64,000 bases of DNA, from the NCBI RefSeq assembly GCF_019645835.1, contig NZ_CP080998.1, forward strand, positions 1,178,001 through 1,242,000, given 5' to 3'. The DNA is from Mycolicibacterium holsaticum DSM 44478 = JCM 12374 (lineage in GTDB: Bacteria > Actinomycetota > Actinomycetes > Mycobacteriales > Mycobacteriaceae). The notes beneath the pieces were generated by a model. It was given only the letters and a program-made list of their open reading frames with translations. It was not told where the DNA came from and made no database searches. Each line of letters starts with the position of its first letter. The first letter of the stretch is position 1. This document shows, piece after piece, positions 1 through 64,000 of this stretch. Position numbers and translations under genes: made by a program.

Positions 1-565
1 ACTGGGCGTACGGGTTGTTCACCGAATGCTTGTGGTTCTTCAGCCCGATCTTCGCGAAATGTTCGGCGGTGCTGCCATATTGACGCATGTGCTCACGGCC
101 GGCCGCGCCGAACATCCACGGCGCCACCGGAAACGCGAACTCGTCGATCTCGGCCATCGCCGCGACATGCTTGCCCATCGGCGACTCGCGGTCATCGTGG
201 CCGCCCTTCAACGATCCGGGCTGCATCTTCTCGAAGCCGAGCGCGATCGCACAGTCGGCGAGCCCGCCGCGGATGGTCTGCGCGGCGAGGAACAGCGCGG
301 TGGAACCCGTCGAACAGTTGTTGTTGACGTTGACGATCGGAATACCGGTCATGCCGAGCTCGTAGAGCGCGCGGTTGCCCGACGTCGAGTCGCCCGTGAC
401 GTAGCCGACAAACCCCTGCTGGACTTCGGAGTAGTCGATGCCGGCGTCCTCGAGTGCCTTGGTGCCGGACTCCTTGGCCATCTGCGGGTAGTCCCAGCCC
501 TCGCGGCGGCCGGGCTTCTCGAACTTCGTCATCCCGACGCCGACGACGTAGACCTTGTTTGGCAT
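1..565 (-). CDS. SCP-x-type thiolase / lipid-transfer protein (3' end missing)
   Basis: This is the N-terminal 188 residues of a thiolase-superfamily protein of the SCP-x/Ltp group. These enzymes carry out thiolytic or retro-aldol cleavage of acyl-CoA or sterol side-chain intermediates in the cytosol. The start is the ATG at 563-565, preceded by an AGGA ribosome site 7 nt upstream. The nucleophilic cysteine is visible as NNNCSTGS (Cys84). The cut end carries the family motif [10 protein letters not shown]. The gene runs off the left edge, so the C-terminal catalytic His and Cys are not seen. It diverges from the dehydrogenase at 726, and a KstR-type operator lies between them, which supports a role in sterol or fatty-acid catabolism. 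The exact substrate cannot be read from sequence. Confidence 0.85.
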
Positions 566-693
566 TTCGTGTTCCTTTCACTGCGGCGAAGTCCGGGTCA
601 ACCCTAATGCCACGAGCAGACGCAGAGTCGTCCATTCCCGGCACGAATAGTGCGAGTTTGCGTCTGCTCGGCGGGGTAGAGGGGTACAAAGAG

Positions 694-707
694 TAGAACG
701 TGTTCTA
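694..707. promoter_or_regulatory. KstR-type operator (TAGAACGTGTTCTA)
   Basis: This is a 14-bp near-perfect palindrome fitting the KstR consensus TnnAACnnGTTnnA at every fixed position. KstR is the TetR repressor of cholesterol catabolism in mycobacteria. The site lies 18 bp upstream of the ATG at 726 and 129 bp upstream of the thiolase start at 565, so it could control both. The AGGAG ribosome site for the rightward gene follows at 716-720. Confidence 0.8.
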
Positions 708-725
708 GTTTTCTCAGGAGGCGAT

Positions 726-1775
726 ATGGGGTTTCGGGTCGTGCAATGGGCCACCGGAGGGGTCGGCGTCGCGGCCATCAAGGGGGTACTCGAACACCCC
801 GACCTCGAACTCGCCGGCTGCTGGGTGCACTCACCGGACAAGGCCGGCAAGGATGTCGGCGAGCTCATCGGCGCCGAACCGCTGGGCGTGACGGCCACCG
901 ACAGCATCGACGACATCCTCGCGCTGGACGCCGACGCGGTCGTCTATACCCCGTTGCTGCCCAATCCGGACGAGGTGGCCGCGCTGTTGCGGTCCGGCAA
1001 GAATGTGGTGACCCCCGTCGGCTGGGTCTACCCGAGTGAACGGCAGGCCGCGCCGTTGCTTGCCGCGGCGCTGGAGGGCAACGCGACGCTGCACGGCACC
1101 GGCATCGCACCAGGCGGCATCAGCGAGAAGTTTCCACTGATGTTCTCGATCATGTCGACGGGCGTGACATTTGTTCGGGCCGAAGAGTTCTCGGATCTGC
1201 GCACCTATGAGGCGCCGGACGTGGTCCGCCATGTGATGGGTTTCGGCGAGGTACCGGACAAAGCGCTCAGCGGCCCGATGCAGAAGCTGCTCGACGGCGG
1301 CTTCATCCAGGCGGTCAAGATGTGCGTCGACAAGATGGGGTTCCGCGCCGAACCGAAAGTCCGCTCGACACAGGAGATCGCGGTCGCCACGGCGCCGATC
1401 CCGTCGCCGATCGGCGAGATCGAGCCGGGACAGGTCGCAGGCCGTAGGTTCCACTGGGAGGCGCTGGTCGACGGGGAACCCGTCGTGCGGATCACGGTGA
1501 ACTGGCTGATGGGTGAGGACAACCTCGACCCGGCGTGGACCTTCGGCCCCGAAGGTCAGCGCTACGAGATCGAGGTGCGGGGTAACCCCGATATCACCGT
1601 GAGCATCAAGGGTTTTCAGTCCGAGGTCGGCGGTCAGGGACCGGAATACGGCGTCGTGGGCACCGCCGCGCACTGCGTGAACTCCATCCCTGCGGTGTGC
1701 GCGGCCGCTCCCGGCATCGCGACCTATCTGGACCTTCCGCTGATCAGCGGTAGGGCGGCCCCGCACCTGGGTTGA
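726..1775 (+). CDS. NAD(P)-binding dihydrodipicolinate reductase-like dehydrogenase (Rv1059-like)
   Basis: This 349-residue protein has an N-terminal Rossmann fold (VVQWATGGVG, residues 5-14) and a C-terminal domain like 2,4-diaminopentanoate dehydrogenase. Mycobacterial annotations usually call it dihydrodipicolinate reductase, but it is unlikely to be DapB, because the DapB lysine-pathway motifs are absent. It starts at ATG with AGGAG 5 nt upstream. The upstream palindrome at 694-707 suggests KstR control, so a role in reducing or oxidising a sterol- or lipid-derived carbonyl is an inference. Its neighbours match M. tuberculosis Rv1059 and onward. The true substrate is unknown. Confidence 0.75.
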   Translation: MGFRVVQWATGGVGVAAIKGVLEHPDLELAGCWVHSPDKAGKDVGELIGAEPLGVTATDSIDDILALDADAVVYTPLLPNPDEVAALLRSGKNVVTPVGWVYPSERQAAPLLAAALEGNATLHGTGIAPGGISEKFPLMFSIMSTGVTFVRAEEFSDLRTYEAPDVVRHVMGFGEVPDKALSGPMQKLLDGGFIQAVKMCVDKMGFRAEPKVRSTQEIAVATAPIPSPIGEIEPGQVAGRRFHWEALVDGEPVVRITVNWLMGEDNLDPAWTFGPEGQRYEIEVRGNPDITVSIKGFQSEVGGQGPEYGVVGTAAHCVNSIPAVCAAAPGIATYLDLPLISGRAAPHLG

Positions 1776-1780
1776 CCGAG

Positions 1781-3019
1781 TTACGCGCGCATCGGCGCGT
1801 GCAGCGCGGCGGGCAACGCGATCACGTTCATCAGCAGCAAGACCACGACGGGCCAGATCGCCGACGAATTGTGGGCGATTCCGCCCAGTGCGACGCCGAG
1901 TCCGGCGGTGGCGACGGCGACAAGGACCGCGGAGAACCCCAACAGGGTCGCGCGCTCGTGTTCGGCGGCGAAGATGTTGATCCACGTGGTCGCGGCGGCG
2001 ACGATGGCCTGGTTGGCCACCGTCGCCATCAGGATGACGACGCCGTGTACCCACGGGTCGGACCAGGATTCGATTGCTTCGCCCACGATGCAGAGCACCG
2101 CTGCGCTCGAACTGACCAGTGCGCTGGCGACCAGCATGCCGCGCGCCGCGAACCTGGTGCGGTGCACGAAGCCCCACAGAATCGCTCCGACGATCAGGCC
2201 CGCGCTGGTGGCGATCACCAGGATGTGCAGGGTTCCGCTCTCGTCGGCATGATCTTCGGCCGTGTACAGGCTGTAGAACGTCGTGCTAAGGGCGATCGGC
2301 ACGAACAACAGTTGGACGGCGACGTAGCGGCGAAACCAATGGTGGCTACGCGCGATGGCGACACCTTCCCGATAAACGTCGCGTAAACGCCGCACCGCCC
2401 GCGCCGAATGCGAATGGATGGGCCCGATGTAGACCCCGGCGACCGCGGCGGCCACCAATCCCGCGGTGCCCAGCCACAGCAGGTCGACGTGGCCCGCGAG
2501 TGGGTCCTTGCTTTCCAGAATCGGTAACACCAATACCACGGCCACAATGGCTACCACCGCCCCGACGGCGCTTTGGTTCAGTATGAGATCGCCCCGACGA
2601 ATTTCGTTTAATTTGCTGGAAAGCACATCAGAGAAAGCGATCCTTGCTAGTCCGCTGGCAACGCCGAGCGTCACCGACGTGGCCAGAAATATCGGAGCGA
2701 TTCCCAATCCCGTCACAGCCGCCAATCCATTGATCACCAACAATGCCGCCATGGCCAGGGAGGTTCCCGCCAGAACGAGATGTCTCTGGTGCCGTGAGCG
2801 TTCAAGAACAAACGGCGACATTGAGTTCCCGAGAATCGCGCCGATGCAGTAGGCGGGGAACACCAACGCCGCAGCCCACAAATTTCCGTACTCGGCACAG
2901 ATAAACGGCAGCACAACTGCGATATTCGCCAGCTGCATGCCGGTCGTGTAAAAAGTTCCCTGCGTTAGCAGAACCCCGTAACGGTCGGCGGGCGGCTGTA
3001 AGTCACCATCAGCAGACAT
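1781..3019 (-). CDS. MFS transporter, function unknown
   Basis: This is a polytopic membrane protein of about 412 residues with roughly 12 hydrophobic segments and a charged central loop (RAVRRLRDVYREG), as in major facilitator superfamily carriers. The ATG at 3019 (MSADGDLQ) is preferred to the upstream ATG at 3034, because the five extra residues are basic and there is no better ribosome site. The substrate is not recognisable. The first part of the gene (around 2520-3000) is noticeably more AT-rich and less mycobacterial in codon use than its neighbours, which may reflect acquisition. It converges with the gene ending at 1775 and diverges from the patatin gene. Confidence 0.75.
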   Translation of the reverse strand: MSADGDLQPPADRYGVLLTQGTFYTTGMQLANIAVVLPFICAEYGNLWAAALVFPAYCIGAILGNSMSPFVLERSRHQRHLVLAGTSLAMAALLVINGLAAVTGLGIAPIFLATSVTLGVASGLARIAFSDVLSSKLNEIRRGDLILNQSAVGAVVAIVAVVLVLPILESKDPLAGHVDLLWLGTAGLVAAAVAGVYIGPIHSHSARAVRRLRDVYREGVAIARSHHWFRRYVAVQLLFVPIALSTTFYSLYTAEDHADESGTLHILVIATSAGLIVGAILWGFVHRTRFAARGMLVASALVSSSAAVLCIVGEAIESWSDPWVHGVVILMATVANQAIVAAATTWINIFAAEHERATLLGFSAVLVAVATAGLGVALGGIAHNSSAIWPVVVLLLMNVIALPAALHAPMRA

Positions 3020-3176
3020 ACGAAATCTGCGCAAAACATACTACCGTTGGCCTATCCGCGAAGCGAAATGAAAGATTGCACTGTCGCAATTACCTGAATT
3101 ACGTGAAGTTATCCGTGTGCGCGCAAACTATCCATTGTTAGCTTTCTCGATGGTAAATCTGGCACACTCGCCGTCT

Positions 3177-4028
3177 GTGACGAAGCGGGCGTTGGTGCTG
3201 GCCGGCGGTGGGCTGGCCGGTATCGCCTGGGAGACCGGAATTCTGACCGGTATCGCCGACGAGTCACCGGAGACCGCCAGGGCGCTGGTCGATTCGGATG
3301 TGCTGGTCGGCACCTCGGCGGGCTCGACCGTCGCCGCGCAGCTGTCCAGCGGATTGAGCCTGGAGGCCTTGTACGAACGGCAGACATCTGCGACGTCGGC
3401 CGAGCTCACCCCGAGCGCAGGTATCGACGACATCACCGAGCTGTTCCTCACCGCGGTGACCCAGCCCGGCACCAAAGCCGAGAAGCTGCAACGGATCGGC
3501 GCCATCGCGGCGTCGACGCCGACGGTGGCCGAACCCGTCCGTCGAGAGGTGATCGCCCACCGGCTGCCCAGCCACGACTGGCCGGACCGACAACTGCGCA
3601 TCAGCGCGATCGACATCGCCACCGGCGATCTGGTGGCATTCGAGCGGACGTCGGGGGTCGAGCTGGTCGACGCGGTCGCCGCCAGCTGCGCGGTGCCTGC
3701 GGTGTGGCCACCGGTGACGATCGGCAACCGCCGCTTCATGGACGGCGGCGTCGGCAGCTCGGTGAACATGGCGCTGGCCGCCGATTGCGACGTCGCGGTG
3801 GTTCTGGTCCCGCAGGGTGAGTTCACGCCGGCACCGTTCGGCGTCAACACGTTCGAGGAGATCAACGCGTTCGACGGAAAGACGTTCGCGGTGTTCGCCG
3901 ACGACGAGGCGTTGACGGCGTTCGGCAAGGACCCGCTCGATCCACGATGCCGGATACCGTCCGCTTCGGCGGGCCGGCGGCAGGGCAGGCGGGTGGCCGC
4001 CGACGTGGCCGACTTCCTGGCACGCTGA
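3177..4028 (+). CDS. Patatin-like phospholipase (Rv1062-like)
   Basis: This is a patatin/RssA-type serine lipid acyl hydrolase. Near the N-terminus an oxyanion-hole glycine run (LAGGGLAG, residues 8-15) is followed by the nucleophile elbow GTSAGS (Ser47). The partner Asp is in DGG about 180 residues in. These form the Ser-Asp dyad of the family. The GTG at 3177 was chosen because related proteins begin about five residues before LVLAGGG. In-frame ATGs at 3150 and 3117 would add unconserved sequence, and none has a clear ribosome site. It converges with a second patatin gene one base further on, giving a tail-to-tail pair as in M. tuberculosis. Confidence 0.82.
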   Translation: MTKRALVLAGGGLAGIAWETGILTGIADESPETARALVDSDVLVGTSAGSTVAAQLSSGLSLEALYERQTSATSAELTPSAGIDDITELFLTAVTQPGTKAEKLQRIGAIAASTPTVAEPVRREVIAHRLPSHDWPDRQLRISAIDIATGDLVAFERTSGVELVDAVAASCAVPAVWPPVTIGNRRFMDGGVGSSVNMALAADCDVAVVLVPQGEFTPAPFGVNTFEEINAFDGKTFAVFADDEALTAFGKDPLDPRCRIPSASAGRRQGRRVAADVADFLAR

Positions 4029-4029
4029 A

Positions 4030-4980
4030 TCAGTCTTCGGCCGAACGGGTTTCGAGCTCGTCGAGCGCGGCGGCGGCCAACGTTCGGCCGACCTCGATCA
4101 CCTCGGCGGCACGGTGGAATTCCAGGCTGCGGCACGCGCTGCGCGGCACTTCGATCAGCAGGTCGGGCGGATAGTTGGCCAGCTGATGGCGGGCCAGCGC
4201 CGCCTGGGCGATGTCGATGGTGCGGTTCATCACCTCGAAGCTGCCGAGTTTGGGCACCGCCGCTTCCTTGGTCGCGTCGATCAGTTCCGCGTCGCTGTCG
4301 TCGGTGTCGGATCCCGCGCGGCTCCGCACCGCGCTGGTGTCGAACAGCGACGCCGTGCTGCGCCACATCTTGGCCAGGAACTCGGTGGTCCTGGGCCCGG
4401 CGTCGGCCACGTCGTCGGAACCGCCGGATTCACTGCCCGCCAACGACACTGCGATCGTGAGGTCGGCGTTGACGGCGGCGATCGGCGCCATCGGAAGCGG
4501 GTCGAGGATTCCGCCGTCGGCGAGCAGTCGGCCGTCGAGCACATGCGGTGCGATTACACCGGGAATCGCGATCGACGCCCGGATCGCCGCGTCGACCGGA
4601 CCGCGCTGCAGCCACACCGACTTGCCCGCGATCAGATCCGTCGTGACCGCCGTGTAGGGGATCGGAAGGTCTTCGATGCGGACGTCACCGAGGATGTCGC
4701 GCACGGCGTCGAGGATCTTGGTGGCCCGCAGCACACCGGCGGCGGTGATCGAAGGATCCAACAGCCGCAGCACCGCGCCCTGGGTCAGCCCCCGGGCCCA
4801 TTCGGCGAACTGCTCGAGTTTGTCGGCCGCTTGCAGCCCGCCGACGAGCGCACCCATCGACGAACCGGCGATCCCGACGATGTCGTAGCCGCGCTCCTGC
4901 AGTTCGCCGATGACACCGATGTGGGCGTATCCGCGCGCACCCCCGCTGCCGAGTGACAGCGCGACACGCTTGTCAGCCAT
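4030..4980 (-). CDS. Patatin-like phospholipase, NTE/RssA family (Rv1063c-like)
   Basis: This 316-residue patatin-domain hydrolase has a glycine-rich loop GSGGARG (residues 11-17), nucleophile GSSMG (Ser41) and a catalytic Asp in DGG near residue 160. The N-terminal half is more canonical than that of the convergent gene at 3177. The C-terminal 120 residues (starting around ESGGSDD) carry an acidic, low-complexity linker and a helical tail. No signal peptide is visible, so a cytosolic or membrane-surface lipase is likely. LpqV follows upstream on the same strand with a 26-bp gap. Confidence 0.85.
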   Translation of the reverse strand: MADKRVALSLGSGGARGYAHIGVIGELQERGYDIVGIAGSSMGALVGGLQAADKLEQFAEWARGLTQGAVLRLLDPSITAAGVLRATKILDAVRDILGDVRIEDLPIPYTAVTTDLIAGKSVWLQRGPVDAAIRASIAIPGVIAPHVLDGRLLADGGILDPLPMAPIAAVNADLTIAVSLAGSESGGSDDVADAGPRTTEFLAKMWRSTASLFDTSAVRSRAGSDTDDSDAELIDATKEAAVPKLGSFEVMNRTIDIAQAALARHQLANYPPDLLIEVPRSACRSLEFHRAAEVIEVGRTLAAAALDELETRSAED

Positions 4981-5006
4981 CCCGCCATTGTCCCGCTTCG
5001 GCAGGC

Positions 5007-5441
5007 TCAGCTACAGAGGGCGTCGGCGGCGGCGCGGGCCGCGACGATGACGGCGGCCTGCCGCGGCGGGTCCAACTGTGACCACGGGGTGCCGTAGGTG
5101 CCGGGGCCGGCCGAATCCGACGACTGCAGCATGCCCAGGTACGGCTCGATCTGCTGCTGCGGGTCGCCGCCCTGCTGCTCCATCCACTCCCGCGCGGCGG
5201 TGCACGCCTTGTAGTACTCGTCCTCGGTCGAGTCGGCAGGTGCGCCGACGGCCGTGGTCACGCCGCCGGGGGAGACCGCCACGGAGCCGGGCGCGGCCGT
5301 CGGGGTTTCGGACCTGGCCGAGGGCGTGGACGTCGGTGACGACGTGGGCTCGGGCTCGGTGCCCGAGGAACAGGCCGTGACGATACCGAGGCCGACGATC
5401 ACCGAGGTCACCGCGAAGGCCTGCCGAAAGTGCGAGCGCAT
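5007..5441 (-). CDS. lpqV: Lipoprotein LpqV (Rv1064c-like)
   Basis: This small exported lipoprotein has a basic N-terminus, a hydrophobic stretch and a lipobox ending in VTAC (Cys about 24). A Ser/Thr/Pro-rich linker leads to a folded C-terminal domain containing two cysteines. The ATG at 5441 (MRSHFRQ) is preferred to the ATG at 5459 because it gives a normal signal-peptide length. Mature protein should be lipid-anchored on the outer face of the plasma membrane. It sits between the patatin gene and the PGRS gene on the same strand, matching the Rv1063c-Rv1064c order. Its function is unknown. Confidence 0.85.
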   Translation of the reverse strand: MRSHFRQAFAVTSVIVGLGIVTACSSGTEPEPTSSPTSTPSARSETPTAAPGSVAVSPGGVTTAVGAPADSTEDEYYKACTAAREWMEQQGGDPQQQIEPYLGMLQSSDSAGPGTYGTPWSQLDPPRQAAVIVAARAAADALCS

Positions 5442-5462
5442 GCCCGCCAATCTATGCAATCG

Positions 5463-7187
5463 CTACCCGTCGGCCCCGTCGGAGCCGTCGTTGCCGCCAT
5501 CGGAACCGGAGCCGGTGCCGCCCGATCCGCCAGGGCCGTCGGCGGCGCCCAGACCGTCACGACCACCGTTGCCGCCGTCACCGCCGTTGCCGACGCCGGT
5601 GGTCGCGGTGCCGTCGCCGCCGTCACCGCCCCTGCCGCCCTGGTATCCGTTGGCCCAACTGGTCGATCCGCCGGTCCCGCCGTTGCCGCCGTTACCGGTG
5701 CCCGTGCCCGCGGTGCCGTCGCCGCCGTCGCCGCCGTCGCCGCCGTCCTGCATCAGGCCGCTGCTGCCGCCCCTGCCGCCGTTGCCGCCGTTGGCTTCGC
5801 CCTCGTCGACTTCGGCGTTGCCGCCGTCGCCGCCGTCGCCGCCCTGGCCGTCGATCCCGCCGGAACCCGCGTCGCCGCCGTCGCCGCCAGTGGCCGTACC
5901 GGTCCCGGCCTGCGCGTCACCGCCGGTGCCGCCGTCGCCCGCGGTGCCGTTGAAGAACGAACTGCCGCCGTCGCCGCCGTCACCTCCGGTCGCGGTGCCC
6001 TCGTTGGTCTGCGCTGCGCCGCCGTCGCCGCCGGTGCCGCCGGCACCTTCGATGCCGATGTTGCCGCCGCTGCCGCCGTCACCACCCGTGGCGGTGTTGG
6101 TGTTGCTGGTGGCCGCGCCGCCTGCGCCGCCGCCGCCCGCCCAGCCGAACAGCCACCCGGCATTGCCGCCGTCACCGCCCGCGCCGCCGGTCGCGGTGCC
6201 GCTGTCGCTGGTGGCGCTGCCACCCTCGCCGCCGAGCCCTGCGCTGCCCAGCCATGTGTTGTTGCCGCCGTGACCACCTCGGCCGCCCTGAGCGTTACCG
6301 GACACGCTGGCGGCGTCCCCGCCTGCGCCGCCGACGCCGGCGTTGCCGTGGAAAAGCCCGGAGTTTCCGCCGTTTCCACCGTCGCCTGCGATGACGTCAC
6401 CGTCTGCGGTGGTGATGCTGGCGCCCGCACCGCCTGCGCCGCCGTCGCCCCACAGGCCGGCGCTGCCGCCGTTTCCGCCCCTGCCGTTGTTGACGCCCGC
6501 GACGCCGGCACCGCCGTTGCCGCCGCTGCCGAAGAGCAGCCCGCCTCGACCGCCGTTCTGACCGGGGCCGCCGTCGGCGCCGTTGCCGATCAGCAGGCCG
6601 CCGTTCTCGCCGGGCTCGGTGCCGTTGTGAAACAGCGTCTTGAAGCCGGTCTGGAACGCCGAGCTCATCGCCACCGCCACGTTCTGGAACACGGCTTTGC
6701 CTCCGGCGAGGCTTCCGGCGAACGGCGTGCCCGACGCGGACCCGTTACCGCCGGACAAGCCGTCGGCGCCCGGCACGGACATGGTCCAGCCGAACAGCGG
6801 ATTGTTGGCCGCTGGGGGTTTGGGGATCACGGCCGTCCAGTCGAACAGGGGCGTGTTGGCGTTGCCCGACGGCGCCACCGGTGACGGCGGCAGGTACCTG
6901 GTCCAGCCGAACATCACCCTGCTGTCGGGGTTTTCGTACAGATCGGGCGAGTAGGGGGTGCCGCCTTGCGGCGTGAGCCCGAGGATCGACGGCACGAACG
7001 CGCCGAAGCCGAACAGCGAATCGCTGACGGTCTGCGTCGACGACGGCGCCGAGGTCTCCGCGGCCGCGGTCGACGGCCCGGCGACGGCGCCCCCGCCGGC
7101 GGCCACCAGCACACCGCTGGTCAAGGCAGCGGCTCTGAACAGCGACGTCTTGTCCTTGGCATGTCCGGAGCGCGTGTGCTTGGCCAT
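5463..7187 (-). CDS. Secreted glycine-rich PGRS-repeat protein lacking a PE domain
   Basis: This is a 574-residue protein. An N-terminal signal sequence (residues about 1-42, basic then hydrophobic, ending near AAAET) leads to a linker containing three related motifs of the form x-L/M-F-x-W-T (MFGWT, LFDWT, LFGWT). From about residue 205 to the end it is a long GGxGG/GGAGG/GGDGG array typical of the PGRS domain of PE_PGRS proteins. The Asp content is high. The ATG at 7187 has an AAGGGA ribosome site. No PE helix-turn-helix domain is present, so it is probably Sec-exported rather than ESX-secreted. M. tuberculosis has PE_PGRS19/20 at this position. PGRS repeats are thought to bind calcium in a polyglycine fold. 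Function here is inferred only. Confidence 0.8.
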   Translation of the reverse strand: MAKHTRSGHAKDKTSLFRAAALTSGVLVAAGGGAVAGPSTAAAETSAPSSTQTVSDSLFGFGAFVPSILGLTPQGGTPYSPDLYENPDSRVMFGWTRYLPPSPVAPSGNANTPLFDWTAVIPKPPAANNPLFGWTMSVPGADGLSGGNGSASGTPFAGSLAGGKAVFQNVAVAMSSAFQTGFKTLFHNGTEPGENGGLLIGNGADGGPGQNGGRGGLLFGSGGNGGAGVAGVNNGRGGNGGSAGLWGDGGAGGAGASITTADGDVIAGDGGNGGNSGLFHGNAGVGGAGGDAASVSGNAQGGRGGHGGNNTWLGSAGLGGEGGSATSDSGTATGGAGGDGGNAGWLFGWAGGGGAGGAATSNTNTATGGDGGSGGNIGIEGAGGTGGDGGAAQTNEGTATGGDGGDGGSSFFNGTAGDGGTGGDAQAGTGTATGGDGGDAGSGGIDGQGGDGGDGGNAEVDEGEANGGNGGRGGSSGLMQDGGDGGDGGDGTAGTGTGNGGNGGTGGSTSWANGYQGGRGGDGGDGTATTGVGNGGDGGNGGRDGLGAADGPGGSGGTGSGSDGGNDGSDGADG

Positions 7188-7235
7188 CGGCAGTGTCGAT
7201 CCCTTCGGGTGGTGAGGAAGCCCTCGGATGTCATG

Positions 7236-7273
7236 GCTAATCAACTGCTAACAGTGAGCAACATATGATTAGC
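7236..7273. promoter_or_regulatory. 8-bp inverted repeat upstream of the PGRS gene
   Basis: GCTAATCA at 7236-7243 is repeated in inverted orientation as TGATTAGC at 7266-7273, 49-86 bp upstream of the PGRS start. The area is AT-rich compared with the rest of the window. The spacing would suit a dimeric repressor or activator site, but no known regulator motif is recognised. Confidence 0.35.
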
Positions 7274-7825
7274 ACAATTTCGAGGACTTTTCCTAGCGAC
7301 TCGGATGTTCGACAAAATCGCCTGCCGGGCTAGTTCGAGTTTTCCCTTCGGCTGGATCGGGCAGCAGGGGCTGGGATCAGTAGCAAACCAAGCGCCAGCA
7401 ATTTGTGCTGATATGTGGTCAGCTCGCAAATCTGGACGCCATCGAGGTCTGGTTATGGTCGGCATCACCGGTATGACACGCCGCGCAGCGATCAAGACGG
7501 GCAATTTCTCCCAGTAATTGACGCTCAAGATGAATACTAAAAGTCGGCCAGCAACGTCAATACGGACGATGCGCAAACGAGACGATTGCCGCGTACCCGG
7601 CTGGTCGCGCGGTCCGCCGAGGTTCTGCTCACGGTGAGTTTTGGCCGAACCGCCGCATCGAGCGCCTTGAACAGTGGGTTTGTCTTCAGCGTCGGCGGCG
7701 CGGGCGCCGGGCCGTCGCCGCGCGCCGGATTGGGTGCCACACTGGCCGACATGACGACCGGATCGCAGTGGTGTTGCGCGGCTTGACGCCGTCGCCCCCC
7801 ATGCCTCGTCACCTCTGGAGTTCTC
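7274..7825. other. Gene-free stretch between the PGRS and cysteine dioxygenase genes
   Basis: About 550 bases with lower GC (especially 7274-7560) and no frame with convincing codon bias or homology. It probably contains the promoters of the two divergent flanking genes. Short open frames here, for example 7586-7786, look like chance reading of GC-rich sequence. Confidence 0.5.
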
Positions 7826-8362
7826 ATGCATACCTCTGCAGTGCTGCCGTCGACAGCGCCCGCCGTCTCCGCGCCCACCCGGCTGCGGCTTCCCGATCTG
7901 CTGCAGGCCACCGACCGTGCCGCCGACGAGGTGCTCAGCGGCCACCATGACGGGCTGCTGGCAGCCAGCGGGCCGCCGCGCGACGAACGCTGGTTCACCC
8001 GACTGCACGGCGATGACGAACTCGACATCTGGTTGATCAGCTGGGTGCCGGACCGCTCAACTGAGTTGCACGACCACGGCGGCTCGCTGGGTGCGCTGAC
8101 CGTGGTGTCCGGCGCGCTGCGCGAAACCCGTTGGGACGGTTCGGCGCTGCGGCACCGTCGGTTGTCCGCGGGTGATCAGGCGGCGTTCCCCCTTGGCTGG
8201 GTGCACGACGTGGTGTGGGCGCCAGATCGTGACGCGTCGGCCCCCACGTTGAGCGTGCACGCCTATTCGCCGCCCCTGACCGCGATGTCGTACTACGACG
8301 TGACGCATCGGAACACGCTGCGCCGCAGGCGTACCGAGCTCACCGACGGCCCGGAGGGATGA
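7826..8362 (+). CDS. Cysteine dioxygenase family protein (cupin; Rv1065-like)
   Basis: This 178-residue cupin resembles type I cysteine dioxygenase, which oxidises cysteine or a related thiol to the sulfinate with O2 and Fe(II). The iron-binding motif is visible as HDHGGSLG (His82, His84), followed by a V-V-x-G strand, and the third His is in WVHDVVW (His127). The C-terminal part (SYYDVT) also fits bacterial CDO-like proteins. It overlaps the following rhodanese gene by ATGA at 8359-8362, so the two are translationally coupled and probably handle sulfur together. The real thiol substrate in mycobacteria is not established. Confidence 0.8.
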   Translation: MHTSAVLPSTAPAVSAPTRLRLPDLLQATDRAADEVLSGHHDGLLAASGPPRDERWFTRLHGDDELDIWLISWVPDRSTELHDHGGSLGALTVVSGALRETRWDGSALRHRRLSAGDQAAFPLGWVHDVVWAPDRDASAPTLSVHAYSPPLTAMSYYDVTHRNTLRRRRTELTDGPEG

Positions 8363-8742
8363 ACGTGACATCGAGCCGCATCGACCGGATACTCGCCGAC
8401 GCCCGCGCCCGGCTGCGGCGACTGCCCGCGCGGGAGGTGCCCGCCGCGCTGGCACGGGGGGCGGTGCTGGTGGACATCCGCCCGCAGGCCCAGCGGGACC
8501 TGGAGGGTGACGTCGCCGCCGCGCTGGTGATCGAGCGCAACGTGCTGGAGTGGCGTTGCGATCCGACCAGCGACGCAAGGCTGCCGCGGGCCGTCGACGA
8601 CGACGTGGAGTGGGTGGTGTTGTGCTCGCAGGGGTACACCTCGAGCCTGGCCGCCGCGGCGCTACAGGACCTCGGGTTGCACCGCGCCACCGACGTGATC
8701 GGCGGATATCAGGCGTTGAAGGCCGAAAACGTTCCGGTCTAG
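8359..8742 (+). CDS. Rhodanese-like sulfurtransferase (Rv1066-like)
   Basis: This is a single rhodanese domain of 127 residues. The early strand-turn VLVDIRPQ (residues 37-43) and active-site loop LCSQGYTSS (Cys89) are typical and would carry a persulfide. It is translationally coupled to the cysteine dioxygenase-like gene through a four-base overlap, and ends with a four-base overlap with the convergent membrane hydrolase. The pairing suggests sulfane-sulfur handling linked to thiol oxidation; this is an inference. Confidence 0.82.
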   Translation: MNVTSSRIDRILADARARLRRLPAREVPAALARGAVLVDIRPQAQRDLEGDVAAALVIERNVLEWRCDPTSDARLPRAVDDDVEWVVLCSQGYTSSLAAAALQDLGLHRATDVIGGYQALKAENVPV

Positions 8743-10445
8743 GTGCTTTCGTTGCTGCTCAACAGCGGACGCAGTTTCTCGGTCTTCTCCGCCGTCCATC
8801 CCGGCGGTTCCAGGATGGCCGCCCACGCGTTCGCGACGTCCCTGACGTAGACGTGGCCGTGCCCGTCGGGCACATCGACGGCGACGGCCATATCCGCCGA
8901 CACCTGAAGGAACGTCACGATCGGGATCCACTGCATGCGCCCCGATACGTCGTAACCTTTGGGCTCGCGCAGCCAATCCGGTTCGGCGAACAGCAGATCC
9001 GGGTTCCACCAGGCGATGGGGTCGGAGGCGTGCTGCAGGTACACGACACGCGGTGCGCCCCAAGGCGCGTCGGGCCTGGCGAGGTCTTCCGCCCTGGCCG
9101 AGAACCGGACGTTCTCACCGTCGTCGTAGATCGGCAGCCACATCGGTGACCCCGGATCGCGCTCCCTGGTGAGCTGGTTCCAGATGGTGTTGTTGAACGT
9201 CGGGCCCGAGAACAGCGCGCCGTCGGTGCGGGCGATGAGGTTGTTGAGGGCAAGGAAGGGCGCCTCACCACCGAACGAGCCGAGGCTCTCGCCGAACACC
9301 ACCAGCTTCGGGCGCTGCGCCTCGGGCATCTCGCGGATCAACCCGTCGACGGCCTCGAACAGCGCCTGCCCGGCCTGGCGGGCGTTCTCCTTGTCCACCA
9401 GAAACGACAGCCAACTGGGCAGGAACGAGTACTGCATGGACACGATCGCGGTGTCACCGTTGTACATGTACTCCAGCGCGGAAGCCTCGGCGTCGTTGAT
9501 CCAGCCGGTGCCGGTGGTGGTGGCGACGGCGACCACTGCACGGTCCAGTCCGCCTGTGCGCCTCAACTCTTCGGCCGCCAGCTGGGCGGTGGCCTTGATG
9601 CCGTCCGCGGAGTGCAACCCGGCGTAGGCGCGGATCGGTTCGGTCGCCGGCGCCCCGTTGAACTCGGTGAGCTGTTCGACCGTCGGGCCCGACGATACGA
9701 ATACCCGGCCTTGATGCCCCAACGACTCCCAGCTGTCCAACGACTGGGGTCCGCCGGATCGCAACGTCGACGTCGGCGCCGCGAAGTCAGGGTCGGTCTC
9801 GTCGTTGACCGCCGAGAACGTCTTGTTGATGGTGCTCATCGCGAAGCGCACCACCACGCCGTTGAGCAGGGCAATGCTCAACGCCACCAACAGAGCCACC
9901 ACCACGACCGCCGAAACCCGCGGCGGCGCGAAGCGATTGAGTTGCCGAACCAGGAAGCGCACCAACCTGCCGATCAGCTGGCCGATCTCGACGAGCATGA
10001 ACAGCACGACGATCGACAGCACGGCGGTCAGTGGATGGTCCCAGAACCCCATCCGCGGCACCCCGACGAGATCGCGGACCTCGTCCTGCCAGACATGGAA
10101 GTAGATGATCATCAGAACCTGGCCGACGATTCCGACGACCACCAGCCCGATCCAGGCCAGCCGTGGCGCGGGCGGGCTGCTGTCCTTGGAGCCCATGTAC
10201 CGCACCAGCCAGACCACGAACACCCCGATGCCATAGCCGGTGGCTCCCGCCGCCCCGCTGACAAGACCCTGAAACAGCGGCCCGCGCGGCAACAACGACG
10301 GCGTCAACGAGAACCAGATGAACACCAGGCCCAGCGCGGTTCCGGTGAATGTGTAGTGGCGCTCCCACCACGGCTTGCGGGCCGGCTCGTCCGGCGTCAC
10401 CTGCTGCTGGTCGGCGTCCGCGGCTGCGTCGCGGGTATCTGTCAC
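8739..10445 (-). CDS. Membrane-anchored alpha/beta-hydrolase (Abhydrolase_9 family; Rv1069c-like)
   Basis: This 568-residue protein starts at GTG (10443-10445). The N-terminal 200 residues contain about four hydrophobic helices separated by short loops (the Abhydrolase_9 N-terminal region). The C-terminal part is an alpha/beta-hydrolase-like domain with nucleophile motif GESLGS near residue 385 and a conserved PxYDDGENVRFS segment. The catalytic domain would face outward or be membrane-associated. Substrate is unknown; lipid or glycolipid hydrolysis is plausible. It lies 10 bp downstream of echA8 on the same strand and may be cotranscribed with echA9-echA8. Confidence 0.8.
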   Translation of the reverse strand: MTDTRDAAADADQQQVTPDEPARKPWWERHYTFTGTALGLVFIWFSLTPSLLPRGPLFQGLVSGAAGATGYGIGVFVVWLVRYMGSKDSSPPAPRLAWIGLVVVGIVGQVLMIIYFHVWQDEVRDLVGVPRMGFWDHPLTAVLSIVVLFMLVEIGQLIGRLVRFLVRQLNRFAPPRVSAVVVVALLVALSIALLNGVVVRFAMSTINKTFSAVNDETDPDFAAPTSTLRSGGPQSLDSWESLGHQGRVFVSSGPTVEQLTEFNGAPATEPIRAYAGLHSADGIKATAQLAAEELRRTGGLDRAVVAVATTTGTGWINDAEASALEYMYNGDTAIVSMQYSFLPSWLSFLVDKENARQAGQALFEAVDGLIREMPEAQRPKLVVFGESLGSFGGEAPFLALNNLIARTDGALFSGPTFNNTIWNQLTRERDPGSPMWLPIYDDGENVRFSARAEDLARPDAPWGAPRVVYLQHASDPIAWWNPDLLFAEPDWLREPKGYDVSGRMQWIPIVTFLQVSADMAVAVDVPDGHGHVYVRDVANAWAAILEPPGWTAEKTEKLRPLLSSNEST

Positions 10446-10454
10446 CCAGGCAGA

Positions 10455-11228
10455 TTAGCGGTGGGTGAAGTTCGGGGGGCGTTTCTCGGTGAACGCGTTC
10501 ATGCCTTCGGTCTGGTCGTCGGTGGCGAACGCGGAGTGGAAAAGCCTGCGTTCGTAGAGGAGTCCTTCGGCGAGGGTGCTCTCGAACGCGCGGTTGACGG
10601 CCTCCTTGGCCATCCGCGACGCCGAAAGCGACATCCCGGCGATGGTCTTGGCCACCGCGTTCGCCTCGTCGAGCAGCGTGTCAGCGGGCACCACGCGCGA
10701 CACCAACCCGGCGCGCTCGGCCTCCTCGGCCTCCATGTTGCGGCCGGTCAGGATCAGGTCCATGGCCTTGGCCTTGCCGATGGCGCGGGTCAGCCGCTGC
10801 GAGCCGCCCATTCCCGGCAGCACACCGAGCTTGATCTCGGGCTGACCGAACTTGGCGGAGTCGGCGGCGATCAGCACGTCGCACATCATCGCCAGCTCAC
10901 ATCCACCGCCCAGCGCGTAACCGGCCACCGCGGCGATCGTCGGTGTGCGCGTCGCGGCGAACTTGCCCCACGCGGCGAAGAAGTCGCTGGCGAAGACGTC
11001 GGCAAACGTCAGGCTGGCCATCTCCTTGATGTCGGCGCCCGCCGCGAACGCCTTCTCGTTACCGGTGAGAACGATCGCGCCGATGCCCGGATCGGTGTCG
11101 AATTCTGCTGCGGCAGTGGTGACTTCGTGCATCACCTGGCTGTTGAGCGCGTTGAGCGCCTTCGGCCGGTTCAGCGTGATGGTGCCGACGCGGTCATCAC
11201 GGGTGACCAGAATGGTCTCGTAGCTCAT
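10455..11228 (-). CDS. echA8: Enoyl-CoA hydratase EchA8
   Basis: This 257-residue crotonase-fold enzyme hydrates trans-2-enoyl-CoA in beta-oxidation. The oxyanion-hole segment AAGADIKEM and the two catalytic glutamates, Glu111 in GGGCELAMM and Glu131 in GQPEIKLG, are present with the 20-residue spacing of true hydratases. Its length is that of the family. The start ATG at 11228 overlaps the echA9 stop as ATGA (11225-11228), so translation is coupled. It is highly similar to the M. tuberculosis enzyme that is the target of spiroindolines (from memory). Confidence 0.93.
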
Positions 11229-12271
11229 GAGAACTCCAGTTCACGATCGGCCGGCGCGAAATAGGCTTCGACGTCGGCGGGGGTGACGGCCGCCAGCGAC
11301 GCCGGCGACCATTTCGGGTTGCGGTCCTTGTCGATGACCTGGGCGCGGATGCCCTCGACGAGATCGTGGCTGCGCAGCGACGCGCACGAGGTCCGGTACT
11401 CCTGGCGCAGCACGTCTTCCAGTGTGCCGAGTTTGGCGGCCCGGCGGACCGCTTCCAGTGCCACCGACACCGAGATCGGGGAGCGGCCTTCGATGAGGTC
11501 GGCGGCCTCGACGGCGGGCCCGCCGTGGCTGCGCAGCGCGGCGACGATATCGGTGGCGGTCTCCCCGGCATAGCATTCGTCGATCCAGCCGCGTTGTGCG
11601 GCAAGCGCACTGGCGGGCGGGTCGGACACGTGGGCGGCCAGCGCGGCGTCGATGCCCTCGCGCAGCAGCGTGTCCTTGAAGGACGGCAGCTTGTCGTGGG
11701 GGACGTAGTGGTCAGCGAAGCCCATCGCGATCGCGTCGGCGCCGTTGAACGTGACGCCGGTCAGCGCGGCGTGCAGGCCGAGTCGGCCGGGTGCCCGCGA
11801 CAGAATCCAGGTGCCGCCCACGTCGGGGATGAAACCGATGCCGACTTCGGGCATCGCCATCTTCGTGGTGTCGGTGGCGATCCGGACACGTCCGTGTGCG
11901 CTGATCCCGACGCCGCCGCCCATCACGATGCCGTCCATCAGCGCGACGTACGGCTTGCCGAAGCGCCCGATGTGGGCGTTGAGCAGATACTCGTCGTACC
12001 AGAACTGCCGCGCTTCGGCGCCTTTTTCGGGGCCGTCGGCGATGGCGCTGTGGTAGATAGCCACGATGTCGCCGCCCGCGCACAGGCCGCGCTCCCCGGC
12101 GCCGTCGACCACCACCGCGCGGACCGCGTCGTCGCCTTCCCACCGGGTCAGCACCTGCGCCATCACGGTGACCATGTGGTGGTTCAGCGAGTTGATCGCC
12201 TTGGGCCGGTTGAGCGTGATCAGGCCGACACCGCGGTCAACAGTTACTAGGACATCCTCGTTTTCGCCCAC
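11225..12271 (-). CDS. echA9: 3-hydroxyisobutyryl-CoA hydrolase-like EchA9
   Basis: This 348-residue crotonase-superfamily protein is closer to 3-hydroxyisobutyryl-CoA hydrolase (valine degradation) than to enoyl-CoA hydratase. Evidence includes the motif [11 protein letters not shown], the [15 protein letters not shown] segment and the longer C-terminal helical domain. The GTG at 12271 was chosen because homology begins shortly after it ([17 protein letters not shown]); open reading continues upstream but without conserved sequence. It is the first gene of the echA9-echA8 pair, coupled by a four-base overlap. Confidence 0.87.
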
Positions 12272-12427
12272 GGATATGCAATTTAGATCGTCGCCCGAGC
12301 TGGGGCAGCGCCGGGTAAGGTTTTTCTGTGAATGGCCCGGCAATTCGGGAACCGACGCCTGGCCGTGATCGTTACTTGTGTGTTCGCCAACTCTGTCGAA
12401 CCACTTTTCACAGGAGAGGAACCGACG

Positions 12428-13276
12428 GTGCGGGAAACCAGCAACCCGGTATTTCGTTCGCTGCCCAAGCAACAGGGCGGATATGCGCAATTCGGTACCG
12501 GAGCCGCCGGCTACGGTGCGGCGGCGGTACACGCGGACCCCTATACGACGCAGTACCCCCCACAGCAGCAGGCCGGTGTCGCGCGCCCGCTGACCATCGA
12601 TGACGTCGTCACCCGGACCGGCATCACGCTGGCCCTGCTGACCGCCGTCGGAGTCGTCTCGTACTTCCTGGTGTCCCAGAACCTGGGGCTGGCGATGCCG
12701 TTCGCCCTGGTGGGCGGCCTTGGCGGGTTGGCGCTCGTGCTCGTCGCGACGTTCGGGCGCAAGCAGGACAACCCGGCGATCGTGTTGACCTACGCCGCGC
12801 TGGAGGGTCTGTTCCTCGGCGCGATCTCGTTCATCATCGCCAACGTCATGTCGGTCGGCGGGGTGGGAATGATCGCGCAGGCGATCGTCGGCACGCTCGG
12901 GGTGTTCTTCGGCATGTTGGTCGTCTACAAGACCGGCGCCATCCGCGTGACGCCGAAGTTCACCCGCATGATCGTCGCCGGCCTGTTCGGCGTGCTGGCG
13001 CTGATGCTGCTCAACCTCGTCCTCGCCGTCTTCGGTGTGGGCGGCGGTGCCGGCCTGGGCCTGCGCGACGGTGGCATGCTCGCCATCGGCTTCTCCCTGC
13101 TGTGCATCGGTCTGGCGGCGTTCTCGTTCCTGATCGACTTCGATGCCGCTGACCAGATGGTGCGTGCGGGTGCACCGGAGAAGGCCGCGTGGGGTATCGC
13201 GCTGGGCCTGACCGTCACGCTGGTCTGGCTGTACATCGAGATCCTGCGTCTGCTCAGCTACTTCAACAGCGACTAG
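12428..13276 (+). CDS. Bax inhibitor-1/YccA-family membrane protein (Rv1072-like)
   Basis: This 282-residue protein starts at GTG 12428, which has AGGAGAGG 8 nt upstream. A polar N-terminus of about 55 residues (RETSNPVFRSLPKQQGGY) precedes seven hydrophobic helices, the pattern of actinobacterial Bax inhibitor-1/YccA-like proteins. Members may act as pH-sensitive calcium leak channels or stress modulators; function in mycobacteria is unproven. A strong intrinsic terminator follows immediately, so it is probably monocistronic. Confidence 0.85.
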   Translation: MRETSNPVFRSLPKQQGGYAQFGTGAAGYGAAAVHADPYTTQYPPQQQAGVARPLTIDDVVTRTGITLALLTAVGVVSYFLVSQNLGLAMPFALVGGLGGLALVLVATFGRKQDNPAIVLTYAALEGLFLGAISFIIANVMSVGGVGMIAQAIVGTLGVFFGMLVVYKTGAIRVTPKFTRMIVAGLFGVLALMLLNLVLAVFGVGGGAGLGLRDGGMLAIGFSLLCIGLAAFSFLIDFDAADQMVRAGAPEKAAWGIALGLTVTLVWLYIEILRLLSYFNSD

Positions 13277-13284
13277 TTGCCCAA

Positions 13285-13319
13285 CAAAAAAGCCCGACAC
13301 CACGGTGTCGGGCTTTTTT
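13285..13319 (+). terminator. Rho-independent terminator after the Bax-inhibitor-like gene
   Basis: A run of six A, a GC-rich stem (GCCCGACAC pairing with GTGTCGGGC around a CACG loop) and a run of six T follow the stop codon at 13276 by about 8 bases. The A and T tracts make it bidirectional in principle. It is an unusually canonical intrinsic terminator for mycobacteria. Confidence 0.92.
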
Positions 13320-13330
13320 GTGCGTTGACT

Positions 13331-13378
13331 CTGTGCACATATCGCAATCCATCCACAGGTTTGCGATCTGACGCCAGC
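13331..13378. repeat. Degenerate inverted pair related to the 14.25-kb repeat, upstream of the DUF559 gene
   Basis: CTGTGCACATATCGCAATCC (13331-13350) and, on the other strand, CTGGCGTCAGATCGCAAA (13378-13361) face each other with about 10 bases between them. Each resembles the repeat arm at 14248-14268 (core TCAGATCGCG, with TGTGC before it), with small deletions or changes. The pair lies 32 bp upstream of the DUF559 start. Relationship is judged by eye. Confidence 0.45.
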
Positions 13379-13409
13379 CGCGACGCCGGCCAGCGGCGAT
13401 CGTGGAGTT

Positions 13410-14279
13410 GTGCCGATACCCGACTGGCCGTTCGTGGGCAGTGAGGCGCTTCGCGATGGCGTAATCGCCAACAAGCACCAGTTGCGCACGCGCTATCGGG
13501 CACTCTTTCCGGATGTCTACGTGCCCATCGGCAGTTCGCCGACTTTGGCGCAGCGGACCGCAGGCGCCTGGCTATGGACGCGCCGCCGGGGCGTGGTTGC
13601 GGGTTTGACCGCATCCGCGCTACACGGTGCGCGGTGGATCGCCGACGACATCCCGGTGGAATTGATCTGGGCCAACGCACGACCACCCGATGGGATCATC
13701 ACCCGCAGGGACCGGCTTCGGCCCGGCGAACACCAACTGCTGACCGGGATACCGGTGACGACGCCGGCGCGAACCGCGTTCGACCTCGGCCGCATCCGGA
13801 GAGGTGACGAGGCGGTGGCTCGCCTGGACGCCCTCGGCAACGTGACCCGGTTCGACCGAAAGGCCGTAGAACGCCTTGCGCGGCGACACACCGGATCACC
13901 GGGCTTACCGCAATTGCGTTGGGCGCTGGAGCTTTCGGACTCTGGGTCGGAGTCGCCACGTGAGACCTGGCTGCGGCTGCTGCTCATCAGAGCGGGCTTT
14001 CCGAGGCCGCGAACCCAGATTCCGGTGTACGACGATTTCGGTGACCCGTGCTACTTCCTCGACATGGGGTGGGAGGACGTGATGATCGCCGTCGAGTACG
14101 ACGGTGACCACCACCGCGAACGCCGCAGCTTCCGGAAGGGAATCGTGCGCTCCGAGTTCGTCAGGTACCGCGGCTGGACCCACATTCGCGTCGTCGCAGG
14201 AGACCGCCCGGGCGATATCGTGAACCGCGTGCGCCGGGCGTGGCCGTCTAGTGTGCGTTCAGATCGCGGAACCGCCTGA
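13410..14279 (+). CDS. AbiEi-like N-domain + DUF559 (Vsr-like) nuclease-fold protein (Rv1073-like)
   Basis: This 289-residue protein starts at GTG 13410. The N-terminal 130 residues resemble the AbiEi antitoxin/winged-helix region found in actinobacterial DUF559 proteins (HGARWIADDIPVEL, TTPARTAFDLGR). The C-terminal 100 residues are a DUF559/Vsr-like PD-(D/E)XK nuclease fold: PRETWLRLLL supplies an early Glu, LDMGWED the Asp, and VEYDGDHHR the acidic metal-site strand. It could therefore be an active DNA nuclease. The last ten codons lie inside an inverted repeat (14248-14313), and related repeats precede the gene. It converges with fadA3. Biological role is unknown. Confidence 0.78.
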   Translation: MPIPDWPFVGSEALRDGVIANKHQLRTRYRALFPDVYVPIGSSPTLAQRTAGAWLWTRRRGVVAGLTASALHGARWIADDIPVELIWANARPPDGIITRRDRLRPGEHQLLTGIPVTTPARTAFDLGRIRRGDEAVARLDALGNVTRFDRKAVERLARRHTGSPGLPQLRWALELSDSGSESPRETWLRLLLIRAGFPRPRTQIPVYDDFGDPCYFLDMGWEDVMIAVEYDGDHHRERRSFRKGIVRSEFVRYRGWTHIRVVAGDRPGDIVNRVRRAWPSSVRSDRGTA

Positions 14280-14313
14280 AATGCGCTTGATTCGCGATCT
14301 GAGCGCACACTAG
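14248..14313. repeat. Near-perfect 21-bp inverted repeat over the DUF559 3' end
   Basis: The left arm 14248-14268 (CTAGTGTGCG, T, TCAGATCGCG) is matched by the reverse complement of 14293-14313 with one difference, which would be a G-T pair in RNA. The 24-base loop contains the DUF559 stop codon. It sits between convergent DUF559 and fadA3 genes, so it could serve as a bidirectional terminator. A third copy at 61013-61033 argues that it is a dispersed repeat. Confidence 0.88.
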
Positions 14314-14326
14314 CGCCCGAATCGAG

Positions 14327-15544
14327 CTAGGAAAGCCGCTCGATCACCATCGCCATGCCCTGACCGCCGCCGACGCACATCGTCTCCAGCCCGAACGTCT
14401 TGTCGTAGGTCGTCAGGTTGTTCAACAGCGTGGCGGTGATCCGCGCACCCGTCATGCCGAACGGATGGCCCAGCGCGATCGCGCCGCCGGAGACGTTGAG
14501 CTTGTCCTCGTCCATCCCGAGTTCACGCGCGGAGCCCAGTACCTGCACGGCGAACGCCTCGTTGATCTCGTACAGGTCGATGTCGTTGATCGTCATGCCC
14601 GCGTTGGCCAGCGCCTTCTTCGACGCCTCGATAGGGCCGAGCCCCATGATTTCCGGCGAGAGGCCGCTGACCCCCGTGGACACGATGCGCGCCAGCGGCG
14701 TCAGCCCCAACTCGCGCGCCTTGGTGTCCGACATGATGACCACCGCGGCGGCGCCGTCGTTCAACGGGCACGCGTTGCCGGCGGTCACGGTGCCGTTAGG
14801 CCGGAACACCGGCTTGAGCTGGCTGAGCTTCTCGTAGGTGGTGCCCGCGCGTGGGCCGTCGTCCTTGCTGACCGTCGTCCCGTCGGGCAGCGTCACCGGC
14901 ACGATCTCGCGGTCGAAAAAGCCGCTGTTGATGGCCTCTTCGGCGCGGTTCTGGCTGCGCACCCCCCAGTGGTCCTGGTCCTCGCGGCTGATGCCGGTGA
15001 ACAGCGCGACGTTCTCGGCGGTCTGCCCCATCGCGATGTACACGTCGGGCAGCGAGCCGTCCTCGCGCGGGTCATGCCATTCGTCGGCGCCCGCGGCGGC
15101 CTGGTCCGAGCGGCTCATCGCGTCGGCGAACACCGGGTTCTTGCTGTCCGGCCAACCGTCGGACGTACCCTTCGGAAACCGCGAAACCGTCTCCACCCCA
15201 GCGGAAATGAATGCGTTGCCCTCGCCGGCTTTGATCGCGTGGAACGCCATCCGGCTGGTCTGCAGCGACGACGAGCAGTACCGGTTGACCGTGGTGCCGG
15301 GCAGGAAGTCGTAGCCCAGTTGCACGGCAACGCTACGAGCGATGTTGAAGCCCGCCTCGCCCGCGGGTTGTCCGCATCCCATCATCAGGTCGTCGATGTC
15401 GTGCGGGTCGAGCGCAGGCACCTTGTCGAGCGCGGCGCGCACCATCTGCGCGGCGAGGTCGTCTGGCCGCATATCGACCAGCGAACCTTTGGCGGCACGG
15501 CCGATCGGCGACCGCGCGGTCGAGACAATGACGGCTTCAGGCAT
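14327..15544 (-). CDS. fadA3: Acetyl-CoA C-acyltransferase FadA3
   Basis: This 405-residue thiolase catalyses the last step of beta-oxidation or the reverse condensation. All three catalytic elements are seen: Cys90 in NRYCSSSLQ, His360 in GHPFGMTGAR and Cys390 in MCVGGGQG, together with the NEAFAVQ loop. Length is normal. It is transcribed alone towards the DUF559 gene. The position matches M. tuberculosis fadA3 (Rv1074c). Confidence 0.93.
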   Translation of the reverse strand: MPEAVIVSTARSPIGRAAKGSLVDMRPDDLAAQMVRAALDKVPALDPHDIDDLMMGCGQPAGEAGFNIARSVAVQLGYDFLPGTTVNRYCSSSLQTSRMAFHAIKAGEGNAFISAGVETVSRFPKGTSDGWPDSKNPVFADAMSRSDQAAAGADEWHDPREDGSLPDVYIAMGQTAENVALFTGISREDQDHWGVRSQNRAEEAINSGFFDREIVPVTLPDGTTVSKDDGPRAGTTYEKLSQLKPVFRPNGTVTAGNACPLNDGAAAVVIMSDTKARELGLTPLARIVSTGVSGLSPEIMGLGPIEASKKALANAGMTINDIDLYEINEAFAVQVLGSARELGMDEDKLNVSGGAIALGHPFGMTGARITATLLNNLTTYDKTFGLETMCVGGGQGMAMVIERLS

Positions 15545-15588
15545 GGCTACTCCATCTGACGGCTAGATCCCACAGAACTACAGAGAAC

Positions 15589-16557
15589 CTAGCCCGCGCG
15601 GGCCACGATGGGCGCGGGGACCCCAGTCGAACGCCGCCACAGCCGGCTCAAGCTGCCGACCCGCGCGACGAGCGTCGCGCCGTCGTCCGCGCGTGGCTGC
15701 CACGGCAACTCTGGCACCGCGCCACCGAGCCAGTCACCCAACGCATTACACAACGCCGGGAACAACTGCTTGGCGGCCAGGGCATAGCCGGCCGCCGACG
15801 GATGAAACATGTCGGGTGAGAAGAGCAGTTCGGGGGTCTGGCGGAAATCCGGCGCCAACAGATCGGAAAACGGCACCGGCACCCCGTCGGCTGCCCGCAC
15901 GGCGGCGGCCTGCGCGCGAGCCAGGCGCAGCCCACAGCTGCGTGCCACCATCCGCAGCGGTTGGGGGATCGCGCTGATCACGCCGAAGTCCGGGCAGGTG
16001 CCGACGACGACGACGGCTCCGCTGGCCCGCAGCCGGCGGACCGCATGCGCCAGCCGTCGGGCCGACGGCCCGATGCCGTTCAGCGCGGTGACGTCGTTGG
16101 CCCCGATCATGATCACCGCGGCGTCCGGCGGGGGACCGGCGACGAACATCGCGTCAATCTGGCCCGACAATCCCTTGGAGGTGGCGCCCACGATGGCTTT
16201 GGTGCTCAACCGGATTCGCTTGCCCGAGACCTCGGCGAGCTCGCGGGCAAGCAGCACGCCGGGCACCTCGTCGGCTTCGGTGCAGCCGTAGCCGGTGGCG
16301 GTGGAGTCACCGAAGACCATCAGATGCAGGTCGACCGGCACGTCTCGGTGCCAGCGTTCGACGGGGCCGCCGCCCGCGGTGTACACGCCGTCGGCGCGCG
16401 GCGGGATGTCCCACGCCTTGGGAATCACACGGCGGGTCTGGGCCGCCTGTTCGCTCAGCAGATTGCGGGCGCCCAGGTAAACCGAACCCGTCGAGGCCAG
16501 CGCTGCCGCGGCCGTCAGGGCGAGGGTCTTGGTCCGGTGGGGTGCGTGATTGCCCAC
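15589..16557 (-). CDS. Exported SGNH/GDSL-type esterase (Rv1075c-like)
   Basis: This 322-residue protein starts at GTG 16557. A hydrophobic N-terminal segment (residues 11-32) acts as a signal peptide or anchor. SGNH blocks are visible: block I FGDSTATG with nucleophile Ser85, block III GAND, and block V DMFHPS with the catalytic Asp and His. Homologues are cell-envelope or secreted esterases. It diverges from lipU, so the 188 bp between them should hold both promoters. Confidence 0.87.
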   Translation of the reverse strand: MGNHAPHRTKTLALTAAAALASTGSVYLGARNLLSEQAAQTRRVIPKAWDIPPRADGVYTAGGGPVERWHRDVPVDLHLMVFGDSTATGYGCTEADEVPGVLLARELAEVSGKRIRLSTKAIVGATSKGLSGQIDAMFVAGPPPDAAVIMIGANDVTALNGIGPSARRLAHAVRRLRASGAVVVVGTCPDFGVISAIPQPLRMVARSCGLRLARAQAAAVRAADGVPVPFSDLLAPDFRQTPELLFSPDMFHPSAAGYALAAKQLFPALCNALGDWLGGAVPELPWQPRADDGATLVARVGSLSRLWRRSTGVPAPIVARAG

Positions 16558-16745
16558 ACATTGAGTTTAAGTGCGACTTTTGCGGTTATCCGCGTGGCGG
16601 CAGGCAATCTCGTGTCACATTGCGGTATCAACTCCGGTATCGAATATGACTCGTTGATTGTTGAACTGCTTATAGAGTGTCAAGCTAAGGTGACGGGCCA
16701 CGCTCAGTAAAGAGGCGGCACCCGGAACTACATTGGCGTAGGGAA

Positions 16746-17816
16746 GTGGTGGCGATGACGGCACCCAGTAAGGTCGCCAGGGCGCACAGCGCTGGTGTCA
16801 TGCCTGCTAAAGGGCGAAAACCGCGCAAGTTTCCGGTCAGTGACGGGGCGCCCGTCGAGTTCGTGGAGGACGGCCCCAGCCTGGCAGGCCGGGTCACCGC
16901 GCTCGCGGCTCTGCTAACTATCCGGCCGACTCTAGCTATCGGGAGCTACGCTCCGCGGTTGCCCTGGCCATGGGGTTTGGTGGACTTCGTCTCGCGGGTG
17001 ATGCGACCCGCACCCGGCACGATCCGGGCGACGATCTCTTTGCCGAACTGCACCGCGCAACTGGTGCGCGCACCGGGCGTGCTGCCCGCCGACGGTAAGC
17101 GCGCCGTCATCCTCTACATGCACGGTGGGGCGTTCCTCACCTGCGGCGTCAACTCACACGGCCGCCTGGTCGGTGCGTTGTCGGGGTTTGCTGACTGCCC
17201 GGTGCTCGTCGTCAACTACCGGATGATTCCCAAGCACTCGGTGGGCATGGCCGTCGACGACTGTTACGACGCCTACAAGTGGCTGCGCGAAAAGGGCTAC
17301 GAGGCCGACCAGATCGTGCTCGCCGGCGACTCCGCGGGCGGATACCTGGCGCTCACACTGGCCGAGCGGCTTCAAGAAGAGGGCCCGCACGGTGAGGTGC
17401 CCGCAGCGATGGTGACGATGTCGCCGCTGTTCGAGATCGACAACGAGACCCGGGCGCACCATCCAAACATCCGCAGCGACGCCATGTTCCCGCCGCGGGC
17501 GTTCTACGCTCTTGTCGACCTGGTCGAGGAAGCCGCGCGACGCCACAGCAAGGACGGCCGGTCCGAAGAGGTCTACGAACCGCTGGACCACATCGAGCCG
17601 GGTCTGCCGCGCACGTTGATCCATGTGTCGGGCTCGGAAGTGTTGGTCAGCGACGCCCGCAAGGCCGCGCGTCGGCTGGCGGCCGCCGGTGTACCGGTCG
17701 AGGTCCGCATCTGGCCTGGTCAGATGCACGTCTTCCAGCTCGCCTCGCCGATCGTCTCCGAAGCGACGCGGTCGTTGCGCCAGATCGGCGACTACATTCG
17801 CGAGGCCACCTGGTAA
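16746..17816 (+). CDS. lipU: HSL-family lipase/esterase LipU
   Basis: This 356-residue alpha/beta-hydrolase belongs to the hormone-sensitive-lipase family. The oxyanion-hole motif HGGAF is near residue 126 and the nucleophile elbow GDSAGG near residue 195. The acid and histidine lie in HVSGSEVLVSDA and QMHVFQ near the C-terminus. No signal peptide is visible. GTG 16746, GTG 16749 or ATG 16755 could each be the start; the first has a GGGAAG just upstream. It precedes cbs by 41 bp on the same strand. It is presumed to act on short-chain esters or acylglycerols. Confidence 0.87.
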   Translation: MVAMTAPSKVARAHSAGVMPAKGRKPRKFPVSDGAPVEFVEDGPSLAGRVTALAALLTIRPTLAIGSYAPRLPWPWGLVDFVSRVMRPAPGTIRATISLPNCTAQLVRAPGVLPADGKRAVILYMHGGAFLTCGVNSHGRLVGALSGFADCPVLVVNYRMIPKHSVGMAVDDCYDAYKWLREKGYEADQIVLAGDSAGGYLALTLAERLQEEGPHGEVPAAMVTMSPLFEIDNETRAHHPNIRSDAMFPPRAFYALVDLVEEAARRHSKDGRSEEVYEPLDHIEPGLPRTLIHVSGSEVLVSDARKAARRLAAAGVPVEVRIWPGQMHVFQLASPIVSEATRSLRQIGDYIREATW

Positions 17817-17857
17817 GCCGCCTGGCGACCCGGGAAGCCGCCTGACACGATGGTGTC

Positions 17858-19252
17858 ATGCGGATCGCCAGGCACATCAGTGAGCTCATCGGCAATACCC
17901 CTCTGGTACAGCTGAACTCCGTGGTGCCGCCGGGGGCGGGCACGGTGGCCGCCAAGGTCGAGTACCTCAACCCGGGTGCCAGCTCCAAGGACCGCATCGC
18001 GATCAAGATGATCGACGCCGCCGAGGCCAGCGGGGAGCTCAAGCCCGGGGGCACCATCGTGGAGCCGACGTCGGGCAACACCGGCGTGGGACTCGCACTG
18101 GTCGCCCAGCAGCGCGGCTACAAGTGCATCTTCGTGTGCCCCGACAAGGTCAGCGAGGACAAGCAGAACGTGCTGCGCGCGTACGGCGCCGACGTCGTCG
18201 TGTGCCCGACCGCCGTGCCGCCGGACCACCCCGACAGCTACTACAGCGTCTCCAATCGCCTGGTCGAGGAGATCGAGGGTGCGTGGAAGCCCGATCAGTA
18301 CTCCAACCCGATGGGTCCGGCCAGCCACTACGAGACCACCGGGCCGGAGGTGTGGGCGGACACCGAAGGCAAGGTCACCCATTTCGTCGCGGGCGTCGGC
18401 ACCGGCGGCACCATCACCGGGGCGGGCCGCTACCTCAAGGAGGTGTCCGACGGCAAGGTGCGCGTCGTCGGCGTCGACCCTGAAGGTTCGGTTTACTCGG
18501 GCGGCACCGGCAGGCCTTATCTGGTCGAGGGCGTCGGCGAGGACTTCTGGCCCGCGGCCTACGACCCCGCCGTGCCGGACGAGATCATCGCGGTCTCCGA
18601 CGCCGATTCGTTCGAGATGACCCGGCGGCTGGCCCGCGAGGAAGCGATGCTCGTCGGCGGTTCGTGCGGGATGGCGGTGGTGGCCGCGATCAAGGTGGCC
18701 GAGGAGGCCGGCCCCGACTCGCTGGTCGTCGTCCTGCTCCCCGACGGCGGAAGAGGTTATCTGTCAAAGATTTTCAACGACGAATGGATGTCGTCCTACG
18801 GTTTCCTGCGCAGCAGGCTGGACGGGTCGGTCGAGGAATCGACGGTGGGCGATGTGCTGCGAGGCAAATCGGGTGCGCTGCCCGACCTGGTGCACACCCA
18901 TCCGTCGGAGACGGTGCGCGACGCGATCAACATCCTGCGCGAGTACGGGGTGTCGCAGATGCCGGTCGTGGGCGCCGAACCTCCGGTGATGGCCGGTGAG
19001 GTGGCAGGCAGCGTCTCGGAGAGGGAACTGCTTTCGGCGGTGTTCGAGGGCCGCGCCAAGCTGGCCGACGCCGTCGCCAAGCACATGAGCCCGCCGCTCC
19101 CGCTGGTCGGCTCCGGTGAAATCGTCACGAACGCGGCGAAGACGCTGCGCGAATGCGACGCGGTGATGGTGGTCGAGGAGGGTAAACCCGTCGGGGTGCT
19201 GACCCGGCACGACCTCCTCGGCTTCCTGTCCGACGGCGACGCCCGACGCTGA
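17858..19252 (+). CDS. cbs: Cystathionine beta-synthase
   Basis: This 464-residue PLP enzyme condenses serine and homocysteine to cystathionine. Lys44 in ASSKDR is the Schiff-base lysine, PTSGNTG is the substrate loop, and GTGGTITG binds the PLP phosphate. Residues from about 340 onward form a C-terminal pair of CBS modules, the regulatory domain that in animals binds AdoMet; there is no haem domain. It stands three genes upstream of metB, so both steps of transsulfuration chemistry are close together. A CACGAT hexamer 6 nt before the ATG could be a leaderless -10. Confidence 0.92.
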   Translation: MRIARHISELIGNTPLVQLNSVVPPGAGTVAAKVEYLNPGASSKDRIAIKMIDAAEASGELKPGGTIVEPTSGNTGVGLALVAQQRGYKCIFVCPDKVSEDKQNVLRAYGADVVVCPTAVPPDHPDSYYSVSNRLVEEIEGAWKPDQYSNPMGPASHYETTGPEVWADTEGKVTHFVAGVGTGGTITGAGRYLKEVSDGKVRVVGVDPEGSVYSGGTGRPYLVEGVGEDFWPAAYDPAVPDEIIAVSDADSFEMTRRLAREEAMLVGGSCGMAVVAAIKVAEEAGPDSLVVVLLPDGGRGYLSKIFNDEWMSSYGFLRSRLDGSVEESTVGDVLRGKSGALPDLVHTHPSETVRDAINILREYGVSQMPVVGAEPPVMAGEVAGSVSERELLSAVFEGRAKLADAVAKHMSPPLPLVGSGEIVTNAAKTLRECDAVMVVEEGKPVGVLTRHDLLGFLSDGDARR

Positions 19253-19356
19253 CCAACCGGCCCCCGGCTTCCCGCCGGAAATCGCTGCTATCGGCGATTG
19301 CTCCGGTAATGTAAGCACGCTTGTTGTCGCCTGGAGCACCGCTGGGGAGGTCTTCC

Positions 19357-19941
19357 GTGACCGATCAACCACCCGCGCCCGGGGACTATCCGGCACCACC
19401 ACCGCCGGAGGGGCAGCAGCAAGCCGGCCGATATCCGGCAGGGATCCCGGTGTTGCCGAAAGAGGCTTACACGCCCTGGTTTACCCGCGTGCTGGCATGG
19501 ATCATCGACTACATCCCGTTCACGATCATCCTGGCGATCGGGTTCGCGATGTTGGCGGGCACCCGCGAGACCGCCTGCATCACCGACATTTCCGAGTACG
19601 AACTCGGTGAGTTCTGCGCCACCGGCGCGTCCACGCTCGGGCAGGCGTCGGTGGCGGTCGCGGTGCTGGTCGCGTTGGCCTATGCGGTCTGGAACCTCGG
19701 CTACCGCCAGGGCCGCACCGGGTCGAGCATCGGAAAATCCATCCTGAAATTCAAGGTGGTCGCCGAAAAGACCGGGCAGCCAATGGGTTTCGGGTTGTCG
19801 GTGCTGCGCGAGTTCATCTATCTCGTCGCATACTTGGCATGCGGGCCGCTCTGGCTCATCGCAGTCCTGTTCCCCCTATGGGATGCGAAGAGACAGACGT
19901 TGGTCGACAAGATCATCGGTACCATCTGTTTACCGCTCTAA
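19357..19941 (+). CDS. pra: Proline-rich N-terminus + RDD-domain membrane protein (Pra-like)
   Basis: This 194-residue protein starts at GTG 19357, with GGGGAGG 6 nt upstream. A short Pro-rich head (about residues 1-40) is followed by an RDD domain of three hydrophobic helices (WFTRVLAWIIDYIPF, and two later segments). The typical RTGSSIGKSILKFKVV loop is present. It corresponds to M. tuberculosis Rv1078 (proline-rich antigen homologue), but the proline-rich head is shorter than I recall for Pra; the extended repeats are in the next gene. RDD proteins have been linked to ion transport; function here is unknown. Confidence 0.75.
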   Translation: MTDQPPAPGDYPAPPPPEGQQQAGRYPAGIPVLPKEAYTPWFTRVLAWIIDYIPFTIILAIGFAMLAGTRETACITDISEYELGEFCATGASTLGQASVAVAVLVALAYAVWNLGYRQGRTGSSIGKSILKFKVVAEKTGQPMGFGLSVLREFIYLVAYLACGPLWLIAVLFPLWDAKRQTLVDKIIGTICLPL

Positions 19942-19971
19942 CCGTCGACGAACACACACTGGAAGGCAGCA

Positions 19972-21024
19972 ATGAGCGATCAACCGCCACCACCTCCCGG
20001 CAACTATCCCCCGCCACCACCTCCCGGCGGAGGGGGCTACCCACCACCGCCGCCACCCGGCGGAGGAGGCGGCTACCCTCCGCCGCCGCCACCCGGCGGA
20101 GGAGGGGGCTACCCTCCGCCGCCGCCACCCGGCGGATATCCGCCGCCACCGCCCCCGGGTGGTTACCCGCCACCGCCGTCCGGTGGCGCGCCCGGTTATC
20201 CGCCACCGCCGCCGCAAGGCGGCTACCCGCCACCCCAGGGCGGCTACCCGCCGCCGGGTGGTGGCTACCCGCCCCCGGGCGGACCGGGTTTCGGTGGCGC
20301 GCCGGCCTACAGCATCGGCGACGCGTTCTCCTGGGCATGGAACAAGTTCAGCAACAACGCGGTCCCCTTCCTCGTCGCGACGCTGGTGTGGGGTCTGGTC
20401 ATCATCGTGTTGCAGGCGATCTTCAACCTGCTGGGCGGAGCCCTCAACGACGGTGACACCACGAGCTACGCCTCCGACGACGGCAGCTTCGCGTTCTCCT
20501 ACAGCCTGGACAGCCCCGGCTCCATCATCGTGTCGCTCATCGGCTGGCTGGTGCTGTTGATCGTCGGCGCGGCGATCCAGTCGGCCTACATCGGGGGTGT
20601 GCTGGACATCGCCAACGGCCAGCAGGTGTCGATCGGATCGTTCTTCCGGCCGCGAAACGTCGGCAACGTCGTCATCGCGGGCCTGATCGTCGGAATCCTG
20701 ACCTCGATCGGGATGTTCCTATGCGTCATCCCGGGTCTGATCGTTTCCATCTTCCTGATGTTCACGATCGTCGCGTTGCTCGATCGCAACCTCGCCCCGA
20801 TCGACTCGATCAAGACCAGCTTCAACATCGTCAAGGAGAACTTCGCGCCTGCGCTGCTGACCTGGCTGGTGATGTTGGTCATCGCGGTCGTCGGTGCATT
20901 GCTGTGCGGCGTCGGGCTGCTCGTCGCCGTCCCGCTGGCGATCCTCATCGAGGTCTACGCCTACCGCAAGCTCAGCGGCGGCCAGGTCGCAGACCTCAAC
21001 CCGCAGCCGCTGCCGCCGCGGTAG
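19972..21024 (+). CDS. Proline/glycine-rich multi-pass membrane protein
   Basis: This 350-residue protein has an N-terminal 100 residues made of repeated GGYPPPPPPGG units, cytoplasmic by topology prediction, followed by about four to six hydrophobic helices and the conserved-looking segments AYSIGDAFSWAWNKF and DSIKTSFNIVKENF. The C-terminus is short and polar. The membrane part resembles actinobacterial proline/glycine-rich transmembrane proteins (Rv2560-like). It lies 30 bp after the RDD gene, with an AAGGCAGC site before the ATG, and is probably cotranscribed with it. Function unknown. Confidence 0.75.
   Translation: MSDQPPPPPGNYPPPPPPGGGGYPPPPPPGGGGGYPPPPPPGGGGGYPPPPPPGGYPPPPPPGGYPPPPSGGAPGYPPPPPQGGYPPPQGGYPPPGGGYPPPGGPGFGGAPAYSIGDAFSWAWNKFSNNAVPFLVATLVWGLVIIVLQAIFNLLGGALNDGDTTSYASDDGSFAFSYSLDSPGSIIVSLIGWLVLLIVGAAIQSAYIGGVLDIANGQQVSIGSFFRPRNVGNVVIAGLIVGILTSIGMFLCVIPGLIVSIFLMFTIVALLDRNLAPIDSIKTSFNIVKENFAPALLTWLVMLVIAVVGALLCGVGLLVAVPLAILIEVYAYRKLSGGQVADLNPQPLPPR
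19980..20290 (+). repeat. In-frame tandem CCG/CCA-rich codon repeats in the proline-rich gene
   Basis: Repeated units of about 30-40 bases encode GGGGGYPPPPPP. The near-identical copies between 20020 and 20180 make the length liable to slip in replication and likely to vary between strains. It is coding and not a CRISPR array. Confidence 0.8.
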
Positions 21025-21030
21025 GGACGT

Positions 21031-22203
21031 TCATCGGAAGGCGCTGACGCCGGTCAGCGCCTCTCCGATGACCAACTGGTGCACCTCGGAGGTGCCCTCG
21101 TAGGTCAGCACCGACTCGAGGTTGTTGGCGTGCCGGATCACCGGATACTCCAACGTGATTCCGTTGGCGCCCAGCAACGTTCGGCACTGCCGTGCGATCT
21201 TGAGCGCCTCTCGGACGTTGTTGAGCTTGCCGACGCTGATCTGCTCGGGACGGATCGTGCCCTGGTCTTTGAGCCGGCCCAGGTGCAGCGCCAGCAGCTG
21301 GGCCTTGGACAGCTCGACGGCCATGTCGGCGATCTTGGCCTGGGTCAGCTGATAGGCCGACAGCGGTTTGTCGAACACGGCGCGGGCGCCGACGTAGTCC
21401 AGCGTGGTCTGCAGGCAGTCCCGCGCGGCGCCGACGCTGCCGAACACGATGCCGAACCGGGCCTCCGACAAGCAGCTCAGCGGACCCGACAGCCCGCGGG
21501 CGTCGGGCAGTTTGGCATCGGCCGGTAGCCGCACGTCGTCCAGATGCAGTTCGGAGGTCACCGAGGCGCGCAACGACATCTTTCGGGTCATGTCGGTGGC
21601 CGAGAACCCCGGTGTATCGGTGGGCACGACGAAGCCCACGATCCCTTCCTCGGCGCGCGCCCACACGATCGCCACATCGGCCACCGAGCCGTTGGTGATC
21701 CACATCTTCGCGCCGTTGAGAACCCAGTCCGATCCGTCGCGTTTGGCGGTGGTGCGCATCCCCGCCGGGTTGGACCCGAAGTCGGGCTCTGTCAGACCGA
21801 AGCAGCCGATCGCCTCGCCGCTGGCCATCGCGGGCAACCACTGGCCGCGCTGGTCCTCGCTGCCCCACCGGTGAATCGCGAACATCGCCAACGACCCCTG
21901 CACCGACACCAGGCTGCGCAGCCCGCTGTCGAGGGCCTCCAGCTCCTGACACACCAGCCCATAGGCGGTGGCGGTCGAGCCGCCGCAGCCGTAACCCGTC
22001 AGATGCATGCCCAGCAGACCGAGCTTGCCCAGGTCGGCGGCCAACGCCCGGACCGGGACCTCACCGGTGTCAAACCACTCGGCGATGTTCGGACGGACAT
22101 GCTGCTCGCCGAACCTGCGCACGGTCTGGCGCAACTCGGTGTCCTCGGGCGTCAGCAGCGAATCGAGGTCGAGAAGGTCGTCGATGCGGGCGGTAGTGCT
22201 CAT
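21031..22203 (-). CDS. Acyl-CoA dehydrogenase, glutaryl-CoA dehydrogenase-like
   Basis: This 390-residue FAD-dependent acyl-CoA dehydrogenase has the typical CFGLTEPDFGSNP and MWITNGSVAD flavin-binding segments. The catalytic base is the Glu in LTYEGTSEVHQ near residue 370. The segment ARFGIVFGSVGAARDCL and the overall pattern are closer to glutaryl-CoA dehydrogenase (FadE7-like) than to straight-chain enzymes, so it may act in lysine, tryptophan or aromatic degradation. It lies between the Pra region and metB, where M. tuberculosis has no such gene, and faces away from metB. Confidence 0.8.
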   Translation of the reverse strand: MSTTARIDDLLDLDSLLTPEDTELRQTVRRFGEQHVRPNIAEWFDTGEVPVRALAADLGKLGLLGMHLTGYGCGGSTATAYGLVCQELEALDSGLRSLVSVQGSLAMFAIHRWGSEDQRGQWLPAMASGEAIGCFGLTEPDFGSNPAGMRTTAKRDGSDWVLNGAKMWITNGSVADVAIVWARAEEGIVGFVVPTDTPGFSATDMTRKMSLRASVTSELHLDDVRLPADAKLPDARGLSGPLSCLSEARFGIVFGSVGAARDCLQTTLDYVGARAVFDKPLSAYQLTQAKIADMAVELSKAQLLALHLGRLKDQGTIRPEQISVGKLNNVREALKIARQCRTLLGANGITLEYPVIRHANNLESVLTYEGTSEVHQLVIGEALTGVSAFR

Positions 22204-22245
22204 CGTTCTTGTCTACACCGCGACGGTGGGCGCCAGCGCGCTCGC

Positions 22246-22251
22246 TAGGCT
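22246..22251 (+). promoter_or_regulatory. Putative -10 (TAGGCT) of metB
   Basis: TAGGCT is a common SigA-type -10 in mycobacteria. It ends 5 bases before a GTG and 8 before the ATG of metB, so the transcript may be leaderless or nearly so; no ribosome site is seen. Confidence 0.5.
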
Positions 22252-22259
22252 GATCAGTG

Positions 22260-23423
22260 ATGACTGAGCAGCACAAATTCCAGGGCTTGGCCACCAAGGC
22301 CATCCACGCGGGCTTTCGCCCCGACCGGGCAACCGGCGCCGTCAACCCGCCGATCTATGCCAGTTCGACGTTCGCCCAGGACGGTGTCGGCGGGTTGCGC
22401 GGCGGATTCGAGTACGCGCGCACCGGCAACCCGACCCGCTCGGCGCTGGAGGCGGCGCTGGCCGCCGTCGAGCAGGCCGCCTACGGCCGGGCCTTCGGCT
22501 CCGGGATGGCCGCCACCGACTGCGCCCTGCGCGCCGTGCTGCGGCCAGGCGATCACATCGTGATCCCCGACGACGCCTACGGCGGCACCTTCCGGCTGAT
22601 CGACAAGGTGTTCACCCACTGGGGCATCGGCTACACCGCGGTCTCGCTGGCCGACCTCGAGGCGGTGAAGGCGGCGATCACCGACAAGACCAGGATGATC
22701 CTGGTCGAGACGCCGACCAACCCGTTGCTGTCCATCGCCGACATCGGCGCCATCGCCCAGCTCGCCGCCACCTCGAATATCAAAGTGCTGGTGGACAATA
22801 CGTTTGCCTCACCGGCGCTGCAGCAGCCGTTGCCGCTGGGCGCCGACATCGTGCTGCACTCCACCACCAAGTACATCGGCGGGCACTCCGATGTCGTCGG
22901 TGGCGCGCTGCTGACCAACGACGAGGAACTCGACACGGCGTTCGCGTTCCTGCAGAACGGTGCGGGGGCGGTGCCCGGCCCGTTCGACGCCTACCTCACG
23001 TTGCGCGGGCTCAAGACGCTGGTGGTGCGCATGCAGCGGCACAGCGAGAACGCCGCCGTCGTCGCCGAGTTCCTCGACGGGCACCCCGCCATCGAAACCG
23101 TGCTCTATCCCGGCCTGCCCAGCCACCCCGGCCACGACGTCGCGGCCAAGCAGATGAGCGGGTTCGGCGGCATGATCTCGGTGCGGCTGCGCGGGGGCGC
23201 CCAGGCAGCCCGCGACTTGTGCTCGCGCACAGAGGTTTTCATTCTGGCCGAGTCACTCGGCGGTGTCGAGTCGTTGATCGAGCACCCCGGTGCGATGACG
23301 CACGCGTCGACCGCGGGTTCGCAGTTGGAGGTGCCCGACGACCTGGTGCGGCTGTCGGTCGGCATCGAGGACGTCGCCGACCTGCTCGCCGATCTGGAGC
23401 AGGCGCTGAGTACAGTCCGTTAA
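22260..23423 (+). CDS. metB: Cystathionine gamma-synthase/lyase (MetB)
   Basis: This 387-residue PLP enzyme of the Cys/Met metabolism family makes or cleaves cystathionine. Lys204 in STTKYIGGH is the Schiff-base residue. PTNPLL and the N-terminal YARTGNPTR segment (binding PLP phosphate from the neighbouring subunit) are present. Length is normal. The start could be the GTG at 22257 (one extra residue). The stop overlaps the convergent GPP34 gene by four bases. Together with cbs it forms a local transsulfuration set, as in M. tuberculosis Rv1077-Rv1079. Confidence 0.9.
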   Translation: MTEQHKFQGLATKAIHAGFRPDRATGAVNPPIYASSTFAQDGVGGLRGGFEYARTGNPTRSALEAALAAVEQAAYGRAFGSGMAATDCALRAVLRPGDHIVIPDDAYGGTFRLIDKVFTHWGIGYTAVSLADLEAVKAAITDKTRMILVETPTNPLLSIADIGAIAQLAATSNIKVLVDNTFASPALQQPLPLGADIVLHSTTKYIGGHSDVVGGALLTNDEELDTAFAFLQNGAGAVPGPFDAYLTLRGLKTLVVRMQRHSENAAVVAEFLDGHPAIETVLYPGLPSHPGHDVAAKQMSGFGGMISVRLRGGAQAARDLCSRTEVFILAESLGGVESLIEHPGAMTHASTAGSQLEVPDDLVRLSVGIEDVADLLADLEQALSTVR

Positions 23424-24073
23424 CCCAGTGCGTGCCGCACCGCCGACGTGGTGACGGCCAGGTTCACCTCGGGCAATGCGGTGGGATACTCGTCGACCCA
23501 GCTGCCGCTGGCGATTTCAGCGGCCCGGGCATGCACCCAGCGCCAGCCGCGGTCGTTCAGGCTCAACAGGGCGCCCAGCCCGTCGACGGCGTGCAACAGC
23601 GAAACGATCGCGGCGGTCGCCGGCGCGGGCGGATTGCGGTCGAACAGCGCCGCGAGCAGCGCCGAACGCGCGTGGCCCACCCGCTCCCGGCTTGTCGGTA
23701 GCCAGGCGGATTCCCTGTGCCCCACGGCGATTCGCCGGAGTTGGGCGGTCTGCTCGAGGTATCCGCAGACACCCGCCTCCGCGTGGCGCGACAGGCGCTT
23801 GACAGCCGTTGCGGGACGAAGCGGCCGTCGTCGCAGCAGCTGAAACGCCGGGTCCGCGACGGGATCGGGAGCAGCGGGGGTCGCCGCAAGGGCAATCAGC
23901 CGACCCGGCTCGACCGGTTCGCCCACCATCGCCGGACGGATCCGGCACGCGTACGCCAGATCCAGCAGCACCGCGGCCGCCAGTACCCGCTCACGGCGGT
24001 GCCGTTCGAGATTGGGCTGGGCGGACGCGTTGTCGAGCAGCAGCAGAAACAGGTCCTCGGCGATCTGCGCCAT
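23420..24073 (-). CDS. GOLPH3/VPS74 (GPP34) family protein
   Basis: This 217-residue, mostly helical protein begins with IAEDLFLLLLDN, a signature of the GPP34/GOLPH3 family. In eukaryotes the family binds phosphatidylinositol-4-phosphate on Golgi membranes. Bacterial members occur mainly in actinobacteria and have no established role. No membrane helix or signal peptide is seen. It lies 35 bp downstream of greA on the same strand and overlaps metB tail to tail. Confidence 0.72.
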   Translation of the reverse strand: MAQIAEDLFLLLLDNASAQPNLERHRRERVLAAAVLLDLAYACRIRPAMVGEPVEPGRLIALAATPAAPDPVADPAFQLLRRRPLRPATAVKRLSRHAEAGVCGYLEQTAQLRRIAVGHRESAWLPTSRERVGHARSALLAALFDRNPPAPATAAIVSLLHAVDGLGALLSLNDRGWRWVHARAAEIASGSWVDEYPTALPEVNLAVTTSAVRHALG

Positions 24074-24108
24074 GTGCGGACTCTAACCGCGGCGCAGCGC
24101 CGCGCGCG

Positions 24109-24603
24109 TCAGGACTGGTACGGCTCGGCGCTGACCAGGGTGACCTTGACGGTGTTTCCGTTCGGCACCGTGTAGGTGCGGCTCTCGCCGACCTTCGCCT
24201 CGATCAGCGCCTCACCCAGCGGCGACTTCGGCGAGTACACCTCGAGCTTGCCGTCGCTGACGCCTTCCTGGCGGGTGGCGATCAGGAACGTCTCGGTGTC
24301 GTCCTTGTCGTCGTCGTAGTACACCTTGACCACCGAACCGGGCAGGGCGACGCCGGACTGCTTGGGCGCCTCACCGACCTTGGCGTTGTTCAGCAGCTCC
24401 TGCAGCTGGCGGATGCGGGCCTCCTGCTGGCCCTGCTCCTCGCGTGCGGCGTGGTAGCCGCCGTTCTCGCGCAGGTCGCCTTCTTCCCGGCGATCGTTGA
24501 TCTCGGCGGCGATGACGGGGCGATTGGCGATCAGCTGATCCAGTTCCACCTTCAACCGGTCGTATGCCTCCTGGGTCAGCCAACTGACCTGTGTGTCGGT
24601 CAT
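24109..24603 (-). CDS. greA: Transcription elongation factor GreA
   Basis: GreA rescues backtracked RNA polymerase by stimulating transcript cleavage. This 164-residue protein has an N-terminal coiled coil with the acidic tip [10 protein letters not shown] (Asp43 and Glu46, the magnesium-coordinating pair) and a C-terminal FKBP-like domain ([18 protein letters not shown]). Length is normal. It is encoded convergent to nothing essential and upstream of the GPP34 gene; the 230 bp upstream should contain its promoter. Confidence 0.95.
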
Positions 24604-24728
24604 GTCCTCGCGCTCCTGTCGTTGTTGCTTCGCGCTTAATCTTCGTAGCTGGTTTGTGTCACGGCGCCGGGATGGTCTTTATGTATTGCCGCTGTCGCCG
24701 TTTTTGATGCCCGCGCTAAAAGCAGCAA

Positions 24729-24754
24729 TACACGGTCCCAGCAGGAACCGTGTA
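24729..24754. terminator. Hairpin between DUF4307 gene and greA
   Basis: TACACGGT and ACCGTGTA form an 8-bp perfect stem around a 10-base loop, about 80 bp past the DUF4307 stop and 126 bp before greA. There is no U tract. It could terminate the DUF4307 transcript or be a regulator site for greA. The surrounding 24604-24833 stretch contains no gene. Confidence 0.4.
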
Positions 24755-24833
24755 TCCGACCATGATAGCACCGCAAACACCGCCGATCTTCGTGCTTTCG
24801 TCGTTCGCTGTTCGGCGCGCAGACCCCGGTTGG

Positions 24834-25256
24834 CTAGGACCCCACCAGGTAAGAGGGTACGTCGGTACCGCAACCGTAGACGTCGCCGACGACGGGTCGC
24901 TGGCTGGCCTTGACGATCGCCGTCACCTGCACGGTGGTGTGCGTCGAGGGCGCCACCAGCACTTCTCGGCGGCCGGTCTCGCTGCCGTCGATCGAGCGGG
25001 CGCGCACGATGCAGACCACGGGCTGTGACGGATCCTTGCGGGTGACGCTGATCGTGACCGAGACGCTCGAGTCGTCGATGAGCTCGAAGCTGCCCATCTC
25101 GCCCTTGACGTCTTCGCTCGCGAACCGCTGAAAAGCGATCACCGCGAGCCCAACCCCGGCCAGCAGCGTCGCCACCGTCAGCCCCGCAACGATCCATCGA
25201 CGTTGGCGCCGTGACAACCGCTGGCGGCCGTAGCGTTCGGCGGGACGTTCGATCAT
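24834..25256 (-). CDS. DUF4307 membrane protein (Rv1081c-like)
   Basis: This 140-residue protein has an N-terminal basic segment, one transmembrane helix (residues about 22-42) and an extracytoplasmic beta-rich domain with two cysteines (VVCIVRA and VYGCGTD) that could form a disulfide. It matches the actinobacterial DUF4307 family. It diverges from mca. Function is unknown. Confidence 0.85.
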   Translation of the reverse strand: MIERPAERYGRQRLSRRQRRWIVAGLTVATLLAGVGLAVIAFQRFASEDVKGEMGSFELIDDSSVSVTISVTRKDPSQPVVCIVRARSIDGSETGRREVLVAPSTHTTVQVTAIVKASQRPVVGDVYGCGTDVPSYLVGS

Positions 25257-25383
25257 CTGTTTTGCATGCCCGTCGGTCGGTGGTTCTACAGAACTGGAAC
25301 TATAGGGCGTGTCGAATGGTTGATATGTCTCGACAAGGGCCGACCCGGGTCGGCCGGACAGACGTTAGATAAGGCAGAACAGG

Positions 25384-26253
25384 TTGAGCGAACTGCGGTT
25401 GATGGCCGTGCACGCCCACCCGGACGACGAGTCCAGCAAGGGCGCGGCGACGATGGCCCGCTACGTCGACCAAGGCGTGCGGGTCCTGGTGGTGACCCTC
25501 ACCGGCGGTGAGCGCGGCGACATCCTCAACCCGGCCATGGACCTGCCCGAGGTGCACGGCCGGATGGCCGAGATCCGCCGCGACGAGATGGCCAAGGCCG
25601 CCCAGATCCTCGGCGTCGAACACCACTGGCTGGGCTTCGTCGACTCCGGCCTGCCGGAGGGTGACCCGCCACCGCCGCTGCCCGACGGCTGCCTGGGCGC
25701 GATCCCGCTCGAGCAGCCGGCCGAGGCGTTGGTGCGCGTGGTGCGTGAGTTCCGCCCGCACGTGATGACCACGTACGACGAAAACGGCGGCTATCCCCAT
25801 CCCGACCACATCCGCTGCCACCAGGTGTCGGTGGCCGCCTACGAAGCCGCCGCCGACCACCGGCTCTACCCCGACGCCGGTGACCCGTGGGAGGTCAAGA
25901 AGCTCTACTACACCCACGGTTTCCTGCGTCAGCGCATGCAGTTGCTGCAGGACGAGTTCGCCAAGCACGGGCAGCAGGGACCGTTCGAGAAGTGGCTCAA
26001 ACACTGGGACCCCGACCACGACATCTTCGCCAAACGGGTGACCACCCAGGTGGAGTGCGCCAAGTACTTCGCCCAGCGTGACGACGCGCTGCGCGCCCAC
26101 GCCACGCAGATCGACCCGAACGGTGACTTCTTCCGTGCGCCCATCGAATGGCAGCAACGGCTCTGGCCCACAGAGGAGTACGAGCTGGCCCGCTCGCGGG
26201 TACCGGTCTCGCTGCCAGAAACCGACCTGTTCGCCGGAATCGAGGATCGATGA
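25384..26253 (+). CDS. mca: Mycothiol S-conjugate amidase
   Basis: Mca cleaves mycothiol S-conjugates to mercapturic acids for export, a detoxification step unique to mycothiol producers. This 289-residue LmbE-family zinc hydrolase has the AHPDDES motif (His12 and Asp15 near the zinc), and His142 in HPDHIRCH completes the site. The start is a TTG at 25384, supported by family alignment at [15 protein letters not shown]. It overlaps the next small gene by ATGA. Finding mca is good evidence for an actinomycete. Confidence 0.94.
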
Positions 26254-26522
26254 ACGACGTCGTCGCGCTCGGCGTGAACCTGATCGTGCTGGCCCAGCAG
26301 CAGCCCAACCAGCCCGGCCCGGACTTCGGCAAGGCCAGCCCGTTCGGGTTGCTGGTCATCGTGCTGCTGTTGATCGGCACGTTCCTGCTGGTCTGGTCGA
26401 TGAACCGGCATCTGCGCAAGCTGCCCAAGTCGTTCGACACCGAGGAAGCCCAGCCTGAGCCGTCGTCCGGCGAGGACGAGGGGGCGCAACCTTCGGTCAC
26501 CGACCCCGAAGATCGGGCCTGA
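26250..26522 (+). CDS. Small single-pass membrane protein (Rv1083-like)
   Basis: This 90-residue protein has one transmembrane helix ([18 protein letters not shown], residues about 34-51) and a charged, acidic cytoplasmic tail rich in Glu, Pro and Ser. Its ATG overlaps the mca stop codon (ATGA), so the two are coupled. No functional motif is recognised; conservation next to mca suggests an accessory role. Confidence 0.8.
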
Positions 26523-26568
26523 GTTCGGCCGCTGCTTGACCGGTGTCGCGCGGACTACGGTCGAAAGA

Positions 26569-28572
26569 GTGACGAATCAACTCGCTTCGGCCACCAGTCC
26601 GTACCTGCGTCAGCACGCCGACAACCCGGTGCACTGGCGGCAGTGGACCCCCGAGGCGTTGGCGCAAGCCGCCGCGCGCGATGTGCCGATCCTGCTGTCG
26701 GTCGGCTATGCCGCCTGCCACTGGTGTCACGTGATGGCACACGAGTCGTTCGAGGACGAGCAGGTCGCCGCGGCGATGAACGACGGGTTCGTGTGCATCA
26801 AGGTGGACCGCGAGGAGCGGCCCGACCTGGACGCGATCTACATGAACGCCACCGTCGCGCTGACCGGGCAGGGCGGCTGGCCGATGACGTGTTTTCTCAC
26901 CCCCGACGGCCGCCCGTTCTTCTGCGGCACCTACTACCCCAAGCCGAGTTTCCTGCAACTGCTGCAGGCCGTCTCCGACACCTGGCGGACCCGGCGCGGT
27001 GAGGTCGAGCAGGCCTCCGACCGGATCACCGACGAGCTGCGGTCGATGACGTCGGGGCTGGCGACCGGCGGGCCGCCGGTGCAACCCGCGCTGTGCGATC
27101 ACGCGGTGGCCTCCGCGTTGCGCGACGAGGACGTCGAACGGGGCGGTTTCGTCTCCAATCAGGTGGTCGCGCCGAAGTTTCCGCCGTCCGCGCTGTTGGA
27201 GGCGTTGCTGCGCAACCATGAACGCACCGGTGACATCCTGCCGATGGAGGCGGTGCGGCGCACCTGCATGGCGATGGCCCGCGGCGGCATCTACGACCAA
27301 CTGGCGGGCGGGTTCGCCCGCTACAGCGTCGACGCGTCCTGGGTGGTGCCGCATTTCGAGAAGATGCTCTATGACAACGCCCAGCTGCTGCGGGTGTACG
27401 CGCATTGGGCCCGTCGCACGTCTGATCCGTTGGCGCGCAAGGTAACCCACGAGACCGCCAGGTTCATCATCGACGAGCTGGGCGCTGACGGCATGTTCAC
27501 CTCGTCGCTGGACGCCGACGCCGACGGCGTCGAGGGCCTGACCTACGTATGGACGCCCGCGCAGCTGCGCGAGGTGCTCGGTGAGGACGATGCCCGTTGG
27601 GCTGCAGAGGTTTTCGAGGTCACCGAGGCGGGGACCTTCGAGGCGGGCAGTTCCGTGCTGCAGTTGCCGCGCGATCCCGACGACGTCGACCGCTTCACCA
27701 GGGTGCGCACCGTGCTGCTGGCCGCCCGGCTCACCCGGCCGCAGCCCGCGCGCGACGACAAGGTCGTCACGGCGTGGAACGGGCTGGCGATCACAGCGCT
27801 CGCGGAGGCCGCCGTCGCCTTGGAGCGCCCCGAGTTACTCGACGCCGCAACGCAATGCGCACGCGCCGTCGTCGACCTGCACCTGGTGGACGGCCGGTTG
27901 CGCCGGGCCAGCCTCGGCGGGCGCGTCGGCGAACCCGCAGCGGTGCTGGAGGACCACGCCGCGTTGGCCACCGGGCTGCTGACGCTTTACCAGATGACCG
28001 GGGAGGCGTCCTGGCTGGACACCGCGACGACGCTGATCGACGTCGCGCTCGCCCATTTCGCCGACCCCGAGCGCGCAGGCCGATGGTTCGACAGCGCCGA
28101 CGACGCGGAGGCGTTGATGGTTCGCCCTGCCGATCCGCTCGACGGCGCGACCCCGTCGGGAGCCTCGCTGATCGCCGAAGCGCTGCTGTTGGCAGCACAT
28201 CTCGTCGCTGCCGACCGGGTTGAGGAGTACGCGGCGGCAGCGGATGCGACGCTCGCTTCGTGCACGCCGATCCTGACGCGTGCACCCCGTTCGGGCGGGC
28301 ACTGGCTGGCGGTCGCGGAAGCCGCCGTCCGTGGACCGCTGCAGATCGCGGTGGCCTGCGACCCGGACGACTCCGAGCTGCTCGCGGCGGCGCGCAGGTT
28401 GGCGCCGGGGGGAGCCGTCGTGGTGGGCGGCCCGGTGAACTCCTCGGCGCTGCTGGCCGACCGGGACCGCGTCGACGGCGCTGACGCCGCCTATGTGTGC
28501 CGCGGGCGGGTGTGCGACCTTCCGGTCCGCACCGCGCAGGAACTCGCTGCCGCGCTCGACGCCTCCGTGTAG
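26569..28572 (+). CDS. DUF255 thioredoxin-domain protein (YyaL/SPATA20 family; Rv1084-like)
   Basis: This 667-residue protein has an N-terminal thioredoxin-like domain (DUF255) with a CHWCHVM motif (Cys50, Cys53), followed by a long (alpha/alpha)6-barrel-like region related to N-acylglucosamine 2-epimerases. GTG 26569 is chosen because conserved sequence (NQLASATSPYLRQHADNPV) begins immediately after it; an upstream TTG would add only 11 unconserved residues. No signal peptide is visible. Family function is unsettled. Confidence 0.87.
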   Translation: MTNQLASATSPYLRQHADNPVHWRQWTPEALAQAAARDVPILLSVGYAACHWCHVMAHESFEDEQVAAAMNDGFVCIKVDREERPDLDAIYMNATVALTGQGGWPMTCFLTPDGRPFFCGTYYPKPSFLQLLQAVSDTWRTRRGEVEQASDRITDELRSMTSGLATGGPPVQPALCDHAVASALRDEDVERGGFVSNQVVAPKFPPSALLEALLRNHERTGDILPMEAVRRTCMAMARGGIYDQLAGGFARYSVDASWVVPHFEKMLYDNAQLLRVYAHWARRTSDPLARKVTHETARFIIDELGADGMFTSSLDADADGVEGLTYVWTPAQLREVLGEDDARWAAEVFEVTEAGTFEAGSSVLQLPRDPDDVDRFTRVRTVLLAARLTRPQPARDDKVVTAWNGLAITALAEAAVALERPELLDAATQCARAVVDLHLVDGRLRRASLGGRVGEPAAVLEDHAALATGLLTLYQMTGEASWLDTATTLIDVALAHFADPERAGRWFDSADDAEALMVRPADPLDGATPSGASLIAEALLLAAHLVAADRVEEYAAAADATLASCTPILTRAPRSGGHWLAVAEAAVRGPLQIAVACDPDDSELLAAARRLAPGGAVVVGGPVNSSALLADRDRVDGADAAYVCRGRVCDLPVRTAQELAAALDASV

Positions 28573-28582
28573 CCTTCCGCGC

Positions 28583-28954
28583 ATGTCCACCCCGGAAGAC
28601 AACGCCAAGACCGTTAACCGCTATCTGGAGCTGGTCGCCCAGGGCAAGCCCGACGATATCGCGGAGTTGTACGCCGACGACGCGACCGTCGAGGATCCGG
28701 TGGGCGGCGAGGTGCACATCGGCCGCGCGGCCATCCGCGGCTTCTACGAGAGCGTGGCCGACGTCAGCGCGGTATGCGATGTCGTCACGCTGCGCACCCT
28801 CGGCAACGAGGCGGCGTTCTACTGGTCGCTGACCGTCGACCTCGGCGAGAACCGGATGCGCATCGACATCATCAGCGTCATGACGTTCAGCGACGAGGGC
28901 AAGATCGCGTCGATGAAGGCGTACTGGACCCCGGAGAACGTCACCCAGCTCTAG
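28583..28954 (+). CDS. Steroid delta-isomerase-like (SnoaL/NTF2-fold) protein
   Basis: This 123-residue protein is collinear with bacterial delta-5-3-ketosteroid isomerase. Tyr14 (NRY) and the catalytic base Asp38 (ATVEDPVG) are conserved at the same numbers as in the Comamonas enzyme. The position of the second oxyanion-hole acid (Asp99) appears to be Ser98. It may therefore be a weaker isomerase or a sterol- or ligand-binding relative. It starts at an ATG 11 bp after the DUF255 stop and overlaps the convergent HlyIII gene by four bases. Confidence 0.75.
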
Positions 28955-29712
28955 AAGACGGCGAACCACATCGCGATGTAGTGGCAGATCGCGGCCACGG
29001 CCGTGCAGGCGTGGAAGAACTCGTGGTGGCCGAACGTCGTCGGCCACGGGTTCGGCCACTTCAGCGCGTAGAGCACGCCGCCGATGCTGTACAGCGCACC
29101 GCCGACGATCAACAGGACCACCGCCGCCACCCCGGCGCCGTGCATGATCGGGCCGATGAACCAGGCCGCCACCCAGCCCAGCAGGATGTAGAGCGGAACC
29201 CCGAGCCAGCGCGGCGCCGACGGCCAGAACATCTTGAGCAGCACACCGGCGGTCGCGCCGCCCCACACGATCCAGAACAGCACCATGCCGTCGGCCGACG
29301 GCAGCGCCAACAGCGCGAACGGGGTGTAGCTACCCGCGATGAAGATGAAGATCATCGAGTGATCGAGGCGCTTCATCCACTTGCGCGCGGTCGCCGACTT
29401 CCAGGTCACCCGGTGGTACGCGCCGCTGACCGCGAACATCGCCACGATCGTCAGCGTGTAGATCAGCGTCGCAACGCCTGCCCTCGTGGACTGCACCGAC
29501 CATGACACCGCCACCAGCGTCGCACCGCAGATGGCGGCCACCACGGCCCCGTAGACATGAATCCAGCCCCGGGCGCGCGGCCTGCCGATGAAATTGGCGA
29601 CCCCGTCGACAAAGGCCTCGGGCAGGTCTTCTGCGGGCTCTTGCGAGGCTCGTAGCAGGTCGGCGTCGGTGGCGCCGACGTCGCCGCTGGAGCGATGCAG
29701 GGGGGCGGTCAT
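28951..29712 (-). CDS. Haemolysin III / PAQR-family membrane protein (Rv1085c-like)
   Basis: This 253-residue protein has seven hydrophobic helices after a 45-residue soluble head. Putative metal-site residues of the PAQR/HlyIII superfamily are present: SGAYHR in helix 2, DHSMIF, and HHEFFH near the C-terminus. The family is related to adiponectin receptors; the bacterial role is membrane homeostasis or unknown, and the haemolysin name is historical. Confidence 0.87.
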
Positions 29713-29769
29713 ACGTCACCTCCGCTATCGGCGTGGGCGTTTCCGAGCATCACAGTAGTCTGGATCTTC

Positions 29770-30558
29770 GTGGACCTCATTCCTCCGCGGCTCAAAGAAC
29801 CGGCATACCGGCTCTACGAAATGCGGTTGCGGCACGAGTTGGCGCGGTCCAAATCCCAACTGCCGCGCCATATCGCGGTGCTGTGCGACGGTAACCGCAG
29901 GTGGGCACGTGATGCTGGTCACGATGACGTCAGCTACGGCTACCGGATGGGTGCCCGCAAGATCGCCGAAATGCTGCGCTGGTGCCACGAAGCCGGCGTC
30001 GAAATGGCCACCGTCTACCTGCTGTCCACGGAGAACATGCAGCGCGATCCCGACGAGCTGTCGTCGCTGATCGAGATCATCACCGACGTCGTCGAGGAGA
30101 TCTGCGCGGCCGACGACCGGTGGACCGTGCGCACCGTCGGCGACCTCGAGTTGATCGGCGAGGAGCCGGCCCGTCGGCTGCGCGACGCCGTGGAGTCCAC
30201 GCAATCGGCCGGCTCGTTCCACGTCAACCTGGCCGTCGGCTACGGCGGGCGCCGCGAGATCGTCGACGCCGTGCGCCAACTGCTCGGCAAGGAACTGGTC
30301 AACGGCGCCACCGGCGAACAGCTGATCGAGTCCGTCACCATCGACGCGATCTCGGAAAACCTCTACACCTCCGGGCAACCCGATCCCGACCTCGTCATCC
30401 GCACTTCGGGCGAGCAGCGGCTGTCCGGGTTCCTGTTGTGGCAGAGCGCCTACTCGGAGATGTGGTTCACCGACGCGTACTGGCCGGCGTTCCGGCGGGT
30501 GGACTTCCTTCGGGCGCTGCGGGATTACACCGCGCGCCACCGCCGCTACGGCATGTGA
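29770..30558 (+). CDS. Short-chain cis-prenyl transferase ((2Z,6E)-farnesyl diphosphate synthase; Rv1086-like)
   Basis: This 262-residue cis-prenyltransferase carries the signature LCDGNRRWA (catalytic Asp40), LSTENMQRD, and the C-terminal RTSGEQRLSGFLLWQSAYSE region. It aligns over its whole length with Rv1086, which makes omega,E,Z-farnesyl diphosphate, the precursor of decaprenyl phosphate for cell-wall arabinan and galactan. GTG 29770 is preferred since homology begins at DLIPPRLKEP; the ATG at 29695 would lie inside the divergent HlyIII gene. Confidence 0.9.
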   Translation: MDLIPPRLKEPAYRLYEMRLRHELARSKSQLPRHIAVLCDGNRRWARDAGHDDVSYGYRMGARKIAEMLRWCHEAGVEMATVYLLSTENMQRDPDELSSLIEIITDVVEEICAADDRWTVRTVGDLELIGEEPARRLRDAVESTQSAGSFHVNLAVGYGGRREIVDAVRQLLGKELVNGATGEQLIESVTIDAISENLYTSGQPDPDLVIRTSGEQRLSGFLLWQSAYSEMWFTDAYWPAFRRVDFLRALRDYTARHRRYGM

Positions 30559-31925
30559 TGGACACTGGAGCCATGGCTGCGCTGTCAGCGGTGGTCTTCG
30601 CGCTCAGCTGGTGGTTGGGGTTGTATCTGCTCGCCCGCGATCCGCGTAAACCCGTTCTGGTGCTGGCCGCGATCGGGTTGACCAGCTTCGGGTTGGTGGT
30701 GGCGCTGGACGCGGTGCGGGTGATCAGCGGTTCGGACACGCTGGGCCGCATCGAGATCTACCTTGTCGCGGTGCCGGGCATCGCCTGGTTCGCCGTCCTG
30801 CTCGAACTGTCTCGGCCCCGGGAAACCTGGCGCAGCCGCGCGGGGGAGATCGCGCTGGTGGCCGCGGTGGCCGCGGCGGCCTTCGTCGGCGCGGCGATGG
30901 CCGGCAGCGTCGAGGGCCCGCTGCGCACCGGGCACTGGGTGATGTTCGCGGCGATCTCGGTGTCCTCGCTGGGCGCGATGGTCACCGCGGTGCTGCGCCG
31001 GTCACAACCCGGACCGGTGGTGGGCTTCGTCGTCGTCGCGACGCTGTTCTTCGCACTGGGCAACGCGATCCTGATCATCCCGCTGGGCCTGGTGCCGAGC
31101 TGGCTGGCGTTGGCGGGCACCGGTTTTGACGTGGCACTGCTCGGTGTCGCGGTCGCGATCGGTGACGCGTTCGACGAGGGCCAGGCGTTGCGCGCCGACA
31201 TGCTGCGCTCCTTTGCGGCGACGACGGTGGTGGCGGTGCTGTTCGGCGGTCAGGCGCTGATCGGGCTGGCGGTGACCGGCCACGACACCGCGCTGACCGT
31301 GCTGCTGTTCACCAGCGTGGGCATCGCGATCGCGATCAACGTGCTCGCCGATCCGCTGGCCGGTGTGCTGGACCGGGTGGCGTTCTCGCGCTCGCCGGCG
31401 TTGCGCGCCGATCGCGCCACGCTGCGCGACGCGGAGAGCGCGCTGCCGCGCCGGTCCACCAACCCGCTCGACGACGTCGACGACGAGGCCTTCGTGCGCC
31501 TCACCCGCCGCGCCCTCGGCCACTACGGGGACCTGTCCAAACTGGTGGCCAGCCCGCTGACCGCGCTGCCGGTCATCGACGACCGCCTCGCCGCCCGCGG
31601 TGCGCCCGATCAACCGTTGGAGCGGGCCAACGAACTCAAGGCGCTGCTGGCCGACCGCATCGCCCGGCTCAAACCCCGCGACGGCGGCGACTTCGGCACC
31701 ACCGAACAATGGCGCCACTACAACGCGCTGTACTTCCCGTACGTCGTCGGGGTGCGGGCGTACGCGCAGAACGCCACCGCGTCCGGCCTGGACCCGGTCG
31801 CGCGCCAGGCCTGGCAGTGGTTCGTCACCGAGGTGCCGCAGCGCTCACTGCACAACTGGCAGAACGCCGCCGCCCGGCTGATCGCCGCCGATCTGCGCGG
31901 CAGCCTGGTCAGCGTCCAGGACTGA
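30558..31925 (+). CDS. Multi-pass membrane protein with unknown C-terminal domain
   Basis: This 455-residue protein starts at an ATG that overlaps the previous stop by one base (TGATG), so it is coupled to the prenyl transferase. The N-terminal 260 residues contain about eight or nine hydrophobic helices in an arrangement like the 7TM sensor regions before some kinases. The remaining 190 residues are soluble, helical and rich in conserved aromatic motifs (FGTTEQWRHYNALYFPYV). No catalytic motif is recognised. M. tuberculosis has no equivalent here as far as I recall. Confidence 0.7.
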   Translation: MDTGAMAALSAVVFALSWWLGLYLLARDPRKPVLVLAAIGLTSFGLVVALDAVRVISGSDTLGRIEIYLVAVPGIAWFAVLLELSRPRETWRSRAGEIALVAAVAAAAFVGAAMAGSVEGPLRTGHWVMFAAISVSSLGAMVTAVLRRSQPGPVVGFVVVATLFFALGNAILIIPLGLVPSWLALAGTGFDVALLGVAVAIGDAFDEGQALRADMLRSFAATTVVAVLFGGQALIGLAVTGHDTALTVLLFTSVGIAIAINVLADPLAGVLDRVAFSRSPALRADRATLRDAESALPRRSTNPLDDVDDEAFVRLTRRALGHYGDLSKLVASPLTALPVIDDRLAARGAPDQPLERANELKALLADRIARLKPRDGGDFGTTEQWRHYNALYFPYVVGVRAYAQNATASGLDPVARQAWQWFVTEVPQRSLHNWQNAAARLIAADLRGSLVSVQD

Positions 31926-32009
31926 GGCTCAGGACGCTGACCTGCGGTTGGCAGTAGTTGGCAGCGTCTGGTGTCGATCTGGCAGTGCCGCGAAAGCAGC
32001 ATCGAAGCC

Positions 32010-32456
32010 ATGACCGCAATCGCCACCCGCCCGATCCGGGACGGCTCGGCAGACCGAGCCGACGCCGCCGCGGGCGATGCCCTGTTACGTTTCGCGCTGC
32101 GCGCCGACGCCACCCTGTGCGGTGTGCTCGGCCTGCTCGTCGTCATGGCCTCCGACCCCTTGTCGCGGCTGGCCGGACTGTCGGCCACCGCCGAGTGGAT
32201 CGGCGGGACAGCGCTGGTCGGCTACGGCGCGCTGCTGTTCGGCCTGGCCGGTCTGCGTGACGTGCGACGCGTCGGGTTCGGCGTGCTGGGCGGCAACACC
32301 GCGTTCGCGGTGTCGGTCGCCGTCGTGCTCATCGCGGGCTGGCTGCCGCTGACCGAATTCGGCACCGCCGCGACGATCGCGTTCACCGCCGCCACCGTCG
32401 TCTTCGCCTACGCCCAGTACCTCGGGGTGCGCCGCCTCGGCGCAGCCCTGCCATGA
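32010..32456 (+). CDS. Small four-helix membrane protein A
   Basis: This 148-residue protein has a polar N-terminus of about 30 residues and four hydrophobic helices. The first conserved segment, LLRFALRADATLCG, recurs in the next gene, so the two are tandem paralogues. The ATG at 32010 is favoured over 31971. Function unknown. Confidence 0.65.
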   Translation: MTAIATRPIRDGSADRADAAAGDALLRFALRADATLCGVLGLLVVMASDPLSRLAGLSATAEWIGGTALVGYGALLFGLAGLRDVRRVGFGVLGGNTAFAVSVAVVLIAGWLPLTEFGTAATIAFTAATVVFAYAQYLGVRRLGAALP

Positions 32457-32536
32457 CTGGTCCGGAGCCGCCGTCGTCAGAGGTTGCGGCGTCGGCTCCG
32501 GAACGGTCCCATCCATCACCTGAAAGGAACCCTGCG

Positions 32537-32947
32537 ATGACCGCCATCACCCGACCCAGACTTTCCGACTCCACAGATTCGTTGCTGCGCTTCGCCATGC
32601 GCGCCGACGGGGCCCTCACCGGGCTGGCAGGCATCGCGGGCGTTCCGCTTGCCGGCTGGCTGGCCGACCTCTCGGGCACCACCACCGCGTTCGAGTACGC
32701 GATGAGCGCGTTCTTCATCGTCTACGGGGCGGCGGTGCTCGGGCTCGCGGCGCTGCCGTCGGTGCGTGGCCCAGGCATGGCGGTGATCATCGCCAACGTG
32801 GTGTACACGGTCGGCGCGGTGGTGCTGGTGCTGGTCGACGTGTTCCCGCTGACCACGCTCGGTGTGGTGCTGACACTTGCCACCGGCGCGTACACGCTGG
32901 TGTTCGCCGAGCTGCAGTACCAGGGCTGGCGGCGGATCAAGGCGTGA
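32537..32947 (+). CDS. Small four-helix membrane protein B (paralogue of A)
   Basis: This 136-residue protein has four hydrophobic helices and the segment LLRFAMRADGALTG matching its upstream neighbour. The ATG at 32537 has AAAGGAA 5 nt upstream, which decides against the ATG at 32453 that lies within the previous gene. Its C-terminus (LVFAELQYQGWRRIK) is basic and probably cytoplasmic. Function unknown. Confidence 0.68.
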   Translation: MTAITRPRLSDSTDSLLRFAMRADGALTGLAGIAGVPLAGWLADLSGTTTAFEYAMSAFFIVYGAAVLGLAALPSVRGPGMAVIIANVVYTVGAVVLVLVDVFPLTTLGVVLTLATGAYTLVFAELQYQGWRRIKA

Positions 32948-32968
32948 ATGATGCTGGCCGCCAACCGG

Positions 32969-33907
32969 TTACAGCTTGCGCAGCCGCAGCCGGTTGATTG
33001 AGTGGTCGGCGTCCTTACGCAACACCAGCGTGGCCCGCGGCCGGGTCGGCAGGATGTTCTCGATCAGGTTGGGCCGGTTGATCGAATGCCAGATGTCGCG
33101 GGCGGCGAACACCGCCTGGTCGTCGGTCAGCGTCGCGTAGTGGTGGAAGTGCGAGGCCGGATCGGCGAACGCCGTCGTGCGCAGGCCGAGAAACCGTGCG
33201 ATGTACCACTGTTCGATGTCTTCGATGCGGGCGTCGACGTACACCGAGAAGTCGAACAGATCCGACACCATCAACGTCGGCCCGGTCTGCAACACGTTGA
33301 GGCCCTCGAGGATGAGGATGTCGGGATGGCGCACGATCTGCTTTTCACCCGGCACGATGTCGTACAGCAGATGTGAGTAGACCGGTGCGCACACCTTGTC
33401 TGCGCCCGACTTCACCGAGGTGACGAACCGCATCAGCGCCCGACGGTCGTAGCTCTCCGGGAAACCCTTGCGGCCCATCAGGTTCCGCCGGACCAGCTCG
33501 GAGTTGGGGTAGAGGAACCCGTCGGTGGTGACCAGGTCGACGCGCGGATGGTGTTCCCAGCGGGCCAGAAGTGCCTGCAGCACACGGGCGGTGGTGGATT
33601 TACCGACGGCGACGCTGCCCGCCACGCCGATGATGAACGGCACCGGACGGTCGGGGTTCTGCTGCGGTTCACCGAGGAACTCCGCGGTGGCCTCGAACAA
33701 CCGCTGCCGCGCGGCGACCTGCAGATGGATCAGCCGCGCCAGCGGCAGGTAGACCTCCTCGACCTCGAGCAGGTCGAGCTTCTCGCCGAGACCCCGCAAC
33801 TTCTGCAGTTCGTCCTCGGAGAGCTTCAACGGCGTCGACATACGCAGCGCACGCCACTGACGTCTGTCGAACTCCACGTAAGGGCTGGGTTCGCTCAGCC
33901 GCGCCAT
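32969..33907 (-). CDS. coaA: Type I pantothenate kinase
   Basis: CoaA phosphorylates pantothenate, the first step of coenzyme A synthesis. This 312-residue kinase has the P-loop GSVAVGKST (residues about 97-105), the TTDGFLYPN motif with its catalytic Asp and the conserved EGLNVLQ segment. Length and sequence are typical of mycobacterial CoaA (Rv1092c). It diverges from the DUF885 gene with only 30 bp between start codons. Confidence 0.95.
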
Positions 33908-33924
33908 GCGCTCAGTGTTGCATT

Positions 33925-33930
33925 TAACGT
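33925..33930 (+). promoter_or_regulatory. Putative -10 (TAACGT) for the DUF885 gene
   Basis: TAACGT ends 7 bases before the ATG at 33938, as expected for a leaderless transcript. The coaA promoter must overlap it on the other strand within the same 30 bp (AACACT lies 6 nt before the coaA ATG). Confidence 0.45.
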
Positions 33931-33937
33931 TGAGGCC

Positions 33938-35143
33938 ATGGACGCCAGCACCTCATTTTCGTTGGTCCGGGAGTACCTGCTGCTCGGGTTGCGCTTCGAC
34001 CGGATCGAAGAGGGGTACGTCGACGCGTTCACCGGCGACCCGCAGCTGCGCCGCACGGTGGCCGCAGAACCCCCGCCCGACCCCGCTGACCTGGCGCGTC
34101 AGGCCGAACGGCTGCTGGCCGAGCTGCCCGCCGGGCTGGAGCCGGTGCGCGCGGATTTCGTCGCCGCCCACCTGCGCGCGCTCGCCTGCGCCGCACGCAA
34201 ATTCGCAGGTGAGGACGTCGGGTTCGTCGACGAGGTCGCGGCGTACTTCGACGTGCACATCGGCAAGGGCGACGAGGACCGCTACCGGCAGGCGCACCGC
34301 CAACTCGACGAGGCGCTGGGCGGGGACGGCCCGCTGGCCGGGCGGATGGCCGCCTACCGCGCCGGCGAGGAGATCCCGCCCGCACGCCTCGAGGAGTGCA
34401 TCCATGCGTTTTCCAGCGCGCTGCGGGACCGGGTGCGCGCCGCCTACCCGCTGCCGGACACCGAAACCATCACCTACGAGGTGGTGACCGACAAGCCGTG
34501 GTCGGGGTTCAACTACTACCTGGGCGACTACCGCTCCACCGTCGCCGTCAACGCCGACCTCAAACAGCAGATGGCCAACCTGCCCCGGCTGGTGGCCCAC
34601 GAGTCCTATCCCGGCCACCACACCGAGCACTGCCGCAAGGAGGCCGGTCTGGTGGCGGGCAAGGGCCAGCAGGAGCAGACGATTTTCCTGGTCAACACCC
34701 CGCAATGCCTGATGGCCGAGGGCCTGGCCGACCTGGCGCTCTACGCGGCGGTCGGGCCGCAGTGGGGGAGTTGGGCCGCCGAGATCTACGCCGACGTCGG
34801 CCTGCGGTTCGACGGCGAGCGGGCCCTGGCGGTGTCGGACGCTGGGCATCTGCTAGCTGATGTGCGCCAGGACGCGGCGCTGATGCTGCACGACGAGCAC
34901 CGCGATGTCGACGACGTCGTCGCGTTCCTCAAGCGATGGCTGCTGGTCGACGACGAGCGGGCCCGCCAGATGCTGCGTTTCCTGTCGTCGCCGCTGTGGC
35001 GCGCCTACACCAGCACCTATGTCGAGGGTTACCGGTTGCTGCGCGGCTGGCTCGACGACCGCCCGGCAGGCGTCGGGCTGACCGAGCGGTTCGGCACGCT
35101 GCTCGACGAACCGCTGATCCCCTCGGCGTTACGAGCGGCCTAG
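33938..35143 (+). CDS. DUF885 putative metallopeptidase-like protein
   Basis: This 401-residue, mostly helical protein carries [11 protein letters not shown] near residues 221-231, the HExxPGH-type zinc motif of the DUF885 family, which is distantly related to gluzincin peptidases. A downstream acidic helix ([11 protein letters not shown]) offers the second Glu. It has no signal peptide, so it would act in the cytosol. The open frame extends upstream into coaA antisense, but the ATG at 33938 with a -10 in phase is the sensible start. Substrate unknown. Confidence 0.75.
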
Positions 35144-35235
35144 CCGTCCCCCGCGGCGCGAACGTGGGTTACCGGCACGCCGAGGGCGCCGGGGACGTGC
35201 GTCAATCCCACACTCGGCACTCAACGCACGGGCAT

Positions 35236-35241
35236 TAGGCT
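35236..35241 (+). promoter_or_regulatory. Putative -10 (TAGGCT) of glyA
   Basis: TAGGCT ends 7 bases before the glyA ATG and there is no Shine-Dalgarno sequence, which suggests a leaderless mRNA. No glycine-riboswitch-like structure was recognised in the 105 bp upstream. Confidence 0.55.
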
Positions 35242-35248
35242 GGACCCC

Positions 35249-36727
35249 ATGACTGCAGACCCTGCGACCACCTACGCTGCTGCTCCCGGTGCGGAGTACG
35301 CCGAGACCGCCAGCCAGGCCTACCGGGCAGCGCTGCAGGTCATCGAGTCCGTCGAGCCCCGCATCGCCGCCGCGACGCGCAAAGAGCTTGCCGACCAACG
35401 AGATTCACTGAAGCTGATCGCCAGCGAGAACTATGCGTCGCCGGCGGTACTGCTGACGATGGGCAGTTGGCTGTCCGACAAGTACGCCGAGGGCACCATC
35501 GGGCACCGGTTCTATGCGGGCTGCCAGAACGTCGACACCGTCGAAACCGTGGCCGCCGAGCATGCCCGCGAGCTGTTCGGCGCGCCATACGCATACGCTC
35601 AGCCGCACTCGGGAATCGACGCCAACCTGGTCGCGTTCTGGGCCATCCTGGCCACCCGCGTCGAAGCTCCCGAACTGGCGGCGCTCGGCGTCAAGCACGT
35701 CAACGACCTGTCCGAGGCGGACTGGGAAACGCTGCGCAACAAGCTGGGCAACCAGCGTCTGCTCGGCATGTCGCTGGACGCCGGCGGCCATCTCACGCAC
35801 GGTTTCCGGCCGAACATCTCGGGCAAGATGTTCCACCAGCGCAGCTACGGCACCGACCCCGAGACCGGGCTGCTCGACTACGACGCGCTGGCCGACGCCG
35901 CGCGCGAATTCAAGCCGCTGATCCTGATCGGCGGCTACTCGGCGTATCCGCGGCGGGTCAACTTCGCCAAGCTGCGCGAGATCGCCGACGAGGTGGGCGC
36001 CACGCTGATGGTCGACATGGCGCACTTCGCCGGGCTGGTCGCTGGCAAGGTGTTCACCGGCGACGAGGACCCGGTGCCGCACGCCCACGTCACCACCACG
36101 ACGACGCACAAGTCGCTGCGCGGACCCCGCGGCGGTCTGGTGCTGGCCCAACCGGAGTACGCCGACGCCGTCGACAAGGGATGCCCGATGGTGTTGGGCG
36201 GCCCCCTTTCTCACGTAATGGCCGCCAAGGCCGTGGCGCTGGCCGAAGCGCGCCAACCCGCGTTCCAGTCCTACGCCCAGCGCGTCGCCGACAACGCCAA
36301 GGCGTTGGCCGACGGATTCCTCAAGCGCGGTGCCCGACTGGTCACCGGCGGCACCGACAACCACATCGTGCTGCTGGACGTGACGTCGTTCGGGCTGACC
36401 GGGCGCCAGGCCGAGTCCGCGCTGCTGGATTCCGGTGTGGTCACCAACCGCAACTCGATACCCGCCGACCCCAACGGCGCCTGGTACACCAGCGGCATCC
36501 GGTTCGGCACCCCGGCGTTGACCACCCGCGGGTTCGGTGCCGAAGAGTTCGACCGCGTCGCTGAGCTTGTGGTCGAGGTGCTGACCAACACCGAGCCGAG
36601 TTCGACGGGCTCCGGCGGAATTTCCAAGGCCAAGTACAAACTGGCCGACGGCACCGCCGACCGGGTGCACGCGGCGGCCGCCGAACTGCTGAACGCCAAC
36701 CCGCTGTACCCCGGGCTGACCCTGTAG
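35249..36727 (+). CDS. glyA: Serine hydroxymethyltransferase, long form
   Basis: SHMT converts serine and tetrahydrofolate to glycine and 5,10-methylene-THF. The PLP lysine is Lys288 in [19 protein letters not shown] and [10 protein letters not shown] are family motifs. At 492 residues it is about 65 longer than the usual mycobacterial GlyA1: there is an extra 25-residue N-terminus and an insertion at residues about 131-172 ([19 protein letters not shown] and following). Long forms of this type occur in Streptomyces and other bacteria. It sits exactly where M. tuberculosis has glyA1, between coaA and desA2. Confidence 0.9.
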
Positions 36728-36749
36728 GTTCGCGCCTCCGGTTGCCCCC

Positions 36750-36802
36750 GCAAGTAACGCCGAGATCGACGTTTGGTCGCGTTTTACTCGCACTTTCCCG
36801 CC
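36750..36802. repeat. Candidate dispersed intergenic repeat between glyA and desA2
   Basis: The stretch starts near CGCAAGTAACGCCGAGATCG and ends near TTACTCGCACTTTCCCGCC, with imperfect inverted ends (GCAAGTAA and TTACTCGC). I recall similar sequence in intergenic regions of other mycobacteria, but only one copy is seen in this window, so this call depends on a genome search. Confidence 0.35.
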
Positions 36803-36851
36803 CAACTGTCCGTTTCGGCGGGGCGACTTTCAGAAATGTGTGAACTAGGGT

Positions 36852-36857
36852 TACAGT
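36852..36857 (+). promoter_or_regulatory. Putative -10 (TACAGT) of desA2
   Basis: TACAGT ends 7 bases before the desA2 ATG and no ribosome site is present, again pointing to a leaderless transcript. Confidence 0.5.
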
Positions 36858-36864
36858 TACTTTC

Positions 36865-37692
36865 ATGGCACAGAAACCTGTACCTAATGCGCTGATCACC
36901 GAGCTGGAACCGGTCGTGCAGCAGGAGTTACGGCGTCACATCGACTCCGAGGACCTCTGGTACGCGCACGACTACGTGCCGTTCGAGCAGGGCGAGAACT
37001 TCGCCTTCCTGGGCGGACGCGACTGGGACCCGTCGCAGGTGACGCTGCCCAAACCCGTCACCGACGCGCTGGAAATCCTGCTGATCACCAAGGACAACCT
37101 GGCCAGCTTCCACCGCGAGTTCGTCTTCAGCTTCATCCTCGAGGAGAAGTGGGGCCGCTGGATCGGCCGGTGGACCGCCGAGGAGCACCTGCACGCGATC
37201 GCGCTGCGCAACTACCTCGTCGTCACCCGCGAGATCGACCCGGCCGCCAACGAGGACGTGCGCGTCGAGCACGTGATGAAGGGCTACCGCGCTGACACCT
37301 ACAGCCAGGTCGAGCGGCTGGTGTTCATGGCGTTCTTCGAGCGCGCGCACGCGGTGTTCTGCCGCAACCTCGAAGCGCAGATCACCGAACCGGTGCTCAA
37401 GAACCTGGTCGGCCGGATCGCCAGGGACGAGGAACGCCACGAGGAGTTCTTCGCCAACCTCGTCTCGCACCTGCTGAGCACCCACCGCGACGAGACCGTC
37501 GAGGCCATCGCCAACCGTGCCGCCGAACTCGGCGTCGTCGGCGGCGACATCGACGCGTACGCCGACAAGGTTCAGCAGGTCGCCGACGCGGGCATCTTCG
37601 GACCCGAGCAGCTGCGCCAGGTCGTCACCGACCGGATCGCGGCGTGGGGTCTGGCAGATGAACCGCGGCTCAAGCAGTTCGCCACCGCGTAA
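36865..37692 (+). CDS. desA2: Acyl-ACP desaturase DesA2
   Basis: This 275-residue protein is of the soluble diiron acyl-ACP desaturase family. Diiron ligands are seen in EEHLH (residues about 106-110) and DEERHEEFF (about 188-196), with earlier acidic residues in the HREFVF helix. DesA2 is essential in mycobacteria and works in mycolic-acid or fatty-acid desaturation; some structural studies question its own catalytic competence. Normal length. Synteny with Rv1094. Confidence 0.93.
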   Translation: MAQKPVPNALITELEPVVQQELRRHIDSEDLWYAHDYVPFEQGENFAFLGGRDWDPSQVTLPKPVTDALEILLITKDNLASFHREFVFSFILEEKWGRWIGRWTAEEHLHAIALRNYLVVTREIDPAANEDVRVEHVMKGYRADTYSQVERLVFMAFFERAHAVFCRNLEAQITEPVLKNLVGRIARDEERHEEFFANLVSHLLSTHRDETVEAIANRAAELGVVGGDIDAYADKVQQVADAGIFGPEQLRQVVTDRIAAWGLADEPRLKQFATA

Positions 37693-37752
37693 CCGTTCAC
37701 CCCGGCGCGCCTGCCCAGCGTGGATGCCGCGACGGGAGTAGCGTCGCTTTCG

Positions 37753-37887
37753 ATGGCTAGTGATGTGCTGTGCTATCCCGGCGGTACCTATCGTTACTTC
37801 AACGAGAGGACCGGCCCCGGTCCTCGTGCCGCAGTGTCCACCGACGTGTTCGTGTGGGGCCGCGCGGGCTCGAGGAGCGCTACGTGA
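37753..37887 (+). CDS. phoAT: Short ORF overlapping phoH2 (PhoAT-like antitoxin candidate)
   Basis: A 44-codon frame starting ATGGCTAGTGATGTG encodes [20 protein letters not shown] and 24 more residues. It ends with a TGA that overlaps the phoH2 GTG as GTGA (37884-37887). A GTG at 37720 in the same frame would extend it to 55 codons. In M. smegmatis and M. tuberculosis phoH2 is reported to be cotranscribed with a short upstream antitoxin-like gene, phoAT; the position and overlap here match. The protein itself has no recognisable domain. Confidence 0.6.
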
Positions 37888-39197
37888 CTGATTCGGTCGT
37901 GCGGACCTATGTGCTCGACACCTCTGTGCTGCTGTCCGATCCGTGGGCGGCCACCCGGTTCGCCGAACACGAAGTCGTTGTCCCGCTGGTGGTCATCAGC
38001 GAACTGGAAGCCAAACGACATCACCACGAGCTCGGCTGGTTCGCCCGCCAGGCACTACGGATGTTCGACGATCTGCGCCTCGAACACGGTCGGCTCGATC
38101 AGCCGATTCCGGTTGGCACACAAGGCGGTACGCTGCACGTCGAGCTCAACCACAGCGATCCTTCGGTGCTGCCCGCGGGCTTCCGCACCGACTCCAACGA
38201 CTCCCGCATCCTGACCTGCGCGGCCAACCTGGCCGCAGAAGGCAAACTGGTCACCTTGGTCAGCAAGGACATCCCGCTGCGGGTGAAGGCCGGCGCGGTC
38301 GGGTTGTCCGCCGACGAATACCATGCCCAGGACGTCATCACCTCCGGCTGGACGGGCATGGACGAGGTCGACGTCACCGCCGAAGACGTCGACGTGCTGT
38401 TCGCCGAGGGTGAGATCGATCTTGAGGCAGCCCGTAATCTGCCCTGCCACACCGGGCTTCGGCTGCTCGGCGGCACATCGCACGCGCTGGGCCGGGTCAA
38501 CGCGGACAAGCGGGTGCAGTTGGTCCGCGGCGATCGCGAGGTGTTCGGGCTGCGCGGCCGCTCGGCCGAACAGCGCGTGGCGTTGGACCTGCTGCTCGAC
38601 GAGTCGATCGGCATCGTCTCGCTCGGCGGCAAGGCGGGTACCGGCAAGTCCGCGCTGGCGCTGTGCGCGGGGCTGGAGGCGGTGCTGGAGCGGCGCACCC
38701 ACCGCAAGGTGGTGGTCTTCCGGCCGCTGTACGCCGTCGGCGGGCAGGATCTCGGCTACCTGCCCGGCAGCGAGAGCGAGAAGATGGGCCCGTGGGCGCA
38801 GGCCGTCTTCGACACCCTCGAGGGGCTGGCCAGCCCCGCGGTCCTCGACGAGGTGCTGGCCCGCGGCATGCTCGAGGTGCTGCCGCTGACCCACATCCGG
38901 GGCCGGTCGCTGCACGATTCGTTCGTCATCGTCGACGAGGCCCAGTCGCTGGAACGCAACGTGCTGCTGACGGTGTTGTCGCGGCTGGGCACCGGCTCGC
39001 GGGTGGTGCTCACCCACGACGTGGCACAGCGCGACAACCTGCGGGTGGGCCGCCATGACGGGGTGGCCGCGGTGATCGAAAAGCTCAAGGGCCACCCGTT
39101 GTTCGCGCACATCACGCTGTTGCGCAGCGAGCGCTCACCGATCGCGGCGTTGGTCACCGAGATGCTCGAGGAGATCAGCCCCGGCGCCCTACCCTGA
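37884..39197 (+). CDS. phoH2: PhoH2: PIN-domain RNase fused to PhoH ATPase/helicase
   Basis: This 437-residue protein has an N-terminal PIN domain ([13 protein letters not shown] with the first acidic ligand, ISELEAKR, and NDSRIL). It is followed by a PhoH ATPase with Walker [13 protein letters not shown] near residue 252 and Walker B VIVDEAQS near 350. PhoH2 unwinds and cleaves RNA in an ATP-dependent way. GTG 37884, with GAGGAG 6 nt upstream, is supported by the known start of Rv1095. It overlaps the short ORF upstream by four bases. Confidence 0.92.
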
Positions 39198-39201
39198 CCG
39201 C

Positions 39202-39250
39202 GATTTGTGGAGCCGCAGCCGCGGTGAGCGCGGTCGACGCTCCACAAGTC
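39202..39250. terminator. Inverted repeat between phoH2 and a convergent small gene
   Basis: GATTTGTGGAGC (39202-39213) pairs with GCTCCACAAGTC (39239-39250), with one G-T type mismatch, around a 25-base GC-rich loop. It directly follows the phoH2 stop and touches the stop of the opposing gene, so it is placed as a bidirectional terminator, though it has no U tract. Part of its left arm recurs at 39500-39514. Confidence 0.6.
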
Positions 39251-39455
39251 ACCGAGAGCGCATCAGGTACCAGCCCGCGGCCGCAGCCCCACCGAGCGCC
39301 ACCACCCGGTCGAGGCGGTCGGCGCGCGGCAGGTCCAGCAGCGCGGCCAGGCCCAACGCCGCGAACCCGGTCGCCAGTGCGGGCTGACAGGTGCCGGTCG
39401 TCACCAGGGCAGTGCTCTGGGAGGCCGGGATTGCGGCGGCTTGATCAGCGAGCAC
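39249..39455 (-). CDS. Small two-helix membrane protein, unknown
   Basis: This 68-residue protein starts at GTG 39455, with AGGAG (39461-39465) 5 nt upstream, a near-ideal site that decides the start. It has a polar N-terminal 24 residues with one Cys, then a helix (ATGFAALGLAALLDL), a short charged turn (PRADRLDR) and a second helix (VVALGGAAAAGWYL) ending in basic MRSR. It may be a helical hairpin. It is bracketed by 15-bp direct repeats at 39203 and 39500. Confidence 0.55.
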   Translation of the reverse strand: MLADQAAAIPASQSTALVTTGTCQPALATGFAALGLAALLDLPRADRLDRVVALGGAAAAGWYLMRSR

Positions 39456-39534
39456 CAGTACTCCTGAAGGTCTTCGAAGGGTCCAGCGCCTTGACGCTAA
39501 TTTGTCGAGCCGCATTGGGGAATAGGGGGTTTCC

Positions 39535-42321
39535 CTATGCCTGCGGACGGGCCTCGGCACCGTTGCCGGGACGTCCGATGTGGCGGCCCAGCTCGGCGCG
39601 CGACTTGATGCCCAGCTTGCGGTAGACGCGGGCCAGGTTCGCCTCGACCGTCTTTGGGCTGATGAACAGCGCGGCGGCCACGTCGCGGTTCTTCATCCCG
39701 GAGGCGGCAAGCTCGGCGACCCGCTGCTCGGACGGGGTGAGCTGGCCGGTCTGGCGGGGTCCGACGCTGGCCCGCACCAACTCCGAGCGTGCCCGGTCGG
39801 CCCACAGCGGGGCGTTGAGCCGCTCGAAGGTGGCGAAGGCTTCCTGGAGCCGCGTCGACGCCGACTCCTTCTTGCGCTGGCGGCGCTCGACCTGGCCGAG
39901 CACCAGAAGGGTGCGGGCCCGTTCGAACGGCATCGGCAGCCGTTCGTGGGCGGTCATCGCGCGCCGCGCGGCGGCGTGGGCGGCGTCGAGGTCTCCGCGC
40001 GCCGCGAGCAACATGCTGCGCGAGCGTGCGCCGACGGCAAGCATCCACGGCCGGTCCAGCCGCTGCCCGTTACGTTCGAGCGCATCGATCAACGGTTCGG
40101 CCTGCGCTGGCCGCCCCGAATGCACCAGCGCCTCGATCGCGTCGGGCAGATAGGCCGCGTTGGGCAGCTCCGTCGGTGTGACCTCCGGGTCGAACGCCGA
40201 CAGCAACGGGTCCACCGCCGCGAGCGCGGCGTCGTAGTTGCCTAGCGACAGTTCCAGAAACGCCAATGCGCCAAGCACCCGCTCCGACAGCCGGGAAGTC
40301 CCTGAGCGCCTGGCACTTTCGAGGGCGTCGGCGATCGCCTGCCGGGCCTCGGCTTCGTGGCCTGCATATGCTGCCAGGTGCGCGCGCAGGCTCTGCGCCA
40401 GGAAACGCGGCGTGTTACCACCGAGCTGACGCGCGTACTCCATGGTGTCCTCGGCGAGCAGGTTGGCGTTGACGAGGTCGCCGAGCCACAGCGAGTTCAT
40501 CACCGCGTGCTGAGCGATGAAGACGTGTTCACCCTCCTCGCCCTTCTCCACGCACCGGACGCGGATCGCCTCGAGAATCTCATCGGCGCCGTCGAACTGG
40601 TTCGTCCACTGCAGCAGCAGGGCGTTCTGCACGGTCGGCCGAAACACCAACGGTGTCAACGCTTCCTGGTCCTCTAGTTCCAGCGCACGGCCGATGGACT
40701 CCTCGTCGAGGCCCAGGCCCGCGGTGAACCGCAGGATCGAACGCATCCCCAACGCCATGCTCAGCAGGTGCGGCTGGTTCAGCTGTTCGGCATGTGACAC
40801 CGCCTGATCGGCCGTTCGAACACCCTCCTCGACCTGGTTGTTGTGAAACATGCAGTACGCCAAGGTAATCAGCAGCTGGACCCGCAGCGGGCTGTCCGCG
40901 GCGACGTCGTCGAGGGCATCGCGCAGCAGACGGGCCGACTCGAAGAAGCCCTCACCGTAAAGGCGCACCACGGCCAGGCGGCTCAACGCCTCTGCGCGCT
41001 GATCGCCCGGCGGCAAGGTATCGACGGTCTCTTCGAGCACCGTGGCCGCCCGGCGGTGGTCGCCGGCGTCGAAATGGTGCAGCGCGCTGCGAAGCCGGCG
41101 GTCGGGGGTGTCACCACCGAGGCCGATGGCCAGGTCCACCAGTTCGGCTGCGGCTGCCGGCGCACCGCGCATCCGGGCCGACTCCGCGGCCCGATCCAGC
41201 GCGTCGAGGGTGACCTGGTCGCCGCTGGTGGCGGCCAGCGCGAGGTGGCGGGCCCGCAGCTCGGGTTCGTCGACGATCTCGGCGAGCCGCCGGTGCATCG
41301 AACGGCGGCTGCCGGGGGCGGCCTGGCTGTACACCCCCCTGGCCAGCAGCGGGTGCGCGAACTGGATCCGGTTGCCGTCGATGGCGATAATACCTTTGCT
41401 CTCAGCGACTTCGAGCAACTCGACCAGCCGATCGTCGTCGGCGACCGTCGCGGTCGACACCGACTCGACGGTCGGTGCCGCCATGCACGACGCGGCCAGC
41501 AGCGCCTCGTGCACGTCGGGATCGAGGTTGCCGATGCGGCTGCGCACCACGTCGGTCAGTGTGCGCGGCAGCGACATCCCGATGCTCGTCGGGCGGTCCT
41601 CGATCGCGCGGGCCAACTCGATCGCATAGAACGGGTTACCGCCGGAAACCTGGTGGATCCGGCCGATCGTGGGACGGGAGAACGACTTTCGCAGCCGAGC
41701 CGTCACCGCGGCGTGCAGGTCCGAAACGCTCAGCGGGTTGAGCCGGATACGCTTGAGCGCCTCCGGGCGGGGCAACTGCAGCCATGCCGCACCGGTACCG
41801 TCGCCGGGTTCGGTGCGCACGGTGGCGAGGATGCCCGCCGGGCCCATGAGGCGTCGCGCGGCGAACGCGATGACATGCATGCTGGAGGGGTCCAGCCACT
41901 GCAGGTCGTCGATCGCCAGCAACACCGGACCGTCCTCACCGAGTCGTTCGATCACCGACAGGAACGCCGCCGCCACCGCCCGCTGGTCGGTCACGGCGTC
42001 GTTGTCGGCGCGCAGCAGGACCTGATCGACGGCGAGCAACTGCGGACCCGGCAGATCGGCCCACGTGCCTGCGTCCACCTCGTCGAGCAGATCGGCCAGT
42101 GCCGTGTAGGCGAGCACCGATTCTGCTTCTGCCGCGCGGGCGGACAGCACCCGGAACCCACGCGCCGCGGCCTGTTCCAGCGTGGCCAACCAGAGGGTGG
42201 TCTTGCCGATCCCGGCCTCGCCCTCGATCAGCAGCGCCGCAGGCCCGGCGGCGGTGGACTGCAGAAACCCGTCGATCGTCCGCTTGTGCGTCGGATGGGT
42301 TCCCAGCTGATCCCCGGCCAT
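39535..42321 (-). CDS. Large LuxR-family ATPase regulator (LAL/MalT-like), copy 1
   Basis: This is a 928-residue regulator. An N-terminal AAA/STAND ATPase has Walker A GEAGIGKTT (residues about 34-42) and Walker B LLAIDDLQWLD. A long TPR-like helical middle follows, then a C-terminal LuxR-type HTH (LTPSEQRVAELAASGMKNRD and KTVEANLARVYRKLGIKSR). Such proteins bind a ligand or partner through the TPR region and act as ATP-switched transcription activators. It follows copy 2 by 30 bp on the same strand and is probably cotranscribed. Its targets are unknown, but the stress genes at 45-51 kb adjoin. Confidence 0.88.
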   Translation of the reverse strand: MAGDQLGTHPTHKRTIDGFLQSTAAGPAALLIEGEAGIGKTTLWLATLEQAAARGFRVLSARAAEAESVLAYTALADLLDEVDAGTWADLPGPQLLAVDQVLLRADNDAVTDQRAVAAAFLSVIERLGEDGPVLLAIDDLQWLDPSSMHVIAFAARRLMGPAGILATVRTEPGDGTGAAWLQLPRPEALKRIRLNPLSVSDLHAAVTARLRKSFSRPTIGRIHQVSGGNPFYAIELARAIEDRPTSIGMSLPRTLTDVVRSRIGNLDPDVHEALLAASCMAAPTVESVSTATVADDDRLVELLEVAESKGIIAIDGNRIQFAHPLLARGVYSQAAPGSRRSMHRRLAEIVDEPELRARHLALAATSGDQVTLDALDRAAESARMRGAPAAAAELVDLAIGLGGDTPDRRLRSALHHFDAGDHRRAATVLEETVDTLPPGDQRAEALSRLAVVRLYGEGFFESARLLRDALDDVAADSPLRVQLLITLAYCMFHNNQVEEGVRTADQAVSHAEQLNQPHLLSMALGMRSILRFTAGLGLDEESIGRALELEDQEALTPLVFRPTVQNALLLQWTNQFDGADEILEAIRVRCVEKGEEGEHVFIAQHAVMNSLWLGDLVNANLLAEDTMEYARQLGGNTPRFLAQSLRAHLAAYAGHEAEARQAIADALESARRSGTSRLSERVLGALAFLELSLGNYDAALAAVDPLLSAFDPEVTPTELPNAAYLPDAIEALVHSGRPAQAEPLIDALERNGQRLDRPWMLAVGARSRSMLLAARGDLDAAHAAARRAMTAHERLPMPFERARTLLVLGQVERRQRKKESASTRLQEAFATFERLNAPLWADRARSELVRASVGPRQTGQLTPSEQRVAELAASGMKNRDVAAALFISPKTVEANLARVYRKLGIKSRAELGRHIGRPGNGAEARPQA

Positions 42322-42351
42322 ACCAAAAAGAATGTCAGCAAACCGCGGGGA

Positions 42352-45111
42352 TCACCGGCTGTTCGGGTGATTGCCGGCAGCTGCCATCAACGCCCCGAGC
42401 TCAGCGCGTGACCGGATGCCCAGCTTGCGATACGCCCGGGCCAGCGTGGCCTCCACGGTCTTGGCGCTCAGCGACAGCGCGCCGGCCACGTCGCGGTTCG
42501 TCATTCCCGACGCCGCCAACTCGGCCACCCGCCGCTCGACGGCGGTCAGGTCACGGCGTTGTTGTGGCGCGGCGCCGGCGCGGCGCAACTGGTCGCGCGC
42601 ACGGTCCGCCCACAACGGGGTGCCGAGCTGCTCGAACGCCGTGAGCGCCTCGCGCAGCGTCGCCGAAGCACCGTGCTGTCGCTTGCGGGCCTGCAGCGTG
42701 CCGAGCACGAGCTGGGTTCGCGCCCGCTCGAAGCGCATCGGCAGCCGGTCGTGGTATTCCATCGCCTGATGTGCGGCGGCCAGCGCCGCGTCCAGGTCGG
42801 CGTGTGCGGCCTCCACCAGCGCCCGGCAGCGCGCGCCCATGGCGAGCATCCAGGCCCGGTCGAGCCGGTGTCCGTTCCGTTCGAGATCCACGACGAACTC
42901 TTCGGCCTCGGTCACCCGACCCAATTCGACGAGTGCCTCCACCGCGTCGGGCAGATAGGCCGCCGCCGACATCTCCGTGGAGTCCGGTGCGTGCCGCGAC
43001 ATCAGCGGCTCCAGCGTGTTGACCGCAGCGTCGTAATTGCCGAGGGAGAGCTCCAGCAGGCCCAGCGCGGCGTTGGCCTGGTCCTCGTGCCACGCGGTGC
43101 CGCTGACCTTGCAGGCGTCGATCGTCTCGGCGATGAGGGGGCGGGCGTCGTCTTCGGCGCCCTCGTAGACGGCAAGCCATGCCGCGAGCAGCAGGCTGAG
43201 CATGGTGGGGAACTCACCGCCGAGTTGACGGGCCAGCCCGGTGACGTCCTGGGCCAGCCGCTTGGCCTCGACGAAATCCCCGCGCCAGAGCCGGTTCACC
43301 ACGACGTAGAAGTCGACGAAGATCAGCTCGCCTTCCTCGCCCCTGTCGACGCAGCGTCGCGCGATGGTGCGCAGCTGCTCATACGATGCGTCCAGTTCGC
43401 CGCTGCAGGACAGGATCAGCGCGCGTTCCACGCTGGGGCGCAGCATGGTGGGGATGAACGAGTCGTGATCCTCCAACTCGAGCGCTCGTTGCAGGCTCGG
43501 CTCGTCGATGCCGCCGCCGCCGAAGAACTGCAGCGTCGCGCGCACCCCGAGAGCCTGGCTGAGCAGCCCGGGTTCACCGAGTGGTTCGGCGTGGGAGACC
43601 GCCTCTTCGCCGAGACGCCATGCGGCCTCGGGTTGGCCGGTCATGTACAGCGCGTATGCCAGCGCGGTCAAGATCCCGGCCCGAAGCGGGCCGCCGGGCG
43701 CATCCTCGTCCAGCGCCCGCTGCAGCAACTGCCTGCCCTCGAGGTAGCCGTCGTCCATGAACCGCACGAACGCCAACGCGTGGCGGGCCTGCGCGCGCAG
43801 CGGGCCCGGTTGCATGTCGGCAATGGTCTGCTCCAGCAGCGCGCGGGCACGTCCCGGATCACCGGCATCGAAAATGTGGTTGGCCAACAGGATTCGGCGT
43901 TGGTGGGTATCGCCGTCGAGCCCGATGGCCAGGTTGAGCAGTTCGGCGGCGGCCGCAGGCGCGCCGCGGGCGTGTGCGGAGGCGGCAGCGTCGTCGAGCG
44001 CCTGCAGCGTCTCGGCGTCGCCGGTCGTCGCCGCCAGGGCCAGGTGCCGGGCGTGCAGCTCGGGTTCGACGACGACGTCGGCCAACCGGCGATGCATCGT
44101 GCGGCGCCGCGCCGGTGAGGCGTCGGAGTACACCGCGGCTGCCAACAGCGGGTGGGCGAACCGGATCCGGTGGCCCTCGATGGCGACGATGTCCTGCTGT
44201 TCGGCGGCCTCGAGCAGCTTGATCACCCGGTCGCGGTCGACGTCGGACACGGCGATCACCCGTTCGACGGTCGGCGTGGCCATCGCGGCGACGGCAAGCA
44301 GCGCGTCGTGGGTGGCCGGATCGAGACCGCCGAGCCTGACCCGCATCAGCTCTGCCAACGTTTCGGGAAGTTCGGTGCCGGCGTCGTCGCCGAAGGTGCG
44401 GGCCAATTCGATGGCATAGAACGGGTTTCCGCCTGAGGCCCGGTGAATACGGGTGATCGTCGAGCGTGACAGCGGCGGTTCGACACTTTCCGACAGCACG
44501 TGATGGATTGCGCGAGCCGACAAGGGCCGCAACGTGACCCGGCGTATCGCGTCGGGGCGGGGCAGATGCAGCCAGGATGCGCCGTCGCCGTCGCCGGGCT
44601 CGGTGCGGATCGTGGTGACCAGCCCCACCGGGCCGGTCAGCCGCCGCGCGGTGTATGCGATCACGTACGCGCTGGAGGGGTCCAGCCACGGCAGGTCGTC
44701 GACGGCCAGGAGCAGCGGGCCGTCCTCGCTCAACCGTTCGATGATCGACAGGAACGCCGCCGCGACCGCGCGCTGGTCGGTGGCCGCAGGGGAGTCTTCT
44801 GTCCGCGACAGGATGTGAGCCACCGCGGCGCGCTGCGGGCCGGGCAGGTATGACCAGGTCGTCGGATCCACGTTCGCGAGAAGGTCGGCCAGGGCGGTAT
44901 GGGCCAGCACCGACTCCGCCTCGGTGGCGCGGGTCGAGAGCACCCGGAATCCGCGGCGCCGCGCGCGCTCGCACGCCGCCATCCACAGGGTGGTCTTGCC
45001 GATGCCGGCATCGCCCTCGATCAACAGCGCCGACGGTGCGCTGCCCGCGCAGTCCAGGAACTCCGCCACCGCCGCCTCCTCGGCGGGTCGGTGTGCCAGA
45101 TACGCGGGCAT
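42352..45111 (-). CDS. Large LuxR-family ATPase regulator (LAL/MalT-like), copy 2
   Basis: This 919-residue paralogue of the downstream gene has the same architecture: Walker A GDAGIGKTT (about residues 30-38), Walker B LLAVDDLPWLD, a TPR-like middle and a C-terminal LuxR HTH (LTAVERRVAELAASGMTNRD). The Trp-Leu-Asp element keeps the acidic residues but DLP replaces DLQ. The ATG at 45111 (MPAYLAHRP) fits the length of copy 1; ATG 45144 would add 11 residues, and longer extensions run into the divergent stress gene. Tandem duplication of the pair is likely. Confidence 0.86.
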   Translation of the reverse strand: MPAYLAHRPAEEAAVAEFLDCAGSAPSALLIEGDAGIGKTTLWMAACERARRRGFRVLSTRATEAESVLAHTALADLLANVDPTTWSYLPGPQRAAVAHILSRTEDSPAATDQRAVAAAFLSIIERLSEDGPLLLAVDDLPWLDPSSAYVIAYTARRLTGPVGLVTTIRTEPGDGDGASWLHLPRPDAIRRVTLRPLSARAIHHVLSESVEPPLSRSTITRIHRASGGNPFYAIELARTFGDDAGTELPETLAELMRVRLGGLDPATHDALLAVAAMATPTVERVIAVSDVDRDRVIKLLEAAEQQDIVAIEGHRIRFAHPLLAAAVYSDASPARRRTMHRRLADVVVEPELHARHLALAATTGDAETLQALDDAAASAHARGAPAAAAELLNLAIGLDGDTHQRRILLANHIFDAGDPGRARALLEQTIADMQPGPLRAQARHALAFVRFMDDGYLEGRQLLQRALDEDAPGGPLRAGILTALAYALYMTGQPEAAWRLGEEAVSHAEPLGEPGLLSQALGVRATLQFFGGGGIDEPSLQRALELEDHDSFIPTMLRPSVERALILSCSGELDASYEQLRTIARRCVDRGEEGELIFVDFYVVVNRLWRGDFVEAKRLAQDVTGLARQLGGEFPTMLSLLLAAWLAVYEGAEDDARPLIAETIDACKVSGTAWHEDQANAALGLLELSLGNYDAAVNTLEPLMSRHAPDSTEMSAAAYLPDAVEALVELGRVTEAEEFVVDLERNGHRLDRAWMLAMGARCRALVEAAHADLDAALAAAHQAMEYHDRLPMRFERARTQLVLGTLQARKRQHGASATLREALTAFEQLGTPLWADRARDQLRRAGAAPQQRRDLTAVERRVAELAASGMTNRDVAGALSLSAKTVEATLARAYRKLGIRSRAELGALMAAAGNHPNSR

Positions 45112-45259
45112 TCGGGCTGACTCTCGACGGTTACGGGTGAGCATTCCTGTTGTTGTTGTGCTGGTTGAGCTTATCGACATTCCGCCGATCGCGACCATCG
45201 AACCCCGCACCGCTTGCGGCCGGCCCAGGGCGTCGGGCTGCCATAGGTCCGCCTCACCG

Positions 45260-45273
45260 GTGACCAAAGCCTC
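45260..45273. promoter_or_regulatory. Weak DosR-like box before the universal stress gene
   Basis: GTGACCAAAGCCTC matches about 12 of 14 positions of a relaxed DosR core GGGACYWWNGNCCC. It lies 62 bp upstream of the ATG at 45336. The match alone could be chance; three other DosR-like sites within 6 kb raise its weight. Confidence 0.4.
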
Positions 45274-45335
45274 CAGCGTCATCGCCTGGTGGCGCCATAT
45301 CGTCGGTCCATCGCAACCGAGTGAGGAGCAATTCG

Positions 45336-46217
45336 ATGTCGGATTCCATTGCCGGGCGCGGCATCGTGGTCGGTGTCGACGGGTCACCTGCGGCCAGGGT
45401 CGCGGTGGACTGGGCGGCCCGAGAGGCGCAGGGACGCAAGGTCGCACTCACTCTGGTGCATGTCATACCGACCATGACGATGTGGCCGGAAGTGCCTATG
45501 CCTGCCCAGATCGGTCGGCTCTACGAGAGCCAAGCCGACGGGTGGTTGCGCGATGCCCGTGAGGTGGCGCAGCGGGCGACCGACCGCCTGGATCTGCACA
45601 CGCAGGTGCTCGGTGGCGCCGTGCTGCCCTCGCTTGTCGAATTTTCCAAGGACGCCGAGCTCATCGTGGTCGGATGTCGCGGGCTCGGCTCGATCGCACG
45701 CCGGCTGCTGGGGTCGATCAGCTGGGGACTCGTGCATCGCGCGCATTGCCCGGTGGCCGTCATCCACGACGAGGATCCGATGATGTCGTGTCCCGTCACG
45801 CAGGCACCGGTGGTTGTCGGGATCGACGGCTCGCCGGCGTCGGAGCTGGCCACCGAGATCGCGTTCGAACAGGCATCGCGGCGCGGTGTCGAACTCGTTG
45901 CGGTGCATGCCTGGATGGACAACACGACGTTCGAGTTACCCGCGGACGATTGGTCAGCCACCCGTGAGGACCTGGCAGAACAGACGCTGGCAGAGCGGTT
46001 GGCGGGTTGGCAGCAACGCTATCCCGACGTGCGCGTGCGTCGGGTCGTCGTGCGGGATCAGCCAGCACGGCAACTGGTCAAGCAGGCCGAATCGGCGCAA
46101 CTGGTGGTGGTGGGCAGCCACGGCCGGGGTGGCTTCGCGGGAATGCTGCTGGGTTCGGTGGCCGCGGCGGTTGCCGAATCCGCGTCCATGCCGGTGATCG
46201 TCGCGCGGTCGTCGTGA
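45336..46217 (+). CDS. Tandem-domain universal stress protein, copy A
   Basis: This protein has two Usp domains in about 293 residues. Each begins with VVGVDGS or VVGIDGS and ends with the ATP-binding glycine motif: [15 protein letters not shown] in domain 1 and [15 protein letters not shown] in domain 2. These G-2x-G-9x-G(S/T) motifs suggest ATP binding. The ATG at 45336 has GAGGAG 8 nt upstream; an in-frame GTG at 45321 would lie on top of that site. Homologues in M. tuberculosis (Rv2005c, Rv2623 type) belong to the DosR regulon. Confidence 0.9.
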
Positions 46218-46228
46218 CGTGAGTCGAC

Positions 46229-47224
46229 TCAGTTGTCGTTGCGCTGCCGAAATTCCAGCACTTCGTCGAGCGGTCGTCGCGGCGTCGGCGGCGGCACGTC
46301 TTCGATCGACGGTGCCAGCCCGATGCGGACGAGGGCCTGCGGTGTGGCGTCCTGACCGATCAGCTCGCTGAGCACCTGTCCGCTCTCAGGATGCTCGGTG
46401 ATGTGGGTCAACGTGCAGGTGGCCATGCCGGCCATGGTGGCCTCGAGCAGTACGGCGGACAGCCGCTCGCCGCATCGCAGCACGCTCTCGCGGGCCTCGT
46501 CGTATGTCGACAGCACCAGGATCTTCGCGCGGTCCCGGCCGACGCCTTCGCGCCGATCACGGTGGTGCGTAACGGGGAACAGCCGGGCGACATCCACGCG
46601 GTCGCGCTCTGATGCCGACGTCAACGAGCTGTGCGGGATACCCTCGGTGGCTTCGAAACCGGTTGTCCACCAATTCAACTCCGCGTGATAGGACGTGTCG
46701 TGCTGGCGCAGATCTTCGGTGAGCCTTGACGCCGCGGCCAGCTGCGGGCGCAGATCGTCGTCGATCACGTCCAGGCGCACCGCCTCGGAGTCCACCACGG
46801 TGCGCAGATGCGACTCAAGGGATTCCCAATCCGGCGGTGCGGCGAAGGGCAGGCGGTCGGTGCGCCGCAGCAGGATGGCGTTGGCGCGACGGCGATGACC
46901 CTCGGTCACGAAGTCCATCGGGCGAAAGTCGATCGTCGCCAGGTGCAGATGGTTCTTCGGGTCCGGAAATCGGGTGACGGTGGCCACCCATCCCGCGGCG
47001 GCCATGGCGACACGGAGGTGGTCGAGCACCACGCCGCACCCCAGCAGCGTCTCGCGGCCGGACTCGTCGGTGCTGCGCACGTTGCGCGAGGCATCGGCGA
47101 ACAGCGCAAGTTCGTTGTCGCCGACCACCCAACGCCACGGTTGGCTGTTGTGCAACGACGGCGCACGGCAGGCGAGCCGTACGGCATTCGCGATCGCGGC
47201 GGGGTCCACCGCGGGGTGTGTCAT
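46229..47224 (-). CDS. Acg-like nitroreductase-family protein
   Basis: This 331-residue protein resembles the Acg/Rv3131 group: a duplicated nitroreductase fold with ACRAPSLHNSQPWRW near the N-terminus. These proteins bind FMN but bury the site with a lid and may sequester flavin rather than reduce nitro compounds. ATG 47224 is preferred to the GTG at 47236 because GGAGG lies 5 nt before the ATG. The M. tuberculosis relatives (Rv2032, Rv3127, Rv3131) are DosR-induced. It converges with copy A of the stress protein. Confidence 0.87.
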   Translation of the reverse strand: MTHPAVDPAAIANAVRLACRAPSLHNSQPWRWVVGDNELALFADASRNVRSTDESGRETLLGCGVVLDHLRVAMAAAGWVATVTRFPDPKNHLHLATIDFRPMDFVTEGHRRRANAILLRRTDRLPFAAPPDWESLESHLRTVVDSEAVRLDVIDDDLRPQLAAASRLTEDLRQHDTSYHAELNWWTTGFEATEGIPHSSLTSASERDRVDVARLFPVTHHRDRREGVGRDRAKILVLSTYDEARESVLRCGERLSAVLLEATMAGMATCTLTHITEHPESGQVLSELIGQDATPQALVRIGLAPSIEDVPPPTPRRPLDEVLEFRQRNDN

Positions 47225-47283
47225 CTCGACCTCCACTTACCAGGTCCGGCCCCCAGTCTTACCGGGGATGGGCGTTCGGCGCT

Positions 47284-47298
47284 AGGGCCTTTGGGCCT
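47284..47298. promoter_or_regulatory. DosR-like box between nitroreductase and Rv2004c-like genes
   Basis: AGGGCCTTTGGGCCT is an imperfect palindrome related to the DosR core, lying in a 133-bp divergent promoter region. It is 59 bp upstream of the rightward ATG at 47358 and 60 bp upstream of the leftward ATG at 47224, so one site could serve both. Confidence 0.5.
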
Positions 47299-47357
47299 CA
47301 GCGAGCAGAGCCGGACGGCCGCTGCGCGGGGCCACGTGCGACCTGCAAGATGAGTGC

Positions 47358-48827
47358 ATGGCTTGGACGACACCGGGCAATCTGTCCGCCGAAGTGCACG
47401 AGACCCACACCGGGCTGGTGATGCTGCTCGGGGACAGGGCCTACAAGGCGAAGAAGGCCGTGGTCACCGATTTCCTCGACTTCAGCACGCCCCAGCTTCG
47501 GGAGCGGGCCTGCGCACACGAAATCGAGCTGAACAGTCGGCTGGCGCCCCAGAGCTATCTGGGTTTGGCGTATTTCAGCGGCGTCGCGGGTGATGCACCC
47601 GAGCCGGTGATCGTCATGCGCCGTTATCCGGACATCTACCGGCTGACGTCGTTGGTGAAGGACGGCAGCCCGGTGCAAGCGCACCTGGTGTCGATCGCCG
47701 AGACGTTGGCGTCGTTTCACGCCCGCGCCGCGCGCGGCGAGTCGATCGATGCCGCCGCGACAGCCGACGCCGTCGCGGCGCGCTGGCGTGACAACATCGA
47801 CGAGCTCCACCATCAGGGGATCCTGGCCCGCGAGGCCATCGATGACGTGTGGCGCCTTGCCGCGCAGTTCATCTCGGGCCGCTCGGCGCTTTTCGCCAAG
47901 CGCATCGCCGAACGCCGCATCGTCGACGGACACGCCGATCTGCTCACCGACGACATCTTCTGCACGCCCGATGGGCCGGTGCTGCTGGACTGTCTCGAAT
48001 TCGACGACCGGTTGCGCTATGTCGACGGCATAGACGACGTCGCTTTCCTCGCGATGGATCTGGAATACCTCGGCCGCGACGACCTGGCGGCGTTCTTTCT
48101 GGCGCAGTACCGCCGCGCCGCCGGCGAGACGGCGCCGCCGACACTGACCGACTTCTACGTCGCCTACCGGGCGGTGGTGCGCGCCAAGGTCGATTGCGTC
48201 CGGGTGGCCCAGGGGCACGACGAAGCCTCCGCCGACGCCCAGCGCCACCTGGACATCGCGCTGGAGCACTTGCGGGCCTGCACTGTCCGGCTGGTCATGG
48301 TCGGCGGCGGACCCGGAACCGGTAAAACGACGCTGTCGCGTGCGCTCGCCGAACAACTCGGCGCCCAGGTGATCTCGACCGACGATGTGCGTCGTGAACT
48401 GCAGGCCGCCGGGGTGATCTCCGGAGCCGCCGGTGAACCCGAGTCCGGGCTCTACAGCGCGCAGAACGTCGCCGCCGTCTATGACGCCGTCCTGCAGCGC
48501 GCCCGCGACCACCTCGTCGGCGGAGAATCGGTGATCCTCGACGCGACGTGGCGCGATGCGCACCAACGCGAACGCGTCCGCGGGCTGGCAGCCGAAACAC
48601 TGGTGCCCGTCGTCGAACTCAGCTGCAGTATCCCGGTGCGCGATGCTGCCGTCAGGGTGCAGAACCGCGGCCCGACGACCTCGGATGCCACCCCCGAGAT
48701 CGCTGCCCGCCTCGCGCAGCCCGACGATGCCTGGCCTGACGCCCACCGCATCGACACCGGCCGCCCGCTGACCGATTCCGTGGCCGAGGCCAGCAGGATC
48801 GTCTATGAATCGGCGCCCGTCGAGTAG
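47358..48827 (+). CDS. Aminoglycoside-phosphotransferase-like + AAA/P-loop kinase fusion (Rv2004c-like)
   Basis: This 489-residue protein has an N-terminal APH-like kinase region with RIVDGHADLLTDD (residues about 188-200), where HAD replaces the usual HGD, followed by LDCLEFDD. The C-terminal 175 residues are a P-loop ATPase/kinase with Walker A GGGPGTGKTT (about 315). The same architecture is found in Rv2004c, a DosR-regulon protein next to a stress protein and fdxA. The substrate is unknown. Its stop codon lies inside the palindrome that precedes fdxA. Confidence 0.85.
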   Translation: MAWTTPGNLSAEVHETHTGLVMLLGDRAYKAKKAVVTDFLDFSTPQLRERACAHEIELNSRLAPQSYLGLAYFSGVAGDAPEPVIVMRRYPDIYRLTSLVKDGSPVQAHLVSIAETLASFHARAARGESIDAAATADAVAARWRDNIDELHHQGILAREAIDDVWRLAAQFISGRSALFAKRIAERRIVDGHADLLTDDIFCTPDGPVLLDCLEFDDRLRYVDGIDDVAFLAMDLEYLGRDDLAAFFLAQYRRAAGETAPPTLTDFYVAYRAVVRAKVDCVRVAQGHDEASADAQRHLDIALEHLRACTVRLVMVGGGPGTGKTTLSRALAEQLGAQVISTDDVRRELQAAGVISGAAGEPESGLYSAQNVAAVYDAVLQRARDHLVGGESVILDATWRDAHQRERVRGLAAETLVPVVELSCSIPVRDAAVRVQNRGPTTSDATPEIAARLAQPDDAWPDAHRIDTGRPLTDSVAEASRIVYESAPVE

Positions 48828-48841
48828 GGACCTTGGTCCCT
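48826..48841. promoter_or_regulatory. DosR-like box before fdxA (AGGGACCTTGGTCCCT)
   Basis: AGGGACC and GGTCCCT form perfect 7-bp inverted arms around TT, matching the DosR dyad GGGAC-n4-GTCCC. It starts within the stop codon of the upstream gene and lies 58 bp before the fdxA ATG. It is the best of the DosR-like sites in the window, and fdxA is a known DosR target in M. tuberculosis (Rv2007c). Confidence 0.75.
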
Positions 48842-48885
48842 CGATTCGATGGCCTTCGGCCGGCGATCGCGCCGCTATCCGTGCG

Positions 48886-48891
48886 TAGCCT
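48886..48891 (+). promoter_or_regulatory. Putative -10 (TAGCCT) of fdxA
   Basis: TAGCCT ends 7 bases before the ATG at 48899 and no ribosome site is present, so fdxA may be translated from a leaderless mRNA. The DosR-like box would then centre near -65 relative to the start point. Confidence 0.5.
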
Positions 48892-48898
48892 CACCACC

Positions 48899-49261
48899 AT
48901 GACCTATGTGATCAGTGCGGCATGTGTGGATGTGATGCACAAGGCCTGCGTCCAGGAGTGTCCGGCGGATTGCATCTATGAAGGCGCCAGGGTGCTCTAC
49001 ATCAACCCGGACGAATGTGTGGACTGCGGCGCCTGCAAGCTGGCCTGCGAGGCAGATGCGATCTACTACGAGACCGATCTGCCCGATGACCAGCTCCGGC
49101 ATCTGGCCGACAACGCCGCGTTCTTCACCGAAACGCTGCCGGGCCGTGACGCTCCGCTGGGCTGCCCGGGTGGGGCCGCCCGATTGGGCCCGGTCGGGGT
49201 GGACACCCCGTTGATCGCCGCCATGCCGCCCAAAGCGGCTGCCGCGCAGCCGATTGGGTGA
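48899..49261 (+). CDS. fdxA: 7Fe-8S ferredoxin FdxA
   Basis: This 120-residue ferredoxin has cysteines at 9, 17 and 50 (3Fe-4S) and 21, 40, 43 and 46 (4Fe-4S), the same spacing as Azotobacter FdI shifted by one. A further Cys25 corresponds to the free cysteine of FdI. It is a low-potential electron carrier for hypoxic metabolism or P450 partners. The ATG at 48899 is chosen over 48833 because the conserved TYVISAACVD starts there. A DosR-like palindrome precedes it. Confidence 0.92.
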   Translation: MTYVISAACVDVMHKACVQECPADCIYEGARVLYINPDECVDCGACKLACEADAIYYETDLPDDQLRHLADNAAFFTETLPGRDAPLGCPGGAARLGPVGVDTPLIAAMPPKAAAAQPIG

Positions 49262-49378
49262 TAGCGACGTCTGGCCGGCGTGCGCTCGACATCCCGGGCC
49301 GCGAACAGTGCATGCGGCGGGTTCGCGCCGAGAAGGTGACCGGTCGGCGGTTGGTCGAGCCGCACCACGAGTGAATTG

Positions 49379-50266
49379 TCACGGGTTCGCGTTGTGACAC
49401 ACCATCACCGGAATCGGGCTGTGGTGCAGCAGGTTCAGGCTCGTCGAACCCAACAACGCGCCCGCGAGCAGTCCGCGTCCCCGGTTGCCGACGACCACCA
49501 ACTGGGCTTCGGCGGCGTGGCGCAGCAGGGCCTGGCCGGCCCCCGCCGTCTCGATGAAGTACCTGACCTCGACAGCGGGGTACTTCTCACTCCACGGCTC
49601 CACCGAACCCATCACGTATTGCCATTGCGCAGCCTCGACGGCTCCCCAGTCGATCAACGCCGGGATCTCGATCCCGCCGAGCACGCGCCGCCCCGGCCAC
49701 GCGTTGATCGCGTGCACCGGTACGCCGAATCGGTCGGCGAACTCGAACGCGTTGCGGAACGCGGCGGTGCCGGTCTGTTCACCGTCAACGCCCAGGACGA
49801 TGGGCTGGTCCGTGGGCGCGGTGATCCCGCCGCGCCAGGTGACGACGGGACACGATGAATGTGTGGTCACCGCAACGGTTGTCGAACCGAGTAACAGGGC
49901 AGCGCTGGGGGATACCTCCTTGCTGCCAAGGACGACGAGGCGGGCGTCCTGGCTGAGGTCGGTCAACACCTTCGATGCGGATTCGTCGAACCGCTCGGCG
50001 GTGATGGTCAGCTTGCCGGTTCGCGTCCGCACCGCCTTCTGGACCGATTCGAGGGTGGCCTCGGCCGACTTCTGCTGTTCGGCGATCAGCGATGCGCGGA
50101 TCGCGGCAGCGGCGTCGGAGAAAAGTCGGCCGGTGTCGGGTGTGGCGTGCACGATGTGCAGCGGCGCGTCGAACTTCTCGGCGATGACGCCAGCCCAGAT
50201 CGCGGCGGTCGTCGCCTCATCTGAGCCGTCGACCCCGACAACCACCGGCCCTGTGCTATCGGACAT
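49379..50266 (-). CDS. Tandem-domain universal stress protein, copy B
   Basis: This 295-residue protein has two Usp domains, starting VVVGVDGSDEA and IVLGVDGEQTG. The second domain ends with GNRGRGLLAGALLGS, a proper ATP-binding loop. In the first domain the loop is GSKEVSPSAALLLGS, which lacks the usual Gly-rich form, so only one domain may bind ATP. It follows copy C with an 11-bp gap and is probably cotranscribed. Confidence 0.88.
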   Translation of the reverse strand: MSDSTGPVVVGVDGSDEATTAAIWAGVIAEKFDAPLHIVHATPDTGRLFSDAAAAIRASLIAEQQKSAEATLESVQKAVRTRTGKLTITAERFDESASKVLTDLSQDARLVVLGSKEVSPSAALLLGSTTVAVTTHSSCPVVTWRGGITAPTDQPIVLGVDGEQTGTAAFRNAFEFADRFGVPVHAINAWPGRRVLGGIEIPALIDWGAVEAAQWQYVMGSVEPWSEKYPAVEVRYFIETAGAGQALLRHAAEAQLVVVGNRGRGLLAGALLGSTSLNLLHHSPIPVMVCHNANP

Positions 50267-50277
50267 TCGGCGACCCG

Positions 50278-51162
50278 CTAGCTTTCCCGCACGACGATGA
50301 CCGGAGCTTTCGCCCCTTGGGCAACTTTGGTCGCGACCGAACCCAACAGCATGCCCTTGAAGCCGCCGCGGCCGCGACTGCCCACCACGACTAGCTGAGC
50401 CTGGCTGGACTCGTCGAGTAACCAGTGTGCCGGTTGGTCAGCGACCAGACGGCGCTTCACCCGCACGTCCGGGTACTGCTCCTGCCACCCCGCCAGGCGC
50501 TCGGCGAGCACTTCGTGGCCTTCTTCTTCGTACTTCTGCCAGTCCACTCCGACGAGCGGAAACACCCGGTTGTCGCTCCATGCGTGCAGGGCGATCAGCT
50601 CCACGCCTCGGCGTGATGCTTCGTCGAACGCCAGCGAGGTGGCCCCGTCGGAGGCCGGTGATCCATCGATGCCGAGCAGCACAGGTGCTGCGGGATCAGG
50701 GTTTTGGGCTTCGTCGGTGGGGACGATCGCAACCGGGCAGTGCGCGTAGTGAAGCAGACCGTTGCTGATCGAACCCAACAGCGCGCGTCCGATCACGCCC
50801 ATGCCGCGCGTGCCCGCGACGACCATCCACGCGTCAGCGGTCGCCGTGACGAGCGTCGACGCGATCGGCCCGTGCTCGACGGTGGTGTGCACCGCGGGCG
50901 CGTCGGCGGCGCCCACGCTTTCCTGAAAAGTCTTCCGCGCCTGCTCGATGACCTGCGCGCCGTTCTCCTCCTGCCATTCGTCAAAGCTCGACTGCAGGTA
51001 CGTGACGGGCCACGTCACCTCGACGGGGGCGATGACGTGCATCAACGTGACCTGCCTGCCGTGCATCGCGGCCTCGCGCGCCGCCCACCGCACGGCAGCC
51101 TCCGATTCCGGGGAACCGTCAACGGCCACCAGGATGCCGTACTTGGTGATCGACTCCGACAT
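50278..51162 (-). CDS. Tandem-domain universal stress protein, copy C
   Basis: This 294-residue protein has two Usp domains. The first contains GTRGMGVIGRALLGS and the second GSRGRGGFKGMLLGS, both intact ATP-binding loops. It is closest to copy A (45336-46217), sharing the HAW and LAGWQEQYPDVRVKR-type segments. It is the first gene of a two-gene stress operon, with a DosR-like site 65-78 bp upstream. Confidence 0.9.
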   Translation of the reverse strand: MSESITKYGILVAVDGSPESEAAVRWAAREAAMHGRQVTLMHVIAPVEVTWPVTYLQSSFDEWQEENGAQVIEQARKTFQESVGAADAPAVHTTVEHGPIASTLVTATADAWMVVAGTRGMGVIGRALLGSISNGLLHYAHCPVAIVPTDEAQNPDPAAPVLLGIDGSPASDGATSLAFDEASRRGVELIALHAWSDNRVFPLVGVDWQKYEEEGHEVLAERLAGWQEQYPDVRVKRRLVADQPAHWLLDESSQAQLVVVGSRGRGGFKGMLLGSVATKVAQGAKAPVIVVRES

Positions 51163-51226
51163 ATCGCTACCCCTTGACTCGGTCCCACGTCGTCACCAAC
51201 CCTATGCGGGTGGGGGTGGACTGTGC

Positions 51227-51240
51227 AGGGCCATTGGTCA
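51227..51240. promoter_or_regulatory. DosR-like box before universal stress copy C
   Basis: AGGGCCATTGGTCA keeps the GGGCC and GGTC halves of a degenerate DosR dyad. It lies 65 bp upstream of the leftward ATG at 51162. Moderate match only. Confidence 0.42.
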
Positions 51241-51303
51241 CACGCGCGGGAACAGACGAGGTCCGGCCCACCCTCTAAAATTGTCGTTTGGGTAAATATT
51301 TCT

Positions 51304-51315
51304 TGCGGATCCGCA
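51304..51315. promoter_or_regulatory. 12-bp palindrome before the excalibur gene
   Basis: TGCGGATCCGCA is a perfect palindrome 60 bp upstream of the ATG at 51375, next to an AT-rich run (51278-51303). It may be an operator; no known regulator motif is assigned. Confidence 0.3.
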
Positions 51316-51374
51316 TACAATTCGTCGACTGAGCAAGTGCAAACGGCTCCGAGCCTTTCGACGAAGGAGCAAAT

Positions 51375-51569
51375 ATGGTTCGTATGGCATTCGCCGCAGC
51401 GCTGTTGGTGACGGGCATGGGCGTGGTCACCGCGCCGATCTCATCGGCCGCCCCCTACAAGAACTGCAGTGAGGCACGCGCCAACGGAGACACCAACATT
51501 CCGTCCAGCAGCGACAAGTACGGGCCGCACCTGGACCGTGACCGCGACGGTGTCGGCTGCGAAAGCTGA
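51375..51569 (+). CDS. Secreted excalibur calcium-binding domain protein
   Basis: This 64-residue protein has a signal peptide of about 26 residues, cleaved near SSAAP. The mature part is a single excalibur domain: KNCSEARANG, then DRDRDGVGCE, an EF-hand-like loop with paired cysteines. The start ATG has AAGGAG 6 nt upstream. Such domains in actinobacteria are exported and presumed to bind calcium. It converges with fumarase and lies outside the M. tuberculosis order. Confidence 0.85.
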   Translation: MVRMAFAAALLVTGMGVVTAPISSAAPYKNCSEARANGDTNIPSSSDKYGPHLDRDRDGVGCES

Positions 51570-51582
51570 CCGTCGGACCCGG

Positions 51583-52995
<1,413 letters not shown>

Positions 52996-53018
52996 CTGGT
53001 GTTCCTCGCTCTTGATTG

Positions 53019-54047
53019 TTATGGCAGCGGTCGGATGGCGGTGGCGTCGCCGGTGAAGTTGATGGCGGAGTACTCGTTGAGCTTGGACAGCCGGTGATAG
53101 GCCTCCACCATGCGAACCGTTCCGGACTTCGACCGCATCACGATCGACTGCGTGGTGCAGCCGCCGCTGTAGAAGTGCACGCCCTTGAGCAGGTCGCCGT
53201 CGGTGACGCCGGTGGCGGCGAAGAAGATGTTGTCGCCGGACACCAGGTCCTCGGTGCTCAGCACCTGGTCGAGGTCATAGCCGCGGTCGAGGGCCTTCTG
53301 CCGTTCCTCGTCGTCGCGCGGCGCCAACTGACCCTGGATCGCCCCGCCCATGCAGCGGATCGCCGCGGCGGCGATGATGCCCTCCGGGGTGCCGCCGATC
53401 CCGGCGAGCATGTCGGTGCTGGTGGTAGCGCGGCACGTCGAGATGGCGCCGGCGACGTCACCGTCGGAGATCAGCCGGCAGCGGGCGCCCGCGTCGCGCA
53501 CATCGGCGATCAGCTGTTGGTGGCGGGGCCGGTCCAGGATGCACACGGTCAGGTCCGATACCGAGACGTTCTTGGCCTTGGCGACCCGGCGGATGTTCTC
53601 CCCGATCGGGGCGGTGATGTCGATGGCGTCCACCGCGTCCGGGCCGACGGCGATCTTGTTCATGTAGAACACCGCCGACGGATCGAACATCGTGCCGCGC
53701 TCGGAGACCGCCAGCACCGAGATCGCGTTGGCCAGGCCCTTGCTCATCAGCGTGGTGCCGTCGATGGGGTCGACGGCGAAGTCGCACTCCGGGCCGTCGC
53801 CGTTGCCGACCTCCTCGCCGTTGTAGAGCATCGGTGCGTTGTCCTTCTCGCCCTCACCGATCACCACCACACCGCGCATCGAGACCGAGTTGACCAGCTC
53901 ACGCATGGCGTCGACGGCGGCACCGTCGCCGCCCTCCTTGTCGCCGCGGCCGACCCAGCGGCCCGCCGCCATGGCCCCTGCTTCGGTTACTCGGACGAGC
54001 TCAAGGGCAAGATTTCGGTCCGGGGCTTCTCCACGAGCGGGCGTCAT
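53019..54047 (-). CDS. glpX: Class II fructose-1,6-bisphosphatase GlpX
   Basis: GlpX is the gluconeogenic FBPase of mycobacteria. This 342-residue protein has [15 protein letters not shown] and the metal-binding DPIDGTT segment. The ATG at 54047 ([10 protein letters not shown]) fits the family length; the open frame extends further upstream without homology. A GACAAT hexamer 7 nt before the ATG suggests a leaderless start. It probably forms an operon with fumarase. Confidence 0.94.
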
Positions 54048-54054
54048 GGGCCAG

Positions 54055-54060
54055 ATTGTC
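54055..54060 (-). promoter_or_regulatory. Putative -10 (GACAAT) of glpX
   Basis: On the minus strand GACAAT ends 7 bases before the glpX ATG. With the opposite hexamer at 54090-54095 it makes a compact divergent promoter in 55 bp. Confidence 0.5.
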
Positions 54061-54089
54061 CCATCATCGGGTCGTTCTGTGGCAGCTGG

Positions 54090-54095
54090 GATACT
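54090..54095 (+). promoter_or_regulatory. Putative -10 (GATACT) of the DUF4245 gene
   Basis: GATACT ends 7 bases before the ATG at 54103, with no ribosome site between, again consistent with leaderless translation. Confidence 0.5.
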
Positions 54096-54102
54096 GGCGG
54101 CT

Positions 54103-54750
54103 ATGAGTACGCAGCCGCCACCGGCGCCCAAACCCGCGAAGCCCCGGCTTCTGCAGGGCGGTCGCGACATGTTCTGGTCGATCGCGCCGTTGGTGCTGGC
54201 CTGCATCGTGCTGGCCGGGGTGCTGGGCATGTGTTCGTTCCAGGCCGGCGGGCCCGGCGCCGGACCCGCCCCGTCCTATGACGCCCCCGCGGCCCTGCAG
54301 GCCGACGCCGACGCGCTGCACATCCCGATCCGGCTGCCGCAGCTACCCGAGGGTTGGCAGTCGAACTCCGGTAGCCGCAAGGGCATCGAAGCCGGCCGCA
54401 CCGACCCGGTGACCGCTCAGCCCGCACGCGCCGTCAGCTCGGTCGTCGGCTATCTGGCGCCCAGCGGTATGTACCTCAGCCTCACGCAGAGCAATGCCGA
54501 CGAGGCCAAACTGGTCACCTCGATCAACACCGACGCCCACCCGACCGGTGTCGAGGATGTCAACGGCGTCACCTGGGTGGTGTACGACGGCGGCGACGGC
54601 GAGAATCAGCCCGCCGAACCGATCTGGACCACGCGGCTGTCTGGTCCGACCGGACCGGCCCAGATCGCGATAACCGGCGCAGGCAGCGAAGACGAGTTCC
54701 GTACGCTGGCGACGGCGACGCAGACCGCGGCGCCGTTGCCGACCAAGTGA
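54103..54750 (+). CDS. DUF4245 membrane-anchored protein (Rv1100-like)
   Basis: This 215-residue protein has a Pro-rich cytoplasmic head of about 20 residues, one transmembrane helix ([20 protein letters not shown], residues about 27-46) and an extracytoplasmic domain. It matches the actinobacterial DUF4245 family found next to glpX. Function is unknown. The next gene follows after 13 bp, with GGAGG before its ATG. Confidence 0.85.
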
Positions 54751-54763
54751 CGGAGGACACGCC

Positions 54764-55576
54764 ATGACCGCCGCAGGCGACGTTGCCCCGGAAGCCGATC
54801 TGGCCGGCTGGAGCGCCGCGCCGTTCTCCGCGGCCGGATTGACCTACGACGTCTACCGCAAGGGCCAGGGGCCCGGTGTGGTGCTGATCCCCGAGATGCC
54901 GGGGCTGCACCCCGGGGTGTTGGCGCTGGGGAACCATCTGGTGGACAACGGGTTCACGGTGGCCGCCCCGTCGCTGTTCGGCACGCCAGGGGCCGCGGCG
55001 ATACGGCCCGGCATGGTGCCCGTGCTGCTGCGCGGATGTGTGGCACGCGAGTTCGCCGCGTTCGCCACCAACGCCGACCGCCCGGTAGCCCACTACCTTC
55101 GTGCGTTGGCCCGCGACCTCAACGAGAAGACCCCGGGTAAGGGCGTCGGGGTGATCGGGCAGTGCTTCACGGGTGGTTTCGCGCTGGCCGCGGCGGTCGA
55201 CGACAGCGTGCTGGCGCCGGTGCTGAGCCAGCCGTCGCTGCCGTTGCCGCTGACCCCCAAACAGCGACGCGATCCGGGCTTGTCGGAGGCTGAGCTCAGA
55301 ATCGTCGAGCAGCGTGCGGCCACCGACGGGCTGTGCGCGATGGGGCTGCGGTTCAGCGAGGATCCGTTGGTTCCGGGGGAGCGGTTCACGGCCCTCAAGG
55401 CGCGGCTGGGCGATGCGTTCGAGGTCATCGAGATCGACTCGAAGAAGGGCAACGAGCACGGCTTTGCCAAGATGGCGCATTCAGTGCTCACCGGGGAGGT
55501 CCGCGAGGTCGACGGACACCCGGCCTACGAGGCGCGCAAGCGCGTCGTGGAGTTCCTCATCCAGCGGCTGACTTAG
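54764..55576 (+). CDS. Dienelactone hydrolase family protein
   Basis: This 270-residue alpha/beta-hydrolase of the dienelactone hydrolase family has a Cys nucleophile in GQCFTGG near residue 144. The His candidate is in NEHGFAK near 232, as expected for a Cys-Asp-His triad. Members open lactones in aromatic degradation, but many mycobacterial members have unknown substrates. It is likely in an operon with the DUF4245 gene and overlaps the convergent transporter by 20 bp. Confidence 0.82.
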   Translation: MTAAGDVAPEADLAGWSAAPFSAAGLTYDVYRKGQGPGVVLIPEMPGLHPGVLALGNHLVDNGFTVAAPSLFGTPGAAAIRPGMVPVLLRGCVAREFAAFATNADRPVAHYLRALARDLNEKTPGKGVGVIGQCFTGGFALAAAVDDSVLAPVLSQPSLPLPLTPKQRRDPGLSEAELRIVEQRAATDGLCAMGLRFSEDPLVPGERFTALKARLGDAFEVIEIDSKKGNEHGFAKMAHSVLTGEVREVDGHPAYEARKRVVEFLIQRLT

Positions 55577-56729
55577 CCGGTTTCTGCGCCGGGCGGATGC
55601 GGTTCACCAGCCGAGTCAACAGCTTGGGCCGCCGCGGCTTTTCGACGTCGTCGTCGTCGGGTTGGGCGATCGGCACACCTTTGTAGACCGACAGGTAGAC
55701 GCTGATCGTGGTGACGATGATGATCATCAGCACCGGGCCGATGACGATGCCCCAGAACCCCCACAGCGCGATGCCGGAGAACACCGCCAGCAGCATGAGC
55801 GCCGGGTCGAGCCGGGCCTGTTTGGGCACCAGGATCGGGCGCAGAAAGTTGTCGATGTTGGTGACCACCACCAGGTGGAAGATCACCACGAACGCCCCGC
55901 CGATGATGTTGCCGAAGAACATCATTGCGATCCCGAACGGGATCGTGACGATGCCACCGCCGAGCGGGATCACCGAAAGGGCGGTCAACAGGATCGCGAA
56001 GATGAAGAAGCCGTCGTGGAAGCCGGCGATATAGATGGAGATCGCACCGGAGACACCCTGGCACAGCGCGATGACGAACTGCCCCTTGACCGTTCCGCGA
56101 ACCATCGCACCCGTCTTCGCCAGGTACAGGTCGGTGATCTCCTCGCCCAACGGGTTGAGTTGGGCGATCAGGGTGCGGATCTTCTCGCGGTTGACCAGCA
56201 TCGAGATGAACACGTACAGGAAGATGATCATCGCCGCGATCGCGGTGACCACGCTGCCCGCCGCGCCCTGCAGCACCTGCAGCAGCCATTCGCCGACGCG
56301 CTGGGACACCGTGACGATTGCCTGACGCAGGCTGTCAGCGGTGACGTTGATGTTCAGAAACGGTATCCGCGAAAGTAATTCGTTGATCAACTGCAGGCTG
56401 CGGTCACCCAACGTGGACATGTCGGTCTGTGCGACCCATCCGCTCACCGCGTTGACCATGTGGGTGATCTGCACGATCGCCAGGAACACGATCCCGGCGA
56501 TCGGAACGGCGACCATCAGCACCGCCGCCAGCAGCGTGACGGCCGCCGACATCCCGGTGCTGAGCCGTCGCTGCAGGCGCTCGTAGAGCGGGGTGAACAG
56601 GTAGGCGAACACGGCGGCCACCACGATCAGCACGAAAAACCCACGCAGGAAGTACGCCCCGACGAGCACGGCGATCACCGTGACGACGGCCAGGGCGCGT
56701 CTCTGGGTGGTGCTGAATTCCTCGGTCAT
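55557..56729 (-). CDS. AI-2E family transporter (Rv1101c-like)
   Basis: This 390-residue protein has seven to eight hydrophobic helices of the AI-2 exporter (UPF0118) family: two N-terminal helices, a long helical extracellular section and a conserved core (PLGGGIVTIPFGIAMMFFG and LVPKQARLDPALMLLAVFSG). The C-terminus is basic and cytoplasmic. The name derives from E. coli TqsA; in other bacteria members export sodium or protons. The substrate is unknown here. Confidence 0.88.
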   Translation of the reverse strand: MTEEFSTTQRRALAVVTVIAVLVGAYFLRGFFVLIVVAAVFAYLFTPLYERLQRRLSTGMSAAVTLLAAVLMVAVPIAGIVFLAIVQITHMVNAVSGWVAQTDMSTLGDRSLQLINELLSRIPFLNINVTADSLRQAIVTVSQRVGEWLLQVLQGAAGSVVTAIAAMIIFLYVFISMLVNREKIRTLIAQLNPLGEEITDLYLAKTGAMVRGTVKGQFVIALCQGVSGAISIYIAGFHDGFFIFAILLTALSVIPLGGGIVTIPFGIAMMFFGNIIGGAFVVIFHLVVVTNIDNFLRPILVPKQARLDPALMLLAVFSGIALWGFWGIVIGPVLMIIIVTTISVYLSVYKGVPIAQPDDDDVEKPRRPKLLTRLVNRIRPAQKPAKSAAG

Positions 56730-56777
56730 CGGCGCACTCAGACTACGGGCAGCTATCGGTGCCCACCGGCTATCGCG

Positions 56778-57593
56778 TCATGTTCCGGCGCGTTGCCGTG
56801 CCCGCTGCGTGGCGATGAACCGCATCGACATCCGGTTCATCAGACCCGGCGCCAACCGCGCCAACAGCCACTGGGCATGGGCGACACGAGGTTTCACCAA
56901 CAGCGGCTTGTTCTGCTGCACCGCGCGCAGGATGTCGCGGGCCAACCGGTCGGCGTCATAGGGCTTGCCGCCCTGAGCCTGCAGGAAGTAGTCGCGGCCG
57001 ACGAACCCGCCGATCGCGCCCTTGTCGAGGATCGGGGTCTCCACCGCGGCCGGGCAGACGGCCAGGACGCCGACGCCGCGCGCGGCGGCCTCCGAGCGCA
57101 ACGCCAGCGACAACCCGACCACCGCGTGCTTGGACATGACATAGCTGGTGACCTGGCCGGCGGCGGTCAACCCCGCCATCGACGCGGTGTTGACGATGTG
57201 GCCGTGACCCTGGCGCACCATCAGCGGGTAGGCCGCCGCGACCCCGTGCACCACCCCGCGGATGTTGACGTCGATGATCGCGTTCCACTGATCCAAGGTG
57301 AGCAGTTCGGTGTCACCGCCCCACACGATTCCGGCGTTGTTGAACATCAGATCCAGCCGGCCGGCGCGGTCGACGACCTGGTCGACGGCGGCCTGCACCG
57401 CGGCCGCGTCGGTGACGTCGAGGCGCGACGAACGCGCCTGCGCCCCCAGCGCCGCGGCCGTGCGTTCGGCTGCGTCGCCGTCGATGTCGGTGCACACCAC
57501 GTGGGCGCCGGCTCGCACCAACGCGCGGCACAGTGCCGCGCCGATCCCCGATCCGGCGCCGGTGACGATCGCCTGCTTGCCGTCGAATGTCAT
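56778..57593 (-). CDS. Short-chain dehydrogenase/reductase, SDR A
   Basis: This 271-residue SDR has the NAD(P)-binding TGAGSGIG (about residues 11-18), NNAG, catalytic Ser in NTASMAG and YVMSK with the Tyr-Lys pair. Asp-rich residues after strand 2 (CTDIDGD) favour NAD(H). The C-terminal KPRVAHAQWLLARLAPGLMNR tail is typical of mycobacterial SDRs acting on lipids or sterols. It overlaps SDR B by ATGA, so translation is coupled. The true start is the ATG at 57593; the frame continues upstream without homology. Confidence 0.87.
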   Translation of the reverse strand: MTFDGKQAIVTGAGSGIGAALCRALVRAGAHVVCTDIDGDAAERTAAALGAQARSSRLDVTDAAAVQAAVDQVVDRAGRLDLMFNNAGIVWGGDTELLTLDQWNAIIDVNIRGVVHGVAAAYPLMVRQGHGHIVNTASMAGLTAAGQVTSYVMSKHAVVGLSLALRSEAAARGVGVLAVCPAAVETPILDKGAIGGFVGRDYFLQAQGGKPYDADRLARDILRAVQQNKPLLVKPRVAHAQWLLARLAPGLMNRMSMRFIATQRARQRAGT

Positions 57594-58369
57594 TGCGCGG
57601 CAAGCTTCATCACGTGGCCCATCACATCCGGGTACCGCTTCATGTGGGCGCCGCCGTTGAGGTCGAGCACCTCGCCGGTCAGCCAGGACGACGCCGGCGA
57701 GCAGAGGTAGCGCACCGCTTCGGCGATGTCGTCGGGCGTGCCTGCGCGGCCCAGGGCGGTGTTCTCCACGTAGTCCTCGACGACGCCGGGTATCGCGGCC
57801 GCCGGTGCGGTCAGCGGGGTGTGCACGAACCCGGGGGCCACGGCGTTGACCCGGATGCCGCGCGGGCCCAGTTCGAGCGCGGCGACCTGCGTGAGCATCG
57901 AAAGGCCGGCCTTGGCGGCGCAGTAGGCGCTCATCCCGATGGCGGGCTGACGGCCGTTCAGCGAGCTGATCGACACCAGCACCCCGCCGTCGCGCAGCGT
58001 ACGCCCGGCGTATTTGGCGACGATGAACGCGCCGTTGAGGCAGACGTCGATGACGGCGCGGAAGTCCTCGACGGCCATGTCGGTGATCAGCCCGACGTTG
58101 GAGAAGCCCGCGCAGTTGACGACGACGTCGAGCGGGCCGGTCCGGTCGAACAGCGCCTGCACGGACGCTTCGTCGGTGACCTCGACGGGCTCCGCGGTGT
58201 GCGGGGCGCCCAGTTCGACAGCCCGCTCCCGGGCCCCGTCGAGATTGCGGTCGGCGATGGTGACCCGGCAGCCGTCGGCGGCCAGCGCGCGCGCCGACGC
58301 CCACCCGATTCCGGACGCCGCGCCGATGACTAGCGCGTTTCTGGTGGTGCGGTCGCTACTGTTGTCCAT
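57590..58369 (-). CDS. Short-chain dehydrogenase/reductase, SDR B
   Basis: This 259-residue SDR has GAASGIG, NCAG, ISSLNG with the catalytic Ser, and YCAAK. IADRN after strand 2 again suggests NAD(H). It is first in a coupled pair and starts 25 bp downstream of a KstR-type operator. The arrangement recalls paired SDRs near steroid catabolic genes, such as Rv3548c-Rv3549c, but those are controlled by KstR2; the operator here is of KstR type. Confidence 0.87.
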   Translation of the reverse strand: MDNSSDRTTRNALVIGAASGIGWASARALAADGCRVTIADRNLDGARERAVELGAPHTAEPVEVTDEASVQALFDRTGPLDVVVNCAGFSNVGLITDMAVEDFRAVIDVCLNGAFIVAKYAGRTLRDGGVLVSISSLNGRQPAIGMSAYCAAKAGLSMLTQVAALELGPRGIRVNAVAPGFVHTPLTAPAAAIPGVVEDYVENTALGRAGTPDDIAEAVRYLCSPASSWLTGEVLDLNGGAHMKRYPDVMGHVMKLAAQ

Positions 58370-58393
58370 CCGGTTGGCCCTTCGACGGTGACG

Positions 58394-58407
58394 TAGAACG
58401 TGTTACA
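58394..58407. promoter_or_regulatory. KstR-type operator (TAGAACGTGTTACA)
   Basis: It fits TnnAACnnGTTnnA at every fixed position and shares its first 11 bases with the site at 694. It lies in the 64-bp gap between the leftward SDR B ATG (58369) and the rightward SRPBCC ATG (58434), so it is placed to repress both. Confidence 0.72.
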
Positions 58408-58433
58408 ACCTAGCCCTTTGGCACACTCGAGCG

Positions 58434-58898
58434 ATGACTGGTCTGAAGATGTCGGAGTCGGTTCTGGTGGCCGTGGCGCCCGATGAGCTGTACGAGATGG
58501 TGTCGGATGTCACCCGGATGGGCCAGTGGAGTCCGGTTTGCCGCGCCTGCTGGTGGGACGAGGGAGCGGGCCCACGCGTCGGCGCGTGGTTCACCGGTCG
58601 CAACGAGACCTCCGAGCGCACGTGGGAGACCCGCTCGCAGGTGGTGGCCGCCGATCCCGGCCGCGAGTTCGCATGGGAGGTCAACGACGGCTGGGTGCGG
58701 TGGGGTTACACGTTCGTCCCCGAGGACGGCGGCACCCGGCTGACCGAGTCCTGGGAGTTCCTGCCGAAGGGTATCGCCGGCTTCCACGAGCGCTTCGGTG
58801 ATCAGGCCGACGGCGAGATCGAGAAGCGCCGTGACGCCGCGCGCACCGGTATCCCCGCGACGCTCGCGGCGATCAAGGCGGCCGCCGAGACACGCTGA
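58434..58898 (+). CDS. SRPBCC/polyketide-cyclase-like lipid-binding protein
   Basis: This 154-residue single-domain protein has the START-like SRPBCC fold: an early ESVLVAVAPDELYEMVSDVT segment, then PVCRACWW and WSWEFL-like beta strands, with a C-terminal long helix. The fold has a hydrophobic cavity for sterols or lipids. It is divergent from the SDR pair across the KstR-type operator, which supports a lipid or sterol role. It precedes the convergent Zn-dehydrogenase by 13 bp. Confidence 0.82.
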   Translation: MTGLKMSESVLVAVAPDELYEMVSDVTRMGQWSPVCRACWWDEGAGPRVGAWFTGRNETSERTWETRSQVVAADPGREFAWEVNDGWVRWGYTFVPEDGGTRLTESWEFLPKGIAGFHERFGDQADGEIEKRRDAARTGIPATLAAIKAAAETR

Positions 58899-58911
58899 GC
58901 CGCAGCGTTTC

Positions 58912-59958
58912 TCACGGAATGATAACGGCGCGACCGCGGACGTCTCCGTCGCGCAGATCGTGATACGCGCGCAATGCGTCGTCGAGTGAGTACCGGGTGG
59001 TTTCGACGTGCACACATCCTCTGGCCGCCAGCTCGAGCAGCTCGACGAGCTCGCGGCGAGTCCCCCAATAGGTGGTCTGCATGCTGACCTCGTAGGGCTG
59101 GGAGAAGAACGAGAACGGCACGGAGCCGCCGGCAATGCCGACGATCGTGACATCGCCGAGCGGTCGGGCGGCCGCGCGCGAGAGCTCGATCGTCGCTTCG
59201 GCGCCGACGAAGTCCAGCAATACGTCCGCCCCGCGGCCGGCGGTGAGGTCTCTGATCGCGTCGGCCGCTGCGGCATCCGACATCACGGTGTGGTCGGCGC
59301 CCATGCGCGCCGCGAGATCGAGGGCCTCGGTGCGGTTGTCGACGGCGATGATCTTGGCCGCCGTCGTCGCCTTCGCCAACTGCAGCGCCATATGGCCAAG
59401 ACCTCCGACGCCGATGACGACGACGGTCGACGTCGGCGTCATCTTCGGCCACGACCGGCGGATCGCGTGGTACGGGGTGAGGCCGGCGTCCGTGAGCGGT
59501 GCGGCCGTCGCCGGGTCGAGGCCGTCGGGAAGCCGAACCAGAAGCCGCGCGGAGGGCACCAGCAGGTATTCGGCCATCCCGCCGTCGAGGCCAAGTCCGC
59601 CACCGCCGCTGATGACCGGAGCCGCGGCCGGGTCCTCGCAATAGTTCTCCACGCCGTGCCGGCATCGCTCGCACTTGCCGCAGCCCCACGCGCCGTACAC
59701 CGCGACCGCGTCGCCCTCGCTGACCGTGGTGACGCCGTCACCGACCGCGTCGACCCAACCCGCGTTCTCGTGACCCAGCGTGAACGGCAACTGCCACGGC
59801 ATCATGCCGTCGTCGAAATCGTGCATGAGGTGCAGGTCGGAGTGACAGGCCCCGGCGCCGCCGACCTTGACGACGACCTGACCCGGCCCCGGGGTCGGCT
59901 TCGGCACCTCGACGAGTTCGGGCTCTGTCTTCCAGCCCGTCAGCCGCAATGCCTTCAT
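58912..59958 (-). CDS. Zinc-dependent NAD(P)-alcohol dehydrogenase
   Basis: This 348-residue MDR-family enzyme has catalytic zinc residues Cys38 (GACHSD) and His63/Glu64 (GHENAG). A structural zinc cluster is seen as GCGKCERCRHGVENYC (about 91-107). The Rossmann motif GVGGLGHM follows near residue 180. It interconverts alcohols with aldehydes or ketones. It is transcribed toward the SRPBCC gene. An open frame continues past its start on the same strand (59959-60120), but no conserved sequence was recognised there. Confidence 0.9.
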   Translation of the reverse strand: MKALRLTGWKTEPELVEVPKPTPGPGQVVVKVGGAGACHSDLHLMHDFDDGMMPWQLPFTLGHENAGWVDAVGDGVTTVSEGDAVAVYGAWGCGKCERCRHGVENYCEDPAAAPVISGGGGLGLDGGMAEYLLVPSARLLVRLPDGLDPATAAPLTDAGLTPYHAIRRSWPKMTPTSTVVVIGVGGLGHMALQLAKATTAAKIIAVDNRTEALDLAARMGADHTVMSDAAAADAIRDLTAGRGADVLLDFVGAEATIELSRAAARPLGDVTIVGIAGGSVPFSFFSQPYEVSMQTTYWGTRRELVELLELAARGCVHVETTRYSLDDALRAYHDLRDGDVRGRAVIIP

Positions 59959-60123
59959 GGTGCACCTCGCTCGTGAGTTCCGGCAACGTTTCGTCCGTTT
60001 GCAACATTAGGCAGATGACCAGTGAAGCGTGGCCTTTCGAGGCTTTCCTTACAGCGGAGTGCTTTTGCTTCATCGCCTCGATCCAGTCGCGCTCGCCCGG
60101 CAATGGATCCCGACCCATGGCCG

Positions 60124-61005
60124 CTAACGCCTGATGCACCGAAAGCCGATGTGGCTCATGCCGGTATCCACCGGCTGCGGCCGCCGGGCCGCGGGACGGT
60201 AGCGCAGGCAGTAGTTGTCCGCGCAGAGAAACGAGCCGCCCTTTACGACCTTTCGGGGCACCTTGAACTGCGGCTGCGCAGCGTCGTAACTGTCTTCGGC
60301 GCAGCAGGATTGGGTTGTTCGCGAATCGGTGTACCAGTCGGTGGTCCACTCCCAGACGTTTCCCGCCATGTCGAACAGCCCGTAGTCGTTCGAAGGAAAA
60401 GATCCGACGGGCGTGGTGCGGCCGTATCCCTTGTCGGGGCGCCACGGGAAATCGCCGTGCCAGTAGTTGGCCAAGGGTCGCCCGGGCTGCTCGGGCTGGT
60501 TTCCCCAGGTGTACTCGGCAGCTTTGAGCCCACCGCGTGCGGCGACCTCCCATTCCGCCTCGGTGGGCAGCGCCAAGTCCGCCCACGCCGCATACGCTTC
60601 CGCATCCGCGTACGCGACGTGCACGACGGGGTGGTGTGCGCGCTTGTCAATCGAGGACAGCGGACCGACGGGATGACGCCACGAAGCGCCGGGGGTCCAT
60701 GCCCACCATTGGCTGAGGTGGCGCAGGTCGACCGGCCCGGGCGTCCTGGTGAACACCATCGAGCCCGGCTGCAGGTTCTCCGGCGGTGCGCCCGGATAGT
60801 CGGCGGGGTCCAGCGGGCGTTCGGCCACCGTGGCATAGCCTGTGGCGGCCACGAATTCGGCGAACTGAGCGTTGGTGACCGGGGTGGACGTCATCCAGAA
60901 CCCGTCGACGGTAACGGGCCGCGGCGGACCCTCCTCGGGGTAGTGGCGATCGGATCCCAGCGTCGCGGTCTGAGGTGCAATCCAAACGAGGTCGTCAGGC
61001 GTCAT
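60124..61005 (-). CDS. Formylglycine-generating enzyme family protein (Rv0712-like)
   Basis: This 293-residue FGE-sulfatase domain protein has the C-terminal GGSFLCADNYCLRYRPAAR segment, with the catalytic pair Cys261 and Cys266 in the CxxxxC spacing of active FGEs. MAGNVWEW and GFRCIRR are present. FGE oxidises a sulfatase cysteine to formylglycine. The ATG at 61005 is chosen; a GTG at 61023 lies in a repeat. The sulfatase is two genes upstream in the same direction, so this is probably its maturase. Confidence 0.9.
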   Translation of the reverse strand: MTPDDLVWIAPQTATLGSDRHYPEEGPPRPVTVDGFWMTSTPVTNAQFAEFVAATGYATVAERPLDPADYPGAPPENLQPGSMVFTRTPGPVDLRHLSQWWAWTPGASWRHPVGPLSSIDKRAHHPVVHVAYADAEAYAAWADLALPTEAEWEVAARGGLKAAEYTWGNQPEQPGRPLANYWHGDFPWRPDKGYGRTTPVGSFPSNDYGLFDMAGNVWEWTTDWYTDSRTTQSCCAEDSYDAAQPQFKVPRKVVKGGSFLCADNYCLRYRPAARRPQPVDTGMSHIGFRCIRR

Positions 61006-61012
61006 CGGATCT

Positions 61013-61033
61013 CTGGTGTGCACTCAGATCGCG
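61013..61033. repeat. Third copy of the 21-bp repeat, between HAD and FGE genes
   Basis: CTGGTGTGCA, C, TCAGATCGCG matches the arm at 14293-14313 (reverse complement) at 19 of 21 positions and that at 14248-14268 at 18 of 21. A looser inverted partner, CTAGTGCGCATTCGG on the minus strand, contains the stop codon of the HAD gene at 61075-61077. Confidence 0.8.
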
Positions 61034-61074
61034 AATTCCGGAGCGTACGTCCGGTTGGCCGGTCCGAATGCGCA

Positions 61075-61968
61075 CTAGGGGAACACCGTTGTCCAGTCGT
61101 TGCGCATGCTGACGACGGTCCAGTCGTCGCTGGCCGCCCGATCCAGCGACTTCTCCGCACCTGCCGTGTACGCGAATTCCCGGTCGGCGTCGTCATGCAG
61201 CACCAACAGTCGCAAGCCCTTGGTGAACTCCAGCATCTCGATGTCGCCGTTGGAGTTGCCCGCGGCCAAAATCGGTCTACGCCCGATGCGTCCCCAGATT
61301 CGCACCGGCTTGACCGGTCCGTCGTCGAGGAACTCGGGTCGCGATGTGGTGCGCAGCTCGCCGTCGGCGAAGTCCAGACCCACCGAGCTACCGATGACGC
61401 GTTCGGGCGGGATGCCGTACATCTGCGCCGTCACCGGCCGCATGAAGTCCCGGCCGCCGCCGGAGGCGATGTAGTTGGTGAAGCCGTTGCCTTCGAGATA
61501 GCGCAGCAGGTCGACCATCGGCAGGTAACCGCAAGCGGTGTAGGGCCTACCCAGCGTGGGGTGGCTTGCGTCGGCGAAGAAGGCCAGCACCCGTTCGGCG
61601 TGCTCGTCGACCGTCAGCCCCGAGTACGCCGAAAGTATGCCTGCCGCCAGTATTTTCAGCTGTGAGTCGTCCCCGTTGTAGTGGTTGGTGACCGCGTCGC
61701 CGAACCACGCCAGGTCGCCTCCGACGGCTGCCTGATAGGGCTGTCTGGTCTTCAGGGCAGCGTCTGCGGTCGCCTGTTCGGCCAGCCTGCGCACCAGGAA
61801 ATCAAGCTGAATGTAGGTAGGCTTCTCACACCACAGCGTGCCGTCATTGTCGAACACCGCGATACGTTCGTGCGGGGCTACGTATTCCGGGCTGCTTTCA
61901 GTGGTGACACGGCCGACGAAGTCTACGATCGCGGCCTTCGTCGGTCCGTCGTTCCAGCGCTCGAGCAT
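61075..61968 (-). CDS. HAD-superfamily phosphatase
   Basis: This 297-residue HAD hydrolase has motif I FDNDGTLWC (nucleophile Asp40, acid Asp42), IASGGGRDF (motif II region) and AAGNSNGDIEM (motif IV). It resembles the phosphoserine-phosphatase-like group. Its ATG directly abuts the sulfatase stop (TAG then ATG at 61969/61968), so the two are tightly coupled. What it dephosphorylates is unknown; the link to a sulfatase suggests one pathway for a sulfated or phosphorylated ester. Confidence 0.85.
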   Translation of the reverse strand: MLERWNDGPTKAAIVDFVGRVTTESSPEYVAPHERIAVFDNDGTLWCEKPTYIQLDFLVRRLAEQATADAALKTRQPYQAAVGGDLAWFGDAVTNHYNGDDSQLKILAAGILSAYSGLTVDEHAERVLAFFADASHPTLGRPYTACGYLPMVDLLRYLEGNGFTNYIASGGGRDFMRPVTAQMYGIPPERVIGSSVGLDFADGELRTTSRPEFLDDGPVKPVRIWGRIGRRPILAAGNSNGDIEMLEFTKGLRLLVLHDDADREFAYTAGAEKSLDRAASDDWTVVSMRNDWTTVFP

Positions 61969-63510
61969 CTAGTCCTTCGCCAGGAAGTCCTGCAGTTTGG
62001 CCACGGCATGGTTGATCGTGAACGATGCGGCCTCTTGGCGCGGTGGGAATTCCTTGAACGTCTCCAGGAACTGCGTCACGATGCCGCTGGCATAGAACGC
62101 GATGTAGTCGTGGTCGAGCCACCAGTCGTAGTACGTATTGGAGGTGATGTCTGCGCGTTCGAAGGGATCGGTGCGAAGGTTGAAGATCTTCGGCGCCCGA
62201 AGCGGCGTGAAGGGTTCCAGCCAGATCTGCAACGTGCCCTGGCAGCGCTGTTCGGCGAACACCACCTTCCAGTTGTGGAACCGGAACCCGAGGACATCGC
62301 AGTCGTCAGAGAAGTAGATGAAGCCCTTTCGCGGGCTGTCGTCGACCTCGCCGGTCAGGTAGGGCAACAGGTTGAACGCGTCGAGGTGAACCTTGTAAGT
62401 CTTGTCGCCGATCGGGTGGCCTTTCTTGAGCTTCTCGGCGATGTCGGGTTCACCCGCCGCGGCGAGGAATGTCGGGAACCAGTCGTGGTGCTGGATGATT
62501 TCGTTGGACACCACCCCGGCGGGAATCTTTCCCGGCCAGCGGACCATCTCCGGAATTCGGAAGGCGCCCTCCCAGTTGGTGTTCTTCTCGCTACGGAACG
62601 GCGTCGTCGCACCGTCGGGCCAGGTGTTGGCATGCGGCCCGTTGTCGGTCGAGTAGACGACGATGGTGTCCTCGGCGATGCCGAGTTCGTCGAGCAGGTC
62701 GAGCAACCGCCCGACATGCTTATCGTGGTCGATCATCGTGTCGTGATACGGCGACTGCCAAACACCCGCCTGCCCAAGTGATTCCGGCTTGGTGTGGGTG
62801 CGCAGGTGCATGCTTGTCGTGTTCATCCACACGAAGAACGGCGTGCTGCTCTCTGCCTGTCGTTTGATGAAGTCGACGCAGGCATCGGTGGTCTCGTCGT
62901 CGATGGTTTCCATCCGCTTCTTGGTCAGCGGACCGGTGTCCTCGATGCGCTGCTTGCCGATCGGACCGAATTTCGGATCGTCTGGCTCGGTGGACACCTC
63001 GTCGATTGCCCACGACCGGATCACGCCGCGCGGCCGCTGCATCTCTGCCAAGATCGGGAACTGCTCGCGCTTCGGATAATCCGGCAGCTCCGGTTCCTCC
63101 TCCACGTTGAGGTGGTACAGGTTTCCGAAGAACTCGTCGAAGCCGTGCGCCGTCGGCAAATACTTGTTGAGGTCGCCGAGATGGTTCTTGCCGAACTGAC
63201 CCGTCGCATAGCCGAGCGGTTTGAGGCACTCCGCGATCGTGGGATCGCCGGCCTGCAACCCCACGTCAGCTCCGGGGAAACCGACCTTGCTCAGACCGGT
63301 GCGGTACACACTTTGGCCAGTGATGAACGATGCCCGGCCGGCAGTGCAGCTTTGCTCGCCGTAAGCGTCGGTGAAGCGCATGCCCTCGTTGGCAATACGG
63401 TCGATGTTGGGTGTCCGATAGCCCATCAGACCATCGCTGTAACAACTCAGGTTGGTGATGCCGATGTCGTCGCCCCAGATGACCAGAATGTTCGGCTTGT
63501 CGTTGGGCAT
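61969..63510 (-). CDS. Type I sulfatase (alkaline phosphatase superfamily) with CxAxR motif
   Basis: This 513-residue sulfatase has a metal-binding IWGDDIG (Asp14, Asp15) and the formylglycine site SCTAGRASF (Cys55-Thr-Ala57-Gly-Arg59). Proline of the usual CxPxR is replaced by alanine. Further motifs are FGKNHLGD and STDNGPH near the C-terminal metal residues. No signal peptide is seen, so it should be cytosolic. The ATG at 63510 has AGGAG 5 nt upstream and is preferred to 63555. It heads a likely sulfatase-HAD-FGE operon. Confidence 0.9.
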   Translation of the reverse strand: MPNDKPNILVIWGDDIGITNLSCYSDGLMGYRTPNIDRIANEGMRFTDAYGEQSCTAGRASFITGQSVYRTGLSKVGFPGADVGLQAGDPTIAECLKPLGYATGQFGKNHLGDLNKYLPTAHGFDEFFGNLYHLNVEEEPELPDYPKREQFPILAEMQRPRGVIRSWAIDEVSTEPDDPKFGPIGKQRIEDTGPLTKKRMETIDDETTDACVDFIKRQAESSTPFFVWMNTTSMHLRTHTKPESLGQAGVWQSPYHDTMIDHDKHVGRLLDLLDELGIAEDTIVVYSTDNGPHANTWPDGATTPFRSEKNTNWEGAFRIPEMVRWPGKIPAGVVSNEIIQHHDWFPTFLAAAGEPDIAEKLKKGHPIGDKTYKVHLDAFNLLPYLTGEVDDSPRKGFIYFSDDCDVLGFRFHNWKVVFAEQRCQGTLQIWLEPFTPLRAPKIFNLRTDPFERADITSNTYYDWWLDHDYIAFYASGIVTQFLETFKEFPPRQEAASFTINHAVAKLQDFLAKD

Positions 63511-63754
63511 ATCGGCTCCTTGACTTCGTCGCACCACGGTCGATGCTACGAGCATTCCGCGCTCGCGCGGCCTGAATGGCGCACTTCTGAGAAGGCGTTG
63601 GCGCGCTTGGTGAATAGCAAATACAAGATCGTGCGGTGTGGGGTGCTGGCATCGGGCGGTGAGTGGGCTATCCTCGATAAATCGTAGGTTTGTCGCGTCT
63701 CCGTCTGTTGGTTTCCGTCTGCGATCACATCGCTAGCTGACGGGAGCACCGCCG
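63511..63754. other. Divergent intergenic region (sulfatase / DUF5994)
   Basis: This 244-bp stretch holds no gene with convincing codon usage. It should contain promoters of the sulfatase operon and the DUF5994 gene. A short AT-rich segment (63600-63690) is the likely location of the latter. Confidence 0.4.
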
Positions 63755-64000
63755 ATGGTGCATATCGCTTCCCAAAGTTCCAGCCCGGCCCGGTTGGCGT
63801 TGTGCGACCGTGGCACGCAGACGGGCGCGGTGGACGGACTCTGGTGGCCCACTTGCACCGACCTGCGAAAAGTTCTCCCCGATCTGGTCACCGTGCTTTC
63901 GCGGCTGATCGGAACGGTGCACCGCGTGGTCTACGACCCGACGGTCTGGCCGCATGCTCCGTCGCGAATCATTCGGGGTAACACCCAGGTTTCGGTGGAC
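63755..64000 (+). CDS. DUF5994 family protein (3' end missing)
   Basis: The first 82 codons of a gene cut by the right edge. The visible protein includes RGTQTGAVDGLWWPTCTDLR and LPDLVTVLSRLIGTVHRVVYD, which fits the small mycobacterial DUF5994 family. Its function is unknown. The ATG at 63755 has GGGAG about 9 nt upstream. Confidence 0.7.
   Translation, partial: MVHIASQSSSPARLALCDRGTQTGAVDGLWWPTCTDLRKVLPDLVTVLSRLIGTVHRVVYDPTVWPHAPSRIIRGNTQVSVD

Follow-up and report, generated by a model that had tools for sequence, protein, structure and literature searches.

AbiEi–DUF559-type nuclease genes and the hairpin-forming palindromes beside them belong together clade by clade and travel jointly to non-syntenic loci, as shown below for the genus of Mycolicibacterium holsaticum. 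Hairpins of the same families also occur alone, and such lone hairpins can be insertions. We consider it probable that gene and hairpin make up a mobile system in which the hairpin has its cognate nuclease, similar to a REP/RAYT element but with an unrelated PD-(D/E)XK nuclease as the enzyme.

The window gene, its predicted protein and its hairpins

The window, meaning the whole stretch of 64,000 nucleotides of the M. holsaticum DSM 44478 genome that was analysed, contained the following features.

13410–14279, + strand: AbiEi–DUF559-type gene, 289 aa, open reading frame open
Residues 1–177 of the window protein: AbiEi fold (predicted structure)
Residues 181–283 of the window protein: Vsr/DUF559 nuclease fold (predicted structure)
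E185, D218, E229, D231 and H235 of the window protein: putative nuclease-site residues, all present
14248–14313: 3' hairpin spanning the stop codon, a 21-bp inverted repeat with arms at 14248–14268 and 14293–14313
13330–13377: decayed 5' hairpin upstream of the window gene, a pair related to the 3' hairpin
61014–61078: lone dispersed hairpin at an operon junction, belonging to this same family, with a good arm at 61016–61034 and the other arm decayed

From the open reading frame list, the neighbours of the window gene were read by eye as a BI-1-like and a thiolase gene. A Pfam scan of the window protein up to E 1 returned MTES_1575, DUF559 and AbiEi_1 as the sole entries, and the protein fell below the DUF559 gathering score (12.1 vs 20.6 bits). 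PF04480 or PF18741 was assigned to some homologues in precomputed annotation. PADLOC identified AbiEi in three of three proteins, with weak Hhe and PDC-S37 matches in one, and NCBIfam gave weak matches only, in one of three. A PDB sequence search with the window protein returned mainly TAL-repeat matches and was set aside. The sequence weakly suggests AbiEi-like and DUF559/Vsr-like parts, and the predicted structure clearly points to an AbiEi-type domain and a Vsr-type PD-(D/E)XK nuclease domain, the combination that an earlier note on this DNA had proposed. The note described the acidic residues as apparently intact; E185, D218, E229 and D231 are indeed present, and the acidic residues and histidine of the DUF559/Vsr-like nuclease site are conserved among 110 DUF559-type homologues, with E185 and D218 kept in 110/110 proteins, E229 and D231 in 107/110 and H235 in 108/110.

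The near-perfect 21-bp inverted repeat reported over the stop codon was confirmed. Its arms are 95% complementary with 24 nt between them, and it folds far better than shuffled sequences (RNA z −7.0, DNA z −7.45). The decayed, related pair reported upstream was also present; its fold is unexceptional (z −1.44; 17/200 shuffles equally good), and the M. elephantis orthologue (L069) keeps a good hairpin at the corresponding place. The further copy noted 47 kb away proved to be the lone hairpin at 61014–61078, about 47 kb from the window gene and likewise of unexceptional fold (z −0.48; 58/200 shuffles equally good). At three mismatches or fewer, the window contains three copies of the arm, two of them at the window gene and one at 61016–61034, against 0.09 copies expected and with 0/100 shuffles reaching three. 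The same search found seven places in the 5.62-Mb genome of the strain vs one for the reversed pattern; the window's arm is not common in its own genome.

Matching flanks and clade-specific palindromes

The DUF559-type family was detected in 98/98 genomes of the genus sample, a genome having between 1 and 17 matches at E ≤ 1e-5. A total of 121 loci were examined among the matches listed, favouring close relatives of the window gene; 120 had a tblastn match, giving 117 distinct genes, of which 114 had both flanks. Shared upstream and downstream sequence scoring 14 or more was taken as a flank match. By this measure the two flanks matched in 79 of the 114 genes (among the matches listed), compared to 9.2% of mismatched upstream/downstream pairs and 0/85 same-geometry intervals elsewhere in 17 loci. 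Stems of at least 12 enclosing a loop of 10 or more were present on one side or on both in 68/114 genes vs 0/85 control stretches. Flanks did not match at the score threshold in 35/114 genes among the matches listed, and the window's own gene, whose 5' hairpin is decayed, fell just under it with a score of 13. The orientation of the flanking hairpins varied, being direct in 40 and inverted in 12 of 52 strong cases. In one locus (L139, genome G065) the sequences on either side of the DUF559 gene match one another at a score of 160, over a length well beyond that of a hairpin. A very divergent paralogue in the strain's own genome (L097, 1294945–1295634) at 29% identity has similar GATTTGTGTGCGT-type hairpins on both sides.

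The sequence of the palindrome depended on the clade of the gene. GATCTG-NN-CGCA, GACTCTGCG and GAGTGTG types were recognized, and 44/110 fell outside these three. To compare related genes at different places, 4015 gene pairs without similar outer flanks were taken as non-syntenic; these pairs overlap in genes and are not independent. Flanks were shared at a score of at least 15 in 50/64 such pairs with at least 65% protein identity, compared to 7/1337 pairs with less than 50%. For the pairs L064/L138 and L049/L138, DNA homology ends 96–106 bp before the start codon and 58 bp after the stop codon. Because non-syntenic relatives share flanks and homology ends just outside the gene, the hairpins belong to the moved unit. 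The suggestion in the earlier note of a REP/RAYT-like pair or a domesticated mobile unit is supported, with a link between gene and hairpin stronger than was proposed and palindromes that differ between clades.

In a tree of 110 proteins, residence at the junction between the BI-1-like and thiolase genes (42 rows) requires 11 changes, 9 of which are forced by well-supported branches. All 11 rows of the window's own clade are at this junction, so the gene has been stable there while its hairpin type moved.

In a wider sample of the order, the family was found in 165/200 genomes and 49/60 genera. Outside the genus, 31 loci were examined in 13 genomes that represent 10 other genera (12 genomes hand-picked and one added), and 22/31 genes had matching flanks vs 2.4% of mismatched pairs. 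Evident hairpins occur in both flanks of, for example, L343, L346, L347, L349, L350, L357 and L359, and their sequences look unlike the genus's own types. In some other-genus loci, such as L352, L353 and L364, the flank match is not a hairpin. The window's arm gave 26 matches in 178 genomes outside the genus vs 11 for the reversed pattern, with no inverted pair among the matches listed, and the window-type hairpin was therefore not seen outside the genus in this sample.

Lone hairpins and their insertion sites

In the genus sample, 42 of the 98 genomes contained matches to the window's arm, 95 in all, vs 2 for the reversed pattern. The flanking DNA covered all but three of the arm-match sites, with at least 1.4 kb on each side in all but two. 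These matches resolved into 48 distinct window-type hairpins, with an arm offset of exactly 31 in 36 and of 39–43 in 12. Enrichment near DUF559 genes, which the earlier note had put forward as a check, was evident, as 11/48 hairpins adjoin eight DUF559 genes where about 0.2% would be expected (roughly estimated, with 861 genes across the 98 genomes). The other 37 are lone hairpins, having no DUF559 match on the surrounding stretch. Stem positions 8–9 were poorly paired, being paired in 22 and 21 of the 48 hairpins; this mid-stem dinucleotide is no more than suggestive as a real feature, since the search pattern itself had selected for the remaining 17 positions.

Lone window-type hairpins were present in 6/6 genomes having a relative of the window gene at 60% identity or more vs 14/92 others (Fisher P 4e-5), the strain's own genome being scored as positive through the copy at 61014. 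Lone copies are therefore enriched in genomes with a close gene, yet not confined to them. The six genomes with the close gene carry 2 to 10 window-type arms each at two mismatches or fewer.

A second hairpin type, CGTYGACTCTGCGNNNA, gave 262 matches in 48/98 genomes vs 5 for the reversed pattern, with up to 23 arms per genome counting exact matches only. Five or more CGTYGACTCTGCGNNNA matches were found in 17/26 genomes in which a gene belongs to that hairpin class vs 5/72 others, where gene class is motif-defined and read from the fetched genes only and gene-linked arms are counted in. For two families, then, genomes rich in lone hairpins track the cognate genes. A third, CGAACGTTCCTTACC, is a palindrome unrelated to the window type and lies on both sides of a 45% identical paralogue in the strain's own genome (L091, 4922003–4922839). 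Four more CGAACGTTCCTTACC hairpins, with arm spacing of 40–42 nt, lie in the same genome far from all 11 DUF559 matches, and a single-arm search of that genome at two mismatches or fewer gave 18 matches vs 5 for the reversed pattern.

These counts also bear on the possibility that the hairpins are ordinary terminators or chance palindromes. Some hairpins do lie at gene ends, but the excess of both families over their reversed patterns in the 98 genomes and the presence of hairpins on both sides of genes make this reading very improbable. The alternative in the earlier note, a common mycobacterial terminator, fits badly because hairpins also lie upstream and inside a coding gene and because, on the + strand, none of the three hairpins in the window is followed by a T run. 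A T run does accompany a separate inverted repeat, perfect over 18 bp, which lies at 13284–13321, after the BI-1-like gene and before the decayed 5' hairpin, and looks like an ordinary intrinsic terminator distinct from the hairpins studied here. The terminator and chance readings were rejected on the reversed-pattern, shuffled, mismatched-pair and positional controls.

It is also conceivable that the hairpins are mobilized by another enzyme and that DUF559 genes are cargo caught between two copies. Such a reading would accommodate the lone hairpins in the 14 genomes lacking a cognate gene of at least 60% identity and the single locus kept by the gene in the window's clade, and the enzyme search covered DUF559 alone. 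Cargo genes would not predict palindromes that differ by DUF559 clade and follow protein relatedness, nor matching flanks that recur in other genera, and we regard this explanation as unlikely.

Several sites were found both with and without a hairpin. In genome G068 a lone hairpin of 81 nt lies inside a gene with an acyl-CoA carboxylase alpha chain-like product (by eye), where it adds 27 codons in frame. The insert is missing in 52/52 genomes scored, these being the genomes with both flanks among the matches listed; exactly 81 nt are missing in 46, and 69, 72, 77, 79, 82 and 82 nt in the other six. The window's own lone copy at 61014–61078 is an insertion relative to related genomes, as the hairpin is absent from that site in relatives G018, G019 and G024. 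In G013, G020 and G021 the same junction has a hairpin of the GACTCTGC type instead; two unrelated hairpin families thus occupy the same operon junction in different species (L159, L160 and L161 vs the window). By eye, sulfatase-modifying-enzyme-like, HAD-like and sulfatase-like genes are grouped at 60124–63555.

The BI-1/thiolase junction was read in 20 genomes picked for a short gap there. At least eight had one further hairpin of other types (L218, L219, L221, L228, L231, L235, L236 and L237), and five had one terminator-like hairpin only (L222, L223, L225, L232 and L233). One orthologous junction was thereby found in three states: without a hairpin, with one and with the gene. Contig 1 of G085 contains the junction twice, near 20142–21600 and 5654995–5656421.

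The insertion sites are relevant to a further possibility, a homing-type selfish gene whose nuclease cuts the lone hairpin as its target, after which the gene copies in and the hairpin is duplicated. This would account for the movement of genes, but not for the arrival of a hairpin by itself at a new place within a coding gene, and it appears a rather unlikely explanation.

Proposed mechanism and relation to known systems

In the mobile-hairpin system that we favour, the AbiEi-type domain would recognize the palindrome and the Vsr/DUF559 PD-(D/E)XK domain would nick or cut it, probably when the hairpin is extruded or single-stranded. Repair or replication would then copy the hairpin, or the whole hairpin–gene–hairpin unit, into new sites. 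Cognate hairpins would in this way flank the gene and also spread singly as non-autonomous elements. In the window's clade the gene keeps its place between the BI-1-like and thiolase genes while its hairpin type moves, as is the case for RAYT genes and REPs. Vsr-type domains nick DNA. By analogy with this and with AbiEi proteins, described as binding inverted repeats in their own promoters (PMC7319586), we infer that the protein may bind and nick its own hairpin.

The same promoter binding could instead indicate that the palindromes are operators, sites where the AbiEi-type domain represses its own and other genes while the nuclease has its target elsewhere. The AbiEi-like fold of the window protein and the existence of upstream palindrome copies agree with this. 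However, there are copies downstream as well, at the stop codon, and one within a coding gene, hairpins are inserted relative to empty sites, and two-sided hairpins accompanying the gene to new loci would be left unexplained. We think a regulon of this kind improbable.

The proposed gene–hairpin system would work like REP/RAYT, with dispersed palindromic hairpins, copies flanking the gene of a DNA-processing enzyme and cognate pairing. Palindromes flank the enzyme gene in 79/114 cases, with the window having a strong 3' and a decayed 5' hairpin, and gene-less dispersed palindromes are represented by the 37/48 lone hairpins and by the four that another family has on their own in the genome of the strain. 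The poorly paired mid-stem positions recall E. coli REP, for which two conserved stem mismatches are reported as needed for TnpA-REP cutting (PMC8266576), a parallel weakened by the search-selected hairpin set. The system is not a member of REP/RAYT, because the enzyme is not a Y1 HUH enzyme and copy numbers are low. In place of the Y1 HUH enzyme there is a PD-(D/E)XK nuclease with an AbiEi domain (by Pfam and predicted structure), many different palindromes occur within one genus, and there are far fewer copies than for REP, which is given as usually over 100 copies per genome (PMC2817692) with some families reaching hundreds.

Other known systems are similar in part. Rickettsia palindromic elements are palindromes inserted in frame in genes, comparable to the in-frame 81-nt hairpin in G068, and they are not known to have a cognate nuclease. 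MIRU elements insert at stop/start junctions and, like Myt-1 and other mycobacterial stem-loop families, are short, structured and dispersed. Myt-1 of M. tuberculosis is described as a short structured repeat of 72 bp in 75 copies, and the portion of that account drawn on here differs in naming no protein partner (PMC2267715). IS200/IS605 family elements likewise have a gene between two subterminal hairpins (PMC6006769), but the product here is not a Y1 transposase and the hairpins also occur alone. Compared to the AbiEi antitoxins of type IV toxin–antitoxin systems, the AbiEi domain is here fused to a nuclease. An AbiE system would have an adjacent AbiEii nucleotidyltransferase toxin gene; by eye, the neighbours of the window gene look like BI-1-like and thiolase genes. 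For Vsr/DUF559 endonucleases and I-Bth0305I, no palindromic-repeat partner of DUF559 and no description of a DUF559–repeat link were found in the literature searched, with subscription journals largely outside reach.

Enzyme and palindromes are unrelated to those of the known pairs, while the manner of working would be analogous to REP/RAYT. A broader interpretation, which we give an even chance, would make the AbiEi–DUF559 nucleases a counterpart of RAYTs that is independent of them and not of the HUH kind, an order-wide family in which each paralogue recognizes and spreads its own hairpin and the Vsr-type enzyme nicks the poorly paired stem positions. Genomes would accordingly carry numerous small families of hairpins, with one nuclease to each family.

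If the proposed system is correct, unrelated enzymes have on two or more occasions come to spread palindromes as cognate nucleases. A function would then be available for a large family whose members mostly bear the annotation hypothetical or 'very-short-patch-repair endonuclease' (of 7998 candidates scored, 5772 were homologues at E ≤ 1e-10), and there would be many natural protein–hairpin pairs for direct tests of recognition. Some of the structured repeats known from mycobacteria may also be accounted for in this way.
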